Assembly: GCA_026874595.1 (NCBI GenBank)
Contig: CM049317.1
Location: forward strand, 22,580,882-22,644,881
Length of the DNA stretch: 64,000 nucleotides
Direction: 5' to 3'
DNA from: Sipunculus nudus
Taxonomy: Eukaryota; Annelida; Sipuncula; Golfingiida; Sipunculidae
Position 1 is the stretch's first letter, and each line of letters begins with the position of its first letter. The position numbers and the translations under genes are program-made. This document shows positions 1 through 64,000 of this stretch, piece after piece. The notes under the pieces were generated by a model that saw only the letters and a program-made list of their open reading frames with translations, ran no database searches and was not told the DNA's origin.

Positions 1-371
1 TGGGCCCATGACTTAAAAAATATAAAGCAATACTGACATAATATCTGGTATGATTAGAGGAAATATATAGAGGAACATGAAATATGATCAAAAACAGATC
101 AGTGGTTTTTATATCAGGCAGCCTTGAATTAAGTGCAACAATGGGTTTTTAATGGAAAAATGAGGTTTTTCCTTAATATCTCATAGTGACTCGATATTGG
201 ATATGGTAGGAGATTTTTTAGACATCTAACTGTATGCCAAATTTTGGATTCATAGGTCCAAGAGTTTTAAATTATGCCGTGTTCATGGCCAGATGGCCAG
301 ACAGATGGACAAGGGACCATGACTATAGCTCAGATGACTAACAGTCAGCTGAGCTAAAAATGTGTGTATGT
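1..371 (+). repeat. Dispersed repeat family D, 3' end
   Basis: Aligns by eye with 22978-23357 and 23590-23935 (AGAGGAACAT, GAGGTTTTTCCTTAATATCTC, CATCTAACTGTATGCCAAAT). It ends in the imperfect palindrome AGCTCAGATGACT-AGTCAGCTGAGCT (328-356), preceded by a GGACAAGGGACCATGACTAT lead. Confidence 0.8.
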
Positions 372-372
372 A

Positions 373-720
373 ATCAAGTTTTCAATATTTAAATATAAGG
401 CCATATGAGCGAAAAAATTAATCCCATATTCCTGATTAACTAAGTAAATAATAGTTTTATTCATATCAAGGGCCAGTCAACCTTAAGAGAAATGAATGAA
501 ATGTAAATAAAGAATTATCTCTCACTAAATCTTAAAATATGTCGATGAGCACTTACATAAGTTTCTAATATTTTATCACATTTGAATATTAGGATACAAA
601 TCCTGCAAATTTTTCAAGTCTCAACAAAAAAATTAATACAGAAATTATAAGAATATTCATCTTGTTTATTAGTCCTGTGTATTGAACGGGTGTGTTGGGG
701 GAGGAGAAGTACCAAGCATG
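373..720 (+). repeat. Dispersed repeat family D, internal segment
   Basis: Aligns with 21963-22330: GGCCATATGAG, TTAATCCCA, ATCACATTTGAATATTAGGAT and TTAGTCCTGTGTATTGAA occur in the same order in both. Confidence 0.8.
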
Positions 721-2445
721 TGCAAAAATGTTCAGTTTTAACCCGGCACATTGGTAAAACCCTTGGCATGTTTGTTGAATTTATGACGGCATGAATACAA
801 GCATGGCTCGTACAGGTTACAATAGGCAGGCAGCTTGCATACAATACAGGAAATGACCCGTGTCCATGGAGACAGTGTTTCAGTTTGGGTTGTGAGCTCA
901 CATGTATACTACTGTTTTAATTCATCATTCTTAGCATGATATTGAGATTATGGGCAGAACGTTTACCACAATATGAATGCAACCTGATGCAAGACCACTG
1001 CGATGCATTCCTTGATATTACTTGAATCACAACTCGAGTAGGCTTACCAGCCCAATTATCCAATTGCCTACTGAGGCTGGTTGTCACGGCTAGGAAAATG
1101 ATGGCAACCACTAATTTGCATCTTAGAGAATTTTATGCAATAAAAGTGTCAATGTACACGACCTCTGATATAATACTGCTGAGTAAGATATTCTTCCTTA
1201 GGTCCTGAAACTGCAAAAATATTTTATCCAGACATGAATGTATGGTTCCCCTGTCATACTGCTGGACAAAAACATTGTACCCTAGAAGGTATCATTTTTT
1301 TTTTGGGGGGGGGGGGGGAGGGGGGACCTGATCTATTCTGTTGCACTGATATTGTAGTAATTAGATATTCAACCATGATACAGAGAGATTGACCAATACT
1401 CTCGGTTAGTAGATGTTGTTAGAAAGTATACTAAAACAGCTAATGATCGGTCTGGTTTATGTTAAGTGGTGAGGTATTTGCTTCTTCAAAAGCACATGCA
1501 AAAAGAATCACATATCATGCACCCTGGCTTGTGGAAACTGTGGGGGCTCTAGCTGCATATAAGGTTGCCAGTGGTCAGGGAAAGGAAAGGGAAAATATTA
1601 TGTTTTCAAGGGCAGGGAAATGTCATGGAATTTCAAAAAAAGTAATGGATTTTCTGATGATTGTATGCAAGGGAGAAGTCGGAATTTTAATGGCTTATAT
1701 GGCAACTGCAGTTGATTATCCAACAGGAAGACCTTTTCATCTCATGAGCCAGGATTCAATAATTTAATACTACATTTTCATTTTCCTTTCAAATATTGTT
1801 GTTTTATGTAAGTAGATTAAATCTTAAATCCCTTTGATTTTTGAACATACATATTGACTGATGATGCAGAGCATGGATACACAAAATGTATGCATATAGC
1901 ACCAACCATCAATGAAAGGTCACCTGTTTCTTAGCAGTAATATAGAACTAATATTTAGTACTAGTAAAACATTTTATGCAAGGACATGAATCTGACCAGG
2001 TAACAAACTAGAAAGGCAGAACACAGTGCAGTTACACTGATCCATAGAAGTCATTCGTTGTTATTGTATGATAAATTTATAAACATGATTTATGCTAGAT
2101 AACAAAGTGAATCTTTTTTTAAATGATACATTGTCATTCCAAATTTCTAGTTTCAGATTGCTTTGCTTTACAGTTACAATTTTTCAAATAAACATTTGGT
2201 TTGTGTTAGTAGTAGAATGAGATTTCCTAGAGGTTATTTAAATTTTGTTGGTTAGTTTATCCCTGAAAATCAACTAAAAGTCCAGGAACAGTCAGTTAAA
2301 AGTCCAAGATTTTTTTCAGAGTTGACTGCTGGCAACCCTGTGAATAACTCACACAGACACTTTGTGATAAGAATCGAAAGAGGATGTCTAATTTAAATTG
2401 TAATCATTACACATCTGCATGATTTTACTGATATGGTGATTAAAA

Positions 2446-3330
2446 CAAGGGACCTGTTGGTCATTGTGCTATGCTAAAAATGACCTTAAAGGAAAAAACT
2501 AAAATAAAAACTAATGGAGATAAAGTCTGAGAGGAAAAGGTAGTATAAGGTGGGTATTGGTTAATATGATAGATTTTTTACTGACAAGTAAGAAAATTGT
2601 TGCAAATAATACTATGTGATCTGACCATGTGTCTTATAATGATGAAACTGAAACATTGTAAGCAGTTTTAAACATAAGATACATACCAACACCATGATCA
2701 GTGGTTGACTCCTTGATAAGTTGTTGACAGCTCAGCAGGTGACACGTGTGTTCAATTAAATTCTAATTTTTTTCTACACCTTTTTTTTCAGTTTTATATA
2801 TTTTTTTTCAAATAACTAACAGCCCCAGTCCCCAGATGCAAGGTAGGGGTTTTCAATGGCGCTAAATGGTGGGAGTTACAACATCTCTGAATATACTTAT
2901 GGGATATAAAATTTAATTGAACAGTTCTTACAGGAAAAACAGTTGATCCATGATTACTGAATATAAAAGTGGGTAGACTGACAGGGGAGACAAACAAGGC
3001 TGATCACTTTATTTCAAATTTGTCTGAGGCAGGAAAATAATGAATGTGCATTAGATCCTCACTTATTACTTTATCAATTTTCTTTGTTTCATCATTTTGA
3101 TTTTCGTACATTTGCAATATAACATATATATCTGGATCTATAAGTCAATTCAAATTTCTCAATATCATCATCATTTATCCTTAATTTTGGTAATATAACA
3201 TCACATTATGCACACAGGTGGATTTAATTTTATTTTGAATGTTTACTTGGTTAAATTATTCAAGTGGAAATTAGTTTCTTTAAAGTGCCACAATAGCACA
3301 ACATGGCATCTTGTGGATTACATTTGCGAT
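2446..3330 (+). repeat. Dispersed repeat family D, 5' segment
   Basis: Aligns with 20513-21400 over almost 0.9 kb, from ACAAGGGACC(CA)TG-GGTCA to ACACAACATGGCATCTTCTGGATTACA, with many small differences. 28025-28345 is a partial copy in the opposite orientation. Confidence 0.8.
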
Positions 3331-4097
3331 GAAATAACTTTAGTTTTGGAAATACAGTTCAAACAATAACAACTAGAAAACAGACACTCACAGTCACAAA
3401 ATTGTTCAAAAACACTTTGTGCAGGCTTAATCAGAGAACCTAATCTGCTGAACTCTGACCTCATGAAATATGCTTGAATTTTTATGAGAATGAAATTCAA
3501 GTGGGAAACTCTATTAGTGTTTATGTTTATAGTGTTTCATGAAAATCCATAAGAATTTTGGTAAGTCACAATGGTGCCACCAAAGTTTGGTGTCCTAATT
3601 AAATATACGTGGATTTGGCTGGGAATAAAAATTAGGTGAGATATTTAATTGATTAATATTTCTGCTGAGATTGACAAAAATCCATCATATTCCTACTAAG
3701 TTATCACGGCAACCCTTCAAAATAGCTCTGTGACCTCTGACCTCATTAAATATGTGGCCGGGGATTTGCCTTTAATCAAACTCGGGTGAGATAATCTATT
3801 GGTAAATAGTTATGGTTAGTTTCTTGAAAATCCATCAAAGCCCTTGTCAGTTTTCGTGCTATTCCAATGATCCCAGGAAAACTTTTTAGTGTCACATATG
3901 AAATGTAAAAATTTTGTATAAAAAGATTTAAAAAATCAAAAAATCATTCAAGTATGACCAAAACCTTATCAGCTCTAGAAACCCATACGATGCACCTGCT
4001 ACAACAATTAGGATATCTTAGGCATAAAAAAATAAAAGGTAAGGTTCTCAAGCACCGCCTGCGTCAATTTTAATACCTGGCATCAAACATTTTTATT

Positions 4098-4217
4098 GCT
4101 TGCCGGAAATCTTCGATTTCGGCAAGCATGTTCGTCAGTTGCGTATGTCTGTTTGTTGCTTGCTGGAAATCTTCGATTTCGGCAAGCATGTTCGTCAGTT
4201 GCGTATGTCTGTTTGTC
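4098..4217 (+). repeat. 60-bp tandem duplication with hairpin
   Basis: Two adjacent, nearly identical 60-base units, each holding the inverted repeat CTTGCCGGAAATC...GATTTCGGCAAG, followed by a (TTTG)n run to about 4258. Confidence 0.85.
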
Positions 4218-4636
4218 TGTTTGTCTCTTTGGATGTTTGTTTGTTTGTTTGTTTGTCTCGTCTCTCCAGGCCACACTTTTGCATTAATCAACTTGAAACT
4301 TGCAGGTTTGATTGACAAACCGATTTCTAGGTGCCCTATTGTTTTTGGTCAACATTGCTCCAAGGTCAAGGGTCAAGGTCACGACAGGTATGGTTAACGG
4401 TTTTTGCACTATAACTTCGCCATAAATAAGCTTATCCACTTCTGCAATAGCTCATTTTTTTCGTCATCACCTGGCCTTTCTTTTGACATGTAGCTTACTT
4501 AAATTTGCCGTTACCATAGTTACATTTTTTGGGCAAAAATCATGGAAATTGGAAATAACACGACCATTTTTTGTAACTTTGTCAATTTTTAAGCTACAGA
4601 CGTCTGGTTTTGGTCATTATGTACCTTAAAGGCAGC

Positions 4637-5500
4637 TTGACATGATAAAACTGAAAGTCTCGCCAAATCTCGCACCATTTCTCGTCAAACGAGTCTTCGA
4701 GATTTCATTAAATATGACCTACAGGTTGCATTTTTTTAACAATGGCTTTGAAATTGATATATTTTGTGTTATTTATAAATATCTCGAAATCAGTTTTTCA
4801 TTTTTTGGAAATAGCCACCAGGGGGCGTGGTACCTGAAACACTGTAACATATCATTTTTCTGCAATATCCTGCAAGACTGGCCAAATCTCGCACCATATC
4901 TTGTCAAACGATAAAAAAGGAGATTTCACAGAAATGCTAATAACTCAGCGACTTTTACAGCTAGACAGATGTAGTTTTCGCCATTTCATAACATTTAGAG
5001 AGTTTGATATGACAAATCTACAAGACTGGCCAAATCCTGCACCATATCTCGTCAAACGAGAAAACACGAGAGTACACGGAAATGCTTATAATTCGGCGAC
5101 TTTTACAGCTAGACGGATCTAGTTTTCGCCATTTCGTAACGTTTGGCCGTCTTGACATAATAAAACTGCTCGTCTTGCCAAATCTCGTACTATATCTCAT
5201 CAAGCGAGAAAAAAACATGATTTCACTTAAATGCTTATAACACGGCGACTTTTGCAGCTAGACAGATCTAGTTTCCGGCATTTTGTAATATTTGACAAAC
5301 CTGACATGACAAAACTGGAAATCTCGCCAAAGCTCGCACCATTTCCCGTCAAACGAGAAAACACGAGATTTCATGCAAATGCTTATAACTCAGCGGCTTT
5401 TATAGCTAGACAGGTCTAGTTTTCGGCATTTCATATCATTTGGCCAGCTTGACATGACAAACCTGAAAACGTCTCACTGCTTCTTGTCAAACGAGATTAA
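4637..5500 (+). repeat. ~148-bp tandem repeat array inside the Harbinger-like element
   Basis: The motif CCAAATCTCGCACCAT followed by CTCGTCAAACGAG recurs with starts near 4637, 4870, 5006, 5153, 5302 and 5451. The last intervals are 147-149 bases. Units are diverged and carry an ATGCTTATAACTCGGCGAC block. Confidence 0.75.
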
Positions 5501-5940
5501 CGGGATTTCATGAAAAAATTTTGAACTTGGTCCCTTTTACACTAGAAAGATATGCAGCTGTTAAAGGTCAGCATGCATAAATAAACATATTATCCGTTTC
5601 TGCTGCCCCCACAATGTTGCTCATTCATATGACTGTTTCTACATGCACTCTCTGTCTATCTGTCTGTATCATTTCCATTTCCGGCAAGCGCGTGACCTCT
5701 GGTCATCTTGTTTTGATTTTCATCTTTCAAGAAATTAAAATAATACAATTTTAACAATTTCCTTTGTTATGTAGTGCTTTTACCTGTTTAGCAAAAACAC
5801 CCTGTTATTTTCATACTTTTCCATGGTCATATGACATTTTCACTGAAACATACAATAAATGGTAAAAGAAAAGAACGCCCACCTGCAGTGATTTCTAAAA
5901 AAAAAGAGCCTGAGAACCATACCTTTTTATTTTGTTGGCC

Positions 5941-7540
5941 TTATTTAGATATTTTATGTCGAATAAAATTGTTCACGGATGGACACAGCTGAACACTATA
6001 CCTGATATGAAATGCATCACTCAGAAGCACCCTACTGTTGCAGTTAATCTCAAATCATATCTCATCCCACCCCCACAGCAATATCCCGGCCATATACATC
6101 AAGTGTAATGGAATAATTATCCCCTGGAATTGGGGTATGCAGGCAATGCTGTATTAAATGAGTTCCAGTGACCAACAGTGGGCTGCTTAGAACTAAGTTA
6201 ACAATGCAAGTGAATACAATAGAGCCCCCCAAAAAATCAAGAAAGAGCCCTGTTTCTGAGCTTATATTTTCAAATTTCATATTTTAACAGATAAAACCCT
6301 TATGTGTACCTTCTGTCAAAAGCAAACCAGCAGTGTGTTTACAGGAATAAAATGTGCCATGGTCAAAGTTGTGCAAAATGGAAGGTGCTGATCGCACACT
6401 TATATATGCTATAAACTTGAAGAATTTACAATATTTTGATCTAATTTCTTTCATACAATTAAATCTTGATTAAATATAGTGTCTCAAATTTTGGATTCGT
6501 AAGTCTAATTTCAAAATGTGCCAGTCTAATAAACAGACAGACAGACGCACAGATGACATACAATTCATCATAACTATAGCTCAGATGACATTAAGTCATC
6601 TGAATTAAAAATTGTAATGTATATCAACAGTTTTTACAATGTTAATGTTTTATAGAGATCTTTGGTTATTTTTATCATTTTCAACTTGAATAGTGTTGCA
6701 CATGATGTCCCTTGAATTCACTGATTTTTTAGATCTATACTATTGTATATTGTAGTTCATGAAATACACTATTTCAAAACATCTTGAACAGGAATAAGCA
6801 TGATGATAACCAAGAGATGAGATCATTCAAACAACTCCATTTGAATGCTGATGTATAGTGAAATAAAGGTATTTTCTGCCTGGACAAGTGTGATGATTTT
6901 TAAACTTTCCCAACACACTATTGCATTAAACTTTTTTTTTACATTAAGGCCATAACCAGGAATCAAAATGAGGTGACTTTGCTTTTGTTGCATTTTGCGT
7001 GAGGTTTACCACACATTTCAGGTATTTGCCTGTCACTAAAATGTTTATCCCATTTGAGAAAACAATATGCAATACTTCAGAATTCACAAGAAATCCTATA
7101 AAGCCACATATTTGACATGAAGTTCAAGGTCATCAGTTTTAAAACTCCTGCCAAAACTTAGTGAAAAAAATTGTATCAAACATGATTTAAAATTAAACTA
7201 TACTTCAAACGACATGGTGTTAATAAGGTAATCAACAGATAATCATAGTGCTTCAAGGCATATTTTTGCTGTGAAGCTCACAGAATATTGATCATGTAAA
7301 ACAGTTTTGACCTAGGTTCCTGGGAGATTTTCCAAGGTCCTCCCACAAGGTTTTCTATTTTGAGAAGTTCCTAGGTAGTGAGAAGTTTCTAGGTTGAATG
7401 GTTACAATCTGTGCCCTGCTATGAACTATGAACTGTTGTGCCCCAGATGAACACACAAAAGGAGAAATAGTGCTAAATAGTGATAGATATAGCTCAGATG
7501 ACTTACAGTCAGCTGAGCTTAAAATAATGTCACTTGAGTA
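5941..7540. other. Gene-free interval
   Basis: Apart from the family D fragment at 6200-6612, I see only AT-rich sequence with short chance ORFs. Confidence 0.6.
6200..6612 (+). repeat. Dispersed repeat family D, 3' segment
   Basis: Aligns with 22620-22880 and carries the same terminal palindrome (AGCTCAGATGACATTAAGTCATCTGA). Confidence 0.75.
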
Positions 7541-8349
7541 TACCTTCAAGGTGTATCCAGGTATTGTCATTTCACCTCGGTTGCTTTTAAGGAACCATAA
7601 ATTTTCTGTAACTCCACCAGTAGAGCACTTCTGTAACCCCATCAGCGGAGAAAAACTGCAACAGGGTTCTGTGATAGGAATTAAAACAATATAAGTGACT
7701 CATATAAATTTAAAAATCACAAAAAAGAATATTCCAATAAATATACTTAATGTAACAATGACTGTTCCAATCAATTTGAAATGCTGATCCTGTAAGAACT
7801 CACTCCAATAGGAGTTGATGTCAGACAAACCCATGATCTTTGTTTATGCTAGTAGGATTGAAATTTGATCACAAGGACAAAATCCAATTAGAATACCCTA
7901 AATTAATTCTGATCTTACTTAAAGTAATTTACCAAAAAAGATACAAAATAAAAAAAAAGAAATTAATAATTCAAAATATCTTTAATTTAGTGAAGGGTGT
8001 ATTTCAGTGCCATTTGTCAGAAACTATAAGAGTTTCCATTTGGTGATCTCAGTTCATGCAAACCTGGAAAAAAGTCATGAACTAAAGAATTGGCTTTACA
8101 CATATACTAGCATGATCATTGTGTACAACATGTATGATGACAAATGGGAGCTGTTTCTCTTTAAAACAAATATATTTATATGAAAGAATGTCTGAAGAAT
8201 TAACAGGAGAACTGTAAATATATTAATTATGAAAGGCTGTTCACACATACTTGCTGGTACAGTAAATTCGTCCCATGATTTTACATCTGGGATAATCCCA
8301 CCATCCATTTGAACATACCCTTACAGAAATTTTGGGACATGAAGTGTGC

Positions 8350-8572
8350 TTAAAGTGTGCTTCATTTGTGCTTATTTTGTGCTTTCAGTGAAATGTTTCA
8401 CTTGAAATGCTGTACAGAAATACTTTGAAAATGCTGAAACTGCATGTGCTTCTTTAGTGCTCCAAGTGTACTGATTCTGTGCTTGAGAAATACAATGTGC
8501 TGAAATTGCTGCTTTGGTGCTCCAAATAAACTGATTAACTGCTTTTATTGTGCTCCTAGGTCTGCTCAAATA
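8350..8572 (+). repeat. GTGCTT-rich degenerate direct repeat
   Basis: Two ~66-base units (from TGCTGAAACTGCATGTGCTT and TGCTGAAATTGCTGCTTTGG) within a run of GTGCTT/GTGCTCC motifs. Confidence 0.6.
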
Positions 8573-9186
8573 TTTTCAAAGTACCATTCAATTGTGATAA
8601 CATTTATGCACACTGAACAATACCTCAAAGGTGTTTTTTACATGCCTAAGTAGTGCTTAAACCATGCTCCATCTTTTCTCAGGCTCATTTCTGCAAGGGT
8701 ATGTTCTGAGAACATCTGTATTAAAATAATTCCAACTATACCTTCAGGAATTGTCCAGGGTTGTCACTTCGAACATCTTTGTTGTTGAGTGTACATCACA
8801 GGCCTTTTTTGCATCCCAATCAAAGTATAATGTCTGCTGAGGAGTTCTGTGATAGGAATTAAAACAATGGTGGAAATTTCTTATATCAACGGAAGAATCA
8901 CAAAAAAAATATTAACATAAATAAACTATATGTAGCAATTCCTACTCTGATATGTTGGAGCAGAATCATTGATCCTGCAAGGCCAAACTCAGAGGGGTTG
9001 TCACAAGACAAACTCTGATCCTTTTTTTATTTTGCTATTAGGACTGCTGTTTCTACTAAGACTAATCCAATTAGAGTGTCCTTAGACAAATTCTGACCTC
9101 ATTGTAAATAACTTATTTTGAAGCATATTACAGGTACAAAATCACAAAAGAAATTAGTCAATTATGAAACTAGAGGTTTAAGGTCC

Positions 9187-9578
9187 TCAATTAGCTCCAG
9201 CTCCTAAAATGGCAGCCCATTGGGGACAGGGATCCATATTGAAAGTCAGATTGGTCTGATATTTTTTACCATAAATAATCTAAAAGGGAAAACAATTAAT
9301 AAAACAATCACAGGATTGTCTAAAACGTTATTGTAAAAAGATTTAAAGTATTTGATTGGCAGCCATATATTTATGGATTCAACAGCAGTCTGAAATTTTA
9401 AAGCACACAAACCCTCAAGGGTGTCAATGTTCTGTCAAAATTTTGCATGAAAATCACTTACTGAGGTCCTGTCTCCATAATAGGTATTAAGCAGGTCTGT
9501 AATTGGATAACAGGCACCATTTTGAACCATGAATTCTAGAAAGATCTCATTGAAATACTGCACTCGAAAGAAAGCATC
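9187..9578 (-). pseudogene. Two exon-like open segments, unrecognised
   Basis: 9578-9462 has acceptor TTTTCTGTCCATCCAG, 39 open codons (DAFFRVQYFNEIF...DRTS) and donor TCA|GTAAGT, phase 0 on both sides. 9279-9187 has acceptor GTTTTCCCTTTTAG, phase 0, and 30 codons ending in TGA (IIYGKKYQT...LGAGAN). Both lie within the ~500 bases inserted into the second unit of the tandem duplication. They may be part of a mobile element rather than a host gene. I do not recognise the product. Confidence 0.25.
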
Positions 9579-10052
9579 CTGGATGGACAGAAAAGATAAG
9601 ATGAAAGGGTGGACAGATGGACAAGTCAATCACTATAATACACCCCTTTTCAAGCGGGGTTCTAACAACAAAAAAAGTAAATTCTGTGAAGGGTGTATTG
9701 CGGTGCAATTTACTAGAAACTATATATCAGTGTATCCAGCAGGTGAACTCGGCCCATGGCAACCTGGCTGAAGTCTTGAACTCAAGAACAGGTAATATTC
9801 TACCAAGGTCATTGTGAGCAACATGTATGATTGGAAGCTTAACAATGGGAAGCTCTTACTAGTTTATTTGTAAGGAGCAATCTTGGAAGAACTAAAAGGA
9901 GTAAATACATTATAAAAATTTCATCTATACCTTTGGGAATGATCCTGGACAGTCATTTATTATCTCTGTTGCTTGAGTTCATCAAATTCCTTTTTCTGCA
10001 TCTGAATTAAAGGATAGACTGTACTCAAAGTGTTCTGTGGTCGGTGCTAAAG

Positions 10053-11257
10053 AAATGTCTGCTACAAATATAAATTCAAAACGTCACATAGAAATATGAA
10101 AACTGAGCATTTCTTGCAGAGCATAAAAATGTATATATAATTACATACACACCTCAACAATTATTATATATCCAACTTCAAGGGAAATAAGCAATTCTTC
10201 AAAAGCTAAGGGGTTCAGAATATTAATGTATTTCTGCATGAAGAATGCACTGCAATAACCACTATAGAAGCTACTAATAAAATGTATGGTAATACCAGAC
10301 CATTACCATATGAAAAACTAGCCAAGAAAAATAAAAATAAAAAAAAAAGCACCGTATTATATTATTCTTGCACATGATATTCACCCTAATATTTTTCAGA
10401 TACAACATCAAACAAATTGCATTGTCAGGATTTCTCTGCTACACACACTTGCTTATACACCCACACACAAAATACACTTATTTCTTTTACAAAAATAATA
10501 TATAAAATATGCAGGGGATAACAACATGCTATGACGGGGGTTCTCTGGAGGATACTGGAAGGGCAGTACTATATTTTGAGGACAGACTTTCCCTACCAGC
10601 ATATGTTGTATTCTCATCATTGCTTACAGTATATAACACAATACAAACTTATCACGCACACCTGCAAGAGGCAACAAACAACACAACAAATACACATAAA
10701 CAAACACCTCATATCACTAAAAACAAATACATACACCTTTATTGAGTAAAATGGAAAACATAACAGTACTCCAGGCTGCAGGCTTATGATGAAAATGTTA
10801 ATCCTCTCCAATCATTCAAGATCAAGTTCTGCTCTCTGGATTGGCTGGGTCTCTGCTGCTGGTGTTGGTATAGGTTTGTATTCTGCCTGGCCTTTTTGGC
10901 TTTGGGTGCTGTGGCTCTCCTCAGGTCACCAGTATGGGTAAAACGCTGGTGGTCACGCGGCTCCCTGCTATGCTTGCATATATATATGGCATCACGTCTA
11001 TACGCTCCATCAAATGTCAATTATGCTTTAGGAGCACAAAGGGCTGGAGCCTTGACTACAGCCACCTGTAGCTGCTCAATAAAACATGTTCAGTCAGTCA
11101 GTGTACGTATATCTGCATATTTGCATGACCTTGACAAAAAAGGCCCAGGTCACTAGTTTTTTTTATATTCTCAAAGAATTAGTTGACATGATTCACATAA
11201 CAAAGATGAGTGGAAAATAGGTAATATACTTTAGAAGTTGTGGGTTTCACAATAATG

Positions 11258-11294
<37 letters not shown>

Positions 11295-12400
11295 ATATAT
11301 ATTTAGTCAAGGGTGGGCTTTTGTCCTATTCTGCAAGTTCAGGGATGGGCTTTTGTATGGATGGGTTTTTGTCTGTCACACTAACTCAGTAACCACTGGA
11401 TGGTTCATGGTCAAAACCTTCATACACCTACACCGAAACAACCATTGGGTGGATTATTTTGATAAAATGTTGGTAAATCTATCTAAAAATATATGTCAAA
11501 TATAAAATTTGTATTATTTTATATCATTTATATATTTTTTATATTTCAAAGATATTTTGGTGGGATGTTTTAAATAGACATGGAGTCTATTAGAGTTATT
11601 GTATTATTATAACAATATCTTTCTGTTTGTGATATATCACGTACTATTACTATTACCACATTTTACCATCTGTTATTATTACTATTACTGGGGTATCAAT
11701 TACTCTTACTATTACCTATACATGTGGGATGCTTCTACACCTCGCACAGCCAACAGTGCTAAACCAGCAATATCATCACTTGTGTAAACTAAAATTAAAA
11801 TATATTGTAGGCGATATATGACCTAGTTTTATTAACATTTTCTTATACGAAGTCTGTCATCGACAGAAGGCTTATTATAATGCTTGACACCTTAATTATT
11901 TAAACATATTTAACGCTGTTCATTTTCATTTTGTAACCTTAACGATCAATATTTTCATTACAAATGTTACTTTATATTCTAATTAACAATGTATAAAGAA
12001 CAAGACAATGCAATTTCCTTGCAAGGGATTAATTCAATTTTAACCTTATAAATCAGTCTTATCATGCATTTTAAAAGTGAAGCATTTATTTTACCATACC
12101 AATACTACATAAAATATAGCACAGACACATCCTCCCTCACATATTCATAAGCATAACTTATTGTAATGTTACAGAATGAAATTTCAGGTTCTATGGTTAT
12201 CTTGTCATCTTCACAGTATTTCAACTGGATTTTCCAACAAAGTTTTACAAATTATGAAATTACTGAGAGGAATGCAGGTTAATATTCAACCAATTGAAAC
12301 TATTCTATTTGGAAACATACCAAACATTGATAACTATAACTATGTTCTTAGAGGCCTCCGAGAGTCAGTGGTTGCGAGCTAGAGAACATATAAAGTAATA
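10053..12400. other. Gene-free interval
   Basis: AT-rich. A GC-richer patch at 10780-11080 ends in AATAAAACATG and has an antisense ORF (11020-10784) with no start codon or acceptor. It looks like the tail of an unidentified retroelement. Confidence 0.5.
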
Positions 12401-12401
12401 T

Positions 12402-12840
12402 TATGAAGGTCTTACTGTTTTGAGAGGCCTCTGACAGTTCCAACAGTCACCAACAGTAAGCATATCATCTGGTAGTATGAAGGTGTTACTGTCCTGAGAA
12501 GCCTCGAACAGTTCTGACAGTCACTGACAGTGAGCATATAATGTAGCAATATGAAGGTGTTACTGTTCTGTGAGATCTCCCACAGCTCTGACAGTCACCA
12601 ACAGTGATCATATAAACTAGTAATATGAAGGTCTTACTGCTCTGATAGGCCGCCGACAGTTCCTGCAGGAAGCATATCCTCTGGTAGTATAAAGGTCTAA
12701 ATGTTCTAAGAACCCCCCCCCCTACAGCTTTGACATTCAATGACAGTACAGACATAACAGTGTGTATGAAGGTCCTACTTTTCTGACAGGCATCAATAGT
12801 TCCAACAGTCACCAAAAATAAGCATATGGCCTAGTAGTAC
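12402..12840 (+). repeat. 74-bp minisatellite, about six units
   Basis: Units starting TATGAAGGT at 12402, 12476, 12550 and 12624 are exactly 74 bases apart. The next, diverged units start at 12688 and 12765. Shared motifs are TTACTGTTCTGAGAGGCC, GACAGTCACCAACAGT and AGCATAT. A partial unit precedes 12402. Confidence 0.9.
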
Positions 12841-14149
12841 ACTTCATTTTGTCAATAAATGCATTTTTTAGCTTTATGAGTATGTTTACCTGTAACCAAG
12901 CATCAATCAGTGTATTTCAATTAAAAGACCTAACCATGAGTATCAGTATCAACAGATTAGGAAAAAGAAACTAGCATTACTGTATTTACTTTTGTATAAG
13001 ACACCCCATGTATCAGACGACCCCCCCCCCCCCAATTTTGAACCTCAAGTTTTGATACAAATTATTTTTCAGCATCTTGGCTTTGCCAGCTACTAAGGAT
13101 CACTATGTCAGCATAATGATCACTTTAAAACCGATAACTGAGATGGGATTTTATAATATTTGATTCTTAAAATGGTCAGTGGTATTTTTTTTTAAAGATT
13201 CTACAAGTGAAAACAGGAAAGTTATATAGAAATTTTAAGGTATGGAACAGACCAAAACAGAATTTATCAACATATAAAAAAATGTGTATTTACAACAATT
13301 CAAATGAATATCATAAGAGACAGCAGAGGGTCAATTTTAGGGTCCAAATTTGGGTAATAAATTATTTTTGGCAAATGTCCATGAGGTGGCACCCACTAAA
13401 AATTAGCATGGAAGTTTCATCATACCATGCAGGTAAGATAACAGGACCCTTTTAATAACCATTTTCCCCTTAGAACAGTCGTAGAATGGAATAACTTGGG
13501 ATAAAATGTGGTTGAAGCCCTATCTTAACCACTCTCAAATTATCATGTAATCAATATCAATATGATACTTATTAAATGAGTGGTGCACCCTCATCAAACT
13601 CTTAATTCTGTATACTTGGGACTGCTTGTATTCCTACCAGTCTTTAATTCAACTAAGCTGAATGACTTGTTCTGCAGCACAGCGAAACTTGAGCCTCTAC
13701 TTTAATTGCAGTATCTTACCCACACCATGCTGACATACTAACATGGTTTGTGAATCAGTTCATGGTCCACATTACTTCATTACCAGGTTGTTTTCTAAAT
13801 GGTAGCTTCAAAGCCTTCATATATCACCCAGTCAAAATTACTCGCCTGAGGCTATATGCATGGCATCAGGCATGCACACTACGGTTTGCATGATATCCTG
13901 CATAGTTTGTACTATTTACCTGATACTGTGCGTATTATTACCTATGTACACAAAATATTGTGTATATTGCTCCTTTTACACATATACTTTCGTTCAGACA
14001 GAAGGCTACATGCATGATTTTGATCAGAACTGTGCAAAAACATGGTGGTCAGAAATGAGAACACATATATTCTTTTTCAATAAAGTTATAAATCAACAGC
14101 AAAATCAACATAGTTATCTGATAATTCTACATAGCCTCTGAGCAACAGT
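12841..14149. other. Gene-free interval
   Basis: No exon with credible splice sites. A hydrophobic ATG ORF at 13860-14141 runs into the minisatellite and shows no domain. Confidence 0.5.
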
Positions 14150-17100
14150 GTTTCGGTGAGAGGCATATTTTACTCTGACAGTGTGCTCATCTTGTATTTC
14201 AAGGGTTAGGGTTTCACCAATATCTATTTAACAGCCACTTTTACTGTGATACAGTACGATCATCTTGTAATTCAAAGGATAGGGTATCAACTATATCTAT
14301 GTGACAGGCACAGTTTACTGTGACACATTGTGATCATGTTGTATTTCAAGGGCTAGGGGTTTACCCATGTGTGATAATCACATATCACTGTCACGCTGTA
14401 TGTTCATCTTGTATTTCAAGGATAAGGGTTTTACCAATATCTATGTAACAGGCACATTGTACAGTGACACAGTGTGCTCATCTTGTATTTTAAGGGTTAG
14501 GGTTTCACCCATATCTATGTGAAAGGCACATTTCACAGTGATACTCATTCACTTTGATTCAGCCTTTTAAATTCAGTTCGGCAAAAGCCAAACAAAAGGC
14601 CTATTGGCCAGCAAACATACTATTGTGACTAGTGTGTTCATCATGTATTTCAAGGGTTAGGGTTTTATCCATATCTATATGACAGCCACATTGTATTGTG
14701 AAACGGTAAGCTCATCTTGTATTTCAAGGGTTAGGGTTTCACCCATATCTATTTGACAGCCATATTTTAATATTGTGACACAGTATGCTCATCTTGTATT
14801 TCAAGGGTTGCAATTTCGGCCATATCTATGTGACAGGCACATTGTACAGTGACACAGTGTGCTCATCTTGTATTTCAAGGGTTAGGGCTCACCTATATCT
14901 ATATGACAGCCATATTTTTAATATTGTGATACAGTATGCTCATCTTGTATTTCAAGGGTTAAGGTTACATCCATATCTATGTGACAGGCACATTGTACAG
15001 TGACACAGTGTTCGCATCTTGTATTTTAAGGGTTAGGGTTTCACTCATATCTATATGACAGGCACATTGTACAGTGACAGTGTGCTCATCTTGTATTGCA
15101 AGGGTTAGGGTTTCACCTATATCTATATGACGGCCATTATTTTAATATTGTGACACAGTATGCACATCTTGTATTTCAAAGGTTACAATTTCAGCCATAT
15201 CTATGTGACAGGCACATTGTACAGTGACACAGTGTGCTCATCTTGTATTTCAAGGGTTAGGGTTTACCCATATCTATGTGACAGGCACATGGTACAGTGA
15301 CACGGTGTGCTCATTTTGTATTTCAAGGGTTAGGGTTTCACCCATATCTATATGACAGCCATATTTTTAATATTGTGACACAGTGTACTCATCTTGTATT
15401 TCAAGGGTTAAGGTTTTACCTATATCGTTATGACAGCTGTATTTTTAATATTGTGACACAGCATGCTCATCTTGTATTTTAAGGGTTACAATTTCAGCCA
15501 TATCTATGTAACAGGCACATTGTACAGTGACACAGTGTGCTCATCTTGTATTTTAAGGGTTAGGGTTTCACCTATATCTATATGACAGGCACATGGTACA
15601 GTGACACGGTGTGCTTATTTTGTATTTCAAGGGTTAGGCTTTCACCCATATGTATATGACAGCCATATTTTTAATATTGTGACACAGTGTACTCATCTTG
15701 TATTTCAAGGGTTAAGGTTATACCTATATATTTATGACAGCTGTATTTTTAATATTGTGACACAGCATGCTCATCTTGTATTTCAAGGGTTACAATTTCA
15801 GCCATATCTATGTAACAGGCACATTGTACAGTGACACAGTGTGCTCATCTTGTATATTACGGGTTAGGGTTTCACCCATATCTATGTGAAAGACACATTT
15901 CACAGTGATACTCATTCACTTTGATTCAGCCTTTTGAAATCAGTTCGGAAAAAGTTAAGCAAAAGGCCTATTGGCCAGCAATATACTATTGTGACTAGTG
16001 TATTCATCTTGTATTTCAAGGGTTAGGGTTTTATCCATATTTATATGACAGCCACATTGTATTGTGAAACTGTAAGCTCATCTTGTATTTCAAGGGTTAG
16101 GGTTTCACCTATATCTATATGACAGCCATATTTTTAATATTGTGACACAGTGTACTCATCTTGTATTTCAAGGGTTAAGGTTTTACCTATATCTTTATGA
16201 CAGCTGTATTTTTAATATTGTGACACAGCATGCTCATCTTGTATTTCAAGGGTTAGGGTTTCACCCTTATCTATGTGACAGGCACATGGTACAATGACAC
16301 AGTGTGCTCATCTTGTATTTCAAGGGTTAGGGTTTCACTCATATCTATGTGACAGGAACATTGTACAGTGACAGTGTGCTCATTTGTATTTCAAGGGTTA
16401 GGGTTTACCCATATCTATGTGACAGGCACATGGTACAGTGACATTGTGCTCATTTTGTATTTCAAGGGTTAGGGTTTCACCCATATCTATATGACAGCCA
16501 TATTTTAAATATTGTGACACAGTGTACTCATCTTGTATTTCAAGGGTTACAATTTTAGCCATATCTATGTAACAGGCACATTGTACAGTGACACAGTGTG
16601 CTCATCTTGTATTTTAAGGGTTAGGGTTTTATACATATCTATATGACAGGTACATTGTACAGTGACACAGTGTGCTCATCTTGTATTTCAAGGGTTAGGG
16701 TTTACCCATATCTATGTGACAGGCACATGGTACAGTGACAGTGTGCTCATTTTATATTTTAAGTGTTAGGGTTTCACTCATATCTATGTGACAGGCACAC
16801 TGTTCAGTGACACAGTGTGCTCATCTTGTATTTCAAGGGTAGGGTTTCACTCATATCTATGTGACAGGCACATTGTACAGTGACACAGTGTGCTCATCTT
16901 GTATTTCAAGGGTTAGGGTTTACCCGTATCTATGTGACAGGCACATGGTACAGTGACACAGTGTGCTTATTTTGTATTTCAAGGGTAAGGCTTTCACCCA
17001 TACGTATATGACAGCCATATTTTTAATATTGTGACAGTGTACTCATCTTGTATTTCAAGGGTTAAGGTTATACCTATATATTTATGACAGCTGTATTTTT

Positions 17101-18676
17101 AATATTGTGACACAGCATGCTCATCTTGTATTTCAAGGGTTACAATTTCAGCCATATCTATGTAACAGGCACATTGTACAGTGACACAGTGTGCTCATCT
17201 TGTATTTTACTGGTTAGGGTTTCACCCATATCTATGTGAAAGGCACATTTCACAGTGATACTCATTCACTTTGATTCAGCCTTTTGAAATCAGTTCGGAA
17301 AAAAGCTAAACAAACGGCCTATTGGCCAGCAATATACTATGGTGACTAGTGTGTTCATCTTGTATTTCAAGGGTTAGGGTTTTATCAATATCTATATGAC
17401 AGCCACATTGTATTGTGAAACGGTAAGCTCATCTTGTATTTAAAGGGTTAGGGTTTCACCTATATCTATATGACAGCCATATTTTTAATATTGTGACACA
17501 GTATGCACATCTTGTTTTTCAAGGATTACAATTTCAGCCATATCTATGTGACAGTCACATTGTACAGTGACACAGTGTGCTCATCTTGTATTTCAAGGGT
17601 TAGGGTTTACCCATATCTATGTGACAGGCACATGGTACAGTGACACAGTGTGCTCATTTTGTATTCAAGGGTTAGGGTTTCACCCATATCTATATGACAG
17701 CCACATTTATAATATTGTGACACAGTGTACTCATCTTGTATTTCACGGGTTAAGGTTTTACCTATATCTTTATGACAGCTGTATTTTTAATATTGTGACA
17801 CAGCATGCTCATCTTGTATTTGAAGGTTAAGGGTTTCACCCTTATCTATGTGACAGGCACATGGTACAGTGACACAATGTGCTCATCTTGTATTTCAAGG
17901 GTTAGGGTTTCACTCATATCTATGTGACAGGAACATTGTACAGTGACACACTGTGCTCATAATGTATCTTGTAGTTAAAGGGTTAGGGTTTCACCTATAC
18001 CTATATGACAGGCACATTGTACAGTGACACAGTGTGCTCATCTTGTATTTCAAGGGTTAGGGTTTCACCCATATATAAGGGACAGGCATATTGTACAGTG
18101 ACACAGTGTGCTCATAATGTATTTCAAGGGTTAAAGTTTCACCCATACCTATGAGACAGGCACATTTAACAGTGACCAATTTGCTCATCTTGTATTTCAA
18201 GGGTTAGGGTTTCACCCATATCTATGGGACAGGCACATTGTACAGTGACACAGTATGCTCATCTTGTATTTCAAGGGTTAGGGTTTCACCCATATCTATG
18301 GGACAGGCACATTGTACAGTGACACACTGTGCTCATAATGTATTTCAAGGGTTAGGCTTTCACCCATACCTATGAGACAGGTACATTTAACAGTGACCAA
18401 TTTGCTCATCTTGTATTTCAAGGGTTAGGGTTCCACCTATATCTATATGACAGCCACATTGTATTGTGACACACCATGTTCATCTTGTATTTCACGAGTT
18501 AGGGTTTCACTCTTATCTCTGTGACAAGCACATTTTACTTTGACAATGTGTGCACAGGTTGTAATTCAAGGGTTAGGCTTTCACCTGTATATATGTGACA
18601 GGTATGTTTTACTGTGACATAGTGTGCTCTTTGTATTTCAAGGGTTAGGGTTTCACCCATATCTATGTGACAGGCT
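14150..18676 (+). repeat. 4.5-kb minisatellite, ~75-bp units with telomere-like core and higher-order structure
   Basis: About sixty diverged units share a consensus of TGCTCATCTTGTATTTCAAG, then GGTTAGGGTTTCACCCATA, then TCTATGTGACAGGCACA and CAGTGACACAGTG. Two main unit types alternate, with AGGCACATTGTACAGTG or AGCCATATTTTTAATATTG. A distinct ~125-bp block (ACTCATTCACTTTGATTCAGCC ... GGCCTATTGGCCAGC) appears near 14520, 15890 and 17240, 1367 and 1350 bases apart. This shows a higher-order repeat. Short ORFs inside are by-products of the periodicity. Confidence 0.95.
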
Positions 18677-20512
18677 AGAGGACAAAAATGGCGGGGTAAG
18701 TGTGGATTGGGGGTTTTCTGGCATGACATCTCACCTTTATGGGTTCTGAAAGGGAGCTTTTTTCAGCAAGGTACTTATTCTGTGACCCAGCCAAGATGTT
18801 TCAGACAAGTTCAAGTAATTGCCCAAAAGGGTTAAATAGGCATTGGTAACATAGCACAGTATTTCCATAGATCCTGTTGTGATCATGAGAAATTGCCATT
18901 TTGACCATTTTCTAATGTTATAACCTAAGAAACGCTGAACTAACTATCAATTAGGCTACAAATAATGAATTCACACAAAGAATATATGATGTGAACTCAT
19001 GAACCCAAACTGAAACTCTATCTCTATGGTAAAGATTCATTTGGTAACCTTTGTGAGCAAGGCTTTGTATTAATAAGGTCAGAATTAAACAAATATGTTG
19101 AGGGGGTTTATCAGTGCTAAGTTAAAACAGAATTTTTCTAGCTCATGTCAGGTGCTGTTAAAAGTATACTGAAAAGCTGACAATCGGTAAGGTGTATATC
19201 ATGTGACAGCATACTTGTAGGCCGAAGAGGTGTTGTCAGAACTGATGAAAATATTTGCATCCTTATAGAGCTTTGAAGGGTGTTCATCACTGAAGGATGT
19301 AACAGCACTCTGACTGCAAGCACACTGGTTGTAGACTCTCTAATGTGAGAGGGTGCTACATGGTGACAATTGGTTTTGATTACCTAGGGCACTTTACTGA
19401 CCAGAACAAGCAACAGCCATGAGATAGCAAAGTACTTGTATATATTCTATAGATTACTGGTCTTTGATGACTAAAAGCGGTAAAATTATATTGCACATGA
19501 TTGTGCTCATTCAAGCATCAAGTTTGTTGACCTTGCTGTTGTTAGGGGATATAACAGAGATCAGCCACCCCCCCCCCCCCCCACCCAATAGGATGTAGGG
19601 CAACACCATCTTTCATCTTTGCATATGAACTTACTATCTCAGTTTCAAATTTTATACATTATTATGGTTCTGTGTGTAAATAAACAGTATGTATGTCCAG
19701 GTGTGTATGTTAACTATAGTAAGGAAGCATGAGCAAACAAACGTCTGATACTGTGCTGTGGCAACAATTCACAAACAAGAAGATCATTCCCCCTCCTGTA
19801 TTGGCACATACCATACTACGATAAGAAAACACTATATTTCATGTATATTTAACATGCCTGCAATGCCTGGAATGTAAATAGGCCCCTTTAATGCCTTACA
19901 TACATTTAACACACATATCAACAGATAAAATGTACAGAATTTTAAGTGTAGACAGACATTTTCTTTTAATATGATAAGGTGGAGGGAAGGGCTTTTGTCC
20001 TCTTTGTGTTGGGGGCCTTTGTTTGTACATCCCTCCACCACCCCATAATCAAAAGAACTTTAATGTTTTTCACCACCCAAAAAGATTATTTGCATATTTA
20101 TTCATTGCACTAGGTAATAATGGCCACTCATTTGAAATCCAAATAAACCTTTCACTGACTTTGGGTGGTTTACATGATCTTAAGGAATAATTGCCCAACA
20201 GAACAAGTAAACCCTATCTGGCTGCTATTCCTTACCACATGAAATGGCAAAACTTGTAATTAATGATATTTCAACTAGCTTTTGAGTAAATTAAACCAAT
20301 TCTGAACAAAACTAATTAGTGTAAAAATAAAAAAAAAACACCTGTGATAACACTGGCATCACACAAATGAAATGTATTCAAATTAAAGCAACTTTTTGAA
20401 TTGGAAATTTGAATTGAATAAAAATTATTTGAATTGAACTGATATTTTTCTCCAGCACATTAAACTAAATCTGAACTGAAGTTTCATAAAATTTCTTGAA
20501 TTGTAATTGAAA
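18677..20512. other. Gene-free interval
   Basis: AT-rich with a poly(C) run at about 19568. Nothing else recognised. Confidence 0.6.
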
Positions 20513-23500
20513 CAAGGGACCCATGGGTCACTGTGCTCAGCTGAAGATGGCCTTGAAGGTAAAAATCTAAAATAATATCAAATGGAGATAAAATGAAAGA
20601 GGAAGAGGTAATATAGGCCAAGGGTGGTTTATATGGTTGGTTGGTATTGATAACCAAGAAACTGTTGCAAATAATATTTTGTTACCTGACCATGTGTTTC
20701 CTAATGTTGAAACTGAAGCATGTGAGCAGTTTGAGAACAAAAGATCTGTACTATTACCATGATCTGACGCACATTAGTTGGCTTTTTGATTAACTGTTGA
20801 TATTTAAGTAGTCTACACATTTGTTCCATTGAATCTATTTTTTAAAATATATATTATTAAATAAATATGTATTTTTTATTTTATGAAATGTATACAGTTG
20901 AAATATAACTAATTAACAACATACATATAGGGCAAACAAAGCCTGATCTCCAATTCTGCTGAGGCTGGAAAATAATGAACAAATGTTTGTATTAGATCCT
21001 CATTTTTTTATCACATCAATTATTTTTTATTATAAGTTTATATTTCTATACATTTCCAAAATAACATATATCTGAATATAAAAGTTGATTCATAATTCTC
21101 AATTGCATCATCATAAATCACAATCTTGTCAGATAACATCACATCATGAATATAAGTGTTTATTTATTTTTTACCACAAAAATATATCTTTTAAATCTGC
21201 AAAACAATAAATATATAAAAATAATACTTGATTTAGATTTCACAATTATAAACTGTGTCTTTATTTATCCATAATGTGCTTCATATTTTATAAATTGAAG
21301 CATGCTGGTGGGTTTAATTATATTTGTTAAAATCATTTAAAAGAAAATTGATTTCTTTAAAAATGCTGCATTAACACAACATGGCATCTTCTGGATTACA
21401 CCTTGAATTACTTTTTCAAGGAAAGTTTCTGTATATTGGAGTGGAAACAGCATTATAATTAAGGAGATACAGTGAAATATAACAATTACAATAACAATTA
21501 CTGCACAACACTTAATTCATTGGTTGGTTTTTTTTGGGGGGGGGGGGATTGGGGTGGTGATATGAGAATAACTGTGCACCTGTCACAGCAGGGGATCTCT
21601 CCAAGTGACTGTAACAAATTAGAAACCCTGGGATGGCTGGCTTCCAGTGACATGGAGTGGGACCCTGCATGTGTAATCTATAATCAAAGCAAATGACTAC
21701 AATAGAGCCTCAAGGAACGAGGGACCCATTGGTCACATCGCTCAGCTGAATTTTGATAAATATTAGTAACTGCAAAATATTTTTATTTCTTTTGGTTTTA
21801 ACATGTATATTATCATTAGAAAAGCTATGAGAAAATGGCCCTGCTAAAATGAAACTCTGTAAATTATAGAATAATGGACATGAGCTAAACCATTTAGTGA
21901 TGCACCAAGGGAACAAATAGGCCTACAGTAAGTGTTATATAAAAGTAACATTTCATAAACAAATAATGTGTGAAGGTAATTAAGTTTTCAAAAGTTAAAT
22001 ATATGGCCATATGAGTTAAAAATTAATCCCACAAAGTTAATACTAAGTTAACAGTGTTATTCACACCTAGGCCCCGCCAACTTTAAGAGATATGAATGAA
22101 AGGCTACAAAGTATTTATATTTTCTTAAATCTTGTCAATTAGCACCTACATTAGATCCTAATATTTGATCACATTTGAATATTAGGATTAAATTCCTTAA
22201 ATTTTTTTCTTTAAAAAAAAAACAAAATTGTCCAAGTCTCATCAAAAAGAATATATTTAATATTAAAATTATAAGATTCATCTTGTTTATTAGTCCTGTG
22301 TATTGAAGGGGTAGGTGGGGGGAGGGGTCTCAGTTGTTACTGCTCGTTGCTGAAAAAAATGTTAATTTTAAGATTCATCTAGTTCATAGTACAGGTCTGT
22401 TAACAGAATGGGGGGGGGGGGGGGGGGGGTTGCCAGAGGAAAAGGCTTCCTGTGGTATGGTCTTAACTGCGGACAGCCTGATCAAGCTCAACTCAGTGGA
22501 GAGACGGCTTGCCCTGGTGATGGGATTGCATAACATTATGCCAACAGCCTGGGGAGCATAGAGATGTGCACTGAATGACCTACAGTCACCTAAGTGGACT
22601 GCTTGACAATGTAAGGGAATACAGTAAGAGCCTCCAAAAAAATTCAATAACTAGCCTAATTTTGCAGCTTTTATTTTAAAATTTCAGATTTTAACAGATT
22701 AAATCGTTATGTGTACATGCTGTGAAAATTAAATCCACAGTACTTACAGGAAAAAAAACGTGCCGTGGCCAAAGTTGGGCAAAATTTAAGGTACCAATTT
22801 TATATTTTTGCCAATGTTTAAAAAAATTTAAAATATTTTGATCTAATTTTTGTTATACAATTAAATTTTGATTAATTAAAGTTGTATTACTGGAAAAAAG
22901 TCCCTACCTTTAACACTTTTGGTCTTAAGTGACCGAATATCTTCCCTGATTTTTTTACAAAGTCCATTATGTTTCGGCCCATAACTTTTTTAAATGAAAC
23001 AATACTGACTTAATTTCTGGCATGTACATAGGAACTATACAGAGGAACATTTATGGTTAATATGAAGAAAACCAGATGAGTGGTTTTGATATTAGCCAGT
23101 CCTGAAGTGTGAAAATAGATTTCTAATAAAAAATTGAGGTTTTTCCTCAATATCTCAAAGGAACAAAGTCCTATTGACCCAATTTATGGCATGGTAGGAG
23201 ATTTTGAGGACATCTAACTGTATGCCAAATTTCAGATTCGTAGGTCCAATGGTGTCGATATGTGTCAGTCTTACAGACGGACATCCGGACGGACGGACGG
23301 ACGGACAATGGACCACAACTATAGCTCAGATGACTTATAGTCAGCTGAGCTAAAAATTCGATAACTAGCCTAATTTTCAAGCTTTTATTTTCAAATTTCA
23401 AATTAAAACAAATTTAATACTTATGTTTACATACTGTGAAAATTAAATCAATGGTGTACTTACAGGAAAAAAAAAACGTGCCATGGTCAAAGTTGGGCAA

Positions 23501-23935
23501 AACTTTAGGTACTTATTTTATTTTTATGCTAATAACTTAAAAAAATTTACAAAATTTAGATCTTATTCTGGGTAAACAATTGAATCTTAATTAAACATAG
23601 TTATATACTTGGGGAAAATAGACAATTTTCTGGCATACATGTACATAGGAACTATATAGAGGTATATTTATGGTAAATAAGGGGAAAAACAGATAAGTGG
23701 TTTTGTTATTAGACAGTCCTGAAGTGTGAAAATAGCTTTTTAATTAAAAGTTGTGGATTTTTCTTAATTTCTCAAAGGAACAAAGTCAAAAAGACCTAGT
23801 TTTTGGCTTGGTAGTTTTTTTGTATTCCTAGGTCTTACGGTTTCAAAACTTGCCACATCTACAGAGGGACGGATGGACAGATTGACTAACAACAGACAAT
23901 GGATCACGACTATAGCTCAGATGACTTCCCTTACG
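20513..23935 (+). repeat. Dispersed repeat family D, near-complete copy with tandem 3' part
   Basis: The longest copy: a 5' segment (20513-21400), internal segments (21430-22620), then the 3' part twice in tandem (about 22640-23357 and 23360-23935). Each repeat of the 3' part begins ATAACTAGCCTAATTTT and ends at the ACTATAGCTCAGATGACTT palindrome. No coding capacity was recognised; the boundaries are by eye. Confidence 0.7.
22410..22429 (+). repeat. 20-base poly(G) run
   Basis: Twenty consecutive G. Shorter G or C runs of 9-18 occur at 1305, 12714, 13020, 19568, 21537, 24820, 30343, 51057 and 52033. Confidence 0.97.
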
Positions 23936-23973
23936 AAAATGAAAAGTACTCACATATATGTGCTTTATATGTC

Positions 23974-24005
23974 CCTTATAAGGGCCTTATATGTCCCTTA
24001 TAAGG
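23974..24005. promoter_or_regulatory. Two perfect CArG boxes 22 bp apart
   Basis: CCTTATAAGG at 23974-23983 and 23996-24005 both fit the SRF/MADS consensus CC(A/T)6GG. The second sits in a perfect 26-base palindrome (23988-24013). No gene is seen nearby, so function is unproven. Confidence 0.3.
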
Positions 24006-24013
24006 GACATATA

Positions 24014-27000
24014 TTCCCATATAAATGCTGTGTATGTGTGTTATATTTATTTTGCAGCTACATGTTTAGTCAGGCATTGTTATATGTGAGTTATAAGGGA
24101 GTTGTATGTTTGTTATTTGCCAGTTATACTTTGAGGCTTACTGTTCTACACGATAGGACTTACACATTTTCCAAGGGAACACAAATGCTGCAGAAACTTC
24201 TAAGTCTCAGCTCCATTATTGTTCTGAGAAAATGAATTTTAATTGAATATTCAATACTGAAGAAGTATGTTAAAATGGGTATCAAAATAACCAGCTTCCT
24301 CAGAACTTTATGTTTATTAGAAAAATAATACTATAAATAAAGATTTTTTTCATCTGATTTATACTTTAAGAGGTGTAAACTATAGTAATCATGCATCCAG
24401 TAAAACATCATTTTCTCAAAATACAATACATAAAAATAATTTAACTATATTTCACGTTGTTTATAATAACCGCCATTGATAATTATAAGAAACAGTAATT
24501 CTTTTGGAATGTTGTGTATATACAAGTACTTCACCATCCAAATGCAATTGATAACTACTTCATAAATACAGAACAAAGGGTACTGATGTAGTGTGCCACT
24601 GACCAATTATGGTCACATAAGCATTAACCTAATATCATATTGGTTTTAGAAACAGCTAGAACAACCACGCTTTCCAGCTGTAAAATATATTGCCAAAACT
24701 CAACAGCATTGATCAAAGCATATGTACTTTAAAAAAATATGTGTCTGCATTCTTATTGTGACAATAACCAGCATTCTTCAGGTGCACTAATCAGTAATTT
24801 TCACAAGTATATGTTACACCCCCCCCCCCCCCAGCAGACAAGCTTGCTGTACAGGCACTCTCTACAATCGACCTTTGACCTTACTGTACCCTGCCCTGGA
24901 ATTGTGCATGGTGATGTCACATGAATGCTGTACAGGCTGTGCACATCAGCAGGACAAAGGCATGCAGATTCAGTTACATCTGAATCAGTGATAACATCCG
25001 GTAATAGTTAAGGAGTACCAATACACACTTTGAGTGACAAGTTCTTTGTCAAGCAGAAGGGGAATGTATCGCTGAAAATGTCTCATTGGTGAGTAATCTT
25101 GCATTACTCAGTTATTTTTGCATATTAAACCAGTGATTGCATAAAGATGGCTTAACCCATCTTGGTTTGCCCTGCAAAAACACAATCTGTGCGTTTCAAG
25201 ATAACATTTCCTAATTGGTGGCCCATTTTACATATACAACATTTTTGGACAAAAAGCTGATGCTGTTGCTCCTGTAAAGTGACAATTTGCATGTTCTATA
25301 CTACAACAGGAACTGAGCTAAGAACAAATCCTTTTCACTGGTGCTATTTGCAATTGGGTGTGGAAAAATCAAGAGTAAACAGCAGGCCCCAAATTTACAT
25401 ATTGATGAAATTTCTGAATGTCCCCAACCTGTGAAGAGATTATGAATCAACCTACATAAAGCTTCATCAGATCAGCATACAAATGTTATGAGTACCACAT
25501 ACTACCATTTAATTTGTTGGACCTTTGGCTATTGACCATGTTCTTATTTAGCTGAACTCTGGGTCATGAAAAGAAAAAGCTTCTACACATAAAGCCCTAC
25601 AAGGTAATGATGTCCTCTTCATTTTCGAAATTGACTTGAATTTTTCTGTCTAGAGTGCATAAAAGTTATAATATGGTAAAAAATTATTATTTATATAATG
25701 CTCATAAGTTTTTCTTTCAGCCAAAGTAAACATTAAACACTGTTGATCATTGCTGATTTTACAGCCACTGTCTCAATTCTGGTGAATGCTTTTTACAAAA
25801 TTGAAGAGGGGTTTAATGTACTCAACCAAAACATTACAGCTAATCAAATATTTTTTAACTATTGGGGTCTATCACACAAAAGCTCCTAAATTAAGCTTTA
25901 ATTTGGTAATATGCCTTTCTACTTGTCATTTCCATATACTGTAAACACCACTTAATTTACAAATTTAAACATAAACACTATGTTTGATAACAATCCATAA
26001 GCCATTCATATGTAGAATTTAATCTGAATGTGACATCAGAAGGTCAAGAACACTCTTACATAGGTTATGAGCACTTTAACTTTAATGGGCTTGGTTCTGT
26101 GACTTTTTTTTTCATTTGAGGTTTCTTCTGAAATGTTCACTTTCATTACAAAAGGAAAAGGCATAATGATTTGGGAATTCGTTTCACTAAGGATCAGATG
26201 ATTGCATCAAATACTATTTTGATTCCCAAAGAGAAATCAAATTCAATTTACAGGGCAATCAAAAGTGGATTTTTTGCCCAACTTGAATAATTTCTTTTTA
26301 AGTAGTAGTGCCTTTTTTTACCTTGAAAGGTCAAGACATCATTTCGAACATTACTGACCACCAAGATATCACTGATGTACTGTTTTAGTTAAATGATATG
26401 ATGTGAGGTCCTGTTTTATGTTTATTTGTCTACTTAAATTTCAAAATAGGCATGGCTCAATGTTCATAATTATTTAATTCCAACAACCTTTGTTTCTATG
26501 ATTTGTAATGGTTTCTTTACTTTTCATACAACCAGTATGAAGAAATGGTGCTGAAAGTATAAGGAAAACCTAAATATGTCCAGCCCTTGCAAGAATTTTC
26601 TGGTAAGCATATTCAGTTTATCATATAAAGTAACATTTAAATCTTTAAGCAAATGGGCAATATTATGATTTGTAGGGTTTTTTTTATCTAATAGCTGGAG
26701 CATACAATATTTGAAGTGCAAATTTAGTGTTTAACATTTATGGTGATAGGGATATTCATATGACTGCTTACATGTTAAAATTGTTTCAACTGAGTAACCT
26801 ACTTTCTGAGCCTATGAGCATCTTTAGGCCACAATGTCTATCCTATGACCAGTATATTTGATAATCTTTAATGTTTGTATATACTCTGTATAACTAGAAA
26901 ACTCTTCCTGTGTTAGTAATTGAGAAGTCCAACTGTTTTTTCTTATAATCCTTAATTTTAAACAGGCATATTTCCAGAACACTTAAAACCCCTTTATAGA

Positions 27001-27229
27001 GAGTAGATTTACTTTCAGTGAAATCTTTTCTTTTTTTTACTTGTGTTGCCTCCAGAAAATTTAAATGTTAAAAAGCACTACTAAGCATCAATGTCAAAAG
27101 TTTATCTTTAAACTTATTTGATTAAATAATTTATGTGAGCAGTAATGACTATATGTGTATACTTAGACTGGTAATTATGTCACGCCTTTATTCGCCACTT
27201 TTGATTTAATTTTCACAGCATGAAAAAGG
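24014..27229. other. Gene-free interval
   Basis: Single-copy-looking AT-rich sequence on both strands without supportable exons, RNA genes or repeats. Confidence 0.55.
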
Positions 27230-28345
27230 TAAATACTCAAGCTGTTTAAATCCAAAATTTGAAAATAAAATCTAAAAAAAAAAAAACAGGCTAGTTAATG
27301 ATTTTTTTAGCTCTATTGTATTAAATTGCACTGTCCAGTTGAAGGCAGGCCATTCTGGTCTCTGAAGGTCAGCCATGCCAGGGACCTTATTTGTAATGGG
27401 TCATTGGAGGAGGTCCCCTGCTGTGACAGGTGTACAGTTATTCTCATAGCAATCCCTCAAGCCCCTATCCCATGGGAACTGATAAAAAATATGACTTTGT
27501 TTGTCCTGTATTTATACAGAGGGTTTGTAATTCTCCCCTCCCCTGCCATTGAGTCCTTGTGCCGGTTCACTCGGAACATTAGGTATATTGCAAATGTGTA
27601 AAACTTATTAAATTAAAAAAATAGCATTAGAAAATAATATATAGTTAAAACACATTCTTGCTTCAGGAGAATGGGACATAAAGTGATTAGCTCCACCTAC
27701 AATATTTTCTGTGTTGTTTGCACCTTGCTAGTATTTCAGCAGTGATGTTTGTGTAATTGGACTATTTTCAAAATGTTTATCATTTGCATTGCTCATGTAC
27801 ATATTACACATGTCTTTCAATAGAAATGGTTTAGAATAGAAGCATTATACCTGGTGTATATGCCACTGCACATGTTCGCATTAGGCCTGTGGTCTTGTGA
27901 TATATTTATTAATTTTGAAAGGATTAATAAGTATTTTTACAACTGTAATTATTTAATAAAATAAATAATATATATATATATTTAATATCATATTATTAAA
28001 TAGATCTAAGTAAACAAATGTGTACACTACTGAACTTTTAACAATTCATCAAAAAGCCAACCAATGACCATGGTAAAAGTACTCCTATCTTATGCATATC
28101 TTATGTTCATAAACTGTTCACATGCTTCAGTTTAAACTTTGGGAAACACATGGCCAGGTCACAAAATATTATTTGCAACAATTTCTTACTAATCAATACA
28201 AAGCAATTATATCAACCAACCTTGATATATATTACCTCTTCCTCTTACACCTTATGTCTATTTGATATTATTTTAGATTTGAACCTTCAAGGTCAACTTC
28301 AGCTGAGCCAAGTGAAGTGACCCAAGAGTCGCTTGTTCCCCTTTC
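27230..28345 (-). repeat. Dispersed repeat family D, inverted partial copy
   Basis: 28345-28025 reads, on the minus strand, like 20513-20830 (GGTCACTTCACTTGGCTCAGCTGAAG...). 27480-27230 reads like 21560-22680, including GGACCTCCTCCAATGACCCA and CTAGCCTG. The intervening part is unassigned. Confidence 0.6.
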
Positions 28346-28603
28346 TTCTTCGCAAGGATCTTAAAAGTATTTTGTATGAAATCCATAAGATTTGAAAGAA
28401 TGATCGATCTTCATACATTGACACATAACATCTCGGTGTGATGAACGTAAATCATACCTGTAGATTAAAGATAAGCATGTACGTATATTGGCCATCTGAA
28501 AATCTAAGTTTCGAAATATCAAATGGTGACAGTCGTACGTAAATATTCTAATATTCGGGCTGATTTATTTAAAAGAACATATCTCGTCCTTAATAAAGAC
28601 AAA

Positions 28604-28860
28604 ACTGAGGTTGCGTGACGGTCCTGTGAGTCTATAAGTACACTAGAGAGGTCTTTACACACACGGTGCGTGTTACATATTCTTGGACTTTAGAATATAT
28701 ATATATATATATATATATATCAAGGTTGGATTACCGGGCCTAGTATATGATCTAGTTATGACAGTCTGCAAACAAGGCATAAAAAGTCACAAGATCAAGG
28801 CTATGGTTATGTCATTGTGTCTGTGAGTATATGTTTGTCTGAATAGATTCATAGTAACAT
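28604..28860 (+). repeat. Dispersed repeat family E, copy 1
   Basis: Aligns with 45405-45680: AGACAAAA, GTGACGGTCCTGTGAGTC, a central (TA)n, GGCCTAGTATATGA and GCATAAAAAGTCACAAGAT occur in the same order. The microsatellite sits at the same place in both copies. Confidence 0.8.
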
Positions 28861-29191
28861 TGTAATGTACTAAGGGCCAGTCTATTACTACAATTCTTAC
28901 TGTCTGTATTTCATCCTGGTTATATATTATGTAAGTTGCAGGTGTTTAAGTTAATTGGGACTTTGTGTATTCAAATGTCAGAGCTGAGTTGCCAGGTATT
29001 TACATACTGACTGTAATTGCGTAGCCTTGATTACATGGCAACTCTATTCAGTCTGATTGCACTTTCATTGCACACCTTTCCTTAATTGCATCTGTGGTGA
29101 CACGTTAGGGAAACCTATGATTGGTTCTCTTATGGTGTATGAATCATGCTTGGAGAGATGCGATGTGTTCAGAGGCAGTTACAAACTGGGG

Positions 29192-29216
29192 GCCAAGCCC
29201 TAAACTTGGGCTTGGC
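29192..29216. other. 9-bp perfect stem-loop
   Basis: GCCAAGCCC / GGGCTTGGC with a 7-base loop; GC-rich against an AT-rich background. It may be part of an unrecognised short repeat. Confidence 0.6.
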
Positions 29217-30590
29217 ATCCCCTCTCCTTATAGTTAAAATAAAGAATATTTTACTCAGAGACTTGTAAGTTTGTCACCAATGCATCCTGGACCAGGTTAT
29301 AATCCCTACAACATGAATACTCTTTCAGGGCATACTCAGGAAGGTACGTGATGAACTGACGCTTTGGCCTTACAATCTTATTAGGAAAAAACACATATCC
29401 AGAACCACGACAAGGTAAGGTTTTATATACAATGATAATTTAAATTTAGTTTTCCTTGTGAAATGAGGTAAGCAACGCAGTACAAATAAAATGTGTAAAA
29501 AACATATACAAGAAATGTTCAGATCCTGATGGCAGAACAAGGGACTCAATATTTGCATATTATGTTTAAAACACACCAGGCCGTAGGTAGTTAATAACAA
29601 AATTCCTGTTCACGCAGAGGTCCTGTGTTTTGCTATATTTAAGATTACCTGTGTGATCAAGTCAGAAACGCCTACGCTGGAATAAATTTTCAGCTAACAA
29701 TATAAAATATGAAACAAATACAGCAAACCCAAATATAAATTGACTGTCATATATCTGTGCCTTGATTTACGATGTTATTCTGAGAGAAGCGTTAATTCAC
29801 ATCAATGCAATCGTCATGCCATAATGATGCATTAATACTTCTAACCTTAATAAGAAGTGTTCACTGTGGTGCACCAAATCAATGATAAATAAATTACGGT
29901 ATTACAGATTATGTCAAGAACAAGATATTTCACAAATTTTATTCTGCTCATAAATAAATAAATAGTCGGCATGTACTGAAACACCCATTCCAAATCTATC
30001 CATTTAAACATACGATGGTCACTCTTATTATACTTTCATTTGTATTTATATTTTCAAACAGTGTGCCTTTGTTGTCAAAGTATCTCTCGTTACACACAGG
30101 AAAATGAGCAATGTGAATACATTGTTTCATTAGAGACAAGAAACACATCTTAGCAGGAATTCAGGACAATCGAGACATCGTAAAGGCACAGGAGGAATTT
30201 ATCTAAATGTACAGGAATGACGGTGTCATCTTAAGGGAAGGAAGGCCGGCAGATATGGGAAAGGAATAACATTTCCTGTGTTTGAATCAAGCAACATCTG
30301 GTAGAGACAAACTTTACACGATAGATATTCATATATTCTGCCCCCCCCCCCCCCCCACCCGTTCCTTCCCGAGTCTGACAGATGGATTTCCTATGAAATG
30401 AATCATAACTGGATGCAAGACATAACAAATCATAATCATGACGCTGCAACTCAGAATCTCAGATATCACAATCTGGACATTCCAATAGTAATTAGAAGAA
30501 TACCATTGTTGAAACATGTTGCACAAAAATAAATAAATGATCAAACGATAATGATAATGCGATAATGATCCTATTGCTTCATGTATCTAC

Positions 30591-30639
30591 CAAGTAGAAG
30601 TGGTGATCTTCTACTTGATGTTCGAGAGGGGTACCTCTC
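30591..30639. other. Two adjacent perfect hairpins
   Basis: CAAGTAGAAG / CTTCTACTTG (30591-30600, 30608-30617; 7-base loop) is followed six bases later by GAGAGG / CCTCTC (30624-30629, 30634-30639; 4-base loop). No T-run or gene is adjacent. Confidence 0.75.
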
Positions 30640-30799
30640 AGCTTTTCATACAGGGCCTTGATCTTTTATACATACACTGATTCACACGGGTTCCACAACA
30701 AACCTTTTTGGCTAAAACAAATTATTCACACAAAATATAATACGCATTTATATAGATTTATATAGATTTAAAAATATATCTATAGACAAATTTTAGTGC

Positions 30800-30803
<4 letters not shown>

Positions 30804-30873
<70 letters not shown>
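30804..30873. repeat. (TA)n-(GA)n compound microsatellite
   Basis: About 40 bases of TA followed by 30 bases of GA. Confidence 0.98.
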
Positions 30874-30874
<1 letters not shown>

Positions 30875-31191
30875 AACTTTATAAATACTTTTGTAATACA
30901 ATCATATAACCTGGCAGGTTTAAATATCCACATATTAACCAAAATGACCAGTAAGAGAAGTTTACATGTAAACTTATATACAATTTAGTTTTTTTCTTTG
31001 GAGTGAAGAAAACCTCTGAACAGATTGAAAATGGCAATTTATATACTTTCAAATCTAAAGGGGGTCACTCGATGTGACAGAAAATATAGGTCGCAAACAA
31101 ATGAAAATACTCTTTTGGGAGAAAAAAACAGCTGCTTAAAGGCTTTGCTATATACCTTTTGCGCCCTCACCAAAGGTTCATATGCTTAGTA

Positions 31192-31853
31192 CAGTGAAAA
31201 CTGGTCTAACGGACACCTCACATAGGTCGAAAACTTGTTATAATAGAAAGATAGTTATGTCCCTTCAATATTCCCTATATGTTTTGTAAAAGCGGGACCT
31301 CTTTTAGGCGGACACCTCACTACTGCGGACAACGGACAGCAGATTTCAAATCAAACCAACATTCTTAGAGTAAATGAACCTAACAAAAACGGACACGATA
31401 CGTCATCTTCGGTGGACGCTGATCACTCGCCCCGGGCAACATCAAATGCCCCGGTTCTGTTGTTGTTCCCGAGACTGGAACAAAAGATTATGCAATCCCT
31501 ATTGCTACCTTAATGCGTGTACGTGCTCCTGTCCCGGTGTAGTGTGCTTACAAGATAAACACAGCTAGGATGAAGCGGTAAACATCGTGTCACTTTATTT
31601 CATGGAATCTTCGCATTTTAAACGTCTTCATTATCTTTTAGATAATTGCTTGGGGACAGCTGATCCAGGATAGGTTTAGAAAATGCCGCTTGATGGCACC
31701 ACGCGTACTCCTACGCGGTATCTTTCACTATCTGAGAAGGTCAAGCTTATTTGACTGAGTGAATCAGCGAAAAAGATCATACCCGCACTTTCAGAAGAAT
31801 TTAAGTGTGGCAAGATACAGGTTGTTTATACACTTTTAGACCAGTTTTCACTG
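31192..31853 (+). mobile_element. pogo/Tigger-like transposon, internally deleted
   Basis: Perfect 18-base terminal inverted repeats CAGTGAAAACTGGTCTAA (31192-31209 and 31836-31853) flanked by TA duplications (31190-31191 and 31854-31855), as in pogo/Tc1-mariner elements. The left end continues CGGACACCTC, typical of Tigger-like ends. The remaining ORF start (31683) supports the assignment. 662 bases is far too short for a full element, so most of the transposase has been lost. Confidence 0.8.
31683..31835 (+). pseudogene. Truncated pogo-like transposase: CENP-B-type HTH remnant
   Basis: From ATG 31683 the frame reads a start with RYLSLSEKVKLI, then a TGA at 31752, then LSESAKKIIPALSEEFKCGKIQVV up to the right inverted repeat. 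This matches the N-terminal helix-turn-helix of pogo/CENP-B family transposases (LSEKVKLI...LAEEFxCGKxQV). The DDE catalytic domain is absent. It is a dead remnant with one stop. Confidence 0.7.
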
Positions 31854-31855
31854 TA

Positions 31856-31886
31856 TATATATGTGTATAATTATATCATTACTATA

Positions 31887-31920
<34 letters not shown>

Positions 31921-32982
31921 TCTAGTTCTGAAAAAAAATTGAACACATAAAACGGAGGGGAAGGTGAATTATCACAGATATTATGGAGTCAAAATTTATT
32001 TTATTGGTACCCTTACCTGATATGTTAAGTCAGATCCTTTTGTTTAAGAGAGTTAGGATATAAATGGTCAATACTGCTCTAAAGCATTAAACTAGATAGG
32101 AAATATTCAGTTTATGACCACGTAAACCCATGTAAGTATAATCTGGTGACCTTCAGGTCACGTAAATAATTGTACTGGCACACGGATATTAAATCATCAC
32201 GAATAGGTAAGAGCTCTGTTTGTATTACATTCTGTACAATCTTCAAAGATTAAATCATTGGATTGGCAACCTATGGTGTGAAATGTAATTTATCAAAGTA
32301 GTGTATGTGTATGTGGATTGAGTCGTGTACCAAGTACAAATTACTGCAGCCTGGACGAGTAAGATTTCCTGTGTACGATATACCTTTTGTGTTCATCAGG
32401 GTAAATTAGATAAACCATTATACACATGTCTAATATTGGGTTCCACGGATTCAATATATTTGCATCAAATGATTCGTGGGAATTATGTCACTCTAAACCT
32501 GTTCAACCGATACCGAATTAAAGAGCCATGAAAAATTAATTATATATTGATATATTATTATATATTTATACTCTTCTTTAAATAGTTCAATTGCTGCATC
32601 TTAAGTCGACGTGCTTGCTTAATAACCTAACAAGAGTAATAACCACATAAATAATTGTATTCTTATAAAACACTCATTACAGGATAAAGAGGACAATGAC
32701 CCAATGATTCTGTAAACAATTACATTACTTACCATGATTTACATAAACAATTACATAACTTTTATGTATTACTTCAATAATCAGGAACATCAGAAATCAA
32801 ATGAACATTCACAGATACCGTTAATGACATAGAAAATAAAAATTAACACATGATAAAGACTATCAATGTGATGGATGATTGCTATAATGTATTGTCAAAA
32901 CAAAAACGCCACCACCAATCTAACATCCAGTTCATCCATATATATTTGTCATACAAATGCCCAGACATGGTTAATTACAGTC
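31856..32982. other. Upstream region of the signal-peptide exon
   Basis: AT-rich, no repeat recognised apart from the (TA)n at 31893. The promoter of the membrane-protein gene would lie here, but no core element can be singled out. Confidence 0.4.
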
Positions 32983-33088
32983 ATGTACCGTTTGATAATG
33001 CATGTGGGGCTAGCAGTCGGTCTCTTTAGTCTCTTCTGCGTCGATGTTGCTTTCACGGGTGCCCATGATGCTTACACGGGTGGCAGAG
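32983..33088 (+). CDS. Signal-peptide exon 1 of a predicted small type I membrane protein
   Basis: The ATG at 32983 starts 35 codons plus one base. The first ~24 residues are a convincing signal peptide: MYRLIMHV, then the hydrophobic GLAVGLFSLFCVDVA. The exon ends in AGAG|GTAACT, a good donor, phase 1. The next plus-strand exon with a matching phase is at 41858. The four exons proposed here (32983-33088, 41858-42007, 43069-43183, 43432-43669) sum to 609 bases, exactly 203 codons ending on TGA. That this exon belongs to that gene is inferred from strand, order and phase; extra exons in the transposon-filled intron cannot be excluded. Confidence 0.55.
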
Positions 33089-33115
33089 GTAACTTGTTAA
33101 CCTTTATATAAAAGC

Positions 33116-33117
<2 letters not shown>

Positions 33118-33177
<60 letters not shown>
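33118..33177. repeat. (TA)n microsatellite
   Basis: About 60 bases of pure TA directly after the signal-peptide exon, abutting the SINE. A second tract lies at 33343-33391. Confidence 0.98.
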
Positions 33178-33179
<2 letters not shown>

Positions 33180-33180
<1 letters not shown>

Positions 33181-33330
33181 ACAGGGTGAGAAATGACTGG
33201 TGGCCCGATCGTGGGAACGAACCCGCACGGCATGCACAGACGTCCGGTATTCTAACCGCTTCGCCAGAAAAGCAAGCTTCTTTGGCAAGGAAGTTGGAAC
33301 GCTTAAATGTGTACCATGACACACACACAC
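33180..33330 (-). repeat. tRNA-derived SINE
   Basis: On the minus strand a box A (TGGCGAAGCGG, 33266-33256) is followed about 33 bases later by a box B (GGTTCGTTCCC, 33223-33213), matching the internal RNA polymerase III promoter of a tRNA. The segment is not a foldable intact tRNA. It is flanked on both sides by (TA)n and (CA)n tracts, a usual context for short retroelements. Confidence 0.65.
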
Positions 33331-33334
33331 ACAA

Positions 33335-33389
<55 letters not shown>

Positions 33390-33391
33390 TA

Positions 33392-35540
33392 GAATGCGAG
33401 TAGCCGTGTTAGTCCCTCAGTGTATAGATAACAGGATGAAGACGCTTTAGTGTTGAATAACTGTTTAATTCAACCACGAGCTTTCGAAGATTATAGCTTC
33501 TTCATCAGGCGTCAAGTGGAAAGGTATAGAAACCGGCTGAATTTATATGTTAGATAAACAATTTCTAATGACCATAATGCATGGTATAGTGTGATGGATC
33601 TGTGATTGGCTACTCTTAATATGTATCATGTTGACCCAGGTTCCGAGTGTGTCATTGTTATTTACCCATAATGCTAGGTTATGAGTGTCCGGATTATGTT
33701 GATTTCATGTCCTCTGACACAATAAGGTTTTAAAGTTCATTATGCTCATCGGCTCAATGTTGATGATGATTGACGACTAATGTGGTGGCGATCTGGTTGT
33801 GCAAGTCCATGATTATGAATAGAGATAATCCACATGTAAATGGTGTATTAAATGATATATTAAATAGTCTGTATCAGAAAGTTTACGTATAAGATGATGA
33901 CGTTTGTCGATTACTTGATATTATTATTGTGCGTAAGCCTTTATTATTGTGCGTAAGCCTGAGAGGTGATCTCACAACACGGCGGTATCAGTGGCGGGAA
34001 TGTGCACGTATGCATGAGGAATGACGTCACGTCATTATCAATATGGAGGGGTCGTTCGGTGCTATTAATATTATGGTATGTCTCAATGTCTGTAGTGTGC
34101 CATGAAACCGGCATCGCGATTTAATCCTTTCCTTATGGTGTCAAATTTATCAATCAATTTTAGTTCCCATACCTTTCGTTGTCGTGTGTCTGTATGGTGG
34201 CCCTTTAGAACGCAAATCTGCATGCATGCTGGCGAGTGTTCCTGTTGAGAAAAATGTTCTCCGACCGGTAAGTTAGTGTCAGCGCTTTAATGGACTGTCT
34301 GTGGCCATTTATTCTGAGACTAAGCATTAGGCTGGTTTCGCCTATATAAATAACTCCTGGGCATATTTGACATAGGATGGCATAGACTACACCTTTACCG
34401 GTGCAGTCAAAGTGTCCCTGAGTAGTGTGTTTGGCATCATGGATAATTAGGGTTTCCTTGCGGACTATGAGTGGGCATGTGCGACAGCGCGGTCTTTTAC
34501 ATGGGAATGTACCGTTAGTGTTATCATATCTGAAGCTTTGATTTTGTACTAATTTTTTATGTAGATTATGGGGTTGTTTATAAGAGAGGAGTGGTGTGTC
34601 AGGAAAGAGGGGTTTTAATGTAGGGTCCGATTCTAATAAAGGTTGTAGATCATGGATAATTCTTTTTAGAGGTTTTAGTATACGGGGATGATATGTTGTA
34701 ACTAACGGTGTGCGAGGGTTTTCTATTTTAATTTTTGGAGCGAGTAGAGAGCTGCGTGAAATTTTAGTGGCTTTTCCTATTTGTTTTTCTACTGTTTTCT
34801 GTTTGTACCCCATATTGATAAAAATATTTTGTAGTTTCGCAATGTTTCGATTTCTATCGAATATGTCGGAACATATCCTATTGTATCTTATGGCTTGGCT
34901 GAATATAATGGATTTACCAACATGGGGTGGGTGACAACTAGTAGGATGGATATTATTATACCTGTCGGTGGGTTTGCGGTAAATAGATGTGTGAATGTTG
35001 CAATCTGTTATTTTTACTGTGGTGTCAAGGAAATTAATCTTATCTACGGAGTACTCCATTTGGAATTTTGTGTGGGGGTGAAAATTATTGAAATCGCTAT
35101 AAAATTTTAATAGGTTTTCATGACCATGATGCCATATAAGAAATATATCGTCGATGTAACGTAGGTAGAGTAAATTTAAATGTTTTTGATCAAGAAAATT
35201 TTCTTCCATGGAAATCAGAAATGTGTTTGCATATTGTGGAGCCATGCGTGTACCCATGGCCGTTCCCATCATCTGAAGATAAATCTTATTGTTGAAGCTA
35301 AAATAATTATGAGTGAGAATAAATTCCGCTAGTTTTTTTTACGACTGATGGGGCTGTCGCATTTTCAGTTTGAAATTTTGTAATTTTAAAGATGCGGCAA
35401 GCCCGTCATTATGGAGGATATTGGTGTAAAGGGATTCCACATCAAGAGTTGCTAAGATAGAATGTGGATTTGACGTTAGTCTCTTTCTAAAAAGGATGTG
35501 GTAGGATTATGTCTAGAGAAGAAACGTATTTATTTTTGGC
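33392..35540 (-). mobile_element. Penelope-like retroelement (RT plus GIY-YIG), decayed copy
   Basis: Minus-strand element bounded on its 3' side by (TA)n near 33391 and on its 5' side by LINE sequence near 35540. Reverse-transcriptase motifs are present (DVESLYTNI upstream of 35341, then MGTAMGTRMAP, YIDD), with a C-terminal GIY-YIG endonuclease typical of Penelope-like elements. Downstream (33395-34080) is an untranslated/LTR-like tail with the CGAGCTTTCGAAG...CTTCTTCATCAGG signature and a 20-base direct duplication (33921-33960). It lies inside the first intron of the predicted membrane-protein gene, antisense to it. Confidence 0.85.
34205..35272 (-). pseudogene. Penelope-like reverse transcriptase/GIY-YIG endonuclease ORF fragment
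   Basis: Longest open part of the element, 355 codons. MGTAMGTRMAP (residues 2-12) is RT motif B, YIDD (39-42) is the catalytic motif C, and INFLD (79-83) follows. A Cys cluster (C258, C263, C266) precedes the endonuclease, whose GVVY (294-297), IYIG (308-311), Arg320 and His324 are in place. Coding similarity continues on both sides in broken form. An in-frame TAA at about 35341 interrupts the N-terminal RT, a frameshift near 35490 lies further upstream, and a frameshift near 34275 displaces the last ~60 residues (GEHFSQQEH...) to another frame ending at 34083. The copy should be inactive unless rescued in trans. Confidence 0.85.
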
Positions 35541-36248
35541 CGTTGTATGCTTGTGGTCATTTGTTTAGATCTGTATTGAGTTTATATGTTTTATCCTGTT
35601 GTAAGTTTTGACGGATTGTTCTATCATATATTCTTTAACAGTCGGTGTGTTTGTGCGTGCTCTTATTTCTGATGTTTTAGTGAACCTACTAACTCTTAAG
35701 GCTGCTCTAAGGGCTTTATTTTGTTGAACTTCTAGTTTATATAAGTGTGTCTTCGCTGCGCCTAAGAAAGCTATGGATCCGTATATGCCTATAGGGCGGA
35801 TCCATTGTTTGTATAGGTGTGCAGCTGTCTCCCGTTAAGGTCCGCCCTTCTTATAGCACACAGCATTTAGAGCTTTGATTCTACTCCACATTGTTGACTG
35901 ATATGCTCTACGTTTGGGCGCCAATTGGCATTTTTGTCAAAAATTACACCTAAGAACCGAGCAGCGTCAGAATCTTTTAAATTTTCGCCTAACAGTTTTA
36001 AGGATTCAAAATATTTTGGTTTGTATGCTTTACTAAACAAAACCGTTTGTGTTTTTGTTGGAATTAGTTTGATACTCTAGGTGTTGCACCAGTTGCTTAT
36101 GCGATCGAGCTGGGCTTGGACTGCGTTGCATGAACAGCAAACGTTGGAACCAGTGACCAAGATGGCTATGTCGTCAGCGTACTGTGAAACGCTGACCATT
36201 TGTCCCGTCTTTGGAAGGTCGTTAACATACAGGATAATGAGCAAAGGT

Positions 36249-36599
36249 CTAGCCACTGAACCTAGGGAGTCCCAGCTTTAAGCGTAATATCCTCAGACGT
36301 TTACCTTTATGATTAACCATAAGGGTTATTTCTGTCAGGAATGAGGAGATTAATCTCATTAGTTTATGTGGCAGATGGGATCTCATAACTTTAATGCGGA
36401 GACCGTTAGACCATACTGCATCAAAGGCCTTTTCTACGTCGAGAAATGTGGCTAAGGTCTGGCCGAGCCGGAACATGTGATCACACGTTGATCTCCCGGA
36501 GCGAAAGCCTAATTGGTCGTCATTAAAAAATGGGCCAACAAGCTTTGCCGGTCTAGTCTCTAAGAACGTAATAATTCGGTTTTTAAGGATTTTTGTCAA
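36249..36599 (-). pseudogene. LINE reverse transcriptase fragment
   Basis: 116 codons with RT motifs of the Jockey group: DDQLGFRSGRST (28-38), FLDVEKAFDAVW (52-63, catalytic Asp54) and SNGL. The catalytic YADD is found outside this frame, at 36181-36170, so at least one frameshift separates the two catalytic motifs. The linker upstream of the RT lies at 36783-36968 (AKSKGKSVSGLDKL). Confidence 0.85.
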
Positions 36600-37999
36600 T
36601 TAGCTTGCCCAGGCAGGATAGCAAGCTGATAGGCCTGAAATTTGTCGGTTTGTCAATTGTCTTGCCAGGTTTGTGGATCACGGTTACTTATGTCCTTCTC
36701 CATTCATTCGGAAAATATCCCCATGAAATGCACAGCGTGTATAGGTTTGCAATTCTCCCTAGACAGGGGTCTGGCATTTTCTTTAGTATTTTGTGAGTTT
36801 GTCCAGACCAGAAACTGATTTGCCTTTTGATTTTGCGAGAGCCTGTTTAACTTCAAAAACTCCCACTGTTCTTACTGCTGCATTGTCGTCACTGTCTTCC
36901 GTGGCTGGGTTTTCTAGAGGATTAAACAATGTTTTATTTTCATCAATTATTTTTTTAGCTGTTTTCAAGAAATCATTCTCGAAGTCAGGGTGTGTCGGGG
37001 TTTTGCGTAATTGCTTTAAAGTATTCGCAAACAGATCTGCACGACACTTTACTGTAGCAGCAACTGTGCCGTCAGGGCGTATTAGGGGTTTAGCCTTTCC
37101 TGTATTTGGGTTTAATTTAGAATTAGAGAAACGTCTAGATTGTTTCCAGAACTCACCTGAGATTGTTTTATGATCTGGACTGTTAATATAATCTGACCAT
37201 TGAGATCGTTTTTGCGACGAGATAGCTCGATCTACTAACCTATTTACTCTATTAAAGAAAGCGTTGGTTTCCGTGGTACGAGTGCGTTGTTAGTATCGCC
37301 TGACTCGTCGCCTTCAGGCTACCATCTCTTTTTTTTCTGGGGTGACGTTCCACCAGTTTCTATTTTTTACTTCTCTCTCTGGAGCGACCGCATTGACAGC
37401 CCTGGTGATACTACGTGTTATGTCTGTTGCGATGCAATCTAACTGTTAAAATGTGATTACGTCAATTTTAGAAGAATCTGGCATATTATTTAAGAGGATT
37501 TCCTGAAAACGACCCCAATCAGCTTTAGCTAGATTGCGAAATAATTATGGCGGGGAAACCTGTGGTTTCCATCTTATGTCTACATTGATCGGGAGATGGT
37601 CCGTTTCGATACACTCCCCTATATAGAACTCAGAGGAGACAGCTATGTTTAGAGTGGCAAGAGGGAGATCTAAAATGTTTCAAGCACCCATAATCGCACT
37701 GTAGAACATTGGCTTATCATCGTTTAACAAAACCAAATTACCATCTGCAAGTTCATCCATACGTATTTTACCAGAGGCGTTACTATATCTAGCACCGTAG
37801 TCTGTATGTGGGCCGTTTAGATTACCTACGATTAGATAATAATTACTTTTGATCTAATTTTTCTGAAAATCTGTTTTTGCAGGGTTGATGGTTCGGGGTT
37901 ATAATCAACTATTAAATGTAGGTATGGAGCTGCCCCATCCGCTCCGTTTATTCTGATTGAGAGGGCTTCGGCTTTAAAATTACTGAACTACTTACTGAC

Positions 38000-38150
38000 A
38001 GAACAATCAAATTTTCTGTCAACAGCGATACCCTCACCCCCTCCAGGACCTTTCTCTCTATCTGAGCGAATCAGGTGATAGTTGCCTAGCGGGAAATGTT
38101 TACCTGGCGTCATTTTAGTTTCAGATATTAAAGCAATGTATATATTATTT
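38000..38150 (-). pseudogene. LINE AP-type endonuclease remnant
   Basis: Reading about 38133 down to 38040 gives ISETKMTPG...GNYHLIRSDRER, the catalytic SETK and DR signature region of the LINE endonuclease/exonuclease/phosphatase domain. Stops appear immediately after, where a GGG-Val-Ala-type loop is expected. Confidence 0.6.
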
Positions 38151-38318
38151 TTATCTAGATAATTTTATAATCCAAGTTTACGCGCGTTTAAGCCATAGTG
38201 TTTACATGTGCAATATTAATAATATTGAACATATTTACACTATTTACAGGGTGTTTTGATAGTTCCTGTTCAGACTAAGGTTGGCCAGTTGTCCTTACTG
38301 GCCAATTTTTCCAGTCTG

Positions 38319-38618
38319 TCAATGTCCGATCTTATGGCTCCGTGGTCGACTTTCTGGCGGAAAAACCTTAAGATCTGCCTCTTTAAATGCGGGGCAGCCG
38401 CAATAGGATGCGATATGGGCACCTGAACAATTCGCGCATCTCGCGTTTGCTTTGTCCATGGAACAGGCACGTATTCCATTTCCGGTCTCTCCGCACCTCA
38501 GGCAGCGGACTGTGTTCTTATATGGTCTGGCTGTATGACCAAAGTGCTGACACTTAAAACATTGGTCAACAGTCTTAAGGTTTCTGTATGGCTCTAACTT
38601 GACAATTATTAGAGCCAA
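38319..38618 (-). pseudogene. LINE ORF1 gag-like zinc-knuckle fragment
   Basis: Contains three CCHC-type knuckles as in Jockey-type ORF1 nucleic-acid-binding proteins. The first (C20, C23, H28) has Tyr33 where the last Cys belongs. The second (C39, C42, C52) has Asn47 in place of His. The third (C61, C64, H68) reads CANCSGAHIASY. Two of the three have lost a zinc ligand, consistent with decay. Confidence 0.8.
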
Positions 38619-39386
38619 TCTGAAATGCGTCTTGAGGGCAGAGTCTTAGTGGGCTTCCCTGTCAAATGTAAGTTTGACAGTCTCACTAGGCCCCTTGGTC
38701 GTGATGAAGGGCGTGGCTTCAGTGACACCTAGGTGTCTTATCTCCCTAACAATGTTAGAGTCAGTGCCGTCCAGGGGAACCTTTATAATACCCCATACTT
38801 GCGTGATGTTGTGGTCGGATGTGGCCGCTTGCCAGTGCCAGCAAAGGTAGCCCGGCTACATCCTCGCAGATTTTGCCATGTGGCGTCGTTTTTCAGTTTG
38901 TCAGCTTCTGTCTGGATTTAGTCAACTAGGCCCCAGCCTGTCGTGATCTTGTCTATCGTCTCTTTCAGTCTGAGTGATTTCAGGAGTAGTCCAGGGTTGA
39001 TCCCCACTATCCTGACGTAGGCATATGTGTTTGCAGTGGGGTTGTCTGTCAGTGTTGGTGTGTTTGCTTTGGGTGGTTGTTGTGCAAGTGTGTTGGTGCA
39101 GATTCCCTCGAATGGCGAGAATTCCTTGGATCAGGGACCATGGAGCACTGGTTTGTGTTTAGTTTGACGTGCGTCCTTGGTCATTTGTGTTTTGTCTGTT
39201 CCTTGGTCGGTTGTAGTACTGGTCTAGTAGTCAGTCAAGTTGTCTTTTGGTTAGCCTCTGCGGAAAGTAGAGTGCTAGCCTTCCGTTTAGCTGTATTATC
39301 CGCCTCGAAGTGCGGCTGCAGGTTAACTGCTGGTGCCTGAGGCTCTGAGCCCGTCGAGGATGTATCCTGAGTTTTCATAACTCGAC

Positions 39387-39641
39387 TCAGGGGTGCTGGT
39401 CCGGAGTCTGAGGTCTGGTCTTATGCACTGTGAAACCTGGCTTAGCAATGTGCTCAAGTGCATCTATCCTCCTGGAGAGAGTCGCAATAAAGCGGTCTCT
39501 CTCATTCAGGGACTTGTTAAGGTTGTTTATCTCTTGTCGCTGTTGTGTTAAATCCATGTTTTTTTCCTCTTGTTGTTTGTCAGCGGGGGTATTACCAGAC
39601 AGACTGAGCTTACCATGGTTCTTTGTCGAGCCTCTAGGCAT
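39387..39641 (-). pseudogene. LINE ORF1 N-terminal fragment
   Basis: 84 codons from the ATG at 39641. A basic start MPRGSTKNHGK is followed by a Gln/Asn/Leu-rich, probably coiled-coil stretch (QQRQEINNLNKSLNERDRF). This fits the N-terminus of a LINE ORF1 RNA-binding protein. The frame breaks before the zinc knuckles. Confidence 0.5.
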
Positions 39642-39760
39642 CTCGGCCGATAATAGCCTAGATCGTGATGTAGGTCAGGGATATTTAGTGAGCCGTAAAA
39701 TGGCGTGACCCTTAATTAGGTGATCGCTAATCCGCCTAAGGTTTCAGTCAGTGCACCGTA

Positions 39761-41857
39761 ACAAGAGAGTTTCGTTCTAGTCTATTGATTTGTTTTTGCT
39801 TTTATGTTTTCTTCAGTCGTGTTTGCTTGTTTTATGTTTGCGTATTTAAGAGCTTTTTAAATGAAATGGTCCTCAAAATTTAGTTGGCTTCCTCGATGTT
39901 GTAGTTGTTTTAAATGCTGTATTTTGGCTTCTTTTTTCCTAATGATATATATGAGTTTGTAGATGACCAAGATGTGCTTGGTGGGTAAGTTATATGTAGA
40001 CAAATCCCAGAGTTTACAAGTAGTTAAGGTAATATATTTTTTATATGTGTTTATTTTTTTATGTCTAATTTGTCTAATATTTAATATTTCAGAATCGACC
40101 TGCACTGATTCTATGTATTACACTATTGAAGTCTGTATAATGCACTTGTGATTTACTTTATCCAAAGATAGCCTTTACACAATTCAATTTTATAAAATGA
40201 TAATACACCGGTCTATATTCTCTGCTGGGATAAGCCGAAATGTAGCCAAGGATAAAGAATGCACTTACTAACTCTGCAACCCGATCTCTACAAGGAGAAA
40301 TACAGAATTAGTTCAACACCAGTCAGCTTAAACCCTCTCAGGGGTGCCTGATGGCTCTTGAGTCTTGACTGGTGTCAGCACCTGAAAACTAAGTTCTGAG
40401 AACGATTACACAGATGTAATGCAATAAATTCCGATAAATCGGGAAATCGAAGTCCTCACAAGGACTGTTGATCGGCACACCAAGTGCTACACCAAATAAA
40501 CAAACGCTTTTACGATTTTTAAACTGTGCAGACCGAGCGTGGAGTTGAGGTCGTCGACTTGCAAAGATGCAAGCGAGGCGAGAGCAGCTGTAAGACACGC
40601 CGCATGCGGCCGTGTCTAATTAGCGAGTGCTTATTTGCTCCTCATTCGACGTAATTTTCTTTGTGTTATCCGTCCGTTCAAAACATATTGAATCACAAGC
40701 TCATGCAAAGTGTCATGCAAGTCAGGTTGCATGCGACTTTTCAAATAAGGCAAAGAACTTTTTTCTCATAAGCACACTAACTCCACATCCACGCTGGATG
40801 TCCGGTAAACACAAATTTCAAGTGTTACGTTCTGAGATAGAACAACCACGGTGCGTGTAAAATAAAATGATACACGTGACCTTCGACCTGGAGGCGGGGC
40901 AAGAAATCCGTTATAGCCCAACGAAATGTTATGCAAGCCGCGAGGTTTGCTTAGCGTGTGTCAATCACGGCTCCACAAGGCAAAACGCGTGGGGTGCCAT
41001 GTGAACCACGCCTTGCAAAACTCATGGCTTGCATAACGTTTCACTGGGCTATAACCAATATTTATATTTATTATTTTTAGTGTAGAAAACGATCATACAA
41101 CCTCAATTAGACCACGCTTTAGGTGTTTGGGGAAATAGATTAACAAAGCTGAATGTGGAAAGATTAACGAAGATCTAAATCCCTGGCAGCACCTATTGTA
41201 ACCGATGTTTTAATGTTGTACTGCGTACAGCTGTTCAGCGTTAGTACAAAATTGGATGTCTGTGTAAAAAATATGAATATTTATAATGAATAAATTACTG
41301 CGTCTTACAACTCACATGGGTATGTGAAAACCATTGTTGTTTGTCAGAAAACGCCCTTGATTACTTAGAGAGCTAATTAAACGAATGATCTAAAACTATT
41401 ATTATACTGTTTTGGTGATTTTATTCGATCAGAGATTCCATTTGTATTTTATTGGTAAAAAGCCCCATGACCTTTTATTTTCCGGCGCAGTGTTGCAAAT
41501 TAATCTTAATTATTAAGCCCTTAATAATGGTTATATTTCAGGTATGAAGCGGGAACAATTGACAAGTAATTAAGTAATGTGCACTTTAAAAAAATCTGAT
41601 TAAATACTTATTACTTTTAAATTGTCCTTTTATTTCATACTGGATTGCATTGATAAACTATGGTGGGCGCCAGGTATCAGTTCATTTTAAGTATATTGCT
41701 GAGCGATTAAGTACATTATTGTTTTGTTCTCTTAAGCCAGCTAATGATCATATTTCTAAATATCAAAACCTTATTATTCTTTCACCCTAACATATGACGT
41801 AATATGGCTCGTAATATGAGATTTAATATCACTTGTGCCTCTGTTATGCGTGGCCAG
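39761..41857. other. Intronic interval between LINE and ectodomain exon
   Basis: Holds the MITE at 40911-41054 and a GC-richer patch at 40430-40900 with small inverted repeats (AGTCCTCACAAGGACT; CGCCGCATGCGGC). No additional exon of the membrane-protein gene could be supported. Confidence 0.45.
40911..41054. mobile_element. MITE with ~30-bp inverted ends
   Basis: Starts TTATAGCCCAACGAAATG and ends with the near-complement CACTGGGCTATAA. The inverted match continues through GTTATGCAAGCC on each side. Total 144 bases, no coding capacity. The target duplication is ambiguous because the ends are themselves TTATA/TATAA. It lies in the first intron of the predicted membrane-protein gene. Confidence 0.7.
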
Positions 41858-42007
41858 ATCATAGCAGGATAACAGAAGACCACTGGGAGAAACATATATC
41901 TTGGAGTAAGGACCAAGTGTTTACCTACCTAAAATACCAGAACCAAGGATCACCAGTATGGAAACCAATTAAATGTCAATCAAATATGTCTGTCATATGC
42001 ATTACAG
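41858..42007 (+). CDS. Ectodomain exon of the predicted type I membrane protein
   Basis: 150-base symmetrical phase-1 exon, acceptor GCGTGGCCAG|AT and donor ACAG|GTAAGA. It encodes about 50 residues with three Trp, only two Cys (IKCQ and VICI, nine residues apart) and one N-glycosylation sequon, Asn-Met-Ser, between them. I do not recognise the fold. The W-x3-C...VIC ending loosely resembles the end of a C-type lectin domain, but the rest of that domain is absent. The next exon supplies a membrane helix, so this part should face outside the cell. The exon follows a large intron occupied by retroelements. Confidence 0.6.
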
Positions 42008-43068
42008 GTAAGAATTGACTGTTAAAATGATATAGTTAGTGGCATATTGGATGTTCACTGCTTTGATTTGTTTCTCTATCTAACGGATGGCGACGTTAAG
42101 TTATTCGATACATCTAGATGATATATCCGGATAATTAGGAACTACTTCTCCTGATCAATAAATAAGGGGTCCATTCATCTCTTTTCAAATAGGTTTCCGA
42201 AACCCTTAATAATTAAGAGTGATTTACGCATTACGGACAGAGAAGAATAACTCTCATTTATCATTTTTAGGTGTAAATAATTACGGTGCAACGTTCAGAC
42301 CTGCCATTTTTAGCCATTAAGATTTTCATTTGAACCAAATGTATGTTTGGCAACATGAAGGTGACATAATTCAGAAAAAGGCTGTTTTATAAAGCATGTT
42401 CAGTTAACGATCCTCCGAATCCTGTACTTATTGATCTAATTTCTCCGTGTACCAGGTCTTTAGATCTAATGACGTTACAGGTTTGCGAAATTTCATTTTT
42501 TGTAATCTATTCTTGTATCAGAACAAAATATTATTATTCTGTAATCATAACCTTACACAAACCTTTTGTTATTTGTCCAGGACTAAGGGCCATATCTAAT
42601 TTAGTTAAAATAAATGCCTTGAAAACGTGATTTCAACATTTCATCAGTTTATTCTGTATATATTGATGGGTAATGTATGTTATCTCTTAATAAGTATTGA
42701 GCGATAGGTTAAGGTGAAACCAATGGACGTTTTATTAGTAAAGACTATCTTTCAGAATCAAAAATGACGACATAACTGCACCAAAACAATGCGTCATCTA
42801 CATGCAACACTAGTAACTGTTTCAGATGTACGCAACATCAATATTTGTATTTGCATGGAAAGTGTACCTTCCTTTAACCAAAAATGGTGCAAAGCACATG
42901 TAAACAATTATAACCAAACGTATTTTTCTGTGACGGTACGTTGCTTTCACCCTCTTCTTTTAAATAAACGTTGAGGAGAATTCCCTGTTTTACTGTCTGG
43001 TGGAAACTGTAATCCATTAAAACCAAGAATACAGCGCTGGTCGATTATACATTAAAATTTCATTGCAG

Positions 43069-43183
43069 CTAAACAGACAACCACATCGTTTACCGAGCTA
43101 ATGATTGGGATGGCCTACGGACTTGTCATTATAGTTCTTGTGGTACCAGGCGTAACTTACTGGTGTATACATCGGAGAAGACG
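43069..43183 (+). CDS. Transmembrane exon of the predicted type I membrane protein
   Basis: Acceptor TTTCATTGCAG|CT, donor GACG|GTAGGT; enters in phase 1 and leaves in phase 2. A Thr-rich stalk (KQTTTSFTE) is followed by an uninterrupted ~24-residue hydrophobic helix (from LMIGMAYG to VTYWCI, about residues 96-119) and a run of basic residues, HRRRR. That is the classic stop-transfer arrangement of a single-pass protein with its C-terminus in the cytoplasm. Its frame is fixed independently by both neighbouring exons. Confidence 0.72.
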
Positions 43184-43431
43184 GTAGGTGAAATCTTGTA
43201 AATTGTTAGAGGTAAGCAGACTCCTTTGAAGTGGCGGCCCGTAATGAAATGTCGTTCGCTGTCTACTGTATAATACAAGTAGTACATTTGTCTTCAAATA
43301 CATTTACTTCCGATCTTTTTTCAAAACTGTTTTAAAGAGGTAATATATGTTTCTTTCATTTGTTATGAAACATTACACATTTGTTTACACAGTACCCATT
43401 GGTTTTCTTTTTATTTTGTTAGTTATACTAG

Positions 43432-43669
43432 GTTCTGTCAAAGCAAGGTTCAAGATAGGCACGCGACCTCGATGGCAACCGCTACAACAACCACCACAAA
43501 TGATTTCGAAGGGCACAGGTCAAACATTGTTCAAACATCGTTGTCCGCCCGTTGTCAGTATACAGGTGCAGGGTATTATGTAATCGATCCGGATTACGCA
43601 AGACGGAGCTCAGGGCGCTGCGTTTTGGGGAAAACAAGATTTCCATCCACCAGAAAGGTGATGTCATGA
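43432..43669 (+). CDS. Cytoplasmic-tail terminal exon of the predicted type I membrane protein
   Basis: Acceptor TTAGTTATACTAG|GTTC. A second acceptor nine bases upstream (TTATTTTGTTAG) is in the same frame and would add three residues. The exon completes an Arg codon from the previous exon and runs 78 codons to the TGA at 43667-43669. The tail is basic, has a Thr-rich stretch (ATATTTTTND) and a Tyr cluster, YTGAGYYVIDPDY, that could be a phosphorylation or sorting site (inference). No known signalling domain is visible. A canonical AATAAA lies 400 bases downstream. Confidence 0.68.
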
Positions 43670-44072
43670 CAAAAATCAGAGTGGATTTGGATCAGGTTGC
43701 CACAAGGAAGAAATTAACAACTTGACTTGCACGGCTGAAATTTGTTATTAATACTTGTTATGAAATTGATATGATCCATGACATGCCACCACCATTCCTT
43801 ATTATGATTAAGAAAAACATCGAGTAGATAATATAAGATATTAGCAGACTCATCATTCGTACAACGGCTAAGTCTATTGGTTAGCATAGGTAAAAGCAAA
43901 TGTACGTGTCGCGATGAAGAAATCCCGAATAAGACATTTAGAACTATCCGAGACTTGCTACTAATTGTTACATGAATTGCTTTTGTTGGCCATTTATGAT
44001 AACCTTAAGTTTTTGAATAATTAGGTCACAATTTTATATCTAATAATTTCTTCTTCATGTATTTTGTGTAAG

Positions 44073-44078
44073 AATAAA
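44073..44078 (+). promoter_or_regulatory. Candidate poly(A) signal AATAAA
   Basis: Canonical hexamer about 400 bases after the stop at 43669, suitably placed to end the transcript of the predicted type I membrane protein. Confidence 0.5.
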
Positions 44079-45404
44079 ACCCCCATTTGTCTCCTATGTT
44101 TCGATTTTATACAGAGATATTTATATTAAAACTTTTATGACATTGCATCCGTTGCAAAATATAAAAGTTAAAATGAAAGCATACAGTGTATGACTTGGTT
44201 TAAATAATATATGCATAAACCATTTGTATTTAATGAGATTCAAATAACTCGGGTCTTGAAAAAGAAAACAGAAAAAGACATGAGGACCCCTCATTTTGAG
44301 TAAAGCAGATACCCCCAACATAAATAGGTCGGGGTTCAGACAGTCTTTGTTGGGAGATATAATTTCATATTGTCATATGACATTATATGTACACCATCAC
44401 TGCTTCGTGCCAGGTCGCAGGTTGAAGTTTTATAGCATTTAAGTGAACAACAGCCGGTATTGACTCCCATCTCGCATAAAATGCAACGCAGGACACAAAT
44501 TCAAACGAATTAAGTGCAGGAATAGATTTTTTAGAGGCTGTATATATGTTCAGTTCTGACAAATAAGAAAAGAAAGCGAATTATGTTGTTCTTGATGTTC
44601 TTAGTCATGGCATTTGAATTTGGTTTATATGCTTTCTTTATTTCGGCCGCTTAGAATTTTATAAGCTCTCGTTCACTTTGAATTCATATCAAGATTTAAA
44701 TGTCAATACGATTCGCTCACGAAAGTCTTTCATTCTTGACGAAAATTATAAAGAGACTATTTTATTGATATCATGAATTTTTTCATGATGTTTACATAAT
44801 TTTTTAGTCACAGTTTTACAGTCACATGTGAAGTACAGGGCAAATGATTTCTCGAAGTCAAGATATTCAGGCCCATGTTTAATGAATAAGTAGATAATTT
44901 TATAAACAAAATTTTCTACCGTAATCCGAACGCCTTATAGAAAATCTCCAACAAATAGCAGCTACTTTGGATTAAGAATTATGCCTGCCTTCCCTGAGTA
45001 ATAACAAAATTTATCAAGACTTTCGAGGAGTTTACCACTTATTTTTAAAATGTCTATCATCTACTTTTACGTATGACGGTCACATGTGCGGACACACTTG
45101 CTGGACGGGCCTATCTTTCTTTCCGCCTGGGACAGCAAACACTGGTTTATACCCATTGACTTCCCCACCGAGTGTGATGTTAAAACATCTCCAGTCACTT
45201 GGCGATGTTGCCACCTATTAAACCAGGGGACAGCAAGACTATCTGATAATCTCAACTCTTTTTAAGATTCATGGCAAAAATCAGGCATTGTCAAAGTCAG
45301 ATTCGCAAATGGAACAAATGTCTTACGGAAAATTTTAATTTTCTAGCTGGTTAATATATTGTGCGAGAGCAGATAAATTGAGCTTTGACAAAATATTCAT
45401 TTTG

Positions 45405-45499
45405 ATCAAGACAAAATTTAGGTTGAGTGACGGTCCTGTGAGTCCAGTACTAGACTGTAGACGCCTATACACGCACAGTGTCAGAAGTATAGCATTGGC

Positions 45500-45545
<46 letters not shown>

Positions 45546-45680
45546 GACAACTCGCCCGGCCTAGTATATGACCTTGTCGTGTTAGACTGCAGAGTAGGCA
45601 TAAAAAGTCACAAGATGAAACCTATGGTTATGCTTATGAGGCTGTGCGTATCTAATTGCCTTGATGGATGTATAGACACA
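45405..45680 (+). repeat. Dispersed repeat family E, copy 2
   Basis: Same order of blocks as 28604-28860, with a longer central (TA)n at 45503-45542. Confidence 0.8.
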
Positions 45681-46137
45681 TGTATATACTAGTGGCTTTA
45701 CATCAATCTAAATGACTGGTTAGGTTATGAAAACATAGATATTTAAAAATTTTATGTTCATGTAAATACATTTTTACCAATATGTAAACTTGTCCAGCAC
45801 TACCTGAAATGTTAAGAATCATTGTCCAACCACATCTAGTTAATTTTAATATTATTATTATTATTATTATTATTATTATGAACCCTTTAAGGCATGCTGA
45901 TTCACATATTCTTTTTGTCAAACCCCGCATTCATCAAAGCTATTCGAAAGTATAGAGATCTACAATAAAAATAAATCACGTTCGGGGTATAATGGTACGT
46001 TATCCGTTTCCATTACATTCTGTTGAACGTGGTCATTGGTCGATTCTGAAATATATATATACCGTGCAAGAGAGCATAAATAACTCCTTAAATGCTGAAC
46101 TCACGAAACAGTACTGAAGCACATTCTGAAAAAGTAA

Positions 46138-46141
<4 letters not shown>

Positions 46142-46201
<60 letters not shown>
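46142..46201. repeat. (TA)n microsatellite
   Basis: About 60 bases of TA. Other tracts of the same kind: 11259-11288, 28694-28720, 31893-31920, 49531-49577, 50407-50445, 50567-50624, 61109-61166 (interrupted) and 61446-61496. ORFs of IYIYIY composition across them are not genes. Confidence 0.98.
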
Positions 46202-46204
<3 letters not shown>

Positions 46205-46224
46205 CGTAGACATTTTGCTCAGGG

Positions 46225-46330
46225 AAAATATTGGGTCGATCTCGGATTCGAACTATGCTTAAGCTTTTGACCAAGAACCCGCAAGCAAGCTTTACAAGGT
46301 CTCAGGTCAAAAGTTGTTAAGTGTTTCGAA
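46225..46330 (-). repeat. Possible SINE with box B next to a (TA)n tract
   Basis: GTTCGAATCC on the minus strand (46253-46244) is a perfect box B, but no clear box A lies at the expected distance. It adjoins the (TA)n at 46142-46201, like the SINE at 33 kb. Confidence 0.25.
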
Positions 46331-46460
46331 ATTCAAAGCTTCAGCTTCTACTGGGTTTTGCCTGTTCATATATTTAGGCCTACTTTGCGACTGGGTTGTC
46401 AAATACTGACGATTGGTAATGTATGAATAAAAATCGGTGATGTTTGCGTGGAAAGGATAT

Positions 46461-46972
46461 ACTGGAGCAGACCTAAACCCTCTACTGGAGCAGACCTAAA
46501 TGCTCTACTCGAACAGACCTGTATGCTCTACTGGAGCAGACCTGTACGCTCTACTGGGACAGACTTAAACGCTCTCATTGAACAGACTTAAATGTTTTAC
46601 TGGAGTGGACCTTAATGCTCTACTGGAGCAGACCTGAATAACCTACTCGAACAGACCTAAATGCTCTACTGGAGCAGACCTGAATCATACAATGAAGCAG
46701 ACCTGTATGCTTTACTCGAGCAGACCTGTATGCTCTACTACAGCAGACCTGAATGTTTCAGACTTAAACGCTCTACTGGGAAATGCCTGTATACTCTTCT
46801 GGAGAAGACCTAAATTCTCTACTTTAACATACCTGTATGCTGAACTCGAGCAGACCTGCATGCTCTACTGAAGCAGTCCTGCATGCTCTCCGGGACAGAC
46901 ATATATGCTCTTCTGTAGCAGAACCCAATGCTTTTTTCTGGAGCAGACCTGAATGCTCTTCTGGTACAGTAT
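46461..46972 (+). repeat. 23-bp minisatellite, ~22 units
   Basis: Consensus CTGGAGCAGACCTAAATG plus CTCTA repeats with a period of 23 bases, with point variation and a few partial units. An ORF across its end is repeat-derived. Confidence 0.93.
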
Positions 46973-46974
46973 TT

Positions 46975-47215
46975 TATTTATGCTCCGCCAGCAAGGGACG
47001 TGACTGTGTTACTCCAATAGCATCGGACATTGTTATGTTTGCTCCACCTGCATGCAACGCATCTATGTTACTTGGCCAGCATATGACGCGTCGATGTAGT
47101 TCCACCTGCATGGGACGCGTATTTATTGTTCTCCCTGCATGGGGCGCGACTATATTGTTCCACCTGCATAGGACGCGGTTTTGTTGATCTACCTGTATGG
47201 GACGTGTCTGTGTAA
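46975..47215 (+). repeat. ~29-30-bp minisatellite adjoining the 23-bp array
   Basis: About eight units of the type GTTCCACCTGCATGGGACGC plus a variable CTATGTT tail. The sequence is unrelated to the 23-bp array immediately before it. Antisense ORFs here come from the repeats. Confidence 0.85.
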
Positions 47216-47511
47216 AATCCAAGAGCTTTGAACGTGGGTCTGTTATTTCGCCACCACGGGAAGCGGCTTTGTCCTTCAAAAGCAGGGGACCATTGCATAC
47301 CATAACAGCATCTTTCCTTGAGCTACTCTCTCTAACCTTTTCGAAACGTTATACCTTGTTGAATTCAGTTTTCTATCTTTTAATTAAACACTATCAGCGT
47401 TAACTCGGGTTAGAAAACATGAGGGGATCCGTGCATTGGTTACAGAACAACTCGCAGACCCAATTTTGCATACATACCTACAGAAATAAAACTATTTCTC
47501 CGCCTTTACAG

Positions 47512-47687
47512 GAAGTATGTTTTTTTCTGTTTTTAAACTGTGTAAAACAAAACTGACCCCACGAGTCCGAACGTTTTGTAACGGCTCTTATGGCAAACGA
47601 TACAGCCAGCCAGTCAGCCAGGGAAGCGTGAATTATTTATATAATTTGCTGGCTTGTGACAGTACCTGTCCTAAACGATTCAATCAG
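47512..47687 (+). CDS. Cys-containing ectodomain exon of a second predicted membrane protein
   Basis: Strong acceptor TTTCTCCGCCTTTACAG and donor CAATCAG|GTTAAG. It enters in phase 1 and leaves in phase 0 after 58 complete codons. The product has Cys residues in KLC, TFC, LLAC and STC, with the pattern C-NGSY...LLACDSTCP and an Asn-Gly-Ser sequon. It loosely recalls a short cysteine-rich (TNFR-like) module, too weakly to name. The next plus-strand exon, at 49968, starts in phase 0 with a membrane helix, so this segment is probably extracellular. The upstream signal-peptide exon was not found. Confidence 0.5.
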
Positions 47688-48392
47688 GTTAAGTTTTGAT
47701 GGGTCAGCTGGAGTAAATACGTCTTATCAGCTTTGTCGATTTTGACAATCTACTAAAATGCAATACAATAATATTCTCACTTTATACACAGAGAATGTAT
47801 CTAACTGTTATATGTTTCTATCATAAAAATCTCACCATCATCAACATATAACTCCATAATTTTTCAGTTCTAAGTATGTCAGTGTTTGCTCCCGATTTTG
47901 ACTGGTTTCCCCTCTGAAACATCTTTGGGTATTTCTTTTCTTTATTCGGCTTGGCATAATTATCGTGGCTGATAAATTTAATTGACTGATTCAATCGTCA
48001 GCTGTTTGTACTTAGCGTCATGGTACCGGTTTTCTTCCTATGTCCGGTTTACCTTTAAGCTAACTGTCCCCTTTGGACCCTTCCAATGTAGTTTTAACTG
48101 CAGCATTTTCCGTGTTCTATTAAGTCCGCATATTTGACTTTTTTCCTACCTGGATGTCACCCGATTAAAGTAACCCCTTTCTGGGGCCCTTCAGGAAAAG
48201 GTTTACGTTACCAAGTGACGGACCGGGTTGCCTTTAGTTCAACTTGGAAAAGTACAGACTGTGTGGTTTTGGATGGCGCATCCAACGTATCAGCGTTAAA
48301 GCACACAACAAAACACAAGTCAGTGGCCAAACAACAAGAGTTTATATAAAATGAAAATGAAAGGTTCATATTTCAAAATCACCTACCAGTAA

Positions 48393-48663
48393 GGCCAAAA
48401 AAATAAAGTATGGTTCTGAGGCACTTTTTTTCAGAAATCAGTGCGGGCGGGCGGTATTTTATTTTTGACCTTTCTTTGGTTGTTTCGATAAAAATATCAT
48501 ATGATCAGGGGAAAGCATGAAAATAACAATTTTTTTCCAAACATTACATAAATTGTATTATTTATCTTTTTGAAAGATAAAAATCAAAATAAAATTTGTT
48601 GATGCGGGGTGTTAAAATTGACGCGGGCGGTGCCTGAGAACCATACCTTTTTTTTTTTTGGCC
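48393..48663. mobile_element. PIF/Harbinger-like MITE, 271 bp
   Basis: Terminal inverted repeats beginning GGCCAAAAAAATAAAGTATG on the left, with the complement of the right end reading GGCCAAAAAAA...GGTATGG. Each continues into TTCTCAGGCAC or a close variant. It is flanked by TAA duplications (48390-48392 and 48664-48666). The interior has GCGGGCGG motifs near both ends. It shares ends with the 1.9-kb element at 4021, so both were probably moved by the same transposase. Confidence 0.75.
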
Positions 48664-48744
48664 TAAGGGTTCACAGCCTGTTACGCGACACATGATACAC
48701 TGGTACTCAAACTAAATAAAATTTAAGTGAAAACACAGAGACCC

Positions 48745-48945
48745 TCGACACCGGCTGGCAGCATCTTAATCGACACTGACTGGCAGCAGCTCTTGCAGCA
48801 CGTCTCTGGACACTGGTTGGCAGCACCTCTTAGAACACTCGGCGGCAGCACCTCTTGCAGCACCTCTCTGGATAACGAACAGCAGCATCTCTCTGGTCAA
48901 TGCGTAGCGGCACCTCTCTTGACACTGGCGGTCCTCACTGGACTC
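48745..48945 (+). repeat. Degenerate GGCAGCACCTCT repeat
   Basis: Recurring GGCAGCACCTCT(T/C)GCAGCA and CTCTCTGGACACTGG motifs at irregular 30-50 base spacing, in both coding senses open by chance. Confidence 0.6.
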
Positions 48946-49259
48946 CACAGCCAGTGTCTCAAAACAGCGTATGCACCTCTTAAAATACCCTTCTAGTCTG
49001 GAGGCTCATTTATATTCATAAGACTAATACAAAGCCCGGCCTGCTTTTTCTACTATGGCCCATCTATATACATAAGCACGTTGAATAGGAAAAAGGCTGG
49101 GACAAAAAACGCTTAACTCGAACGGCGAGCATTTAACAAAGTTAAGACTAGACCTGCAGCGCACTCGCCAAACTTTCATTTAATATTGCAATTGTGTAAC
49201 AAAACAATACTCTGACCGGTGCGTCAATTATGACTCACCAAATACATGTGTCCACGTAT

Positions 49260-49521
49260 GTATGTGTGTATATATATATGCATGTATGTATAAATATGTT
49301 GGTATTTGCGTGTATATGTAAGTGTATATGTATGGATGTATGTATACAAGTACACTAGTAGGTGTGCATAACAGGTGTTATTGCTTTACAAGAATAACAC
49401 AGATCATTGTGAAGTAATTTTCACAGTATGATTTTAGCGGGATTAACACGTGTATCTTATATTATAACGTGACGTCAAGGTCGACGGGTCATCTAGTGCA
49501 AGTGAGAGGTCAGCTCTATGT

Positions 49522-49580
<59 letters not shown>

Positions 49581-50400
49581 AATGTAGTTATTTAAATTCC
49601 AGCTAAAGTGCTCGATACTTTATATATATGTGTGTGTGTGTGCGTTCGTGCCTGGCATGTGGGATGGATGTCTCTGGACGGCACTCACTGTGTAAAAAAA
49701 AAAAAAACAAATACAAATGTATAGCTAACCCGGCACAGCTTACCCGATAAATAAAATAAAAGAATATGACACGGTCCATTTTGTGACGCACTTCACATCC
49801 GCTTAAGTACACATATAACAGAGTAATATGTTTTCTTCATAACATTAGCCAGACTCGTATCTAATATACCTTTGATTTGCATACTGCTCTGAATCTAATG
49901 GCCTTAATCGCTTACAACCATATTATATGCTAAAGATCAGGGCCATAATTTAACTTCCCTTTTACAGGTTAAATATCATACTGGTGCTCTTGCAGTATCA
50001 GCGTCCATCTCAACACTCGTTTGTTGTTGCGTTTGGACGTTGTTATGGGTTTTGAGATACATCTGGACGATGAATTATCTGCAAACCAAATAAACGTCGA
50101 ATTTGTGGATCGCCTAAACGATTGAAAATATTCAAGCTCGACTGTCGACTATTTTAAAATAAATACTGAAGAGGCCTCGGAACTGAAATGTGTTTGCTTG
50201 TTAAAAGAGGTTCTAAGGTCTTTGTTTTAAGGTGTTATCACACGCACGCACGCACACCCTCACACACACCCTCATGCACATATATATATATACGTATGTT
50301 TATGTATGTGCCTTTGTGTACATATGTATTTTATTGTATGTAAATGTAGGTATGAGAGCAAAAAGGTGTTTGTATGTACGTATCTATGTGTGTATATGTG

Positions 50401-50448
<48 letters not shown>

Positions 50449-50555
50449 TTGCATGTATGTATAAATATGTTGGTATATGCGTGTATATGTAAGTGTGTAT
50501 ATGTGGATGTCAAAGCCGATGGGTCATCTGATGCGAGTGAGAGGTCAGCTGTACG

Positions 50556-50627
<72 letters not shown>

Positions 50628-50970
50628 TAGACGCATGAATGAATGTGTATTCTTGTATATGTAGGTATGTACATGTATGTGCGAATGTATATGTGTTTAT
50701 GTGTATTTATTTTTATGTATTTTATGTGTATGTATATTGTTTGTATATTAACTCATACATGTATATATGGACCGTCAGTCTGCATTAAACATCTTTCTCT
50801 CTATCTCTCTATCTCTCTAACTTTTCTCCATCTCTCTCTCTCTCTCTTTATATATATATGCATATATATCACAATGTAGTTATTTCAATTACAGCTTAAG
50901 TGCTCGATAATATATATCCGAGTGTGTGTGGGGTGGGGGTCTCTGGCCGGCACTCACTGTGTAAAGGCCC
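49260..50970 (+). repeat. Two diverged tandem copies of a TA/TG-rich segment
   Basis: TGCATGTATGTATAAATATG occurs near 49279 and 50452. GGTCATCT...GAGAGGTCAGCT, (TA)n, ATCACAATGTAGTTATTT and CGGCACTCACTGTGTAAA follow in both copies, about 1.0-1.2 kb apart. Exon 49968-50093 lies between them. Confidence 0.75.
49968..50093 (+). CDS. Transmembrane terminal exon of the second predicted membrane protein
   Basis: Strong acceptor TTAACTTCCCTTTTACAG, phase 0, then 41 codons to the TAA at 50091. VKYHTG is followed by a ~24-residue hydrophobic segment (ALAVSASISTLVCCCVWTLL) and a short tail with Arg and Lys. The hexamer AATAAA (50089-50094) overlaps the stop codon, with another at about 50158. A weak internal donor (TATGG|GTTTTG) could instead splice out in phase 0, for instance to the exon at 56808; I regard this as speculative. 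Confidence 0.5.
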   Translation, partial: VKYHTGALAVSASISTLVCCCVWTLLWVLRYIWTMNYLQTK

Positions 50971-52634
50971 CCTGCATGATCTTATGAACACATTTTATCA
51001 CATTTAATAATATACCTTTATTTCAGTTATTCATTTTTCGTTGGCATGAACGGAACCCCCCCCCCCCCCACCTCCACCCCCACACGGATGAGTTAACCGC
51101 CTCCATTTTGTAATGGTAGCTGAAATGCATTGTGCATATGTGGCCCTAGCGTATGTGCTCTCTCTCTCTCTCTCTCTATCTGTCTCTCTCTGTCTCTCTC
51201 TGTCTGTCTCTCTCTCTCAATGCTACGCTGTGAGAGACAGAATCCAGTGTATCCTCGTCATGTATATTAACATCTGCAGATTAGATTCCGTCTTTGGTCT
51301 AATTCAAAGGGCAATAGCACAAGCTTCAATTCAATTATATCCTGGTGGTTAAAGACCAGTTTATAATTGCAGCTGAGGCCCATAGGTGTGCAACCAGCCC
51401 CATTCGTTTGTTGTACCATGTATGGGCCTCCGAAAGGCGCACTTGATTGTGAAGGATAAAGGCGGTTTCACACCGGATGCGTCCGATCAAATTTTTCGTC
51501 CTAACGAAAAATTTGCTGTACGAACGACAAAGTAAAATTCTTTATTTTATGTTGGTATATACACACATAACGGACAGGAAAGGCTTCTTTTCACCTTCAA
51601 CACAAAAGAGCTGGAGCATTTATAACCAGACAGTTTCATTTGAACGTTAGCTATTAAATATATAATACTGTACAACAAAGAAATGGCTTTTCCTCGTCCA
51701 CTGTTCTCAAATTATGTGATAAAAAGAAAAATATAGAAAGAGGGATAATTTCTATTTTAATCAAATTTCTTTGATTTAAACAGATATTTATAACTATTTG
51801 CTTCAGTTATTTTTCCATTAAAATCAGACTTCTTTGATATAATATGTATTTTTCCTTGGGAAAATAATATTTTAGTAAAAGGGGATTTCAATCCCCGCTT
51901 GGCCACTTATTTCAATTTACAATCGAGGACAAAACATATAGACTTTTAAAACAGGTTAAGATATAATATTTCATGGTAAATTCTAATTTTTTAATATATT
52001 GTTTGCAATATATTATAGTTGTTCTCTGAAAGGGGGGGGGGGGTGATTACATTGATCATCCCTCCTAGCCACCCCCCCTATTGAATATTAATTAGCTATA
52101 TAAACGATGTGTACACAAAAAAGCAACATTATCTAGGACTTTGTGTTCATTATCTAACCCCTTTCCCGAAATAAAATGATCCGCGATAAATTTAGAAAAT
52201 AAATCATCAAACACTCACTTTTTTTGGTGTCATTTTTATATTACAAAAATTTTATTTTTAGTTAAACGTTTAGCATATAAACAAGATTCAATGCTTTGGG
52301 CAGACTGTTCTAAATAATATTGGCAGATTTTGAAATCGAACTTAAATCAAACTAAACTAGTGATTCAAACTTTTATTTAACTTGAAATGCAGGAGTTAGT
52401 GGCAATGGAATTTCATCTGTTGAAACAACAGGTTGCACAATTTTTATTAAAGGCATGTTGAAAAGGGATCTGGTTCCAGTCAGTTGTTAAATATGTCATC
52501 TGTGAACGCATGACTATATCTGGTACCTAGCAAGACCCAATAGTTTTCAATTATACAGTCAGTACACTCATTTATTACAAAATTAATGAAAAAAATCAAT
52601 TTAAAGGTCTTTATATTTGAATTTTTTGTATGGG

Positions 52635-52734
<100 letters not shown>

Positions 52735-52880
52735 CAGTGGAACTTCTTTTAGTGGGCACCTCTATAAAGTGGACACTTTTGGGCAGTCCCGCTTTTTCTT
52801 CTCTTTATTATGTTTAGCTAATGTGGGCACCTCTATATTCTGTAAAGTCGGCAGTTTTCCAGAGCTAATGTGAGCACTTC
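52735..52880 (+). mobile_element. Possible end of another pogo-like element
   Basis: CAGTGGAACTTCTTTTAGTGGGCACC follows a TA at the edge of a long (TA)n tract and resembles the 5' ends of pogo/Tigger elements, including the repeated GGGCACCTCTA motif. No matching right end was found. Confidence 0.35.
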
Positions 52881-54539
52881 ATGGATTTTCAAGGTTGAAC
52901 TATCTCCTTACAGCAACTTTGTAAGCTGTCTGTATAGCACTTTTAAAGGTATAACATAATATTAATTCTTAATTCTTTAATAACAATATTAATAAATTTT
53001 AATTATAACATTCAAAACAAAACAAAAGAAACCAAATTTAGAGGTGTACTTAGACAAGACTTAGCTTGGGATGCATGCATACTAATTAGATTAATATGCC
53101 TGCACCGGATCAAGTCAGAGATCACCTCAGACTAGATGCCGTGTGCTAATTAATTAATATTTGTTTGTTTGGCTACCAAGAGTGGAAGGAAGCCTTGCTC
53201 CCTTACCCAATTAATACTCTGTGATAAGGTGACACAGCTTAATGTGCCTCTTGCCCATCACAGGTAGTCAGGTATATGCCAACCAGACCAGGGCATTGTT
53301 TATTTAACAGATGTTACATAACGATTCATGCATTGGAATGGTGTTCAACTTGGACTCTCTAATAGCAAATGCAAAGTTACAATGTGCACTTTGCTCCAAA
53401 CAATCTACAATCACATACTTTTTCACCAAGAATAAGAACTGTGACAATTTAACACATTCATTCAAAGTGTATCAAACACTTCAAATGTTTAATAGATTTC
53501 CAGTGACTGGATTAATGTTTGTGATTTACTTACTTGTTAACTTGATATAGAATGTTTCTTTAGATGATACTATTTAGATAAGAGACGCATTGTCTTCGCT
53601 TGTTTACTTGTGTATTTTTTTTTAGAAAATGACTAGTTTTCAAAGAATATATTATTAAGAATTATTACTTCCCATGGCAATGCTAAATACCGCATGCTGC
53701 TTTGTCATTTTGTGCTTATAAAATATAAAAAATGAATGAATATATATATCTTCAGCTATCTTATGGACCATCTGCACACAGCTTCGATTTATTGTGCTTA
53801 TTTTTTCCATACTTTTATGTAATAAAATACATATTTTCTAACAAATGTCTTGAAAATTAAAAATAAATTGTCACTGAAAAACTTGTCATTAAAGAAAGAG
53901 AGATGATACATGAAAAAAAGTAAATTTAGTAATCTCACAACATGGGTAATTATAGCAATATATTTTACTAGGGGGCAGCACTCATTAATGAATGAAATTT
54001 CGGATGCGACAGGATTTTAGTCGGAATGACTGAAATATTCGTTCGTGTAATATTCGATTGGACGATGGCAGGAGCTTAAACCTTTTGAACAAGACATTCA
54101 AAGTACTGTCGGGGCCGTCAGGCCAATAAATTGTAGGCATACAGACCGTAAACGCAATATACTGTAATCCTGGTGTTCACCAATTTGTCAAGCTATTTTG
54201 TCCAGATCATATGGAAACCCGTTTTAAATATTACCTTTAATCCATTTGTAAAATTAAGTGCCTGTCAAATTAAGGGCAAATGGGCTGTCGTACTAAGGGC
54301 TCTCGGAGTAGGGTGTATCCACCGATTCCTATATGCACTTGCATCGGAGCGACGACGTATAGATATCACCATTGTAACAACAAATAAAATGTTCGAAGAT
54401 TCCTTAACTGGGATCTGCTGATGGAGGTTTGGTTTGTTTGGAATAAAAAAAATGTATCCACAATATGTAGTATCCCGATTGAAGGATAGTCACAAACAAT
54501 CAAGATTGGGCGATACCCTCAGCCTGAACAAGTTTTTAT

Positions 54540-54660
54540 TCTGCTTCCGGCATCTATGGTCTAGGGGTAGGGCAATGAACTTAAAGTTGGGAGGTTATCA
54601 TCGCAAGTCTGAGCCGAGGAGGCTTCCTGTAGGTTATATAGAAAGGCGATGATTCATTCA
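54540..54660 (+). repeat. Possible tRNA-derived SINE head
   Basis: Box A-like TGGTCTAGGGG at 54557-54567 is followed at the right distance by a degenerate box B region (about 54600, TCGCAAGTCTGAG). This is tRNA-like but too diverged to be sure. Confidence 0.35.
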
Positions 54661-54999
54661 CAAAATACTGTGTCTTTGGGGAAGCCTCGATGTCACAATC
54701 CAGCAACGCGAATGAGAACACAATCAATACCCCCATGTGTGCGGTGGACACCACATTCAGAGTTAAAAAAAGCTATCAAAGAACACGATGGGAATCAAGT
54801 GCGAAATAACAAAGTAACCTGACATATAAGCTACATGGTAAACCCCAAACCGAAATGCAATACTGCGTATGTACATACCTTACATAGATTAAGAATTAGA
54901 TGATAAGACAACATAAAACTAGAATACGGGTAGTCGACAAGACAAGTGGGACGGGTGAAGTGAGGCATGGATTGAGTGACAAGGGGACGGACCCTGTGA

Positions 55000-55460
55000 A
55001 AAAATGGTTGCAGGTGGCGCCACCAGTTTTGCGTATGATAAAGAGCTATGTGAGATCTATACGAATGCAGAATTTTGGCCCAATCGGCTAAACGGTTCCC
55101 GAGATATGAGCCTGGATGTCTGCAGCGTAAATGTGAATGTAGGTGGCGCCACCTGTCATAAAATCAAGAAAGCTCTGCAAGATGTATAAACCTACAAAAT
55201 TGTAGGCAGATAAGTCAAACCAGTGCAGAGATATGAGTGATTTTATCCCACAGCAGACAAAAAGACCGACGCTTTGCAAAAATGGTTCCAGGAGGCGTCA
55301 CCAGTTTTGGCCCAATCGGTCAAACGGTTCCCGAGACATAAGCCTGGATGTCTGCAGCGTAAACGTGAATGTAGGTGGCGCCACCTGTCATAAAATCAAT
55401 AAAGCTGTCCAGGATGTATACACATGCAGCATTTCAGGTGGATAAGTCCAACCAGTTATC
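55000..55460 (+). repeat. ~280-bp tandem duplication with GGTGGCGCCACC palindromes
   Basis: Two copies share GCCCAATCGG, AACGGTTCCCGAGA, GCCTGGATGTCTGCAGCGTAA and the perfect 12-base palindrome GGTGGCGCCACC (55013-55024, 55142-55153, 55374-55385; mutated at 55291-55302). It is GC-rich relative to the flanks. Confidence 0.85.
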
Positions 55461-56122
55461 TGAGTGAAGACTGCGCACCTCTGTAATTAAACCTGTCAGG
55501 TCGGCCGATGAGTAGGTGAATTGTATAAAATGCTGTTTCTGAAAAGTGAGTAATTTGTTAAGAACAGGCACCAGTTTTAATACTTTAGCTGTATCAAAAT
55601 TGCTCAACAATGAACCACATAGTGTATGTCTTCTGAGTGACAGTCAAGTTCGGTAAGCTGAATTTTGTATAGTAGGGTGGCCTATGTATTATGATAAATC
55701 TGTATATAAATATACTATAGATGGTTAATTTTGAAAATGGCTACAGCAGGTTCTGTTAACTTTAAATAATGTAACCAAATACCCCAAAATACATCTATTA
55801 GTAAAGCTAAATGTATGTACATCGAAAACTATCAAAAATTGGTGTAATGTGTACCCCTGAGTCCTAACAGTGTGACTGTAATATAATACAGCAAGTTCAG
55901 TACAAACATAAATATATAAATATAATGTGTAAGGTTTAATTTTCATATGTAATATTTAATTTCCCGATGGTCATGATCATCTGTGTAGAAAATATATTTT
56001 TCGAATATTTTGTCGAGTCTACTACTGGATCAATGAACCTGGAGAAGAAGAAAACAGCTAGCTGACAGTTGGGAATCGCCCAGCCTGCCAGGTCACTATT
56101 AATTTATTTTGCTAAACCTGTT

Positions 56123-56125
<3 letters not shown>

Positions 56126-56188
<63 letters not shown>
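56126..56188. repeat. (TA)n microsatellite
   Basis: About 62 bases of TA between the 55-kb palindromic duplication and the exon at 56808. Confidence 0.97.
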
Positions 56189-56192
<4 letters not shown>

Positions 56193-56807
56193 ATGTGTGT
56201 ATATTTATAATGTATATAGAACATTTAAGAATATGACAAGTCTATAAAAAAATAAACTCAATGTAAATTCAATGAAGACCTAATATTTCATATGTTGTAA
56301 ATGTTTGGTATAGTACTAATATTATTGTCACCCTGACTTATTGCTCTAAGTTGCCAGTAGTCCTACATAAATCGAAAATTGCAAATATGTGCCCAACACA
56401 TGGATTTACTTAAAGCCGCTGTTTGGTTTTCTACTAGACCTAAACACAGTGTAACAAAGGTGTGATATTATATTTTTATATTATAAATATATGTGTGTGT
56501 ATGAACATGATTATATACAAGTTGTCAATACATCCTTTTACTACACCTGACAACTAGTACACAGACGTACCTCAGGCCCTGTTGAGGCATGTGGATGGAT
56601 TGGTTGCAAATGTACATATTGTAAGTGACTCTGTTACTATGAATACCATTTATCAATGCATGTATAATGAATATATTCAGATAACATTTCACACGGCACT
56701 GCTTCTTGCTCAAGTTTTAATTTTGTAATATTGAAGGCACACATTTTAGGAGATATAAGGGAGGAGGACTCCCTAATATTTGTTTACATTTTATTTAGTA
56801 TTTTCAG

Positions 56808-57005
56808 ACACTCTGGAGAAAACATCTTTGTTACAGATTTGTAACCCCGAGTAGGAGGCGGGACCAGGGCAAGTCTATTGTTCAAGCACTGAAGCAGAAA
56901 ATGAAGAGAGAGTTATATAATCTTCACGAGGGTAGCCGTGAACCCAGCCCTGAAGTGGTAAACTACTTGCCAGAGAGGAAGCCGAGGTGGATGATGATAC
57001 AATAA
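56808..57005 (+). CDS. Orphan terminal exon with a basic cytoplasmic-type tail
   Basis: Acceptor TTTATTTAGTATTTTCAG, phase 0, followed by 65 open codons to the TAA at 57003-57005; AATAAA at 57001-57006 overlaps the stop. The product is highly charged: LWRKHLCYRFVTPSRRRD, then a Lys/Arg/Gln stretch, then HEGSREPSPEVVNYLPERK. It is GC-richer than the AT-rich flanks. It looks like the cytoplasmic end of a receptor, but the partner exon with the membrane helix is not identified. A second acceptor at TTGTTACAG (56836) would use the same downstream frame. Confidence 0.42.
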   Translation, partial: TLWRKHLCYRFVTPSRRRDQGKSIVQALKQKMKRELYNLHEGSREPSPEVVNYLPERKPRWMMIQ

Positions 57006-57201
57006 AGCTACACATTTACTTTTTATGTTGACGCTGAAACACACTCAGACAGAAACCTGTCCACATTGTAAGGAATAATCAGTCGTAAAACTGTTGCAAA
57101 CAAATACACGTATCACAAGTAAAACGACCACTTGGTTTTAATAATTATCCATTTTACCTGAAAATGTCTGTAAATATTATGAATATAATATATATATATA
57201 T

Positions 57202-57206
<5 letters not shown>

Positions 57207-57274
<68 letters not shown>
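57207..57274. repeat. (TA)n microsatellite
   Basis: About 68 bases of TA just downstream of the exon at 56808 and before the TTGACAACC inverted-repeat cluster. Confidence 0.97.
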
Positions 57275-57275
<1 letters not shown>

Positions 57276-57324
57276 GGATGAACCTGACAGGTCCATGACA
57301 ACCCATAGCTTGTCACAGCAAACA

Positions 57325-57440
57325 TTTGACAACCCTTTTGACAACTCTAGAGGGTTGTCAAATTGATATTTTGACAACCTGGGTTGTTGGTTTTTGGTAC
57401 ACCCATTTGATACCCCTTAAGTTGTCGATTTGACAACCCA
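57325..57440. repeat. Clustered TTGACAACC inverted repeats
   Basis: TTTGACAACCC (57325-57335) and GGGTTGTCAAA (57352-57362) are an exact inverted pair. Further TTTTGACAACC, GGGTTGTT, AAGTTGTC and TTTGACAACCCA motifs follow within 80 bases. Confidence 0.85.
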
Positions 57441-58930
57441 ATGTTTTCAATGCACTGGAGGTCACCTGGGATGGGGTTTGTTTAACCGTGTCAGGTGTAT
57501 AAACCTTTAGAGTGCAAACATTTATACTGGCGGGGGTGATATGGGGTTAATGGCTCCGACAGATTCTAACAGTAATATTTTCATGCATGTCTTTGTGATG
57601 TATGTGTCGCTTATGTATTTGAGAGTTTTCCTTGGAATAAAAATCGCGTCGACAAGCTTACTGATTTATTCGTGAAGTATTTCCCCGTGTAAACTGAATT
57701 CTTACGTTACCTTTGGTTCGTCTGTCGGCACATTTACGTATACATCTCGAATATATGTTGTTAATATCTTGTGAAGAGTTAGGAAATTTCCTGACGAAAC
57801 TCTCTTACATGTTAAACTAATCTGGGTCACATAAAAAATAAACTAAAGAATATTATTGAACTGTAACGGCTATTTAATTATAATAGAGCTAATGTTCGGT
57901 GTTGGTTGGCGGGTGGCTCCTTATTTGAGGTCATCCGGGATGGGGTTGTTGAAACCATGCAAGGTGTATAGGCATATATAAGCAAAATCACCCTGGCGTA
58001 GGTTTGATGTCTTCGACATTTTTTTATTGTCCCAATTTATACCCGTGTCTCTTTGCATGTTTGTATGATCAAGTTTTGGGTACATAAATGGTACTGAACC
58101 TCGACCCGTGTACCTTTATGGAAGGTCAAGACACGGACCGGGCATGAGCTCATTAAGATCTGGTCATATAAGTTGTATACTGAATGCCATCTAGTTCCTA
58201 TTGAATTATTGTATTAAAAGGTTTGTGAGCTTTCATTCACTGTCACAGTTGATATCTTATGTGACATTTTATAGTAAACTCTTCCAATGCATACTTTAGG
58301 AATTATTAATATTAAAGGATGTGCCCACAAAATGCATATAAATTCGTACATATTTACTTTACAGGGAAATCTAAATAAGATATGCAATATGTGTTTAATT
58401 TTATATGCAATAATCTGATATCGATAAAATGTCTCAGTTTTTCTATAGGGTTTGGTTCTTATCTTTTACCAATGCACTGATATGATATTTTAAATAGAGC
58501 AATTATTCCTGTCTAAAACCCTTTTATCTTCCACTTAGTATGACCATATGAACCCTGTATTAATAACAATGGTGATCAATATCAATACGTTTCGACGTTG
58601 GAGCTGTAAAGGACGCGACCTATGCAACATAGATATACGTTGCCTTCAGTTCCCATTTTTAAACATTGCGGCTAGAAGTGCAGCTAGCATAAAGTTGCAT
58701 TATGGGAATGAACACACGCACTTCGGGATTTCTCAAGATAATTTGGCTTTCTCACAGTTAAATATAAACCGAAAAGATGAATGTAATATAATGTTACGTT
58801 TACTGCTCAGAATGTTCTCCGATCAGGTTTCTAGTACCTACCGGGTACCCTTGACTGTGGTGCATTTGCATCATATTCTGTATTCACTTGTACGGACTTG
58901 TCCAGTCATTGTCGTAGGACTAGAAACTGG
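57441..58930. other. 3' flank of the kinase exon
   Basis: On the minus strand this would be the kinase 3' UTR. The nearest AATAAA is at about 58028-58023, roughly 0.9 kb after the stop. A plus-strand ORF (58548-58934) shows no recognisable domain. Confidence 0.45.
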
Positions 58931-59977
58931 TTAATCATCAGTATATAAACAGCGCCTTCCCGATTGTCTCGTTTCCAAGGTGTGAGTACCACTCTCACTC
59001 TCGCTTCGCTCACGGGAACGAGACCTGGCTTCTATATCATATGACTCGCTCCCGACTTTCTTGCTTTCGCGTGAATTGCAATGCGTTGCCTCGTTTTCCT
59101 CTTCCTCCGCATCTCCTACAAACAGCTGTCTAATATATTTCACCTTCGTTAGCACATCCTGGGCAGACGGTCTATCTTCAGGTTCGAACGAAACCATATC
59201 AGCGACCAGGTCACCAAGCTCCGGCTCATCCCGAAAATACAGTTCGGAGAATTTCTTCTTGTCGAACGATGGACCTACAATTTCATTTATAAACTTGTTG
59301 CCCATTTTGTCTAATCTAGGTTCGAGCATTGACGGATGTCGCCTTGAAACCTTTCGGGTTGCAGCAGCAAAGAAGACCAAACCAAGTGAAAAGATATCAG
59401 CACTAAAACTATAAGGGTTTGGGCCGTCAATTTCTGGTGCCATAAACATTTCGGTTCCACAAAAAGAAAAGAAAGCTTCCTGACCAGGAGGAAGTGCTTT
59501 TGTTAAACAAAAGTCTGCAAGTTTGCAGATCATTCTCTTCCTCCTTGGTGCAGCTAATAGAGCGTTGTCAGGTTTCAGGTCCCTGTGCATGAGTTCCCCT
59601 TCATGGAGAAAGTTTAAGCCGTTTGCCATATCTTCCATGTAACAACATATTTCTTTCAGTGTTGGTTTCTCATTTATCACATGGTCATTCAGGCTCCCCC
59701 CTCCACAGTACTCCATCACAATATATAAACTATCCTTGCTGAGATCCGAAAAGAAATCAAGCACACTGACGAGATTTTTGTGTTTTTTCTTCTCTAGAGC
59801 AAAAAGTAGTTCGTATGCTGCTGAATCCCTTTTCTTAGAAAGAGACCGCATTTCTTTCATAGCGTACTCTTTCCTGTTTTTGGTGACCTTATACACAATG
59901 CCGAACGAACCCTTACTGAGTTTTTGGATGATGTGGTAATCTCGAATCATAAAGCGCTGGAAAAAGGTCAAACTCAT
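58931..59977 (-). CDS. STK35/PDIK1L-like serine/threonine protein kinase, probable 3' coding exon
   Basis: Open frame of 348 codons with a complete protein kinase fold, expected to phosphorylate Ser/Thr on unknown substrates. Residues from the Met at 59977: glycine loop SKGSFG at 21-26 (first Gly replaced by Ser), ATP-anchoring Lys41 (YAMK), catalytic HRDLKPDN at 131-138 (Asp133, Lys135, Asn138), metal-binding Asp155 in DFC rather than DFG, activation segment ending APE at 180-182, and the subdomain XI Arg in EDRPS (about 269). The kinase ends near 284; an acidic stretch and an RSRSRERSESES tail follow. GTEMFMAPE and the overall spacing recall the STK35/PDIK1L family (inferred from memory). 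A TAA stop lies directly upstream of this Met, and the bases coding residues 2-7 form a good acceptor (TTTGACCTTTTTCCAG). Coding may therefore begin at 59956, spliced in phase 0 to the BIR exon at 60341-60504. Catalytic residues look intact, so it is probably active. Confidence 0.9.
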   Translation of the reverse strand: MSLTFFQRFMIRDYHIIQKLSKGSFGIVYKVTKNRKEYAMKEMRSLSKKRDSAAYELLFALEKKKHKNLVSVLDFFSDLSKDSLYIVMEYCGGGSLNDHVINEKPTLKEICCYMEDMANGLNFLHEGELMHRDLKPDNALLAAPRRKRMICKLADFCLTKALPPGQEAFFSFCGTEMFMAPEIDGPNPYSFSADIFSLGLVFFAAATRKVSRRHPSMLEPRLDKMGNKFINEIVGPSFDKKKFSELYFRDEPELGDLVADMVSFEPEDRPSAQDVLTKVKYIRQLFVGDAEEEENEATHCNSRESKKVGSESYDIEARSRSRERSESESGTHTLETRQSGRRCLYTDD

Positions 59978-60340
59978 TTACCCCTTAGCTGTAATTATTC
60001 TTTACTGACTGATCGATCTACTTTTACTTACTGATATACCATCTGAAGATATGTTTTTTTATGACTGATTAAGTGGGTGGTATTTTATAGAGTTCTATAC
60101 TTACCATAAACGTATTACATGTAATTGATCATGGTAAAAATGTGTATGGTCCAGAAAGAAATAACACTCTGATATAATAAATTGATTTGTTTTGTTTAAA
60201 CAGAATACATAACCCTTACTCAATTACATAACCGTTAAAGTTGATATTGGAGGCGAGCTTGAATGATTGTGGATGATTCCATCCGGATATCATATTTTGT
60301 TTTACATAGAATCTATATGGTTTCCTTTTCCTTTACATAC

Positions 60341-60504
60341 CTCATTTTCAGCCTTTGGACTGTTATGTTTTCCTGTCCAATTTTTATCTTTGATGTAAGG
60401 ACAGTTTGGTCTGCGTTTCAGATGTTCTTTCAGGGGATCATCAGCTGGCTCCCACTTATTCAGAGGAAGATCACAAAAGAAGCATTTCACCTTGTCCTCT
60501 GTAC
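60341..60504 (-). CDS. BIR-domain protein exon 2 (zinc-binding half)
   Basis: 164-base exon with acceptor ATCGATAG|GT and consensus donor GAG|GTATGT. It enters in phase 1 and leaves in phase 0. It encodes the BIR core CX2CX16HX6C exactly: Cys71, Cys74, His91 and Cys98 in the joined protein, plus the conserved W81-E-P-x-D-D-P and EH. Compared with XIAP BIR3, the Trp at 310 is kept and Glu314 is Asp, but the positions of Trp317, Gln319 and Trp323 hold Leu, Glu and Arg. The IBM-peptide groove may therefore be altered (family knowledge plus inference). No RING or CARD follows. The next coding sequence on this strand is the kinase, about 385 bases on, with a phase-0 acceptor. Alternatively a short unseen exon or a separate end follows. 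Confidence 0.87.
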
Positions 60505-61135
60505 CTATCGATGCAGTAGAATAAATAGTGTATTATTTAGGGCCATGCTTTTGCGAATTTATATATGTGTCTATAAAATCAATATGTTACGTCTTCCAGA
60601 TTCGGGGATACCTGTAATGGAATCAATATAAGATACGATACAGTATCTCCTGTTCTCCCATTTCTGGTAATAACCATTTCCTGGCGGCCACGCTAACAAA
60701 GTATCACTATGCAATATGTCAATATTCGAATTTGTAAAACTATGCTTTACAATAAAAACAAATGATTCAGATTACATACAACATTCTAAGGTTTGATAAT
60801 TTGATGTTTCCTTAACGTTCCACAACAATTCACCAAAAACTCTTCATCAACACCCTAATCAAGTGACTGCATCCATCCAATCATGCAGCCTTATGAACAA
60901 GACAAGAAGGGGGTATAACTAAGAGATGTGTCTAACATGCTGATTGTAATTTACAATAATTCTACAAAGGTCTTGATAAAAGCTGATTGAATTTTAAGCC
61001 GTATATCCGCTTGTTTTAATACACACAAAAAGTGCGATTGTAACGTATATTTATATCAGGAACAATGTATCTCCACTATCTGTAAATATCTAAAGTTATG
61101 ATTCTCAGTGTATATATATATATATGTTTATATAT

Positions 61136-61166
<31 letters not shown>

Positions 61167-61443
61167 ATAAGAGTAATACACACAGAAATTCAATACCTCA
61201 TAGTGAAGGTGCTCAATCTTTAAGGGGAGCATTAATAATATATCATATATAGCGCAACACAATAGCCACCTGGGCCACAAGCAACTACCTCACCGAACCT
61301 AATAACCTCAGATTATGCCTACCTATTATGGCGAACGTCAGCCGCATATCTGATAAGTTCAGTAAATACCTGAAGAGTGAGAACTGTAGGCAGCTGTACT
61401 CACGAAACAGTTCTGTCGGACAGGAAGTAGAACTAACTGTATA

Positions 61444-61500
<57 letters not shown>

Positions 61501-62023
61501 ATTCTTATCTACATATTCTAAATAAAAGGGGCTATGCAGCACTAGATCCTATTAAAATATGTTAACAATGTGGAGCAATGTATAATATATAATATGTGTG
61601 GAGAACAGATCCGACTGTGGCTCCTTCAATTTCGTGGACATATTAACCATTAATATATGCACTATATTACCCGAATTATCTCAGGGATATAAAAGACAAT
61701 TTATTCCTAGTATTTTCTGATGATGGAACTAAACAAAGGCTGCAATATCACTATTTGAAAGGACATGGTGCACTCTGTGGTACGTACTGGAAAACATGTC
61801 CACGGTGTCTCCGTGGCACCAAAATTCCCACCCAAGGATAAACTCTCACTGTTGAAATTCCCGATACCATGCAGCGTCGATATCATTGACAGGTACACAG
61901 GTATACGTTATGATATAGATATAATTCAATGTGCATGAATACGTGAAAAACAAACAAATAAAGGGGAAGGCAACACAGAGGTGAGGGTATCTATTTACAT
62001 ACATGAGCAAATCTGGAGAGTAC

Positions 62024-62213
62024 CTGTATAGTAAAAACCCGCCATTGCCATATCCTCAGGCGGTATCAGATGTTCGTGAGGCCAGCCGGAGAACGATCTA
62101 ACTCGTGCACTTTCTAAAGTCATTGCGGGGTTACATGGTTCTACTGGTCCAGTAGGAGTTTCTGGATTTTGTGGCGTATCCGTAGGCCTAATTTTCTTCC
62201 ACAATGCTTTCAT
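62024..62213 (-). CDS. BIR-domain protein exon 1 (N-terminal half of the BIR)
   Basis: The ATG at 62213-62211 opens 63 codons plus one base; an in-frame TGA lies 18 bases upstream, so this is the first possible Met of the frame. Residues 1-33 are a Pro/Thr-rich leader. From about 34 the reading shows the first half of a baculoviral IAP repeat: ESARVRSFSGWP (conserved Arg and WP) and MAMAGFYYT (the AGFYYTG signature). The exon ends at 62024 on a donor reading ACAG|GTACTC, phase 1. Joining to 60504 restores YTGTEDKVKCFFC with no gap, which is strong evidence for the intron. BIR domains bind zinc and contact caspases or IBM-type peptides. The first coding exon may be preceded by untranslated exons I cannot see. 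Confidence 0.85.
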
Positions 62214-63459
62214 TGTCCTCCCGTTTTGTCAGTGTATAAGTCAACCTGTGTTTGATCAATGGTTCTCGAAGTAAAGAGAGCTACTAGCGGATTCGATTAA
62301 CGCGTTGCAAGTATTATAACGTACATTCCACGTGGTAAGGAACAACGGCCCTTATCGCTTATCACCATAAATGAGGTTGCACTTAGGTGGAGGGTTCATA
62401 AACCCAACCTTGGAATCCCGAGCCTACGCAGTTACACATTATGAGGACAAGGACGTATTTAGACCACTTAAACTCTTAGTGTCTCATACTTTCTGTTAAT
62501 CACCCAGGGTTACCACTTTACGTAAGACGGTACATGCTGACAAATAACTATGTGTGCTGATTGAACTCTTTAGTCATTGGGAAAACCATGGTTCATAAGC
62601 AAATGCCTCTCTGCGTAGGTAATGTAAAAATGTTAAGTGGCCACATCAGCTTACAGGTTCTTTCCTTTTATTCATGACTAATTGCTTTGAGCTAACGTGT
62701 TCCTTTTTATAACCACAGGCAACGTCCTGGTATGTTCCGTGTTGATCTCTTTTATATTAACTTCAACCCTAGTAGGATATTGGAAACTGAAGTTATGTCC
62801 AACATTTAATTATGAAACAATTAATGTTTTGTTTGCTCATTCAAAATAAATTATATGAACGGATTCTTGTAAAATGTATATACAATGTGATATAGAGTTC
62901 ACTTCGGCAGTGACTTTGACGGGCTATGTTATCTGCTAGACATGGACCAGACAGCCAAGCTTGTTAAGGCTAAAATATACAGGGCTCTTCCTGTTGGCAG
63001 TCCACGTCATATGCTCCGAATGGGAGCAGTTTGTTTAATGAACTGGCTTTCTGGAATGAATGGGACTGGTGATGAGGAAAAAAAAACGTGTATGTGAAGC
63101 GTTGGCGATTGGAGGGAATAAAGATAAATAGCTCATTTCTGCCTCTTGTGAAAAGCGTTTATTTTTATCGATAATTGAATATATATGCCTCAGTCCATAA
63201 AACACCCCGTAGGTGTAACAATTAATCAATAATTTATAAAACTAGCCGTATACCCTTTATTCCGATATTAGACTTAAGCCGATAATGGAAGGATATAAAA
63301 CCGGAACTTATGGTTGGAACACGGGAGGGAAACGTTTGTCACTGGAAGGTTTCTGTGAACTTTATACATCAAACAATTGTGTTCAATACCAGAGTCCCAA
63401 TAATATGCGCCGGTACATCTAGGTATATGTATAATGTGTCCTTGTCGTCGTCCGGTTTT
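62214..63459. other. 5' flank of the BIR exon
   Basis: Presumed promoter and 5' UTR side of the minus-strand BIR gene. No TATA box or upstream exon stands out. Nothing else recognised. Confidence 0.4.
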
Positions 63460-64000
63460 CATAATCCACATTTTTGTTCCCACGCTCCGCGAAAACGGGC
63501 ACATTGATTTGGGGTTATCTGTCTGTCGTCAGGTCTGTCTGTTTGTCCGTCAATCCGTCAGGTTTTTTGTTTCTGTGCGATAACTTTCCTAAATGTTATT
63601 CGATTTCATTCAAATTCGGGTCAGTGATTGCTCTCATGCATACCTTGGTCGGGATTGGTTTTGGAGTGACTATCAGAAAAATAATTCTCTCCAGCTCAAA
63701 AACAAAATTATCAAATTTTGGTCCCATTTCTCCATGTGTTTTAGTTTTTTATCTTCGCCTGCAGATGTCTCCACATGCCATAGTGCATTTTGGTCCTATC
63801 TCTCACTGTGTTATAGTTTTTATGTTCGCCTTCAGATGTCTTCACATGTCAAAGTGGATCTGTTCATGTTTTCATGCACTCTTACGATTTCTCCACATGT
63901 CATACTTTTGGTTGCATATCAAAGCATGAAAGGCAACAAAATCCCAAAGCGGAGGAACATTAATTCCACGATTTTGCTTGTTTTATCCTATCTTTAACTT
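63460..64000 (+). repeat. Likely dispersed repeat running off the window edge
   Basis: A tract of TCTGTCTGT/GTCCGTCAATCC precedes GATAACTTTCCTAAATGTTA and TTCATTCAAATTCGGGTCA, the look of an invertebrate interspersed repeat. A ~70-base direct repeat (63720 and 63792, TCGCCT(G/T)CAGATGTCT(C/T)CACATG) lies inside. Two overlapping ORFs cross it in different frames. Confidence 0.5.

Follow-up and report, generated by a model that had tools for sequence, protein, structure and literature searches.

A candidate family of genes joining a BIR domain to a Ser/Thr kinase in Sipunculus nudus

The window analysed here is a stretch of 64,000 nucleotides of the Sipunculus nudus genome (G000:C12:22580882-22644881), and its minus strand carries three exons (62213-62024, 60504-60341 and 59956-58931) that together encode 459 residues. 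All of the exon borders are consensus-like and their phases are compatible with one another. The coordinates, phases and lengths proposed for this gene in an earlier sequence-only reading are borne out, and Pfam recognizes both a BIR and a protein kinase domain in the 459-residue product of the three-exon join. We infer from the sequence that the three exons are spliced into one mRNA that gives rise to one protein. Rfam yielded no matches within the window. The locus, referred to below as copy A, is organized as follows.

62024..62213, minus strand: exon 1, 190 nt, with the start Met, a basic leader and the N-terminal part of the BIR; donor ACAG|gtactc, phase 1
60505..62023, minus strand: intron 1, 1519 bases, within the BIR
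60341..60504, minus strand: exon 2, 164 nt, with the C-terminal part of the BIR, including all four zinc ligands, and then a linker
59957..60340, minus strand: intron 2, 384 bases, separating BIR and kinase
58931..59956, minus strand: exon 3, 1026 nt including the stop, with the whole kinase domain and a charged tail; acceptor ttccag|CGC, phase 0
59147..59938, minus strand: kinase domain, residues 125-388, assigned by Pfam and by its catalytic residues
59948..59950, minus strand: Met codon, a possible alternative start for a kinase-only product, with T at -3; common to all six BIR-linked copies described below

The BIR domain of copy A occupies residues 37-101 (PF00653; 84.9 bits, cut-off 22.9, E 5.5e-24), and that of copy B, one of the paralogous loci described below, scores 84.6 bits. 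Exon 2 of copy A is bordered by the acceptor atag|GTACAG and the donor GAG|gtatgt, the latter in phase 0, and its junction with exon 1 falls within the Gly of FYYT-G, upstream of the zinc ligands; an intron 1 donor is found at the matching place (after FYYT or FYST) in the other five BIR-linked copies (B-F). It had been proposed that this junction restores both the BIR as a whole and its zinc-ligand pattern, CX2CX16HX6C; the former holds, but the latter does not, since all four ligands (CFFC...H...C) lie in exon 2. By alignment the ligands are kept in both A and B, and in the decayed copy E the first Cys is replaced by Y. The closest solved structures are the BIRs of NAIP (BIRC1), XIAP and cIAP (BIRC2/3), with survivin (1m4m) a weaker match at 51.8 bits. 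Alignment with solved BIRs places the W, D and E residues of copy A (WEPADDPLKEH) at or near positions that we take to belong to the IAP-binding-motif groove, and what is presumably the last Trp of that groove is Arg. In A and B, the only models matched by Pfam at a threshold of E 0.001 are those for BIR and kinase, with no RING, UBA, CARD/death or UBC partner. The lack of these partners bars only the canonical multi-domain IAP classes, because single-BIR IAPs exist, as recorded in the covered part of an oyster survey (PMC8917759).

The kinase assignment is also clear by Pfam, with PF00069 matching residues 125-388 of copy A at 161.3 bits (cut-off 31.7, E 3.8e-47), the related model PF07714 matching the same residues, and the copy B kinase scoring 171 bits. 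Copy A has a full kinase core with HRDLKPDN and APE motifs, and the VAIK Lys, the helix-C Glu, HRD, the Asn and the Asp of DFG are kept in both A and B; the DFG position itself reads DFC in copy A and DFG in copy B. The best solved-structure matches to the copy A kinase, ULK1 (95.6 bits) and NEK1 (87.3 bits), do not settle its subfamily, for which the sequence-only reading had put forward a putative STK35/PDIK1L likeness, and no model of NCBIfam, a prokaryote-oriented library, exceeds its cut-off for this kinase, which hence receives no name from that source. The full core is common to copy A and to Ser/Thr kinases of the ULK, NEK and PAK types, from which copy A differs by its N-terminal BIR. 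As to a viral origin of the kinase, a scan of IMG/VR with the kinase exon returned three pattern matches and no relatives, which is a weak test in that a single-protein query reveals close relatives only.

When the whole genome (1.43 Gb in 153 contigs) was searched with the kinase exon, 36 rows were obtained, 14 of which we group into eight family loci: six on C12 (A, in the window, together with B-E and G), one on C6 (F) and one on C2 (H). More distant kinases, with E values of 2.3e-19 at best, make up the other 22 rows, and the same eight loci rank top when G and H are used as queries. The kinases of B-F are 37-63% identical to that of A. When fetched flanks were searched by tblastn with copy A, six of the eight loci (A-F) proved to have BIR exon 1, followed by BIR exon 2, ahead of the kinase and on its strand. 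A profile built from A-E recovers these exons again, with F at E 8.4e-11; this profile is independent only for the F match and for the misses. The tblastn query was copy A alone. BIR exons were found upstream of none of four distant kinases tested from among the 22 rows, with 8-9 kb of flank searched for each and a best profile E of 0.06. Chance adjacency of BIR and kinase was considered and rejected, the layout being present at six of eight family loci against none of the four other kinases tested from the 22 other rows; recurrence at six loci goes well beyond what chance would give. Whole-genome BIR searches scored the best 150 of 532 and the best 150 of 520 candidates, and further BIR exons of this kind may exist.

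Among the six BIR-linked copies, A and B have uninterrupted reading frames, of 459 and 472 amino acids respectively. Indels affect exon 2 and the kinase of copy C, D and F contain stops, and E has frameshifts and one stop. Given that four of the six copies are decayed and that no donor is recognized in F, the family may be fading. Downstream of the kinase in copy C (L053), two segments, 4179-4093 (E 0.007) and 3695-3606 (E 6.9e-5), weakly resemble the C-terminal tail of the family, which would fit a duplication of the tail in this copy.

The boundary between the BIR and kinase exons is of particular relevance to how these loci are read. A phase-0 donor follows BIR exon 2 in five of the six copies, with GTATGT in four and GCAAGT in one. 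The sites read GAG|gtatgt for both A and B, GAG|gcaagt for C, GAA|gtatgt for D and AAG|gtatgt for E, and each interrupts the BIR frame in phase 0; no donor was recognized after BIR exon 2 of copy F. A phase-0 acceptor precedes the kinase in all six, either 0 or 6 bases ahead of a conserved Met. The intervening intron 2 measures 384, 1980, 1217, 362 and 344 bases in A-E respectively, and because the introns of A and B have only simple repeats in common (blastn, E 1e-3), the splice signals at the boundary stand out as conserved. If read past the donor, the BIR frame stops after 12, 67, 8, 18 and 3 codons in A-E, at unrelated places, so that there is no conserved alternative stop for the BIR. Intron 2 of copy A contains neither AATAAA nor ATTAAA; beyond the stop codon of the kinase, signals of this kind are first met at 58399 and 58028. 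Poly(A)-like signals do occur in intron 1 of copy A, at 61705 and 61020, and we count these against a fusion.

The possible starts of translation differ in their contexts. In all five copies for which a leader ATG was chosen in exon 1 (A-E, scored by eye, with those of B-E chosen by analogy and none chosen in F), the base at -3 is A, and the kinase Met (59950 in A) has a purine at -3 in just one of the six BIR-linked copies, also scored by eye; these contexts favour exon 1 as the probable start. The sequence-only reading had noted that a Met at 59977 lies directly after a stop and inside the acceptor tract, and that is indeed its position, but it had overlooked the second Met at 59950, located 6 nt into exon 3 (RF-MIRDY), from which a kinase-only product would more plausibly start. 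Because Met 59950 is conserved in all six copies, a kinase-only product that begins there is possible, although its start context is poor.

The two family loci in which the kinase is not accompanied by a BIR are informative as to the history of the kinase exon. In G and H this exon also lies behind a phase-0 acceptor (CAG|GGC and CAG|GGT), and there is no Met between the acceptor and the kinase core. The H frame has no Met at all upstream of the core, that of G has a Met farther upstream, within the acceptor tract, and a Met at the place equivalent to 59950 is absent in both. No BIR is found in about 15 kb upstream of G (L056, plus strand), apart from the opposite-strand exons of copy E itself (L056, L055), or in about 13 kb upstream of H (L057; best E 0.08, 7.2 bits), although a BIR may lie beyond longer introns, and no upstream coding exons were identified for G or H. 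Since the G and H kinase exons sit behind a phase-0 acceptor without a Met, the kinase exon of this family seems ancestrally to have had a coding exon upstream. The kinase exon of G (L056 6214-7044, plus strand) is open and lies about 3.6 kb from the decayed copy E, in a head-to-head orientation. Locus H (L057 8173-9138) has HRN instead of HRD in its catalytic loop and may encode a pseudokinase.

Comparison of the two intact copies shows that purifying selection holds the BIR and the kinase to a similar degree. Between A and B, pN/pS is 0.27 for the BIR (68 codons, bootstrap 0.14-0.45; dS 0.95) and 0.28 for the kinase (268 codons, bootstrap 0.22-0.35; dS 1.41), and the leader and tail give values of 0.50 and 0.59 respectively. 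In the linker, where pN/pS is 0.97, only ten codons are aligned and constraint is not measurable; over the linker and the first part of the kinase exon next to it, A and B differ by nine codons, in frame. Pairwise identities of BIR and kinase across the copies are in weak positive agreement (r 0.64, with 74 of 720 Mantel permutations as high; Spearman 0.48, P 0.07), and this co-divergence result was left out of the support for a fusion and counted against it.

The proposal that BIR and kinase are fused is thus supported by the six loci at which two BIR exons precede a kinase exon, by the retention of splice sites and phase at the boundary, by similar selection on the two domains, and by the phase-0 acceptors without a Met in G and H. 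We consider it very probable that copy A belongs, as an intact member, to a small set of paralogous genes in which BIR and kinase are fused, and that the fusion arose by exon shuffling at phase-0 introns. In such a history, which we read from the exon layout, a two-exon BIR module ending in a phase-0 intron would have been joined to a single-exon Ser/Thr kinase, the kinase exon having already lain behind a phase-0 acceptor before the BIR module arrived; the fused gene would then have been duplicated, with several of the copies decaying.

A similar picture could be produced by two adjacent genes, one encoding a single BIR and the other a kinase starting from Met 59950, that were duplicated together as a block. 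The Met is present in six of six BIR-linked copies and missing from that place in G and H, as a kinase-only start would be, and the length of intron 2 is variable (344-1980 bases in A-E). We nevertheless regard this arrangement as improbable, in that the phase-0 donor (five of six) and acceptor (six of six) are kept even though the introns of A and B cannot be aligned, the BIR lacks a conserved stop in A-E and intron 2 of copy A a poly(A) signal, five of the six kinase Met codons are without a purine at -3, and the gaps in A, D and E amount to just 384, 362 and 344 bases. A fused gene could also use alternative starts or alternative splicing to produce a kinase-only or a BIR-only isoform in addition, a reading that partly coincides with the explanation that we prefer and is in our estimate rather unlikely: the internal Met is conserved, and alternative splicing alters the domain content of oyster IAPs according to the covered part of the survey (PMC8917759), but no alternative stop is conserved past exon 2 and the context of the Met is weak.

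It could also be argued that the layout is ancestral and that copy A is a non-functional remnant, decaying in the manner of C-F, a reading to which the broken state of four of the six copies and the change from DFG to DFC in copy A lend some weight. This is hard to square with reading frames that are open throughout in A and B, with pN/pS values near 0.28 in both domains, and with the retention of the zinc ligands and main catalytic residues in these two copies, and we give it little credence.

If copy A does encode a fused BIR-kinase protein, the most likely model is one of docking, in which the BIR would pick partners and the kinase would act on them. The BIR would dock the protein on a partner, either through an IAP-binding-motif peptide (as of a caspase or a Smac-like protein) or on an immune-complex scaffold, and the kinase, occupying the place that a RING ubiquitin ligase holds in ordinary IAPs, would phosphorylate the bound partner or its neighbours. 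BIRs and kinases are known from other animals to meet as separate proteins in complexes, in the pairs survivin-Aurora B, XIAP-TAB1/TAK1 and cIAP-RIPK1, and survivin is a BIR protein that helps to place the Ser/Thr kinase Aurora B on its target. Survivin and Aurora B are separate proteins within the chromosomal passenger complex, whereas here one gene appears to code for both a BIR and a kinase. More tentatively, and with rather less than even confidence, we suggest that these genes represent a class of BIR-guided kinases, in which the ubiquitin-ligase arm of an IAP has been replaced by a kinase arm through phase-0 exon shuffling and has been kept by selection in this lineage, such that IAP partners (caspases, Smac-like proteins and immune adaptors) would be phosphorylated and not ubiquitinated.

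The IAPs of bivalve molluscs provide a useful comparison, since they are described as massively expanded, with shuffling of BIR, RING, UBA and death domains, in the covered parts of two surveys (PMC7831173, PMC8917759). The oyster survey lists 12 kinds of non-BIR domain in 14 architectures, and the part covered names no kinase domain among them (PMC8917759); the word 'kinase' does not occur in the main text of the clam IAP paper (PMC7831173), nor is BIR or IAP mentioned in the main text of an oyster kinome paper (PMC4883820). The covered part of an Aplysia survey reports 22 BIR proteins, 11 of which have a RING, and three of these 11 also have death-like domains (PMC9334734). The sequence-only reading had placed a BIR-kinase pairing outside the canonical architectures, in agreement with these parts of the clam, oyster and Aplysia surveys, which name no BIR-kinase; the pairing of an IAP-type BIR with a kinase is thus not met in the survey parts covered. 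No BIR-kinase protein was seen among the titles and abstract beginnings listed from the open-licence literature searched, and unannotated or undiscussed BIR-kinase entries may exist in protein databases. As far as the covered text on clam IAP genes goes, copy A is like them in having a single BIR on two exons that ends in a phase-0 intron, and differs from that module in that the kinase exon is here the last exon. In known IAPs more generally a RING, UBA, death domain or UBC stands where the last exon of copy A carries its kinase.

A BIR fused to a kinase, if confirmed, would tie IAP recognition directly to phosphorylation within one chain, and would allow the contribution made by a BIR on its own, as a targeting module, to be tested in a natural case. 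It would also be a clear case of phase-0 exon shuffling yielding a new signalling enzyme.

The genome contains BIR sequences of a different organization as well. Among the matches listed, BIR frames occur in near-identical arrays at dozens of places on C1-C17 (for example at C1:77667932, C4:59682205 and C7:25258772; L003-L008). Many of the arrays have, among these matches, further BIRs about 1,005 and about 2,456 bases after the first, repeatedly with the same bit scores, and in some cases the same contig has an additional BIR at a distance of about 117-120 kb. By eye, L005 holds several consecutive BIR frames, one of them with a RING-like end. These arrays on C1-C17 look like a large, recently spread and possibly virus-like element with several IAP genes. 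Elsewhere in the window, a 377-codon frame on the minus strand (34205-35338) encodes what we take, by eye, to be a reverse transcriptase (YIDD) and, after it, a GIY-YIG-like end, presumably as in Penelope-like elements.
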